A model generated the notes under the pieces. It saw only the letters and a list, made by a program, of their open reading frames with translations. It was not told where the DNA came from and ran no database searches. A DNA stretch of 30,961 nucleotides from a virus. How positions within the stretch are numbered: the stretch's first letter is position 1; each line of letters opens with the position of its first letter. A program made the position numbers and the translations under genes. Shown piece by piece: positions 1 to 30,961 of the stretch. The stretch spans positions 1-30,961 of IMG/VR virus record IMGVR_UViG_3300013014_000089; one strand, written 5' to 3'.

Positions 1-491
1 GCTACTGCTTTAACGTTGTATATAGTACCCTCTCTATCAATCATTCTATATATACTAATACTACTTCTTCTATCTTTAATAGATCTTTCCCATTCTTTTT
101 CAACCATTTCTAAATCTTCACTAAAGATGCCATTTTTCCATCCATTGCCTAAGAAATAATCTACATCGTGTTTTAATAATTGACAATATTTTTCATTTAC
201 CCACGTACATTTACCTTCAGTGTCACATTCAAATATTGGTTCCGGCCTATTATCTAACATCCATTTTTGTCGTGTACATATAGTTTTAATCACATTACTA
301 TCGTGACTAACTTGTTTGTTTATCTTATCCACGTGATCTTTCAACGATGTGCCCGAATTGGGTTTAACCTCTTTTAATATTTCTTTTACATTCCGATTCA
401 ATGTAAATACCCACGTGAATGCGCCGAATAGAACACCACCAGCTGCACTTATTACTAATATTTTTTCTAGGTATACAAAAATGGATTCCAT
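1..491 (-). CDS. Membrane-anchored PAS-domain protein (partial, 3' end outside window)
   Basis: My translation from the ATG at 491 stays open for 163 codons to the window edge, so the C-terminus is missing. Residues about 8-30 form one hydrophobic segment (LVISAAGGVLFGAFTWVF core), followed by a charged linker (about 35-70). From about residue 75 there is a PAS-like domain: PEPIFECDTEGKCTWVNEKY, then GNGWKNGIFSEDLEMVEKEW, then SISIYRMIDREGTIYNVKAV, matching the PAS_3-type order (D-x-G-x-x-x-W-x-N, G-x-x-W, h-x-x-D, R-x-x-D-x-x-G). PAS domains sense ligands, redox state or light, or mediate protein contacts. The orientation suggests a cytoplasmic PAS tethered to the inner membrane. It lies downstream of the nrdB terminator, so it is probably a separate transcription unit. 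No kinase or GGDEF domain is visible, but one could lie beyond the edge. The PAS call is fairly firm; the function is unknown. Confidence 0.75.
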   Translation of the reverse strand, partial: MESIFVYLEKILVISAAGGVLFGAFTWVFTLNRNVKEILKEVKPNSGTSLKDHVDKINKQVSHDSNVIKTICTRQKWMLDNRPEPIFECDTEGKCTWVNEKYCQLLKHDVDYFLGNGWKNGIFSEDLEMVEKEWERSIKDRRSSISIYRMIDREGTIYNVKAV

Positions 492-514
492 AATATAAAT
501 TGATCGAGATGGAT

Positions 515-521
515 ATAAATA
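515..521 (-). promoter_or_regulatory. TATTTAT box upstream of PAS gene
   Basis: Minus-strand TATTTAT lies 23 nt before the ATG at 491, just beyond the nrdB terminator. It is the loosest member of the TATTTAT set seen in this window, and its promoter role is a guess. Confidence 0.25.
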
Positions 522-523
522 TA

Positions 524-555
524 ATAAAAAACGAGTACTCGTTACAGTACTCGTT
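524..555 (-). terminator. Rho-independent terminator after nrdB
   Basis: A perfect 10-bp stem (530-539 with 546-555) has a 6-nt loop. On the minus strand it is followed by a run of T (complement of 526-531). It lies about 20 bases past the nrdB stop codon at 577 and should end the nrdA-nrdB transcript. The plus strand also has a T-rich tail after the stem, so it could act in both directions. Confidence 0.85.
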
Positions 556-576
556 ATATTTTTTAATTATTTACAA

Positions 577-1635
577 TTACAATTTGAAGTCATCAAATGC
601 ACCTTCACTGATCGTGTTATCAACTCCTTTAACATAACTACTCAATTCAGTTTCTTGGGGGGCTACTTGAAGTTTTTTACTATCATAGTAACTATCTAAC
701 CATCCTGATAGTAAATTGGTCTTAGCAGCTGGATACAATTTCTTATATCCCATACTTGTTAATCTGTTATTAGCCAACCATTCAATATAATGTTTCAAAC
801 TTTCCGCCGTCAATCCAACCAAACTACCTTTACTAAATAGATAATCTGCCCAATCCTTTTCAGCATTTACCGCCATTTCATAAGCAGCATATATCTTGTC
901 TTCATTTTTCTTAACAATGTCTTGGAATCCTTCTTCTGGATTATTTATCCAGTTCTTCATAATGTTCTGGGTAATAGCTACGTGAAGATTTTCATCTCTA
1001 CTGATAAATTTAATAATCTTGCTATTACCCTCCATCTTTCCACGATATCCAAAGTAGAAACTACAAGCAAATGATACATAGAATATCAACCCCTCAGTAA
1101 TCTGAGTAGCCAATACAGCATCAAACAATTGTTGTTTAATATCATCCGACGGCGTTAATAGTTCATCATACTTCTTACTAATAGCTTTAGCACGTTTCAC
1201 AATTTCTTCGTCTTCTAAGACACTATCAAAGAACTTGGTAGCATCTGGATAAACATTGTTAAGAATGTATGTATAACTGTTACTGTGAATAGTTTCAAAG
1301 AAACTCCACGCATTCATACAAATTTCTAATTCACTATTTGTAACGTGCTTCATTAGTTCGTGAATACTACGACTCAACATACTATCAGTCATAGTTTGAA
1401 ACTTTAAATTACTGTCAAAAACAAATCGTTCTTCAGCAGAAAGATTCTTGTAATCACTAATATCCTTCACCAACGAAACCTCTTGTGGTCGCCAAAAGAA
1501 ATTTAGTTGTTGATCGTACAAATCATAAAACTTTGGATATTTGATCTTATCATATCGTTGAAGCGATAGATCTTCTCCCAAGAACATTGGGTTGCGCAAC
1601 TGATCTATGTTTTTCTTATTTAGTACAGTTTTCAT
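577..1635 (-). CDS. nrdB: Ribonucleoside-diphosphate reductase class Ia, beta subunit
   Basis: This is the small subunit (R2) of aerobic ribonucleotide reductase. It holds the diiron centre and tyrosyl radical that start NDP reduction in the alpha subunit. Using the ATG at 1635 (MKTVLNKKN) the protein has 353 residues. A longer frame from 1674 would run into the nrdA coding end and is rejected; the chosen start lies 13 nt after the nrdA stop. Visible ligands are the ETIHSNSY motif, equivalent to E115/H118/Y122 of E. coli (here E114, H117 and radical Y121), a later EGLIFY glutamate, and SRDENLH (second Glu and His). Length and motifs are normal for an active enzyme. It is co-transcribed with nrdA and supplies dNTPs for phage replication. 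Confidence 0.97.
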   Translation of the reverse strand: MKTVLNKKNIDQLRNPMFLGEDLSLQRYDKIKYPKFYDLYDQQLNFFWRPQEVSLVKDISDYKNLSAEERFVFDSNLKFQTMTDSMLSRSIHELMKHVTNSELEICMNAWSFFETIHSNSYTYILNNVYPDATKFFDSVLEDEEIVKRAKAISKKYDELLTPSDDIKQQLFDAVLATQITEGLIFYVSFACSFYFGYRGKMEGNSKIIKFISRDENLHVAITQNIMKNWINNPEEGFQDIVKKNEDKIYAAYEMAVNAEKDWADYLFSKGSLVGLTAESLKHYIEWLANNRLTSMGYKKLYPAAKTNLLSGWLDSYYDSKKLQVAPQETELSSYVKGVDNTISEGAFDDFKL

Positions 1636-1648
1636 ATGTATTTTTTTA

Positions 1649-3934
1649 TTATAGAGCACAAGCTCCGCTTTCACAATCGGATTCTTGCACTATTGGTTTT
1701 TCATCAACCGTTTTTGTTTCCATGGCTGTTTGTTTATCACCATCATCTGTATTAGCATAATATAGATTCTTCAATCCATACTTGTATGCCAACAAAATAT
1801 CTTTAATAACAACCTCTACAGGCACTTTGTTTTTCTCATAACGGGACGGAATATAGTACGTGTTGGTACTGATACTCATATCTGTGAACTTTTGAATAGC
1901 AGCAGCTACCTTCAAATATCCTTCATTACTTGGCATATCAAAAGCAAAAGTATAATTATCCTTGTACTTATCAATATTAGGGACTACCACAGGCAAAATG
2001 TTACTCTTGCTTCCCTTGAAACTAATAGCACTACGGGGGGGTTCAATGCCATTGGTACTACTTTGAATTACACTACTTGATTCTACTGGCATACAAGCAG
2101 TAAGAGTAGAATGTCTCATACCATACTTCTTGATGTCTTCACGTAGAGCTTCCCAATCCATATGTAAAGGTTCAGTGATAAATTCATCAATGTCCCGTTT
2201 ATAAGTATCAATAGGAAGAACACCTTGACTAAATTTAGTACGATCAAACTTCTCACACTTACCAATTTCTTTTGCCATTTCAACACTTGCCTTTATTAGA
2301 TAGTAACTAGTCTTTTCCATCCATCTAGATACGAAATTCGGAGCTTTATCATCCCAATATTTTAGTCCTTCTTTAGCTAATAGAGCAGCCAAGTTACTTA
2401 CACCTACACCAAGACTACGACGTTTAGTAGCAAAATTCTTTGCGGCTGGTACAAAATATTCTTGGTGATCAATCAAAGCATCCAACATTCTGACGATAAT
2501 ATCACATACATTTTCCATTTCAGTATCGTCTTTAATTTCTAACCAATTCAATGCTGCCAATACACAGACTCCAATTTCTCCTTTTTGATCATTAACGTCA
2601 TAAATGGGAATTAATGGATGATGCACTTCGAGGCAAAGATTGCTTGTATCCACTTGATCCAACCAACTACCGTGTTCATTTGCGTGATCCACGAACATTG
2701 TATAAATACGACCTGTTTCAAGACGTTCTTTAGCTAATAGTCCCATCAATTCACGTGCAGGTACTTTCTTCTTGAACTTGAGATTCTTGTTAGCTTCAGC
2801 CTTTTCATATTTTTCTTTGAATCCTTCTAATCCAAATGTATTCCACAGTGAAGGGCATTCGTGATAACTGAATAATGTAACGTCTTGATTCTTCAAGAAA
2901 CGTTCAAAAATTAGTTTATCAAGACCCACACAATAATCTAACTTACGAACCCGATTATCATCTGTGCCTTGATTATTCTTTAATACAAGAATATCTAGAA
3001 TATCATAATGGAACCAAGCGAAATTTACAGTTGCGCTCCCACCACGAATGCCATTCTGGTGACAACTCTTTACTGTAGCTTCAAATGATTTAGCAAACGG
3101 AATTGGACCTGTATGCATTACTTCGCCATTACGAATTGGCGCGTTTGTAGCACGTAGTCTTGATAAATTCAATCCAATACCATAACGACTAGCTGTAGCA
3201 AACCCAACCGCACTATTGTTGCTGAAAATACTACGTAGATCATCATCGACTGTGAACAGTGAACAACTGGCATAACTCTTCATTGGAGTTCTTACGCCTG
3301 CCATAATTGGTGTGGGTAAATTGATCTTATGTTTACTGAAGTAGTTATAAGCTTTCTTTACATACTCAAGTCGATTTTCTTTATAATCTTTAAAGAATGT
3401 CATTGCGATAAGCATATAAGCAAACTGAGGACTTTCATAAATTACCTTAGTAGCCCTATTTTGAACCAAGTACTTATCACACAGCTGTTTGATACCGGCA
3501 TACGTGAAATTAAAATCACGATCATGTCGTAGAAACTCATCTAGCTTATCAAATTCTTGTTTAGAATACCAATTTAAAATATCCGAGTCATAAACCAACG
3601 CATCAACATTAGTTTTAACTAGATCGTGTAACTTTGGGGGGTTTTTACCACCCCAAACATTCTTTCGTAGTTGATAATTTAATAAACGTGATGCTACAAA
3701 TTGATAATTAGGTTTATCTTCTGTAATTAAATTAGATGCGGCTTCAATTAACATCACGTGGATATCTTTTGATGTCATTCCATCAAAGAACGACAAATGG
3801 GCATTCATTGCTACTTCTTCAAATCCAACACCTTTTATATCTTCAGTAGCCCATTGTAAAATCTTATTGATTTTATCTGCATTAAACTTCTCAGTGAGAC
3901 CATTTCTTTTCTTTATAAAAATTTCTTTATTCAT
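1649..3934 (-). CDS. nrdA: Ribonucleoside-diphosphate reductase class Ia, alpha subunit
   Basis: This is the catalytic subunit (R1), reducing ribonucleoside diphosphates. Its 761 residues match the E. coli length. Residues 1-95 are an ATP-cone (allosteric activity site). Active-site cysteine C224 lies in YASCSLF; the radical-site motif NLCLE gives N432, C434 and E436; the redox partner C457 lies in GVCVLAALN; the radical-transfer tyrosine pair is in NTYYIP; and the C-terminal ESGACAL tail carries the swinging cysteines that accept electrons from thioredoxin or glutaredoxin. All key residues are present with spacing nearly identical to E. coli NrdA. The gene precedes nrdB with a 13-nt gap. No SD sequence precedes the ATG at 3934. 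No thioredoxin/glutaredoxin gene is present in the window. Confidence 0.97.
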   Translation of the reverse strand: MNKEIFIKKRNGLTEKFNADKINKILQWATEDIKGVGFEEVAMNAHLSFFDGMTSKDIHVMLIEAASNLITEDKPNYQFVASRLLNYQLRKNVWGGKNPPKLHDLVKTNVDALVYDSDILNWYSKQEFDKLDEFLRHDRDFNFTYAGIKQLCDKYLVQNRATKVIYESPQFAYMLIAMTFFKDYKENRLEYVKKAYNYFSKHKINLPTPIMAGVRTPMKSYASCSLFTVDDDLRSIFSNNSAVGFATASRYGIGLNLSRLRATNAPIRNGEVMHTGPIPFAKSFEATVKSCHQNGIRGGSATVNFAWFHYDILDILVLKNNQGTDDNRVRKLDYCVGLDKLIFERFLKNQDVTLFSYHECPSLWNTFGLEGFKEKYEKAEANKNLKFKKKVPARELMGLLAKERLETGRIYTMFVDHANEHGSWLDQVDTSNLCLEVHHPLIPIYDVNDQKGEIGVCVLAALNWLEIKDDTEMENVCDIIVRMLDALIDHQEYFVPAAKNFATKRRSLGVGVSNLAALLAKEGLKYWDDKAPNFVSRWMEKTSYYLIKASVEMAKEIGKCEKFDRTKFSQGVLPIDTYKRDIDEFITEPLHMDWEALREDIKKYGMRHSTLTACMPVESSSVIQSSTNGIEPPRSAISFKGSKSNILPVVVPNIDKYKDNYTFAFDMPSNEGYLKVAAAIQKFTDMSISTNTYYIPSRYEKNKVPVEVVIKDILLAYKYGLKNLYYANTDDGDKQTAMETKTVDEKPIVQESDCESGACAL

Positions 3935-4035
3935 ACGGGTAAAAAATAACTATCTAAATAAGATTCAAATTTGTGTTTAGAGTGTAAATTTTTTATTATT
4001 TTTTTATGCGTTTTTCTATCTGTAGATACTATAAA

Positions 4036-5418
4036 TTATTCATTATCTTCTACGTTATGAACGTTCCATTTGGATTTTAGAGCTTTCTTAACTTGATTTT
4101 CGCCATCCATCATTTCATTCATGATACCCATTCCTTCACGACTATTCTCTCCATAGATCTCAATATGACCACAACTAGCGTTCATCTTACTTGGAAATGT
4201 CAAACCATCCGGACCAAAACGATTCTTAATTACGTGGAATCGTGCAGTATTTGCTTGTTTATCGTTAACTTTACGACTTAGACTAAGAACAAAGTCAGCG
4301 GTCATAATTTTACGATAACTATCAGCGATATTGTTAGCCTGAATAATATCTTCATCCATAGCAGCACGATTACTCTGTGAAGCGCTCCAAATAGGAACTT
4401 GTAACTCACCAGCTACACCACGTAGTTCTTCATAAATACCCCCAGCTTCACTATAACTGTTACTATTGCGTTCACTCTGTGATGGACGTAGAATATCAGC
4501 GTAGTCAACAATAATCATATCAACTTTGGTACCAAGTACTGCCAATCTTTCACAATGCGACTTAAGACTATATGCACTTACAGTTTTAATTGGGAAGTAT
4601 TTGATCTTCAACTTGCCAGGTACATCAGCAATCTTCTTCTTTACGATATCTACGTTGTTACGAATGTTCTGGAAATCAATTCCTGTAAAACAAGCATCGT
4701 AACGAAGACCTACATAGTTTTCATTCAACTCAAGAGTAAAATGAACTACATTTTTACCTTGTTTCATCGCTTCAACGCCCAGTTTAGATAATACCCAACT
4801 CTTACCACTACCAGCACAAGCTGTGATAATACCCAATTCACCTGCGGCTAATCCACCATCCATAATAGTGTCAATTTCAGTCCAATTGGTTTTAACACAA
4901 TTACGACTCATTACACTCATTCGTTTTTCTACATCTTCAGTATAATCATGACCAATATTACGTTCCATACCAGCTTTCATTGCATGATCAACTACACTTT
5001 TAATCTTATCATATTGACCAAGCGACAATAAATCTGCACTTTCAATAATAGCATTCTTTAGTTTCTGATTTTTACAAAACTCCAAGAACTGTTCTTTTAC
5101 AAACTTTAGATCACTATCACTTACCTTTTGATAAACCAACTTTAGATTGTCTACGATACTTCGCTTGAGAAGTTCGTCACCTACTTCATCCACTTTAATC
5201 TTGAATACAGTTAAAGTTGGCAGATCTTTATATTCGTTAAAATATTTAATACTTTCTTTTACAACCCATTTGTTTGCATCACTTTCAAAGAAGTCTACTT
5301 CGATAATATCATTAATACGTTCAATAAACGAACGATCAGATATTAAGCATGAAATACACTTGATTTGGAAGTCACGGCCGTATTTTGTTAATGAATCAAT
5401 TGCTTTTTTGTTTTCCAT
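4036..5418 (-). CDS. 41: Replicative DNA helicase, DnaB/T4 gp41 family
   Basis: This is a hexameric 5'-3' helicase that unwinds the replication fork ahead of lagging-strand synthesis. The 460-residue protein has a helical N-terminal domain (about 1-150) and a RecA-fold C-terminal motor. The Walker A motif ACAGSGKS is at 200-207 and Walker B MIIVDYAD at 301-308 (D305). Later, WSASQSNR fits DnaB motif H3 and the segment ending VIKNRFGPDG fits the arginine-finger/H4 region. The family also includes T4 gp41, which matches the neighbourhood of RecA, gp32 and exonuclease. It has its own candidate sigma70-type promoter directly upstream. No primase gene is seen in this window. Confidence 0.93.
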   Translation of the reverse strand: MENKKAIDSLTKYGRDFQIKCISCLISDRSFIERINDIIEVDFFESDANKWVVKESIKYFNEYKDLPTLTVFKIKVDEVGDELLKRSIVDNLKLVYQKVSDSDLKFVKEQFLEFCKNQKLKNAIIESADLLSLGQYDKIKSVVDHAMKAGMERNIGHDYTEDVEKRMSVMSRNCVKTNWTEIDTIMDGGLAAGELGIITACAGSGKSWVLSKLGVEAMKQGKNVVHFTLELNENYVGLRYDACFTGIDFQNIRNNVDIVKKKIADVPGKLKIKYFPIKTVSAYSLKSHCERLAVLGTKVDMIIVDYADILRPSQSERNSNSYSEAGGIYEELRGVAGELQVPIWSASQSNRAAMDEDIIQANNIADSYRKIMTADFVLSLSRKVNDKQANTARFHVIKNRFGPDGLTFPSKMNASCGHIEIYGENSREGMGIMNEMMDGENQVKKALKSKWNVHNVEDNE

Positions 5419-5429
5419 AAGATAACTCT

Positions 5430-5458
5430 ACTATACCACTGAATTCAGTGATTTTCAA
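5430..5458 (-). promoter_or_regulatory. Candidate sigma70-type promoter of the helicase gene, with palindromic spacer
   Basis: On the minus strand, TTGAAA (complement of 5453-5458) and TATAGT (complement of 5430-5435) are separated by exactly 17 bp. Each hexamer matches the bacterial consensus at 5 of 6 positions. The spacer holds a perfect 14-bp palindrome (5437-5450, CACTGAATTCAGTG), which could be an operator. Initiation about 7 nt after the -10 box would leave a leader of only about 5 nt before the ATG at 5418. Confidence 0.55.
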
Positions 5459-5478
5459 CTTTTATTAACCGACATTTT

Positions 5479-6546
5479 TTATTCCACGAAACTATTTAAT
5501 TTGCCAAAACATTCTTGTAACCAAATGTGATAATTGGGGATATTATTCCACATTTTGTCTTCTGTAATTAACTTAGAAAAGCTAATTTTATCAATTTTCT
5601 TGACGGGAGTATTGATAATTTCTTCTACACGTAATTGTGTAAATGATTGAATTTGCGTATTATGTAACTGCATCAATTCATAGTTACGACCAAGCAATAA
5701 CTTATTGTCTAATACAGTATCATAAATTTTATATTTACCCCGATTATTTTCAGAATAATTATAAATTTGTTGTAAACAAGACTGATCTTCGTTAGCAAGA
5801 AATGGAAATGCTTTAACAACTCTTTTCAAACCAACTCCATCCAATCCTGGAATATTATCACTTACATCACCTTCCATAGTTCTATAAAGAATAAAGTTAT
5901 TACAGGTAATACCATATTCATCCAATATTTCTTTACAACCAAAAATTTTCTTTTTTGTCGGACTCCAGATTTTAATCTTATCACTTGCTAGTTGTAAAAA
6001 ATCTTTGTCTGTAGACATAATGGTTACATTACTGTCTTTGAATGTATCTTTAGCTAAATAAGCAATTGTATCATCCGCTTCTATTTGATCAATTGCCATA
6101 ATTGTTACAGGCAAGGTATCTAAATAATTTACAGTACGAACCAACTCTTTTCTAAAATTTACAGATTCGATTTGTGAGGAAGATAATTCTTCATAATTAC
6201 GGTTAAGACGAATGTCTGTCTTTCTGCCATTTTTGTAATCCGGATAAATCTTTCTACGTTTCTGACTACCACCTTTACCGTCAAATACGATAATAACTCG
6301 GGTAGGAGAAAGTAATTTAATTGCATACCCAATACTCTTCAAAAAACCAGCAATACCACCGGTATGTAATCCGTCTTCGTTGAGTGAAGGAATGGCCATA
6401 AAACTTCTAATGTAAGTATTAAGGCCGTCAACAAGGAGGATGTCGGAGTTGATAGACTTTTTAAGACCTTCATTTCCAACACCCTCATTGATATTTTCAA
6501 ACAATGAAAACAGTTTTTTCTTTTCAGATGAACTGAATCCACTCAT
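5479..6546 (-). CDS. 5'-3' exonuclease / flap nuclease (T4 RNase H / Pol I N-terminal family)
   Basis: This enzyme probably removes RNA primers and 5' flaps on the lagging strand. The start chosen is the ATG at 6546 (MSGFSSSEKKK), 4 nt after the recA stop; a longer frame from 6603 lies inside recA. The 355-residue product has the FEN/5'-nuclease acidic residues in order: D40 in LLVDGLNTY, D89 in IVFDGKGG followed by the basic KRRKIYPDYK, the cluster IEADD (156-159), and STDKDF (D180, D182). The helix-three-turn-helix GDVSDNIPGLDGVG starts near 226 and binds duplex DNA. All catalytic acids appear intact. The close coupling to recA suggests translation from the same message. Confidence 0.9.
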   Translation of the reverse strand: MSGFSSSEKKKLFSLFENINEGVGNEGLKKSINSDILLVDGLNTYIRSFMAIPSLNEDGLHTGGIAGFLKSIGYAIKLLSPTRVIIVFDGKGGSQKRRKIYPDYKNGRKTDIRLNRNYEELSSSQIESVNFRKELVRTVNYLDTLPVTIMAIDQIEADDTIAYLAKDTFKDSNVTIMSTDKDFLQLASDKIKIWSPTKKKIFGCKEILDEYGITCNNFILYRTMEGDVSDNIPGLDGVGLKRVVKAFPFLANEDQSCLQQIYNYSENNRGKYKIYDTVLDNKLLLGRNYELMQLHNTQIQSFTQLRVEEIINTPVKKIDKISFSKLITEDKMWNNIPNYHIWLQECFGKLNSFVE

Positions 6547-6550
6547 ATTA

Positions 6551-7693
6551 TTATTCTTCTGACGTAGTAGTTTCTTCGTCCGACTCCACAACAGCATCGT
6601 CAATGATCTGACTATTAAAGTCTTTGTACTTCATAATTACAGCATCACAAATTTTCATGTAAATTTCTTCTCCCAACTCTTTGTCTGTTTTCATTACAGT
6701 CACAAAGTCTTTGGATTGAAACTTCCATTCGGATCCATCATCCTTCTTGTATGTGTAATAAGCACCACCCTGTTTAATTAGATTTTGATCTTTTAGAACT
6801 TTAATCCAACTACCATAGTCCGCAATTCCACTATCAAAATAGATATCAAAATTTGCTTGACGTTGTGGTGGACCCATACGATTCTTCACAACAACCGCTT
6901 TACATACGTTACCAACAACCTCATCACCCTTCTTGAGTTTACCTGTGTTGTTCAAGCGAACTCGGACACTGCAATGATAAGCAAGTGACTTACCACCTGA
7001 TACTACATACTTATCACCAAATGCCATAGCATTTAAATTCTGACGCAACTGATTAGTAAATACAGTAAGTACCTTCTGACGACCAATCATTGTAGTAATC
7101 TTACGCATTGCTTTACTGATAATAATACTCTTACCAGTTGCATAACCATCCTTACCATGATCACTTTCCAATTCCGCCTTTGTAGATGCGGCTGCAACAG
7201 AGTCAACAATAATTGTAAGAATACGATCTTTGTTAGACTTTCTTACAATTGCAATCATCTTCTCCATCTGTTCAAAGATATCCTCAACAGTTTCACATTG
7301 AACATATAGAAGTTTAGATAAATCTACACCGAGACTTTTCCAGAATTCTGGGGCTGCTGAATTTTCTGTATCAATTACTACAGCAACCCCACCTTTCTTT
7401 TGAGTGTCAGCAACAACATGTGCTGAAACTAGACTTTTTCCAGTTCCTTCCAATCCATTAAATTCAATCATCTTACCCACAGGTAGACCGCCGTGTGGAC
7501 GATTACTAATAGCTAGATCAAGAATAGAAGAACCCGTACTAATCCAATCACTAATTTCAGCAGGATTTTCCTGTTCATCTAAAAAATAAGCAATTTTACC
7601 ACCGTCTTTGTTTGCTTTGTTTAACTCATTTGCCAACAATTCGATCAATTCGTCTCGTTGACCCGACTCTTTAATAACACTTTTTTTTGCCAT
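6551..7693 (-). CDS. recA: RecA-family recombinase (UvsX functional equivalent)
   Basis: This ATP-dependent strand-exchange protein serves recombination and recombination-dependent replication. The start is the ATG at 7693 (MAKKSVIKESG), giving 380 residues. The longer frame from 7735 begins inside a stable hairpin and adds a peptide unlike the family, so it is rejected. Walker A GLEGTGKS is at 80-87, Walker B IIVDSVAAA has D164, and FTNQLRQN matches the RecA L2-adjacent NQ-R motif. The C-terminus is acidic (residues 365-380), as in many RecA proteins. The P-loop is closer to RecA (GPESSGKT) than to T4 UvsX, so I call it RecA-family. It sits between gp32, its usual partner, and the 5' exonuclease. 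Confidence 0.92.
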   Translation of the reverse strand: MAKKSVIKESGQRDELIELLANELNKANKDGGKIAYFLDEQENPAEISDWISTGSSILDLAISNRPHGGLPVGKMIEFNGLEGTGKSLVSAHVVADTQKKGGVAVVIDTENSAAPEFWKSLGVDLSKLLYVQCETVEDIFEQMEKMIAIVRKSNKDRILTIIVDSVAAASTKAELESDHGKDGYATGKSIIISKAMRKITTMIGRQKVLTVFTNQLRQNLNAMAFGDKYVVSGGKSLAYHCSVRVRLNNTGKLKKGDEVVGNVCKAVVVKNRMGPPQRQANFDIYFDSGIADYGSWIKVLKDQNLIKQGGAYYTYKKDDGSEWKFQSKDFVTVMKTDKELGEEIYMKICDAVIMKYKDFNSQIIDDAVVESDEETTTSEE

Positions 7694-7710
7694 AACGTAT
7701 ATAACTAGAA

Positions 7711-7740
7711 AGCCGGTGGGGTATAAAAACTCCACCGGCT
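7711..7740 (-). terminator. Hairpin between gp32 and recA genes
   Basis: A 9-bp GC-rich stem (7711-7719 with 7732-7740) has a 12-nt A/T-rich interior, extendable by one G-T pair. On the minus strand the tail is only moderately T-rich (TTTCTAGTT); on the plus strand the tail is strongly T-rich. It could be a partial terminator that sets the gp32:recA ratio, a processed or stabilising 3' end of gp32 mRNA, or a bidirectional terminator. Confidence 0.5.
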
Positions 7741-7752
7741 TATTTTTATTTT

Positions 7753-8601
7753 TTAGGAGTTAAACAAGTCATCAAATGCTTGTTCTACACTGTCTTTACC
7801 TTTAGCTTTAACCGTACTTGGTGACTGTACTGCTTTAGTTGAGGTTGTAACCACTGATGGAGTGGTTGGTGCTGTGAATGGAGCGTCGTCATCATCTGTG
7901 GGTGATGTAGCTGATGTAGTTGGTACAACAGTTTCAGCTGATTCTGCATCAGGATTCAACCACTTATCCATAACTTCTTTGAGCTCTTCATAAGAAAATT
8001 CTGGGAAGAGATCCAAGATGTTAACTTGTGACTTTAGTGCCTCAAGCAACTGTGCGTTTTTTGGATCAATCGCTACACTAACATTTGGCTTAACACGAAT
8101 ACTTGTTTCTGGAAAACTAGCTCCTCCTTCAGCAGTCTTAAATTCTACGACAATATCACGTCCACCGGTTAGATCGGTAATATCACCGAAGTCAGGATCA
8201 CTAATAATTGATAGAAGTTCTTGATAAACTTGCTTACCAAATCCCCAGAACTTAACTCCTTCGCCTTCTTCGCCACGGACAATTACGGGAGCAAATGTAC
8301 GCATCTTGGGTTCCATCTTACGGCCCATCTGCCAATCTTCTTTAGAACCAGTCTTCTTCAAACGGTTACTAAACTCAACAATCGGATCTGGACGACCAAA
8401 ACTATCAGGAGATAGATACGTCTTGTTGTTGATGTTGTAATGAAACTTTAGTTCGATAAACGGATTATCAGGTTCATACTTGTATGGAACAATACGAACT
8501 ACTTGTTTACCTGGCTTTGGTTTCCAAATCAAGTTGGATTTTTGATTTGTGTTTGAAAGGGAGTTCAAACGACTCTTCAGCTTACTAATATCTAATGCCA
8601 T
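7753..8601 (-). CDS. 32: Single-stranded DNA-binding protein, T4 gp32-like
   Basis: It coats ssDNA at the fork and in recombination, and organises helicase, recombinase and polymerase. The 282-residue product has a basic N-terminus (LKSRLNSL, residues 7-14) corresponding to the gp32 cooperativity region with its LAST-type basic motif. It is followed by a core with IWKPKPGKQVVRIVPY and FHYNINNKTYLSPDSFGRPDP, typical of the family. No cysteines are visible, so the zinc-binding subdomain of T4 gp32 is absent. Residues about 215-270 are Ser/Thr/Pro/Asp-rich and disordered; the extreme C-terminus is acidic/hydrophobic (EQAFDDLFNS), as expected for a partner-binding tail. The leader has a candidate autoregulatory operator. 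Confidence 0.9.
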   Translation of the reverse strand: MALDISKLKSRLNSLSNTNQKSNLIWKPKPGKQVVRIVPYKYEPDNPFIELKFHYNINNKTYLSPDSFGRPDPIVEFSNRLKKTGSKEDWQMGRKMEPKMRTFAPVIVRGEEGEGVKFWGFGKQVYQELLSIISDPDFGDITDLTGGRDIVVEFKTAEGGASFPETSIRVKPNVSVAIDPKNAQLLEALKSQVNILDLFPEFSYEELKEVMDKWLNPDAESAETVVPTTSATSPTDDDDAPFTAPTTPSVVTTSTKAVQSPSTVKAKGKDSVEQAFDDLFNS

Positions 8602-8663
8602 AATTTATTTAATTATTTAATTGTTTAATTGTTAATTATTTAACCGAATCACTCGACTCGGTT
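8602..8663 (-). promoter_or_regulatory. 32: Candidate gp32 autoregulatory translational operator (hairpin plus TTAA repeats)
   Basis: Reading the minus strand toward the gp32 ATG there is a 6-bp hairpin (8658-8663 with 8642-8647, 10-nt loop). It is followed at once by five tandem copies of a 7-8-nt unit of the form TTAAAYAA (8643 down to about 8607), ending beside the start codon. T4 gene 32 mRNA is controlled by gp32 binding to an unstructured region rich in UUAAA-type repeats, nucleated at an upstream pseudoknot. The resemblance in layout is clear; a true pseudoknot was not established by eye. Confidence 0.55.
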
Positions 8664-8724
8664 TATAACCAACCTAAATTCAGTGTACACTAGGTACATA
8701 CCGAAATCAAGTCAAAAATAAATA

Positions 8725-9117
8725 TTAAATTTTATGGATGGAGAACAATTTTAATGGAACTATTTTTACACCGATATCGTTAGTTAAAATTATGCTATTT
8801 TTATATAGTTCCCAACTTAACTGAAAGTTCTTGTCATACACTCCATTATTTTCGTCGGCGATTAACTTATTCATTGCGTTGAGCGTATATAGTGTATTTG
8901 TTTGTTTTTTACGATGAATGCTAATTGTACCTTTAAATCGATTATTAAGATCATTCTTTTCTACATTAAACGTGAGATATAGTTCCTGTAAATTATTCTC
9001 ATTCGCAAATATAAAGATCTTATTGTCAATCAATTTATATTGTCGTGGTATTTCCTTCAGTACATCTATGTATTGAACACTATTTGAGAATGTACAGAGT
9101 AATTGTTTTTGTGTCAT
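8725..9117 (-). CDS. Conserved-looking hypothetical protein, 130 aa
   Basis: I do not recognise the family. The protein is a mix of predicted beta strands (LYLTFNVEKN, GTISIHRKK) and one helix-like stretch (LYTLNAMNKLIADENNG). It has no signal peptide or membrane segment and only one cysteine. Its ATG at 9117 overlaps the stop of the 721-aa gene in an ATGA junction, so the two are probably translationally coupled and may act together. The gp32 leader lies downstream. The pattern is compatible with a small soluble partner of the larger protein, but no function can be assigned. Confidence 0.75.
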   Translation of the reverse strand: MTQKQLLCTFSNSVQYIDVLKEIPRQYKLIDNKIFIFANENNLQELYLTFNVEKNDLNNRFKGTISIHRKKQTNTLYTLNAMNKLIADENNGVYDKNFQLSWELYKNSIILTNDIGVKIVPLKLFSIHKI

Positions 9118-11279
9118 GGTATTTCAAATTCGAATTTACCGTTAATTTCCGCATCCATATCAAAGTAATCAGCAAAATATTCAAATCCTTTATCGACGAT
9201 TTGTTTGACTGTAATTGATATTTTTATAACCATTCGTTTGAAAAATTCTTTCATTTTAACATAAAATACATTCAATGCGTTCTTGGCGGACGCTGATAAA
9301 TTTTTTACAAACTCTAAACTGTTTTGTACTACATTTTTAAATTCAACTCCTAAATTATTAATAAATGACATCAAACTTTCTTCTATTATTTGATTCTCCA
9401 ATAAAAGATAATCAGTTTCGTCACATTCTTCTTTTAGAATGCCAATTCTAAGTGATCCGCCACGTTCATTTCCTCTATCACGTACACCGAATTTAATTTT
9501 ATTATAGTTATCGTTGATGAATTCATCTACTGTGTAAATCAAACAATCTCCTTGACAATCCCATGTCATAATGTGATCAGCTACACATTTTTCCCCAGCA
9601 GAAAATCTTTTTTCGCCGGTAGAGAATTCTCTCAACAATGCTTTTTTGTATTTATCTTCGGTAAAAATCTTATTTAATTCAGTCAACATCTGATGCATTT
9701 CTTTTTCTTCTATTTTAATATCGTTAACTGCATCTGGACTTTTAATTAACGATATTAAGTTATTTACAGCTTCTTTGGTTTTCTTTTGATCACTAGTGGT
9801 TGATAACGTAGTCAAATTTTTATTAATAACAGCTGCATGATTATAGTAAAACGATTTCTCCATCAACTGAGCAAGTGTTTGTGTAATATTTGCAACTATC
9901 TTGTTTTTGATATCGGGGAAATCTTTTAATACCGCAGAAATTACGGTAGTTAGTTCTTTATGTTGTGAAGATGCAATTTGTGATCCACCAGCTTTCTTTG
10001 CACTACATTTTATGTTACCATTGATGATTAAATCCGTTTTAGATATCTTTGATATACCCGCAAACTCTTCGGATAATTTACATCCAGATGATCCCAATAT
10101 TTCAACAGAAGTAACTGGATTACTAATTTCTTTATATTTACCTGTTTTTAACTTATCCGCTATTTTTTTAGCAACTGCGTTTTTTGATCCTTGTGGAGTA
10201 TTAAATTCTTCGCCTATATAATTTTCCATTTCGCGTGCAGGACACGATTTATCCATGTCACTGTTTGCTTTAGATACAAACTTGTTTTTATATTTTTTGT
10301 ACAGTGTGGATAATACAACAATAGTTTGTATATCTGTCTTATTATATTGAATCAAACGTTCATCTGACAAACTTCTAACTTTTACATATGTAGAAGCTGG
10401 TACTAAATTAACGTTATTGGTAGTTAGATATTTTTCAAAATCATTGAATGTAAACTGTATATCTCTACCTCTTGGAAATTTGAATGCGTCAAAGTTAGTA
10501 GTTTCAAAAACTTTTTGGAAATAAAGTTCAGGTGGTATTGTTTTACCAGCATCATCTGTTCCAGCTATAGGTTCGTAAAACAAATTATCTTTCGCAATTT
10601 TAAAAAAATCACTACTATATTTTGGCGCTGCTGCTTCTTTTATAGATCCTCTGATTATAGTAGTTTTTATTGATTCATCATATATTTGTTCACCAATAAA
10701 ACCACCTTCGGTATCATACCAATTAAAACCTTTTTTATAGAATCCAAATTTCACAGCTTCATCTACACTGTAATTTACAAGTGGACTTTGACCCAACAAA
10801 ACTGATTGCACTGCAATTGCATCCAATTGTTTTTCTCTAGGAGTTCTTATATCTTTGTCGGTGTCAATTATTTTTTTATCCAATGATGCATCTATAGAAA
10901 CATCTATATCTTTTTCCTGCGCCGGAGCAACATTGGCATCTTCACCTGATTTAATTCCGGCATTTGGTTCTGTAAAAATATTTGTCTGAGCTTTTTTGGG
11001 ATTTTCCGCAAAATGTGTACCTTTAGTTACAGCTCTGTCTCTATATTGTTTATTTGGAAACGTTACAAGTATACCGTCTTTATTGTATGCTTGTCTTTCT
11101 GGAAATCTACCAGCTTCAAATAATTTAGCTGTCTTTTCTACAATTTTATTAATATCATAACCAGCGTTCTCCAAGTACTCCTGCAATATAATTACGTGAT
11201 CTTCATTTTTAAGATCCAATGTTCCGTTTTTGATACGACTATCACAACCAATTTCGTTTACTAATGATTTAAAGTTCAT
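9114..11279 (-). CDS. Large protein of unknown function with possible nuclease-like motif, 721 aa
   Basis: The N-terminus (residues 50-95) carries a compact motif, FEAGRFPERQAYNKDGILVT then TFPNKQYRDRAV and GTHFAENPKKAQ, which I believe recurs in large T4-like phages but cannot name. Residues 100-150 are a charged linker. A central region around 395-440 has SVEILGSSGCKL, then KTDLIINGNIKCSAKK and GGSQIASSQHKE. D416 followed by S426-x-K428 is reminiscent of a PD-(D/E)xK core with a substituted acid, but this is only a pattern. The C-terminal third contains CVADHIMTWDCQGDC and an amphipathic helical tail (about 625-700). It is coupled to the 130-aa gene. It could be a virion protein or a DNA-processing protein. 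Confidence 0.8.
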   Translation of the reverse strand: MNFKSLVNEIGCDSRIKNGTLDLKNEDHVIILQEYLENAGYDINKIVEKTAKLFEAGRFPERQAYNKDGILVTFPNKQYRDRAVTKGTHFAENPKKAQTNIFTEPNAGIKSGEDANVAPAQEKDIDVSIDASLDKKIIDTDKDIRTPREKQLDAIAVQSVLLGQSPLVNYSVDEAVKFGFYKKGFNWYDTEGGFIGEQIYDESIKTTIIRGSIKEAAAPKYSSDFFKIAKDNLFYEPIAGTDDAGKTIPPELYFQKVFETTNFDAFKFPRGRDIQFTFNDFEKYLTTNNVNLVPASTYVKVRSLSDERLIQYNKTDIQTIVVLSTLYKKYKNKFVSKANSDMDKSCPAREMENYIGEEFNTPQGSKNAVAKKIADKLKTGKYKEISNPVTSVEILGSSGCKLSEEFAGISKISKTDLIINGNIKCSAKKAGGSQIASSQHKELTTVISAVLKDFPDIKNKIVANITQTLAQLMEKSFYYNHAAVINKNLTTLSTTSDQKKTKEAVNNLISLIKSPDAVNDIKIEEKEMHQMLTELNKIFTEDKYKKALLREFSTGEKRFSAGEKCVADHIMTWDCQGDCLIYTVDEFINDNYNKIKFGVRDRGNERGGSLRIGILKEECDETDYLLLENQIIEESLMSFINNLGVEFKNVVQNSLEFVKNLSASAKNALNVFYVKMKEFFKRMVIKISITVKQIVDKGFEYFADYFDMDAEINGKFEFEIP

Positions 11280-11284
11280 CTATT

Positions 11285-11291
11285 ATAAATA
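11285..11291 (-). promoter_or_regulatory. TATTTAT box 5 nt before the 721-aa gene
   Basis: Minus-strand TATTTAT is separated from the ATG at 11279 by AATAG. It lies in the 27-nt gap after the polymerase-like gene, next to a separate TATAAATA match. Confidence 0.35.
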
Positions 11292-11303
11292 TACATATAA
11301 ATA

Positions 11304-11311
11304 TATTTATA
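11304..11311 (-). promoter_or_regulatory. Match to T4 late promoter TATAAATA
   Basis: Minus-strand TATAAATA (complement of 11304-11311) overlaps the last codons of the polymerase-like gene, 24 nt upstream of the ATG at 11279. It equals the T4 late-promoter core octamer, and the distance suits a late transcript of the 721-aa gene. In an AT-rich genome such matches arise by chance. Confidence 0.3.
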
Positions 11312-12605
11312 TTTGGACTAATTTCAAATCATTGTAATTATTTCCCAGATAAGTCTTAACTTTAAATCTTTTGTTCTTAAATATTTCAATTAAATCTAAA
11401 ATATCCTGTCTGTCTGAGTCATTATGAATATCAAACACAATCGAATCATATACATACAAAATAGGTACGATTTTTTTGTTGCTAACAAACTTTAGACATT
11501 TACTTAGACTATCAATTCCGTATTCAGTTTCTGCTGCCTGAATGATATAAGCAAATAACTTATTCTTATTTGCGTCCGATATATGTTTATTTGTAATCTT
11601 ACGTTTATAAACAGGAGTAGTTACATATCCTTTACTAATAAATCGTTCCCAATATTTTTCTTTAAGTTGTTCTGTCTTTTTAAAATATTCTATGTCTATA
11701 TATGCATCGCCTATCTGGCCATATAAATTGACCATAGTAAGTTTCTTCGCTTTACCAAGCAACTCAGGCGCAACGGAATCGACATTGTAATACTGTTTTG
11801 CCAAATGTTCGTATATAGTTTCTTCGGCTGGTACTTTATAATCCACTAAATTAGCTACAATATATGGATGAAATCCAGTAAAGTCAATCATCATCATATG
11901 ACCGTCACTGCCATATCTTGATACAAAACTAGCTCTACAACCATCGTCTTTCTTCAGAGCTACATAGTTTATACTGTCATACGAATTGCTGGGTCTTCCA
12001 GTTGGATTGTATATGTTGTAGTTGGTATATACAAAACCATCATATGTACGAGTTTTAAAGTGTTTTTTAAACTCACCAACATCAACTTTTAATCCATTTT
12101 TTTCTACCTCATACAAAGTATCAGTAATAATATCATTGAAAAATTTGAAACAGTATGTGTCTATTTGACGTTGATGTACATCACATATTAGTTCCACTTC
12201 ATCATCAAAACATTCTTGGTGATTTACATATGGAACTATTAAATTAAACGAGTTTATGTTACGATGGTTCCTAACCAAAAAATCTTTAGTTGTAGATGAA
12301 CATTCTTCTAATGTCTCATTATTTTCTATAAAGCCAAATAGACCCACATCAATCAGTTTGCAATTTAACCAATATTTATAGGTCTTCTTATTATTTACGT
12401 AAACGATATAGTTTCCGGACTCTATTTCTTTTTTAAAAGTTTCGAATGTAGTATCAGCAATTATATCTCCGTGTGAAAAATTGTAATAATATTTAGAATG
12501 GGATTCAAAATCATAAATAAATGCCGCGATAATTGAATTGTATTTATTATGACAATTATTATCTTTAACAATTAATTTTAAATATATTTTCGAATTATAC
12601 TTCAC
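11307..12605 (-). CDS. Divergent family-A DNA polymerase-like protein, 432 aa
   Basis: The palm of DNA polymerase family A can be traced: TGRPSN (202-207) with INYVAL for the TGR...NLQNIP element; RASFVSR for RRAF; motif A DFTGFHPYIVANL with D241; motif B KKLTMVNLYG with K287 and Y295; IIQAAETEYG for the IQGxAAD helix; and motif C VYDSIVFDI with D387. Deviations are notable: motif A has His/Pro where DYSQIELR has Glu/Leu, and motif C is YDS rather than HDE. The N-terminal 150 residues are short and have no clear 3'-5' exonuclease DxE motif. The start is GTG at 12605, because a stop codon lies 6 codons upstream in frame. Both catalytic aspartates appear kept, so activity is possible, but it could be a specialised or degenerate polymerase. 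Confidence 0.75.
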   Translation of the reverse strand: MKYNSKIYLKLIVKDNNCHNKYNSIIAAFIYDFESHSKYYYNFSHGDIIADTTFETFKKEIESGNYIVYVNNKKTYKYWLNCKLIDVGLFGFIENNETLEECSSTTKDFLVRNHRNINSFNLIVPYVNHQECFDDEVELICDVHQRQIDTYCFKFFNDIITDTLYEVEKNGLKVDVGEFKKHFKTRTYDGFVYTNYNIYNPTGRPSNSYDSINYVALKKDDGCRASFVSRYGSDGHMMMIDFTGFHPYIVANLVDYKVPAEETIYEHLAKQYYNVDSVAPELLGKAKKLTMVNLYGQIGDAYIDIEYFKKTEQLKEKYWERFISKGYVTTPVYKRKITNKHISDANKNKLFAYIIQAAETEYGIDSLSKCLKFVSNKKIVPILYVYDSIVFDIHNDSDRQDILDLIEIFKNKRFKVKTYLGNNYNDLKLVQI

Positions 12606-12619
12606 AAATCTTACTGTAC

Positions 12620-12640
12620 ACTATAACTGTATAAAGTCAA
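12620..12640 (-). promoter_or_regulatory. Weak candidate promoter before the polymerase-like gene
   Basis: Minus-strand TTGACT (complement of 12635-12640) and TATAGT (complement of 12620-12625) both occur, but only 9 bp apart. With 16 bp spacing, TTGACT pairs instead with TACAGT (complement of 12613-12618). The gp32 leader also has TTGACT upstream of a TAGTGTACA stretch, as here, which may be a shared early element. Confidence 0.3.
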
Positions 12641-12642
12641 GA

Positions 12643-13029
12643 TTAAAATCCTCGCCAAAATTGCTTTGGGTTGTTCAATATAATATTAATGTTCGGCATG
12701 TATGATTGAATGTTGCGAATTGTAAGATTATTATAGTTTACTACACCGGTTGTTTGTAGTGTTTTGTCAATGTATATATTAAATTCAGGCCCAGTTATTT
12801 TCCAATCTATCTTTATTTTTTTAAAATAATTAATATTAGTTGTATTATAATCCTTATAATTTGTTTCAATAATATCAAAATAATTAATTCTAGAAATAAA
12901 AAATCGATCTATATATCCATTATCATAATCATCCACAGTTATAGTAGGTGTATAAGTAGATGGAGTTACAAAACTATAACTTCCTAATCCTACTATTGTT
13001 TTAACGTTATTTGGAGTATCGTATATCAT
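12643..13029 (-). CDS. Small structural-type hypothetical protein, 128 aa
   Basis: The family is not recognised. The sequence is rich in Tyr, Asn, Ile and Thr, with predicted beta strands and no charged helices (FFISRINYFDII, FKKIKIDWKITGPEFNIYID), as in small phage tail or baseplate proteins. There are no cysteines, signal peptide or membrane segments. Its ATG at 13029 overlaps the stop of the hub gene by an ATGA junction, so it is translated with the hub and probably belongs to the baseplate. It ends the tail module; the replication-type genes begin directly after. Confidence 0.75.
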   Translation of the reverse strand: MIYDTPNNVKTIVGLGSYSFVTPSTYTPTITVDDYDNGYIDRFFISRINYFDIIETNYKDYNTTNINYFKKIKIDWKITGPEFNIYIDKTLQTTGVVNYNNLTIRNIQSYMPNINIILNNPKQFWRGF

Positions 13030-16000
13030 ACAATGAAATATTCCAATTTAGATCCGCCTATACATCTGACCAGTGCGTTGACGCTGGTTTCCCATTTGCC
13101 ATTACTTATTTCATGGTCCACTTCTAATATTTGAAATATAATATTTCCTGGTACATATGGTTTAGGAAGATTACTAATTGCAAACACTTGCATATTTCTA
13201 AATGAAAAAATACCATCAAATTTTATAGTTACCGCAAAGTTATCAGCCACTCCACTATACTTTGCACCATTATTTTTAAAATCATTGTCATTAAGCATTT
13301 GTGTCAATTTACCTTTCATGTCGGAAGGCAAACATAAAAACTTATGATTTTTTAGATTTCTCGTATCATCTACTAATTCCTTAAATTTTACCGACTCAGG
13401 GCCCGATTTATATCCACCGACGTAATTTTCAGATACCTGTTTTGTAGTTATACATAACACTCCACTTTTTTCTTTACTACCATAAGATTGCAAATCTGCA
13501 ATTGCAGTATTGTCATCTTCTATTCCTGACGTTGCACCAGGTACCAATGTATTAGCTGCGGCGATAGATCCGCTCTGTTGTGATATCATTAATCCCAGTT
13601 GAAATTTATCCATTCTATCGACAAATCGTAAAAATGGCAAATTCTTTAAATCGTTCAATGTGGCATTTAATTGATCTTTATTCTGTATATTGGTTATTTG
13701 CTCGGTTAATTTAGTTTTTAAGTTTTCTGAGTTTTGTCCACCAAACTGCACTTGAATAGCTTGTTCGTTTGTTAAACTAACATCAAAATTTATACTTTTT
13801 ACGACATTGTTTGTTCTACCCAACTCAAACATATACACTTTACGCAATTCATCAAAATTAGAAGTATTTTTGTCAATTATCGATAATATAGATTTGCCAT
13901 TTTCATCTTTACCCTCAACGATGTCAAATTTCCAAAAATCATCAACCGACTCATTTACAGTGTTTAAAATCGCATTAATAAACTGTTTGTAATTTTTTGT
14001 TTCATTAGATTGAACTATTTCAATTAATTTAGTTTTACTTATATAAATGTGTTTTAAATACCCATAATAATATTTTTTATATACTATTTTATTTGGTTGA
14101 CCAAATGTATTCTTTCTTATAATTGTCATATCTTCAGCAAATGGAAAAGATGCTGTGTTTCCTTTAAAGTTTGCACTGTGATAGTATAGGTAATTAATTA
14201 TTATATCTAGGTTATCTCTATATCGACCACTTGTTTTAAATGCTTTTTTTGCAGCATTTGAGGCGAAATAAAAACTATCTTCAGGTGTAAGAGAATGATA
14301 AAAATCAACGAGATCTCCGCTGTCTACAGCTTTTTTGTATCGTGCTTCTAATAGAGTATTACGGGGCACTGTAATATCTTGTAGTTGACTTAAAAATGAA
14401 TTTCCATCCGGAGATTGGTTGTCATTTTTCAAAAATCCACTGTTTGAATTGCCTTGTTTATATGGAGATCCTCTGTTTATTTTTGGTGAAACCGGATTTG
14501 GTATTAAAACATTTTTATCACACGATATTAAATTTGGATGTGCGCTTATTACTACATCACTAATATCTATTAAAAACTGTTTTGTGTTTGCATTTGCCAT
14601 AAATAAATTAGCCAATTCAAATACAAAATCTAACTGCATCCAAACCTCAGATGCTCCATCTTTTGAATCAAAGTCAGTTGTATCATCGACAAATGATAAC
14701 TGTGTGTACGTTTGCTTGTCCGGTTTTACCGATCCATAATTAATGACATCGGATTTTCCATCCGGTTTCTTTTTGAGTCTATAATATTCTTCTGATCTAC
14801 CAACAAAAACTCTATCTTCACTTTTTCCCCCATAAAACAATGTTTTGTTATTTTTTATAACATTATTAACATTTATTTTATTACTGTTAACAGATAATGA
14901 AGCTGCAGCTGCTGATGCTGCATCAGCTCTTGATGGAGGAGCGGGAATATTTGGATTTAAAGGAGTAGTTACTCTTGGTCCGACAGCTGCTGCGGCTGCT
15001 GCCCGAGTTCCTGATCTATTTGGATCTAAATTTGTAGTTTGTTGTCCTCTACTAGCAGGATTGGCTAAAGTTTGTGCATTAGCATTAGCATCTTTTTGCG
15101 ATTTATCCTCTTTAAAAACGCCAATTTTATCTTGGATATATTTTAAAAAATTAACTTTATCAATTATGACTTGATTTATTGATGGTAGATAATTTTTAAT
15201 AAATGTTCTTAAATCTAGAAACTCAATATCATTTTGATCAGCGACCTTATTATCAGTTGTTGATATTTTAACGCTGTTATCGGTTCTCATTCCAGCAAAC
15301 ATTCCTTGTCTTGATATCAAGTCAACATTACAATCATATGTAAAACCGTCAGTTGTTGTAAATGAATACTTCGATATAATTCCACTAACACATCCATAAT
15401 TACCATTTGATTTATTTGCACGATCTAAAGCTGTCTGTGGTTTGTATACAACTTCCCAACATTGTTTCAAATCGGCAAGATTAAGAAGAGATTTCTGATT
15501 AAAAAGATTCCAACCAAATTCTAAAAAAACGTTTATACCAGCTGTAAAAAAGAAAGGCGTTAAATATTCAAGTTGAGCAACACCATAACATTTAAATTTA
15601 AAACTTGCATAAGTTAAAAGATCTTTACTTTGTTTTACACTTACGCTTATTATTCCAGGAGGAGGAACTACCGAAGCAATTTCATTATTTTGCGGAAATG
15701 CTGCATTTTGTCTGGTTGAATAAGATGTTTGAGTTCTATATAAACCGTCTATATAATGTGGTCGCCCATCTGCTTGATATCCTATTATAGCATTTGTTTG
15801 TTTAAAACCAATTGCAGCGTCATAACCAAATGCGTCAAAAAATCCATCACCGCCTTTTAATATAAAACCATCATAATCTACAGGTACATAAAACTTATCT
15901 AAATAATCACTTCGGGGTACCATTCCATTTATAGACTTTCCAGTTCCATTACTAAATACTCTGACCCATGGAGACATTGGTCCTTTATAGTTTTTAAAAT

Positions 16001-16163
16001 TATTTTCAAAATCAAAAGTTGTGTTGGTAAATGGAGTTGGAATGTTCATACCAATATTGTTGGTATTGCTTCTTCTTCTCAATTCTCTTACAACTTCAGT
16101 TGGGATATTTTGTATTTCCCACCATAAAGGAGTTGTATCTGTAATTTCTCCATTTTGTACCAT
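13026..16163 (-). CDS. Large baseplate hub protein (gp27-like ends with long insert), 1045 aa
   Basis: Probably forms the central hub joining tube and baseplate. Residues about 165-220 (VPPPGIISVSVKQ, then ASFKFKCYGVAQLEYL, then FLEFGWN) look like the N-terminal tube-like barrel of hub proteins. The C-terminus (PYVPGNIIFQILEVDHEISN, then GKWETSVNALVRCIGG) matches the closing strand pair of gp27/gpD-type hubs, where a VxH-x-I-x-x-G-x-W-x-T-x-h signature is common. Between about 350 and 425 is an Ala/Asn/Pro-rich low-complexity linker (ANAQTLANPAS, AAAAAVGPR, AASAAAASLS). The protein is much longer than T4 gp27 (391 aa), so the middle is extra. It lies between the LysM protein and a small coupled gene. 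The hub call rests on these two end motifs. Confidence 0.7.
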   Translation of the reverse strand: MVQNGEITDTTPLWWEIQNIPTEVVRELRRRSNTNNIGMNIPTPFTNTTFDFENNFKNYKGPMSPWVRVFSNGTGKSINGMVPRSDYLDKFYVPVDYDGFILKGGDGFFDAFGYDAAIGFKQTNAIIGYQADGRPHYIDGLYRTQTSYSTRQNAAFPQNNEIASVVPPPGIISVSVKQSKDLLTYASFKFKCYGVAQLEYLTPFFFTAGINVFLEFGWNLFNQKSLLNLADLKQCWEVVYKPQTALDRANKSNGNYGCVSGIISKYSFTTTDGFTYDCNVDLISRQGMFAGMRTDNSVKISTTDNKVADQNDIEFLDLRTFIKNYLPSINQVIIDKVNFLKYIQDKIGVFKEDKSQKDANANAQTLANPASRGQQTTNLDPNRSGTRAAAAAAVGPRVTTPLNPNIPAPPSRADAASAAAASLSVNSNKINVNNVIKNNKTLFYGGKSEDRVFVGRSEEYYRLKKKPDGKSDVINYGSVKPDKQTYTQLSFVDDTTDFDSKDGASEVWMQLDFVFELANLFMANANTKQFLIDISDVVISAHPNLISCDKNVLIPNPVSPKINRGSPYKQGNSNSGFLKNDNQSPDGNSFLSQLQDITVPRNTLLEARYKKAVDSGDLVDFYHSLTPEDSFYFASNAAKKAFKTSGRYRDNLDIIINYLYYHSANFKGNTASFPFAEDMTIIRKNTFGQPNKIVYKKYYYGYLKHIYISKTKLIEIVQSNETKNYKQFINAILNTVNESVDDFWKFDIVEGKDENGKSILSIIDKNTSNFDELRKVYMFELGRTNNVVKSINFDVSLTNEQAIQVQFGGQNSENLKTKLTEQITNIQNKDQLNATLNDLKNLPFLRFVDRMDKFQLGLMISQQSGSIAAANTLVPGATSGIEDDNTAIADLQSYGSKEKSGVLCITTKQVSENYVGGYKSGPESVKFKELVDDTRNLKNHKFLCLPSDMKGKLTQMLNDNDFKNNGAKYSGVADNFAVTIKFDGIFSFRNMQVFAISNLPKPYVPGNIIFQILEVDHEISNGKWETSVNALVRCIGGSKLEYFIV

Positions 16164-16167
16164 AACA

Positions 16168-16458
16168 TTAATTTAAGTTCTTCAATTGATTTAGTATACC
16201 AGCAACATTAGCTGGTATGCGCAACTGTCTGTTAACTCCTACTGATAGTTGATAACCAGACAATTTATTTGCTTTAGCAATTATCCACCACAAATTTTCA
16301 TCACCGTAGTATTTCTTTGCTATACTATCTAAATAGTCAGTTTCACTCGCTGTAATGTAAAAATCGTCGTATGATTCTGGTATAGACGGATAATATGTTG
16401 TTTTGTAAACATTTTTACCATCCCATCTTTTTTCGGTTGGCGTAAATTGATATCTCAT
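16168..16458 (-). CDS. 53: Baseplate wedge protein, gp53-like, with LysM fold
   Basis: A 96-residue protein whose second half is a LysM-like unit: YLDSIAKKYYGDENLWWIIA, then KANKLSGYQLSVGVNRQLRI and a PAN ending. This is the pattern of T4 gp53-type wedge proteins and of small LysM tail proteins of other phages. In such proteins the LysM fold holds neighbouring baseplate parts together rather than binding peptidoglycan, though the latter cannot be excluded. The ATG at 16458 overlaps the stop of the 873-aa gene (ATGA), and the hub gene follows 4 nt later, so the three form one translational chain. Confidence 0.85.
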   Translation of the reverse strand: MRYQFTPTEKRWDGKNVYKTTYYPSIPESYDDFYITASETDYLDSIAKKYYGDENLWWIIAKANKLSGYQLSVGVNRQLRIPANVAGILNQLKNLN

Positions 16459-19076
16459 GGGGTATTTAAAATTCCTCTATTTTGTGGGGATAATTTAGCT
16501 GCGGCTGCAAATGCTTCTAAATCAGTATCAGCTCTAATATTTGTAGAAAAATTAAAATCTCTATACAATGTGATATCATTACCGCTTCTGGTTCCGTAAA
16601 AATCGGTGCCAATTAAACTTATGTCTTTAATCTGTAGATCGTCTAGTCGTTTTTTATCTACAATTGGTACTGGCGAATTTCCCCACGCAGATCTACCAAC
16701 TTTTGGTCTGTCTTTTTCAAGAATAGACATTTGTACGCTGATATCAGCTGTTCTAGGAAATTGAGCAAATCTACCTTTGGAATCACCTTTGGTTCCTCTG
16801 GTATTTATTAAGTTATCCGCACCACTCCACTCATAAGCTCGATTAGACCCCCAACTCCACACATCGTTTGGCGAGCTCATATTCTCTGGAATGGTCTCCC
16901 AAGAAGCATCGTCTGGTATACTCACATTACAACTTTTAATCACAACAAAGTGATTTTTATAAAAATCGCCAAGTGTTAATTGTACCATCGGCGGAATTAT
17001 AAATCCACCAGCCGCCATTTGCGTATAGTTCGATGGTTTTGTTAAACTGATCAAGTAGTTAATTCTTTGCCACATTGGCAATAGTTCTTTTATACTATGC
17101 GCATTAACCACAAAATTAAAACTCACTTCTCTGGTAAATCCTTTGTAACTATATAATTTATCAGGTCTACCTAAATATTCTATTGTTTCCCATTCAGCTG
17201 TATTAGTATCTTGTATTCCTTTTACAGTTGCACTAAATGGTATATATGTTTCATTAACCATATCGTAAAAGTAAAATTTAATAATATCAGGCCCAAACCC
17301 TTTGTAATCTGATCCGTTTCCATATTGATCTTCAAATTGTTCTTTATTTAATACATCCAACGAATTTACATAATCAACATTGTGGGTTGGTTGTATAAAT
17401 CTATCTTTACCAGTTTTTCTTCCTAATCTGGTTGGAAAGTTTAGTTGATTTACATCAGTACTAAATTTATCTGTGTATTTGGTTTTTACATTTTTTAGAT
17501 AATCCATACCAACAGCTACTGGTTGATCGTATTTAGCGAATTGTAATGGTTTAGCATTTTTTAAACCATTGAAATCAACATTATATAAATTATTAGCAGG
17601 AGTACCAGCAATATTTTCGATTGCTTTATTTAAGTTATCTAATATTAACTTAGTAGGAGTCTTTGTTTCATCGCTAAATGTATCAGGTAAATTCTTGGAA
17701 TTTTCAATTAATACTTTATAGTTTAATAATTGATCACTTCCTTCTACAAATGTACCTGTAGATCTATCAGCATTAACTAAATCTGTATATTTAAGTTGAG
17801 TTGTATTTTTCCCATTAACTTGTATCGTATTACCATATTTGTCTTTAGATGGACGTATAAAATCCGTACTAACTACAGCTCTTACTTGATCAGAAGTAAC
17901 GTTTCCTGAAAAAACCACTACACCCACAGAATCTTGTTGATTTTCCATTCCGTAAGTTTTGATGTATTTATCATTTCTAAGAGTTGATGATGGATTGACA
18001 CTACCATGATAAAATCTTTGATTTGCTCTTAATCCTGTAAATTTTCGGTTTGTTCCTATGCCAAGTGCGTTTTTTAAACCACTCAAAATACCACCACTTT
18101 TAGTTGGAGTAACATTTGAATCGTCAAATAATTTACCAGCGTTTAAATACAAATCATATGTCTGTTCGTCCGCACGATAATTTGCTTTCCATGGTTGTTT
18201 AGGTGGTACAATACCACCCAATAAAGTATTGTTTTGTAAAAAGTTACCTACACCACCCAATAACTTGCTAAAAAACCCTCCTCCTCCAGATGCTACTAAC
18301 TTGCTATATCTGGGAGCATTATATGCGTTTGTAGCGGTCTGTCCTCTTAATAAATCTCTTACATCTGGTCTTGCTAGAGGAGCTACTACTCTATCCGAGT
18401 TATCCGCTCCGCCTAATAAAGATGTAAATGTGGATAAACCAAATCCACCACTAGCCCCACTAGCAACGCTACTTCTAGGAGGAGATGGTACAGCTGGGCC
18501 GCCACCGCCAAACAATCCACCAACCGTTCTAACAATACTACCCAATCCACTCGCCCCTAATAATCCACCAACTATGTTACTTGTATCTAAATGTCTGGTT
18601 GGTCTGTCCGCCAATCCAAATGAAGCAAGTCTTAATGCAGCAATAACTGGAGAAGCTGGATTATATACTTTGGTCTCATCAAATGGTTGAAATCCCTGTA
18701 ATACAAGTTGTTTTAATATAAAACGAGTGCCAGCGGAACTTCCTAAAAATTTTCTTATCCTAGTACCATCTTGACTTGATGCTTGAAATGCAGTAGTAAT
18801 TTTACTCCGCTGACCCTCTTCAATGTTTTTATATACAAACATTTGACTTGCTACTGGTCCTTTTAAATACAAGTCTTGTGGCTTATTTTTAGTATATAAT
18901 ACATTGGCATTTCCCGCAGTGGCAAATAGTCTTTCAATTTTGCCTGGGGATCTAATGTTAATAAACTCTTGCGTTGGAACTGGTAATTTTAATCCAGCGC
19001 CTTGAATGTTGTCATATGTGGTAAGCTGAGTACCTTGATTACCATATCCTTCAGCGTATGTATTACTATTTGCCAT
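16455..19076 (-). CDS. Large baseplate/tail structural protein, 873 aa
   Basis: The C-terminal half carries a tail-tube-like domain: WETIEYLGRPDKLYSYKGFT, EVSFNFVVNAHSIKELLPMW, INYLISLTKP, then FIIPPMVQLTLGDFYKNHFV and NVSIPDDASWE, followed by ISVQMSILEKDRP. I recognise this layout (grid strand, W-x-x-I-N-Y-L, PP-x-h-x-L-x-h-G-D-x-Y) from baseplate/tube-initiator proteins of T4-like phages, comparable in role to gp48/gp54, but cannot assign the exact counterpart. Residues 160-340 are Gly/Ser/Pro-rich and repetitive (GGLFGGGGPAVPSPPRSS), so probably a flexible linker. The position between tape measure and LysM protein supports a baseplate role. The opposite strand over the Gly/Pro region is open by composition only. 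Confidence 0.75.
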   Translation of the reverse strand: MANSNTYAEGYGNQGTQLTTYDNIQGAGLKLPVPTQEFINIRSPGKIERLFATAGNANVLYTKNKPQDLYLKGPVASQMFVYKNIEEGQRSKITTAFQASSQDGTRIRKFLGSSAGTRFILKQLVLQGFQPFDETKVYNPASPVIAALRLASFGLADRPTRHLDTSNIVGGLLGASGLGSIVRTVGGLFGGGGPAVPSPPRSSVASGASGGFGLSTFTSLLGGADNSDRVVAPLARPDVRDLLRGQTATNAYNAPRYSKLVASGGGGFFSKLLGGVGNFLQNNTLLGGIVPPKQPWKANYRADEQTYDLYLNAGKLFDDSNVTPTKSGGILSGLKNALGIGTNRKFTGLRANQRFYHGSVNPSSTLRNDKYIKTYGMENQQDSVGVVVFSGNVTSDQVRAVVSTDFIRPSKDKYGNTIQVNGKNTTQLKYTDLVNADRSTGTFVEGSDQLLNYKVLIENSKNLPDTFSDETKTPTKLILDNLNKAIENIAGTPANNLYNVDFNGLKNAKPLQFAKYDQPVAVGMDYLKNVKTKYTDKFSTDVNQLNFPTRLGRKTGKDRFIQPTHNVDYVNSLDVLNKEQFEDQYGNGSDYKGFGPDIIKFYFYDMVNETYIPFSATVKGIQDTNTAEWETIEYLGRPDKLYSYKGFTREVSFNFVVNAHSIKELLPMWQRINYLISLTKPSNYTQMAAGGFIIPPMVQLTLGDFYKNHFVVIKSCNVSIPDDASWETIPENMSSPNDVWSWGSNRAYEWSGADNLINTRGTKGDSKGRFAQFPRTADISVQMSILEKDRPKVGRSAWGNSPVPIVDKKRLDDLQIKDISLIGTDFYGTRSGNDITLYRDFNFSTNIRADTDLEAFAAAAKLSPQNRGILNTP

Positions 19077-19081
19077 TTATT

Positions 19082-19088
19082 ATAAATA
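19082..19088 (-). promoter_or_regulatory. TATTTAT box 5 nt before the 873-aa gene
   Basis: Minus-strand CTATTTAT is separated from the ATG at 19076 by AATAA. It lies in the 15-nt gap between the tape measure stop (19092) and this start. Confidence 0.35.
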
Positions 19089-19091
19089 GTA

Positions 19092-21728
19092 TTAACCTCT
19101 AGTTGTTGCTTGTCCAAATCCACCAGATTTTAATATTGTTGTAGATAAAGCAGCATTAATTCTTTGACCATCCAGATTTACAGCTATACCACCATTTGCC
19201 ATCATTGAAGTTAAAATTTCAATTTTTTGCGCTACAACTTCTAATCCGGACTTTAATTCTGCTGTTTGTTTTTCTTTTACATCATTTGTTTTACTAAAAG
19301 TATCTACACCTTTAAAATCCATGTCAAGTTTTGGTAGTTCAATTCCTGAAAGATCTTTTAAAGCGTTAACGGCTATACCAATTCCATCGGCAGCCTGACT
19401 TAACAGTGTTAACTGTGATACAATTGCCGTTAACTGTGACGTTGGAAACGTCAACAAATTTTCTCCCAAGTTTTTCATTGAAATCGACAAACTTCCAATT
19501 CCAGCCGCAGCCTTTGATAATTTAAAAAATCCAATATTTGCGATTGCAACAAGACTTGTAGCTACACTTGTTATAACACTAGGCAGTGCCTGAAATACAG
19601 ACAACATAGTGTCAAATGCTTTTATAATTACTCCACCCACTATTGATGCTAAACCCGTGAGAATTGATCCAATCAGTGATAGTGATGGAGTTACCATTTG
19701 TATAGCCTTAGCAAATCCTATAGCAGATAGTGATACTATACCAAGTGCAGCCGCAAACGCAAGAACACCAAGTTGTATTCCTGGAATCAACATTATGGCC
19801 CCCAATACTGCTAGTGAAACACCTAGTATTACTATTGATTTGGTAAACGCCATTATTTGTTCACCGCTTACATTTCCTAACATGCTAAATGCTTTTGCTA
19901 AACCAAACACTGCCAGTGTCAATACACCAAGTATTATTGCCATTTTTATTATATCACCTGGTTTTATACTTCCAAGAGCAGTTGCCATTGATGTGATTCC
20001 CCTACCAATACCTTCCAGTCCTTTTCCTATTCCTTCTCCGATTGATTGTCCCATTTTACCCACTATATCTCCCAGAAAATCCAATACAGCTTTTCCTCCA
20101 TATTTTAATGCAAAAAAAGCGGCTGTTAATAAACCTATAGCTGTAACACTGATAGCAGTCCATTTTCCAATTGGATCGCCAATGTTTGTTATATAATTAA
20201 TTAATTTAAAAAAACCAATTTGAACAAGCATTATTGCATCATATAGAGGTTTAAGTAATTTACCCAAATTTAATAACGCTTGTTCTTTAACTTGTGCCAA
20301 CTTAGCAGACTCAGCCTCTGCCGTTTTTTGATCCATTAACAACTGCAATTCTTGTTTTCTAGCATCAAGTCCACCTTTTTGAAGAACCTTTAATTCTTCT
20401 TGAGCTTTCTTCATTTTTGCAGCTTCTTTTGGAAACATTCTTTCTGCCTCAAGAAGATTTTTCTTTTGAGTTTGAATCTTTTGTAATTCACCAAAATCTT
20501 TACCGGTTACTTCGGATAAAGCTTTACGTTGTATATAATTTAATTTGTCTAAATCGCCAACTTTTTCAACTTCTTTTTGTAAAGCTTTTTCCGACCCAAT
20601 CAAATCTCCAGCAAATGCCAGTCTACGGGACTCATTAAAATTGACGTTTTTACCTAATAAAGCACTTAATTTTAATTCAGCTCCAATAGAACTTTCAAAA
20701 CTTAAAAGTGACTCAGCTGATTTTGCTGCTGAATCTAAACTGGTACCAAGCTTTCTTGCTTCTGCTGCCTGTTTAATCAGCTCCGTAGTGTTACCTTTAA
20801 AAATTAAACGCACTCCGCTACTCGCACTTGCAACATCTTTCATCACTTTTCCCATTGGAACACCGGCCGCTTCAGCGGCTTTTGAAGCAATTGCGGTCAT
20901 AGCTTCTTGAGCCATAACCGATGTACCTCCTACTTCAGCCAGTGTGGCCTGGAACTTTGTAGCTTCATCTACAGTCAAACCTGTCAAACGACTGATATTA
21001 GCTGATTCTTTACCAATTGAAGCTAATTGAGAGTCCGTTAATGAGTACTCGTTACGAAGTGATGTTACCGATTTTAATATTTCTTGATTACTAGCAAGAT
21101 TTGTACCCAGACCATTGTTAATTTTCTGAATAGCATCGTATTGTCCATTTATCTCATCCTTGGTAGTTCCTTGTGCTTTAGCTTCGTCACTCAACATCTT
21201 GTCATACTTCTCACCAAGAGACATTATTGTCATATAAATGGATTGAATTTTTTCAAGATTCTCTTTTTGTTCACCCAACGATTTTGCAGTCTCAGTTGCC
21301 GATCTAGCATTACGACCTGCTTCGCCAGCAATTTTTCCAAGAGACTTTCTCTGTGTTTCCAAATTATCAGCTGTTAGTCTCTGTAGAATTAAGTTTTGTT
21401 CAGATGTACGACGAGTGCGTGCGGACAAATCATTTCTTAACTTTATCTGTTCATTAATCTTGTATATATCCGATATTGCTCTTTGTTGAATTGATCTGTA
21501 ACTTTGCGCTTGATTTTGTAATGCAGTTTGTTCAACGCTTATTTTAGCTAAAGCTTTATCCAATAAAGCAGCAGGTTCAACCCAATTACCCATTTTTTTA
21601 CCAAGATCATCAGCTGATTTTGTTAAAGACCCTAACTTTTTAACGCCATTATCGATTTCTTTTTGGAAATCAACAAGTACTTTAGCAAGTTCTCCTCTTA
21701 GATTTCTAATATCACTTGTATCTGCCAT
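19092..21728 (-). CDS. Tail tape measure protein
   Basis: An 878-residue protein with the normal layout of a tape measure: Lys/Glu/Gln-rich coiled coil (1-220), a Ser/Ala-rich middle (220-400), a second coiled coil (400-490, many KKAQEELKVL-type stretches), then hydrophobic helices (WTAISVTAIGLLTAAFFAL, MAIILGVLTLAVFGLA, SIVILGVSLAVLGAIMLIP, and more to about 720) that may act at the host membrane during DNA ejection. The mid region SLTDSQLASIGKESANISRL is typical of these proteins. It lies directly after the gp26-like gene with its start-less extension, where tape measures usually follow tail-assembly chaperones. It is short for a T4-size tail, so the tail may be of modest length; this is inferred from the tape-measure rule only. 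Confidence 0.9.
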   Translation of the reverse strand: MADTSDIRNLRGELAKVLVDFQKEIDNGVKKLGSLTKSADDLGKKMGNWVEPAALLDKALAKISVEQTALQNQAQSYRSIQQRAISDIYKINEQIKLRNDLSARTRRTSEQNLILQRLTADNLETQRKSLGKIAGEAGRNARSATETAKSLGEQKENLEKIQSIYMTIMSLGEKYDKMLSDEAKAQGTTKDEINGQYDAIQKINNGLGTNLASNQEILKSVTSLRNEYSLTDSQLASIGKESANISRLTGLTVDEATKFQATLAEVGGTSVMAQEAMTAIASKAAEAAGVPMGKVMKDVASASSGVRLIFKGNTTELIKQAAEARKLGTSLDSAAKSAESLLSFESSIGAELKLSALLGKNVNFNESRRLAFAGDLIGSEKALQKEVEKVGDLDKLNYIQRKALSEVTGKDFGELQKIQTQKKNLLEAERMFPKEAAKMKKAQEELKVLQKGGLDARKQELQLLMDQKTAEAESAKLAQVKEQALLNLGKLLKPLYDAIMLVQIGFFKLINYITNIGDPIGKWTAISVTAIGLLTAAFFALKYGGKAVLDFLGDIVGKMGQSIGEGIGKGLEGIGRGITSMATALGSIKPGDIIKMAIILGVLTLAVFGLAKAFSMLGNVSGEQIMAFTKSIVILGVSLAVLGAIMLIPGIQLGVLAFAAALGIVSLSAIGFAKAIQMVTPSLSLIGSILTGLASIVGGVIIKAFDTMLSVFQALPSVITSVATSLVAIANIGFFKLSKAAAGIGSLSISMKNLGENLLTFPTSQLTAIVSQLTLLSQAADGIGIAVNALKDLSGIELPKLDMDFKGVDTFSKTNDVKEKQTAELKSGLEVVAQKIEILTSMMANGGIAVNLDGQRINAALSTTILKSGGFGQATTRG

Positions 21729-21742
21729 AGGTTATTATATTA

Positions 21743-21749
21743 ATAAATA
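21743..21749 (-). promoter_or_regulatory. TATTTAT box 14 nt before the tape measure gene
   Basis: Minus-strand GATATTTAT lies between the end of the start-less frame (21755) and the tape measure ATG at 21728, with 14 nt to the start. Confidence 0.3.
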
Positions 21750-21754
21750 TCAAG

Positions 21755-21982
21755 TTATCTAAAACTAGGTCTATCTATTTTGCCTGAACGTGATGGCTGT
21801 GAAGTAGATGCATTTTGCGCACGCGCTTCTTTTTCTTTAGTATCTATTAATTTTTTGTAATAAAAATTACGAAGATGTACAGGCAAACTATATACTTCGC
21901 TTGGAAAAAACCCCCCGTTACCGTAGTAACAGAGATCAAATATTATTTGCTGTATATAGAGCTTATACTCTGGAGTCAGGCC
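21755..21982 (-). CDS. Start-less +1-frame extension of the gp26-like protein (gp51/chaperone-like)
   Basis: This frame is open from 21997 to the stop at 21755-21757 and contains no ATG or GTG in frame; a TGA lies at 21998-22000. It encodes about 75 residues after the shift point, GLTPEYKLYIQQIIFDLCYY then GNGGFFPSEVYSLPVHLRNF and YYKKLIDTKEKEAR, ending in a Ser/Arg-rich tail. The G-G-F-x-x-x-E-V-Y-x-L-P-x-x-L-R-x-F-Y-x-K-L pattern is protein-like and resembles small T4-like baseplate hub assembly factors and tail-assembly chaperone second domains. It ends 26 nt before the tape measure ATG. A ribosome on the gp26-like gene could enter it by a +1 (or -2) slip at the T7 run, giving a fusion of about 339 residues. 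Alternatives are a rare TTG/CTG start or a homopolymer assembly error. Confidence 0.7.
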   Translation of the reverse strand, partial: GLTPEYKLYIQQIIFDLCYYGNGGFFPSEVYSLPVHLRNFYYKKLIDTKEKEARAQNASTSQPSRSGKIDRPSFR

Positions 21983-22775
21983 AAAAAAACTGGACAGTCA
22001 TTGGCACTGCTGCCCTTTCTTCGGCGCTGCACTCTTTGCAGCAAAAATCAAATGTTGAATTAATGTCAGGAGTAGACTCACGGATGTATTGTCGTAATGC
22101 TAAACTGTCACGACTTTGCATACCATCAACAAATGATTTAATTTTAGCTGGATCAGAATCTCCATTTACTTCAATAATCATTCGCTTTAAACGAGATGTT
22201 ACTTCGGTTGAATTAAATTTGTTAATTTTTAACATTGATACATTCTCTTTTTCTATTAATTTTTCATCATCATCTGTTAAAAATTTAAATTTTATAGAGA
22301 CTTTTGAATTGGGTAATGTATAATCAAAAGCATTTGTGCCTTTTTGAAAATTAGATTCGTCCAACTCTTTTTCTTTTAACTCACCTAAATCTACATTTAC
22401 TTTATTTACAACTTGACATTTTGGACACGTAACGTCAACTGGACCGTAATTATCGCCATATGCTAATCGTCTAGCTGCAAATATTAAAGCATTTTTATCG
22501 CCCGTCAACAAATTATTTAATTTTATGGATTTGTCTACTAAAAGAGATTCTAGAAGTTTGTCGATAGCTATACCTTTTTTCAACAAATTGGGACTGGTAA
22601 GAATATCTTCTTCTTTTGCAGTCATCATTTTCATATCAATATAACCCAAACTTAGTGGATCATTATCAGAATAAAAATAACCTTTGCTTGGTAAATCAAT
22701 TCGTTCCGATGGATATGAAGTGGATTGTGATTCTTTTTGTACAGCACTACGTGTAATTATAATTTCGTCATTCAT
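21963..22775 (-). CDS. 26: T4 gp26-like baseplate hub / tail assembly protein (zinc-ribbon type)
   Basis: The 270-residue protein follows the T4_baseplate (gp26) family pattern: LPSKGYFYSDNDPLSLGYID, then MTAKEEDILTSPNLLKKG, IDKLLESLL, LLTGDKNALIFAARRLAYG and a zinc-ribbon half VTCPKC (C117, C120). A second cysteine group FDFCCKEC (C245/C246, C249) near the end probably completes the zinc site. In T4, gp26 takes part in hub assembly with gp51, gp27 and gp29. Here the gene sits just before the tape measure, the place of tail-assembly chaperones in other phages. The last codons read CAG TTT TTT TGG, and the start-less next frame is entered at this T run. No SD sequence is present. Confidence 0.85.
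   Translation of the reverse strand: MNDEIIITRSAVQKESQSTSYPSERIDLPSKGYFYSDNDPLSLGYIDMKMMTAKEEDILTSPNLLKKGIAIDKLLESLLVDKSIKLNNLLTGDKNALIFAARRLAYGDNYGPVDVTCPKCQVVNKVNVDLGELKEKELDESNFQKGTNAFDYTLPNSKVSIKFKFLTDDDEKLIEKENVSMLKINKFNSTEVTSRLKRMIIEVNGDSDPAKIKSFVDGMQSRDSLALRQYIRESTPDINSTFDFCCKECSAEERAAVPMTVQFFWPDSRV
21983..21989 (-). other. T7 slippery run, candidate programmed frameshift site
   Basis: Seven T on the minus strand (A at 21983-21989) within codons TTT TTT TGG of the gp26-like gene. A +1 slip of the second TTT, or a -2 slip, moves ribosomes into the start-less frame that begins GGC CTG ACT. The zero frame stops 18 nt later at 21963. RNA polymerase slippage on the homopolymer would have the same effect. 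Confidence 0.6.
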
Positions 22776-22839
22776 AACTTTATAACAATATATAGAACTT
22801 TATATAACTTTTTAGTAATTATATTTTATACAAAATCAA

Positions 22840-23751
22840 CTATACATTTTTCAGTGAATCTTTTTTACCAATTACCATATTTTTCTTTACTTGTACATTT
22901 AATTTGGCTTGATCTTTTTCTTCTGGAGACTGTGCTGAATTGGCTACCGATTCAGCGTTTTTAAGTTCTTCTTCCGCAGCTACAAGTTCTGCATTTTTAA
23001 GATCTAATGTTGCATTTTTAAGATCCGCTGTTAATTTATCTACTTTTTCTTTGGCGGAATTTATTTTAGCTTCATCTTCTTTTAAGATACTCACAATCAA
23101 TTTCTTTAATAGCTTCTTTTGCGTTTCTGTCAATCCAGTAGCGGAAACACCTAATTTGTTATTCATAATATTATATACAGTATCATCATATTTACCAAAC
23201 AAATCTTTAACAAAAGACTTTTTTAGCTGTGGAGTTAAATTAACATATTGAGATCGCAATTGACTAGCACTTCTAGCAGGCATTCCCAATATCGTAAAAT
23301 CAGTGGTTGGTACAGTGTCAATATATCCGTGAGTTATAGCTGGTTGTAGTTTATCTAAGTTCTTAGGAATTGGCTGTAAATAAGCTGGCGATCCATCTTT
23401 TTTAGCAAATCTACTAAATCTCGGATCCTCAGTCATATCTTTTTCACTAACCGCAAAAATAATACTATCACGATTAATATCAATAGGAATTTGCGCAACC
23501 AAACTCTGTAGGTTATAATTGTTTTTTACTTTAATTATTTTGTTAACAGGTACCCCAGTTAAAGTCATCATTTTGACTTTTTCATCAAAACTAAATGGCG
23601 ACTTAGGCAGTTCAACTACATCGGTAGTTGTTATATAAACATCGTTACCACCATATTTACTGCTTAAATAATTGTAAACTCCTTTATGTCCTTTATGAAA
23701 AGGATGAAATCTACCTGGGTATATTACAAATATTTTTTTGCCTAGTTCCAT
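22840..23751 (-). CDS. Nucleotidyltransferase (HxGH cytidylyl/NMN adenylyltransferase-like) with coiled-coil tail
   Basis: The N-terminal 190 residues have the class I cytidylyltransferase/adenylyltransferase fold: YPGRFHPFHKGH with the HxGH motif at 19-22, strands IFVIYP and DVYITTTD, and a later GMPARSASQLRSQ that fits the ISSTxxR nucleotide-binding motif. The family includes NMN adenylyltransferase, so NAD metabolism is one guess, but substrate cannot be read from the sequence. Residues 205-300 are a Lys/Glu/Ala-rich coiled coil with repeated DLKNA/ELKNAE units, unusual for a metabolic enzyme and suggestive of oligomerisation or a virion link. The gene is placed between tail tube and gp26-like genes. 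Confidence 0.8.
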   Translation of the reverse strand: MELGKKIFVIYPGRFHPFHKGHKGVYNYLSSKYGGNDVYITTTDVVELPKSPFSFDEKVKMMTLTGVPVNKIIKVKNNYNLQSLVAQIPIDINRDSIIFAVSEKDMTEDPRFSRFAKKDGSPAYLQPIPKNLDKLQPAITHGYIDTVPTTDFTILGMPARSASQLRSQYVNLTPQLKKSFVKDLFGKYDDTVYNIMNNKLGVSATGLTETQKKLLKKLIVSILKEDEAKINSAKEKVDKLTADLKNATLDLKNAELVAAEEELKNAESVANSAQSPEEKDQAKLNVQVKKNMVIGKKDSLKNV

Positions 23752-23757
23752 ATAATA

Positions 23758-23764
23758 ATAAATA
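23758..23764 (-). promoter_or_regulatory. TATTTAT box directly after the tube-gene terminator
   Basis: Minus-strand CTATTTAT follows the T-run of the terminator at once and ends 6 nt before the ATG at 23751. A terminator followed immediately by this box argues that a new transcript starts here. Confidence 0.4.
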
Positions 23765-23765
23765 G

Positions 23766-23792
23766 AAAAACCCCAGCATTTCTACTGGGGTT
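23766..23792 (-). terminator. Rho-independent terminator after the tail tube gene
   Basis: Eight-bp stem (23769-23776 with 23785-23792, including CCCC/GGGG) and 8-nt loop, followed on the minus strand by a T-run (complement of 23766-23770), 19 bases past the tube-gene stop. The plus strand also has a T-rich tail, so it may be bidirectional. It would keep the abundant tube mRNA separate from downstream genes. Confidence 0.87.
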
Positions 23793-23810
23793 CTTTTTAA
23801 TAAAGTTAAA

Positions 23811-24302
23811 TCAATACTGTAAAATGCAATAATCCATCTGTACAGTCAAGCTGATTGTAACAGCTTCACCATCATTACTCCAATCCATATCTCCAAAAGA
23901 AGCTTCAGTAATAAAGCATCCACGTAGACTCCATTCTTCAACTTTATCGCCCACTGGACCAAGAACGTTAATAGTAAGATCTTTTTTATAGAAATCTTGA
24001 TAACCATCACGTCCAGTTACGGATTCATGATGCAAACGTACCCACTCCATTACTGCTTGAGCGCCACTTGGTACAATTGGATCATACAATTCCATTGTAA
24101 TTGATTGCCAGACACTCTTTCCTTTATAGAATGTCTTGATATTGATATGATCAAGTTCTTTTGATGATTGACTTAGTTTTGGTCTATCAGTCTTCTTGAT
24201 GATAAAAGATGGAATGCCGTCAACGTACAAAATAAACCTATTTTTAACTTTTGGTTCAAATGCTGTTGCGAATATTTCGTTTGGATTTAGTAGTTCTGCC
24301 AT
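23811..24302 (-). CDS. 19: Tail tube protein, T4 gp19-like
   Basis: A 163-residue protein of the phage T4 gp19 tube family. Family features include KNRFILYVDGIPSFIIKKTD, then DRPKLSQSS, NIKTFYKGKSVWQSITMELY, DPIVPSGAQAVMEWVR, LTINVLGPVGDKVEEWSLRG and ITEASFGDMDW with final ITV-type strands. It forms the inner tube through which DNA passes, inside the sheath. Length equals that of T4 gp19 (163 aa). Its own terminator downstream and candidate promoter upstream fit a strongly expressed, single-gene transcript. The sheath gene, usually next to it, is not in this window; the neighbour on the other side is the homing endonuclease, so the gap upstream may reflect insertion. Confidence 0.88.
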   Translation of the reverse strand: MAELLNPNEIFATAFEPKVKNRFILYVDGIPSFIIKKTDRPKLSQSSKELDHINIKTFYKGKSVWQSITMELYDPIVPSGAQAVMEWVRLHHESVTGRDGYQDFYKKDLTINVLGPVGDKVEEWSLRGCFITEASFGDMDWSNDGEAVTISLTVQMDYCILQY

Positions 24303-24324
24303 AAATTGTATATCTTTCTTTATA

Positions 24325-24331
24325 ATAAATA
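24325..24331 (-). promoter_or_regulatory. TATTTAT box upstream of tail tube gene
   Basis: Minus-strand ATATTTAT lies 22 nt before the ATG at 24302, in the divergent region shared with the homing endonuclease gene, leaving room for a short leader. Confidence 0.35.
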
Positions 24332-24349
24332 TTAAAAATTTAAATTAAT

Positions 24350-24377
24350 TTGACTTGTTATAATAATTTGTTAATAT
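24350..24377 (+). promoter_or_regulatory. Candidate promoter for the homing endonuclease gene
   Basis: TTGACT (24350-24355) and TAATAT (24372-24377) are 16 bp apart on the plus strand, about 27 nt before the start codon. A perfect TATAAT also lies at 24359-24364 but without a good -35. Confidence 0.35.
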
Positions 24378-24404
24378 ATATCTAGATACGAACCTAAAGT
24401 TAAT

Positions 24405-25970
24405 ATGAGTCAGTTTAAAAAAAATCCAGAATTTGTTGACAAAGTGTGTAACACATGTAAGAACACGTATCAAATTTCTTTTTATAAAAGAAAAACTTCT
24501 GTTTATTGCAGCAAAAAATGTTCGAATGCAAATGAAGATGTATTAACTAAAATGAGAACGTCTCAGAAAAAGACGTATGATGAAAAATATAATGGTTTGC
24601 ATCCAATGCAAACAGATAAGACAAAAGAAAATTTAAAAAGTTCTTTATTGGATAAATACGGCGTAACAAGTTATAGTAAACTAACAGAGTACAAAGAAAA
24701 AGTAAAGTCAACATCTATTGAAAAATATGGTGTTGAGAATTATTCACAAACAACTGAATTTAAGCGTAGATTTAAAAAATCATGTTTAGCTAAATACGGA
24801 GTGGATAATCCGATGAAATCGCCTGACATTAAAGAAAAAGTCAAAAACACATGTGTTGAAAAATACGGCGTAGAGTGTTATTCAAAGTCAATGTCAAGTA
24901 TTTCACAACATCATGATCTAACATATTCTAAAATAATAAAGTTTCCAAATATGTTGCCTTTATTTACCCGAGATGAATTTTACGGGGTGACAAAAAATAT
25001 TCATTATAAATTTCAGTGCATCAGATGTGATGCAATTGTTTCTATAGATCTTCAAGATGGAAATGTGCCTCTATGTGTAAATTGTGACAAATTGAACACT
25101 AGCTTTGCACAAAAAGAAATATACGAGTATATTAAAACATATGTAAATAAAAAAATATTGTTAAACGATAGAAATTTGATTTATCCAAAAGAAGTCGATA
25201 TTTATATTCCAGATTTAAATTTAGCAATTGAATATAATAGTTTCTATTACCACACAGAAATAAGTGGTAACAAAAACAAACACTATCATTTGCGTAAACT
25301 GCAATCCACTCTTTTAAAAGGAGTTACGCTTATACAAATATTCGAACACGAATGGTCAAATAAAAAACCGATTATTCAATCCGTGTTACGTAACAAATTA
25401 AATAGTTTTGATCAAAAAATATACGCACGTAACTGTATTATTAAAGAATTAACCGCATTCGAATGTAATGTTTTTTTGAATAATAATCATATTCAAGGAA
25501 GTGACCATTCAAGTATTAGAATCGGTCTGTATTGTAATGGTGAATTGGTTTCTGTTATGACATTTGTTAAATCTAGATACGATAAAAAAATCCAATATGA
25601 AATGTCTAGATTTTGTAATAAATTAAATTATAAAATAACAGGGGGCGCCTCTAAACTATTTAAGTATTTTGTTACAAAGTATTCGCCAATTTCAGTGTGT
25701 AGTTATAATGACCGTAGATATTTTGACGGCGGTGTTTATGAAAAATTAAACTTTACAATTACAAACAATACATCACCGTGTTATTTTTATATCAAAAATA
25801 AAAATTTATATAACCGAATGAATTTCCAAAAACACAAGCTTAAAAAATTACTAAGTTCTTACGATCCTTTGTTATCAGAATGGGAAAATATGAAATTAAA
25901 CGGTTATGATAGAATTTGGGATTGTGGCAACGGTAAATGGGTTTTTACAAATACCAATGTTACTCACTAG
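24405..25970 (+). CDS. Homing endonuclease, Vsr-like (EDxHD) nuclease with KYGV repeats and zinc motifs
   Basis: This is the only plus-strand gene. The 521-residue product begins with a zinc-finger-like set (C15, C18, C35, C39). Four KYGV repeats follow about 23 residues apart (near 84, 107, 130 and 154), of the kind used as DNA-binding modules in phage homing endonucleases. A second CxxC pair set lies at C205/C208 and C224/C227. The catalytic part has VDIYIPDLNLAIEYNSFYYH (D265, E276), then KHYHLRKL and TLIQIFEHEW, matching Vsr-like/EDxHD endonucleases. A C-terminal domain from about 340 (CSYNDRRYFDGGVYEKLNF) occurs in related phage proteins. The gene is free-standing between the tube and HAD-fusion genes, and its last 11 bases overlap the convergent neighbour. 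It is probably selfish DNA that cuts an allele lacking it. Confidence 0.85.
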   Translation: MSQFKKNPEFVDKVCNTCKNTYQISFYKRKTSVYCSKKCSNANEDVLTKMRTSQKKTYDEKYNGLHPMQTDKTKENLKSSLLDKYGVTSYSKLTEYKEKVKSTSIEKYGVENYSQTTEFKRRFKKSCLAKYGVDNPMKSPDIKEKVKNTCVEKYGVECYSKSMSSISQHHDLTYSKIIKFPNMLPLFTRDEFYGVTKNIHYKFQCIRCDAIVSIDLQDGNVPLCVNCDKLNTSFAQKEIYEYIKTYVNKKILLNDRNLIYPKEVDIYIPDLNLAIEYNSFYYHTEISGNKNKHYHLRKLQSTLLKGVTLIQIFEHEWSNKKPIIQSVLRNKLNSFDQKIYARNCIIKELTAFECNVFLNNNHIQGSDHSSIRIGLYCNGELVSVMTFVKSRYDKKIQYEMSRFCNKLNYKITGGASKLFKYFVTKYSPISVCSYNDRRYFDGGVYEKLNFTITNNTSPCYFYIKNKNLYNRMNFQKHKLKKLLSSYDPLLSEWENMKLNGYDRIWDCGNGKWVFTNTNVTH

Positions 25971-27129
25971 ATAATTCTTTATCAGTTAATTGCGTAACTG
26001 TATCTCTTAGTTTATTAATATACCCAGTTGACCGCAACAGTTTGAATGCTAAATTTTCGCTGCTAAATTCCCCACTCTTATCTAAACCAGCTTGACGCAT
26101 ATCGTATATACGTTTAGTTAACTTCTTTATTTTATTGATATCTTGTTCTTGTATAGCCACATTAATCGATTGTACAAGTTGTTTGTACTTCTTTTTTATA
26201 GCATCTTTGTCAACTTTTATATCTTCGTGTTTTGGTTTTTTTACCCAAGTAGATTTCATCAAACTATATACGGATTGACTGTTATTAATCTCAGACTTGT
26301 CTTGAATATAAACTTCAACTGGATGATTGCCTATCTTGATATCATGTGATTGATTCCATTTGCTTTTTAAGCCGTCAACATAATTTTTAACTAACTCTTC
26401 ATCGTCGCCTATTTTATCAAAATCTACAACCAAGTGCAAATCTATATCGCTGGTTGGGGTCCAATTATATCCGGCAGTACTACCAAGAAAATATATGTCT
26501 TCCAATGGTACGGTCAATTCAGTATCCTTATAAAATGTATTAGCAACTTTTAAAAGTGTATTTAATACATTCGGTTTGATATCATCTTCAGTTGCCCATA
26601 TTGCTGGATTTAATATACTATTATAAATTCTATGCTTTTCTTTGAGTCCAAGTATTTCTTTTAATTGATTTATAGTATCAATTGAATTAGTATGAAGAAT
26701 TGCTTTACCACCAGCATTTATAAAATCATTCACAACATCTTCACGGTCATCTATTAATACACTATCAGCAGTTGCAAATTTAGATTTATCTTTTCTATTA
26801 GGCACTAAGTTCGCTTCAAATGTTATGCCTTTATCTTTAAGCCATTGTTGTTTGCCAATCTTTGATTTAGCATCAGCTGCATGACTTAGTATTTGTACAT
26901 TAGGAAAGCTATTTACAAAATTATAAAGCAATTTACCATCTTTCATCCATGGCATATTAGCATAATATTCAGGACTATTTTTATTTACCAACTTAAAACT
27001 ATTCTGCTTGCCATGTAAACTATCATAAGTATTTACAGATATTCCACCACTATAGCGCTTAAATTGAGCTTCCCAATCACTAAGCACTCCATCCATATCT
27101 ACATATATTTTGTAATCATTACTAATCAT
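25960..27129 (-). CDS. Fusion of HAD-type phosphatase and Pol-beta-like nucleotidyltransferase domains
   Basis: Residues 1-165 are a HAD hydrolase resembling 5'-nucleotidases: DMDGVLSDW with nucleophile D11 and acid D13, and the metal motif LIDDRED (D127, D128). Residues about 172-300 form a polymerase-beta-type nucleotidyltransferase: LNPAIW, then FLGSTAGYNWTPTSDIDLHL with G216-S217 and metal acids D228/D230, and HPVEVYIQD carrying the third acid. The C-terminal 90 residues are helical and basic. The NTase part looks like a family I have seen in T4-like phages with SDIDLH and YNWT motifs. Both active sites appear complete. Two opposed chemistries, phosphate removal and NMP addition, in one chain suggest nucleic-acid end processing or a nucleotide-modifying system, but substrate is unknown. 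Confidence 0.82.
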   Translation of the reverse strand: MISNDYKIYVDMDGVLSDWEAQFKRYSGGISVNTYDSLHGKQNSFKLVNKNSPEYYANMPWMKDGKLLYNFVNSFPNVQILSHAADAKSKIGKQQWLKDKGITFEANLVPNRKDKSKFATADSVLIDDREDVVNDFINAGGKAILHTNSIDTINQLKEILGLKEKHRIYNSILNPAIWATEDDIKPNVLNTLLKVANTFYKDTELTVPLEDIYFLGSTAGYNWTPTSDIDLHLVVDFDKIGDDEELVKNYVDGLKSKWNQSHDIKIGNHPVEVYIQDKSEINNSQSVYSLMKSTWVKKPKHEDIKVDKDAIKKKYKQLVQSINVAIQEQDINKIKKLTKRIYDMRQAGLDKSGEFSSENLAFKLLRSTGYINKLRDTVTQLTDKELSSE

Positions 27130-27134
27130 TTATA

Positions 27135-27141
27135 ATAAATA
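27135..27141 (-). promoter_or_regulatory. TATTTAT box 5 nt before the HAD-fusion gene
   Basis: Minus-strand ATATTTAT is separated from the ATG at 27129 by TATAA. A more classical promoter candidate lies about 85 nt further upstream in the same gap. Confidence 0.35.
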
Positions 27142-27219
27142 TAAGCATATACAAGCACTATACTATATAACTTTATATAAACATTTTAAGTTCAATAAGC
27201 AATCAAAGCGCTTACTATG

Positions 27220-27248
27220 CTTATACTTTATATAATAGAGTAAGTCAA
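27220..27248 (-). promoter_or_regulatory. Candidate sigma70-type promoter in the 135-bp gap before the HAD-fusion gene
   Basis: Minus-strand TTGACT (complement of 27243-27248) and TATAAG (complement of 27220-27225) are 17 bp apart. The -10 box overlaps one arm of a 10-bp inverted repeat (27216-27225 with 27140-27149), and a perfect AAGCGCTT palindrome lies at 27206-27213 just downstream. This gap is one of the longest in the window and appears regulatory. Confidence 0.45.
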
Positions 27249-27264
27249 GTTATAATAATAAAAT

Positions 27265-27465
27265 TTATTTAATCATGTCTGACAATTGTTGTTCACTTAC
27301 AGTTGCAACTACACGTGAATGTATTCGACGATTTAATTCAGTTCTTATTAAATCTAGATCGATCTGATAATTTCTTATAGTTTCATGATAATCAAACGCA
27401 ATTGCTTTAAGTTCGATGTCACTAAATTCAAATAACGGTTTTGTAGACATTATATTTTTTTCCAT
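27265..27465 (-). CDS. Small hypothetical protein, 66 aa
   Basis: The product is not recognised. It is mostly helical and charged (FSDIELKAIAFDYHETIRNY, then LDLIRTELNRRIHSR), with no cysteine, signal or membrane segment. It follows the glycosyltransferase stop by 5 nt. Either the ATG at 27465 or the internal ATG at 27450 (MSTKPLFEF) could be the true start. A candidate promoter lies after its stop. Its coupling to the glycosyltransferase is the only functional clue. Confidence 0.6.
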   Translation of the reverse strand: MEKNIMSTKPLFEFSDIELKAIAFDYHETIRNYQIDLDLIRTELNRRIHSRVVATVSEQQLSDMIK

Positions 27466-27470
27466 AACAA

Positions 27471-28493
27471 TTATACATATTGATTTAATATAATAGATAT
27501 ATTTTTTATAAACAAATTTTTATTGTATTTACTAGCCGTTACAGCAGCTTTTTTTCCTTTACTAATAACTTCATCTCGGTTATTATAACAATATAACATT
27601 TTTTCAATCATATCATCTTCATTAAATTCAGACCACTTTCCACCATAATTACCCCAACAACCTGTACTATACACTTCGTCATAATTTACCTCAAAACTAA
27701 TATCGTTATTAACGAATTCTTTTAATCCGCCATAATTTGTATATATAATAGGTCGTCCACAACACAGACTTTCTTGTTGCATCATTCCCCATCCTTCACA
27801 TGTTACACCACTCACATACACATCTAAATTATGATACCAATTTCTTAATTCTTCTTTTGTATATTTAGTACCGATATATTTTAATCGAGGATCAAATATT
27901 TTTTCAGTAATAGATGTACAAGTTTTTATTTGCAATTCTACATTTTTTATACCATTAAAAGCTTTAAGAAAACATTTAATAGATTTGCTTAAATTTTTAC
28001 GTGGATCTTCATTCGATATACCAAATACAAATTTATCTTTTACAAAATGTTCTTTATAAACATAGTTATCCGTATCACAAAATAAATGTACTACATCAAT
28101 CTTTGTATTCAATCCTTGATTAATAAAATTGTCACGGTTATAATTATTCGGAACAATAATGTGATTAAATTTACTTAATATTTCAATTATAATATCATTA
28201 ACTCTAGTACACTCCCACATTGTTAACAATATCCGGGGTCTGTCAAAATTAATATGCGCTAATACATTCTGATTGGAAATTTCATTAGATATACTCAAAA
28301 CGGATAAGTCTAATAAAGATGAATCAAATGTATGTGATTTATCAAAGTACTTAATATACCTATCAGATATTTCACTATATGCCCTCGGTATAACATTATA
28401 TCCAACCGAATTAAGATCGTTTAATAAAACATACAATAATTCACCATACCCAGAAACAAAATTATACTTAGAACTTAAAGTTATGTTTTTCAA
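27471..28493 (-). CDS. Glycosyltransferase, GT-B fold, family 4-like
   Basis: The 340-residue protein has an N-terminal half ending in MWECTRVND and IIVPNNYNRDNFI, and a donor-binding C-terminal half. There, GISNEDPRKNLSKSI (158-172) gives the RKN motif, and CEGWGMMQQESLCCGRPIIY contains the E-x7-E pair (E233, E241) that holds the sugar nucleotide in GT4 enzymes. The start is a TTG at 28493 overlapping the preceding stop (TTGA); no ATG lies nearby in frame. It has no membrane segment, so it acts in the cytoplasm. Its place beside fibre genes suggests it modifies a virion fibre or host surface polymer; DNA glucosylation is possible but less suggested by context. Confidence 0.85.
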   Translation of the reverse strand: MKNITLSSKYNFVSGYGELLYVLLNDLNSVGYNVIPRAYSEISDRYIKYFDKSHTFDSSLLDLSVLSISNEISNQNVLAHINFDRPRILLTMWECTRVNDIIIEILSKFNHIIVPNNYNRDNFINQGLNTKIDVVHLFCDTDNYVYKEHFVKDKFVFGISNEDPRKNLSKSIKCFLKAFNGIKNVELQIKTCTSITEKIFDPRLKYIGTKYTKEELRNWYHNLDVYVSGVTCEGWGMMQQESLCCGRPIIYTNYGGLKEFVNNDISFEVNYDEVYSTGCWGNYGGKWSEFNEDDMIEKMLYCYNNRDEVISKGKKAAVTASKYNKNLFIKNISIILNQYV

Positions 28494-28774
28494 TTTGGTA
28501 TATAATAACTGCCTATAACACTTTCGTGTTTTGCTAATTTTGTAGCAGACCGTGATATAGATCCACTTAATAAAGAAAAAGCTAAGTCGATAACCTCTTC
28601 AGTTGTTTTTCCAATAAATTGTGAACCTGAGACGGACGATGTTAAAATGATTTCGTGATATGCTGATAAAGATACGTCATCAGCCCGTTCAACACTAAAA
28701 CCAACAATTTTACCTGGTTCAACAGAATGTGTATAATCTGTGTATCTCATAATTTTAATATTAATGTTATTCAT
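28490..28774 (-). CDS. Small hypothetical protein, 94 aa
   Basis: The product is not recognised. Predicted strands at the N-terminus (MNNINIKIMRYTDYTHSVEP, then KIVGFSVERADD) are followed by a helix (TTEEVIDLAFSLLSGSI). There are no cysteines and no signal peptide. It lies between three fibre-like paralogues and the glycosyltransferase, whose start codon overlaps its stop. Small beta-rich proteins at this place can be fibre caps or assembly helpers, but nothing in the sequence proves it. Confidence 0.7.
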   Translation of the reverse strand: MNNINIKIMRYTDYTHSVEPGKIVGFSVERADDVSLSAYHEIILTSSVSGSQFIGKTTEEVIDLAFSLLSGSISRSATKLAKHESVIGSYYIPN

Positions 28775-28791
28775 ATGTAGTTATTTATGTG

Positions 28792-29271
28792 TTAGTTCCA
28801 TAGTTCTATATAGTACGTTCCTATCGATGGACCAACATTTGCTCCAATATTTATAGCTAAAAATCCTGCTTTAGTAGGATATAGAGATTGATTCGAATTG
28901 TTGGCTCCTTTACAGTTTGTAACTGTTAAAAACGTGATCGTGGACGAACCACCATAAACATATACTTTTGCACTTCCAGCTGCCGCTCCAATTCCAAGTG
29001 ACCCATCAATTTGAGTGGTCGTCGTAAAAAATGTAGTTGTAGATGTATTAGTAGAAAACATAATATTGGCGGCATTAGCTACAGGATCTTGATAAAATTT
29101 TAAAGTGTCTGACGTTACCTGTAGTGCCGGGCCCCCTCCTCCTTGCCAAGAACCATTATAATATGCATCACGGCCAAAATTAGATTTATCAGAGCCTCCG
29201 GAACTGATATAAGCATTACCAACTCTATAATATCCATTATCGGGGACAGTTGTATTTTGTAACGTTGCCAT
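28792..29271 (-). CDS. Fibre-like paralogue 3 of 3 (MATLxNTT family), 159 aa
   Basis: This shares with its two upstream neighbours an N-terminal signature (MATLQNTTVPDNGYYRVG), a DAYYNGSW motif, a GSLGIGAAAGSAKVYVYG segment and a C-terminal ending (NIGANVGPSIGTYYIELW). The LGxG-type segment resembles the beta-prism motif found before S74 chaperone domains in tail fibres, and the Gly/Ser/Thr/Tyr-rich, cysteine-poor make-up suits a beta-structured adhesin. This copy is the last of the tandem set and has a GGGG stretch near residue 45. It is probably a virion surface or receptor-binding module; no experimental role is known to me. Confidence 0.75.
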   Translation of the reverse strand: MATLQNTTVPDNGYYRVGNAYISSGGSDKSNFGRDAYYNGSWQGGGGPALQVTSDTLKFYQDPVANAANIMFSTNTSTTTFFTTTTQIDGSLGIGAAAGSAKVYVYGGSSTITFLTVTNCKGANNSNQSLYPTKAGFLAINIGANVGPSIGTYYIELWN

Positions 29272-29291
29272 ATATCAATTTAAATTTGTTA

Positions 29292-29771
29292 TTATGTCCA
29301 TAATTTTATATAATATGTTCCGGCACTCATTGAGCCAACAGACGATATATATATACCTAAAAATCCTCCAAAAGTTGCATATGTAGCTGTGCTGGTACTG
29401 CCATCACCTTCACAATTCGCTACTTCTAAAAACGGTTGAGATCCGCCGGAGCCCTGTATACGCATTTGCGCATTTGAATTTGCTCCACCAACTCCCAGAG
29501 TACCGTTAATATTAGTTGTGGGTGAATCTATATAAGTACTTGCTGGCGAAGTATTAAAAGGATTAGGAAATGTGGTTGAATTAGCATAAAAAAATAAAGT
29601 TGTGTTGTATAATTGTATAAATGGACCGCCTCCAATCCACGACCCATTGTAATAAGCATTGGTACCAAGATGTGAGTATGGTCCACCACTACTAATGTAA
29701 GTTACATCGGTACTAGTTCCAACTCTGTAAATGCCGTTCTGAGCAATAGTTGTATTTTTTAACGTTGCCAT
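29292..29771 (-). CDS. Fibre-like paralogue 2 of 3 (MATLxNTT family), 159 aa
   Basis: The middle copy of the tandem set. The N-terminus reads MATLKNTTIAQNGIYRVG, the mid part NAYYNGSWIGGG, then INGTLGVGGANSNAQMRIQG and a final SAGTYYIKLW. Relative to its neighbours the middle third (SHLGTNAYY to STYIDSPTTN) is the most diverged and the two ends are the most similar, as expected for modules that exchange tips while retaining docking ends. It is 20 nt from the next copy and 3 nt from the previous one, so the three are expressed together. Confidence 0.75.
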   Translation of the reverse strand: MATLKNTTIAQNGIYRVGTSTDVTYISSGGPYSHLGTNAYYNGSWIGGGPFIQLYNTTLFFYANSTTFPNPFNTSPASTYIDSPTTNINGTLGVGGANSNAQMRIQGSGGSQPFLEVANCEGDGSTSTATYATFGGFLGIYISSVGSMSAGTYYIKLWT

Positions 29772-29774
29772 ATA

Positions 29775-30317
29775 TTACGGTGTTCCCCACAGTCTTATAT
29801 AATACTGTCCTGCCGTTGGACCAACAGATGATCCAATTGTTATACCTAAAAAACCATAAAAAGCAGTAATACTTGCAAATTGAGCGTCAGCACTACCAAA
29901 TCCAGCACAGTTATTAACCGCTAAAAAGTTGTTGCTTGTACTGTTACCATCTATACGAATTTTTGAGAATCCACTATGTGCTGCGCCAACCCCCAGATAT
30001 TTACTGGTACCTGGACTCAGCTGAGTTGTTGTTGAAGAAATTACTGCACTCGATGGTTGAACGGAAAAACAAACAGTTCCAAATGTTGATCCATCGTTTG
30101 AAATAACATCAATAGTTGTGGGGCCTATTTGTATATTCATTCGATCAATAGCAGATCCAGACAGTATATACTGCGTACCATTCCAATAAGTGTTAAGACC
30201 AAACATAGCATATTCATTGCCCCCACTTGGCCCTCCACTAAAATATACAGCATTGGTATCATCTCCAACTCTATAGTAACCACCACCAGCTATGGTTGTA
30301 TTTTGTAACGTTGCCAT
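29775..30317 (-). CDS. Fibre-like paralogue 1 of 3 (MATLxNTT family), 180 aa
   Basis: The longest copy. It begins MATLQNTTIAGGGYYRVGDD, has LNTYWNGTQY in place of AYYNGSW, an extra about 20 residues in the middle (SAIDRMNIQIGPTTIDVISN), then KYLGVGAAHSGFSKIRIDG and VGPTAGQYYIRLW. It lies 15 nt after the S74 fibre gene and has a TATTTAT box 6 nt before its ATG, so it may start its own transcript. The family resemblance to segments just before S74 domains suggests that the set arose from fibre-gene pieces. Confidence 0.75.
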   Translation of the reverse strand: MATLQNTTIAGGGYYRVGDDTNAVYFSGGPSGGNEYAMFGLNTYWNGTQYILSGSAIDRMNIQIGPTTIDVISNDGSTFGTVCFSVQPSSAVISSTTTQLSPGTSKYLGVGAAHSGFSKIRIDGNSTSNNFLAVNNCAGFGSADAQFASITAFYGFLGITIGSSVGPTAGQYYIRLWGTP

Positions 30318-30323
30318 ACATCA

Positions 30324-30330
30324 ATAAATA
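30324..30330 (-). promoter_or_regulatory. TATTTAT box 6 nt before fibre-like paralogue 1
   Basis: Minus-strand ATATTTAT is followed by TGATGT and the ATG at 30317. It fills most of the 15-nt gap after the S74 fibre gene; the other two paralogues lack it. Confidence 0.35.
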
Positions 30331-30332
30331 TA

Positions 30333-30961
30333 TTATAACCCCAATTTATTATTTATTATATCAATTTGATTTTGTTGTTTATCCAAAATTGTTTTCAATT
30401 CTTTAATGCCTTGAATCAACAAAGCAGTAAGTTTTGTGTAATTAATACCACTAATTTTTCCAAATTGATCGTAACTAACAAATTCAGGATACAATTTAGC
30501 AATTTCTTCTGCAATCAAACCAATATGTAATTCAGATGGACCATTTTTATATCTAAAATATACTGGTACCAATTGAATTATTTTTTCCAAATGTGGAGGC
30601 ACCAATGGACAAATGTCTATCTTGGAATCTTGCGTTGAAGTTTCAACCAAAGTACCAGCTACAGTTAATGTAGTGCCGGATACAGAAAGAAAACTAACAC
30701 TAGCAATTGTTGTATTTGCAACAGTCTTTACTAAGTAGTCCGGTACATTAGTAAATACTCCAGTACTAGTTCCACTTGTACCTGAAACAGATCCGGTATA
30801 AGAAACACCGCTTCCGCCTGCGGTACCGCTACTTCCGCTTGTTCCAGCAGATCCACTACTTCCACTGTTACCACTACTTCCAGCCGTACCAGCTACACCA
30901 CTTGTACCGCTGCTACCACGTGATCCAGTACTTCCACTTGTTCCGCTACTTCCGTTTATAC
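30333..30961 (-). CDS. Tail fibre C-terminal part: collagen-like repeat plus S74 intramolecular chaperone (partial)
   Basis: My translation stays open from the window edge to the stop at 30333-30335, so the N-terminus is missing; a TTG at 30650 that could be taken as a start is internal. The first 50 codons are about 17 Gly-X-Y triplets made almost only of Gly, Ser, Thr and Ala (GSSGTSGSTGSRGSSGTSG). A spacer with SFLSVSGTTLTVAGTL follows, and the last 100 residues match the S74 chaperone: YKNGPSELHIGLIAEEIAKL, then YPEFVSYDQFGKISGINYTK and TALLIQGIKELK, ending in a coiled coil. S74 domains trimerise fibres and then cut themselves off. The usual Ser-Lys site near the domain start is not obvious here (TSTQDSKIDI is the nearest), so cleavage is uncertain. 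Confidence 0.85.
   Translation of the reverse strand, partial: INGSSGTSGSTGSRGSSGTSGVAGTAGSSGNSGSSGSAGTSGSSGTAGGSGVSYTGSVSGTSGTSTGVFTNVPDYLVKTVANTTIASVSFLSVSGTTLTVAGTLVETSTQDSKIDICPLVPPHLEKIIQLVPVYFRYKNGPSELHIGLIAEEIAKLYPEFVSYDQFGKISGINYTKLTALLIQGIKELKTILDKQQNQIDIINNKLGL
30807..30961 (-). repeat. Degenerate Gly-Ser/Thr-Ser triplet repeat in the fibre gene
   Basis: A 9-nt-scale repetitive tract made of GGA/GGT-AGT/ACA-AGT/AGC codons encodes collagen-like triplets and continues past the window edge. The near-repeat DNA could change length by recombination or slippage, altering fibre length. Confidence 0.75.

Follow-up and report, generated by a model that had tools for sequence, protein, structure and literature searches.

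A candidate +1 programmed frameshift linking a gp26-like gene to a start-less extension frame at a putative tail chaperone locus of a metagenomic virus

The gp26-like gene of a metagenomic virus (IMG/VR record IMGVR_UViG_3300013014_000089, positions 1 to 30,961; this whole stretch of 30,961 nt is here referred to as the window) and the start-less open frame at its 3′-end very likely constitute a single tail assembly chaperone (TAC) locus, in which a programmed +1 frameshift would give rise to a short protein, TAC-N, and an extended protein, TAC-NC. A probability of roughly 0.87 is assigned to this reading. The occurrence and the efficiency of the slip, the ratio of the two products and their role as chaperones are inferred from comparative sequence evidence. 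Programmed frameshifting had been proposed in an earlier note on this DNA and is supported by several conserved features: the two frames are related by +1, the extension has no start codon and is under purifying selection, and the pair is located ahead of the tape measure gene.

The minus strand encodes all elements of the locus. The gp26-like gene (21963..22775, 270 aa plus TAA), which encodes the short form TAC-N, was assigned to PF12322 (E=2.6e-13; 50.6 bits at a cut-off of 24.5) and to phrog_150 'baseplate hub' (E=7.9e-16). Its 3′-end reads GTG CCA ATG ACT GTC CAG TTT TTT TGG CCT GAC TCC AGA GTA TAA, and the run of seven T at 21983..21989 inside CAG TTT TTT TGG CCT, a motif conserved in relatives, is the proposed +1 slip site. 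Between this run (21989-21983) and the stop codon of the gene 17 nt were counted instead of the 18 nt given in the earlier note. The extension frame TAC-C (21755..21982, 75 codons plus TAA) is stop-free from 21997 to 21758, with an in-frame TGA at 22000-21998 before it and the TAA at 21757-21755 behind it; its sequence reads LSSFF-GLTPEYKLYIQQIIFDLCYYGNGGFFPSEVYSLPVHLRNFYYKKLIDTKEKEARAQ..., and it lies in +1, or equivalently in -2, relative to the gp26-like gene, while a -1 slip at this site would lead to a stop codon within two codons. The previous observation that this 75-codon frame has neither ATG nor GTG and is entered only at the T7 run within the gp26-like gene was confirmed. Translation with one base skipped yields the predicted frameshift product TAC-NC (21755..22775, 339 aa, junction TVQFFGLTPEYK), which is also supported by a natural fusion in a relative, L049.

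The next gene downstream (19092..21728, start at 21728) encodes a protein of 878 aa, which was identified as the tape measure protein by its position, its length and collinear homologues in relatives. The long ORF behind the equivalent frame pair of Microcystis phage Mel-JY01 matches this protein with a phmmer E-value of 6e-21, and the equivalent gene of Flavobacterium phage immuto is annotated as tail tape measure protein, its match to the window protein not being significant (E=0.014). A short ORF whose extension overlaps it in a different frame, with the tape measure gene following immediately, represents the arrangement of the gpG/gpGT type. The tail tube protein (gp19-like) is encoded at 23811..24302 on the minus strand (phrog_4542 tail tube protein, E=4.4e-28). 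It is separated from the gp26-like gene by a cytidylyltransferase-like gene (22840-23751, minus strand, PF01467 E=2e-6), which is lacking in immuto and Mel-JY01, where the tail tube and gp26-like genes are adjacent. An ORF of 521 aa with repeated (K/E)YGV..YS motifs, which looks like a mobile endonuclease insertion, is located on the opposite strand (24405-25970, plus strand), flanked by the tail tube gene and the gene at 25960-27129. Three tandem paralogues of 159, 159 and 180 aa with the N-termini MATLQNTT/MATLKNTT (28792-30317, minus strand) are probably tail fibre or structural repeats.

Regarding potential start codons, the extension frame of the window contains a single TTG, located at codon 38 of the open frame within the conserved core, and the extension frames of L023-L029 and L038 are devoid of ATG, GTG and TTG. 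In other relatives ATG and GTG are scattered when present, and none of them is a conserved start before the core. A conserved slippery site at the overlap combined with an extension without independent start is characteristic of the gpG/gpGT type, and both were found here. As an alternative, the extension could be an independent small protein, translated from a non-standard start codon or by re-initiation past the gp26 stop. The annotation of T4 gene 26 includes a product from an internal start, gp26′, and the equivalent ORF in LR756511 and XacN1 has its own ATG, in line with such a protein. Nevertheless, separate translation is considered extremely improbable, as the window's clade has no conserved ATG or GTG upstream of the core and no visible ribosome-binding site, the conserved residues FGL(T/P) (FGLTPEY) begin at the slip itself, ahead of the gp26-like stop, and a natural fusion exists. 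A clear ATG after the gp26 stop had been named in the earlier note as an outcome contrary to its proposal; in the window's clade no conserved one was found. In public annotations, only a 36-codon hypothetical ORF is given inside the extension of immuto, and the locus of Mel-JY01 is annotated as two hypothetical proteins.

Relatives of the locus were collected from IMG/VR by a scan with the gp26-like protein, which yielded 13 relatives, and a scan with the extension, which yielded 53 relatives. A profile scan of IMG/VR detected 342 relatives, 80 of which were kept as a second set; the two sets overlap in contigs. Extension-frame homologues are present in hundreds of contigs. The extension lies in +1 at 69 of the 70 loci of the first set (window included), which fall into 31 clusters when grouped at 90% nucleotide identity, and at all resolved, non-fused loci of the second set (78/78). 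Among the loci with a readable frame relation in both scans the sole exception to +1 is the natural in-frame fusion L049, a metagenomic relative in which TAC-N and the extension share one frame (positions 1-873). No second PF12322 gene was found in the L049 contig, which ends inside the fused gene, at its N-terminus. Altered T runs giving a simple fusion of this gene, likewise regarded in the earlier note as contrary to frameshifting, were found in none of the relatives.

The alternative frames of 13 window genes contain 1556 stop-free runs, none of which reaches 80 codons, the maximum being 67. Pairwise dN/dS values of the extension frame against the window are 0.06-0.5, with 0.008 for one close pair, and those of the gp26-like gene are similar. 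The Pro codon behind the slip is CCT in 31/31 clusters, compared to 23% CCT elsewhere, as would be expected from dual coding if Leu (C CTN) is read from it in the +1 frame as well. The extension frame is under purifying selection and is neither a product of chance nor of sequencing error. It might be objected that homopolymers are error-prone and that the window stems from a metagenomic virus record, so that the two frames would reflect a sequencing error or a decaying gene. The probability of this is negligible in view of the purifying selection on the extension frame and the recurrence of the seven T in many independently assembled contigs as well as in genomes of isolates, among them Mel-JY01.

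The slip site reads TTT TTT TGG CCT in nearly all of the 31 clusters, and wherever the second slip codon encodes Phe (29 clusters) it is TTT without exception. TTT is also favored for Phe elsewhere in these genes (85%), and its conservation alone is therefore weak evidence. Variant sites at which the +1 relation is kept are TTC TTT TGG in L030-L032, members of the well-supported subclade to which the window belongs, TTT TTT TAC in L050/L051 and others, TTT CTT TGG in Flavobacterium phage immuto, TTT CTA TTC in LR756508 and TTC TTT CGT in Streptococcus phage GXN1. At each of these variants the P-site tRNA would be able to re-pair after moving forward by one base. A -2 frameshift at the run of seven T, of the kind used by phage Mu, would lead to the same frame and add one Phe (peptide TVQFFFGLTPEYK). 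Shifts of -2 are able to reach a +1 frame (PMC5009743), and the seven T of the window would let the P-site tRNA-Phe re-pair two bases back; in L030-L032 (TTC TTT TGG) and GXN1 (TTC TTT CGT), however, the tRNA-Phe would land on TCT and mispair at the middle base, whereas a +1 move lands on TTT or TTC. A -2 shift is therefore seen as improbable. Transcriptional slippage on the homopolymer of seven T, resulting in a mixed mRNA pool of which a part is read through in frame, appears very improbable, since seven T are short for such a process and the arrangement is kept in L016, L030-L032 and L099 with runs of three or four T only. The maintenance of the +1 relation despite a broken T run in relatives thus argues against both mechanisms. 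With respect to the suggestion that a +1 or a -2 slip joins the frames, the frame relation itself was confirmed, while the relatives with broken runs favor the +1 slip.

Concerning stimulatory elements, a Shine-Dalgarno-like motif near the slip site was detected in none of the relatives examined except L065, and searches for conserved downstream RNA structures or Rfam elements at the slip site yielded none, which counts against the frameshift reading. Ten codons upstream of the slip codon (about 21990-22020 in the window) Arg is encoded by AGG in 17 clusters, nearly always where Arg occurs, while Arg codon pairs elsewhere agree only about one third of the time; this AGG is a possible stimulator or may reflect a dual constraint.

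In the proposed +1 mechanism, most ribosomes would stay in the frame of the gp26-like gene up to its TAA and synthesize TAC-N of 270 aa. In a minority of cases the tRNA-Phe on the second TTT (21986-21984) in the P site would slip by +1 and re-pair with the TTT at 21985-21983 before TGG is decoded. GGC would then be the next codon, and translation over 75 codons in this frame would result in TAC-NC of 339 aa with the predicted +1 peptide AAVPMTVQFFGLTPEYK. If lambda gpG/gpGT is taken as a model, the tape measure protein encoded downstream would be coated by numerous short and few long copies. The extension, a predicted helical hairpin, may recruit tail tube subunits, by analogy with lambda gpV, the partner presumably being the gp19-like protein encoded at 23811..24302. 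Both TAC-N and TAC-NC would be absent from the finished tail.

Both T4 gp26 and T4 gp51 belong to PF12322, like the gp26-like protein of the window. For the extension no significant match was obtained in Pfam, PHROGs and NCBIfam, and a comparison of profiles was therefore needed. The alignment of the extension profile with a profile of the T4 gp51 C-terminus, CP220 and seven -1 extensions reached an hhalign score of 34.4 (best of 200 column permutations, 15.0), and against the T4 gp51 C-terminus alone the score was 24.4 (best of 60 shuffles, 16.2). Judged by profile comparison, the extension is homologous to the extra C-terminus of T4 gp51 and to the extensions that cyanophages carry in -1. 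Due to this resemblance of the gp51 C-terminus, the two genes of T4 would correspond to what is apparently a single frameshifted gene in the phage analyzed here. One PF12322 gene each was counted in clade contigs of 303, 173 and 99 kb, the window itself comprising only 31 kb, and two each in T4 and Campylobacter phage CP220. In L102 and L107 (Campylobacter phage CP220) the PF12322 genes are located about 9 kb apart, one of them being short and one carrying a gp51-like tail, which resembles the situation in T4. The fold predicted for the natural fusion L049 (mean pLDDT 81, pTM 0.64) matched T4-like baseplate hub proteins in BFVD, with that of Bacillus phage SP-15 in first place, and no match to the L049 model was found in the PDB. 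Folded alone, the extension is a helical hairpin predicted with moderate confidence (pLDDT 75).

A homologous extension is found in -1 after the equivalent two codons in P-SSM2, Syn9, S-CRM01, HTVC008M, phiM12, KVP40 and PhiW-14, the sites of these seven phages being T TTT TTC or T TTT TTT. The window and its clade do not follow this pattern of a -1 extension at X XXY YYZ, as their extension lies in +1. The extensions of Streptococcus phage GXN1 and Listeria phage LIS04 match the profile and are in +1, and in LR756511 an extension matching the profile is open in -1, possibly with its own ATG. RM378 (+1) and XacN1 (-1) were considered as further members; their frames are open, but no profile match was obtained, a point against the proposed reading, and they were not counted. 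In a tree of TAC-N the window clade together with GXN1 and LIS04 is split from the cyanophage/T4/KVP40 side with 96/92 support, and the +1/-1 label changes few times. The root and the long branches of this tree are unsure, and hence it does not tell which shift direction is older. It seems fairly likely that one Phe-Phe codon pair in a homologous chaperone family serves -1 shifts on the cyanophage/KVP40/phiM12 side and +1 shifts in a large clade including the window, and that, taken together with the two-gene state of T4 and the in-frame fusion, the direction of the shift is evolutionarily replaceable while the pair of short and long proteins is kept.

According to an abstract by Vladimirov and coworkers from 2022, frameshifting is reportedly conserved in several T4-like groups, and the T4 forms are said to be genes 26 and 51. 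Like the two forms of the window locus, T4 gp26 and gp51 are both PF12322 proteins, and the longer gp51 has a C-terminus matching the extension; unlike them, they are encoded by two genes on opposite strands without a frameshift. The tail chaperones of tailed phages use -1, -2 or +1 shifts, and T4 was named as an exception in a review of 2016 (PMC5009743). Vladimirov, Gautam and Davidson (2022, Virology 566:9-15; as cited in PMC10274946) identified the tail chaperones of T4-like phages along with the two-gene solution, and the signal of that study is described in a later paper as -1 poly-T (PMC12846349). As far as these citing papers convey it, the T4-like TACs resemble the window in having a short and an extended form, the latter being a frameshift product in certain groups and encoded by a gene of its own in T4, and differ from it in their -1 signal (T TTT TTC / T TTT TTT in the seven phages), as opposed to +1 at TTT TTT TGG in the window clade. 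The attempt of the earlier note to connect the roles of gp26 and gp51 with the logic of gpG/gpGT is sound, given the shared PF12322 family and the match of the gp51 tail to the extension, but this link is already known from the 2022 publication and is not new here. A description of the +1 direction where homologues use -1 was not found in the literature consulted, in which the 2022 study is represented by its citing papers.

Lambda gpG/gpGT likewise consists of a short and a frameshift-extended chaperone encoded before the tape measure gene, with a shift of -1 in contrast to the window. The +1 frameshift site of prfB (RF2) is CUU UGA C. As proposed for the window, the P-site tRNA of prfB slips by +1 on a U-rich codon before a codon starting with UG, and L016 has CTT TGG C; differing from prfB, the window has a sense codon after the slip codon and no Shine-Dalgarno stimulator was seen. 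A shift that is 'very likely +1' was described for the tail chaperone of the haloarchaeal myovirus HSTV-2 (PMC5009743), which belongs to an unrelated phage group and is likened to the window by direction only.

The frameshift reading explains why the start-less frame was missed or broken up in the public annotations of immuto and Mel-JY01, and extends the T4-like tail chaperones by a +1 branch. With one protein pair that would be obtained via -1, via +1, from two genes (T4) or as a fusion, the family offers a clean evolutionary test. Shared by phages whose hosts include Bacteroidota and cyanobacteria, the uniform TTT TTT TGG without evident stimulator would provide a compact natural +1 signal.
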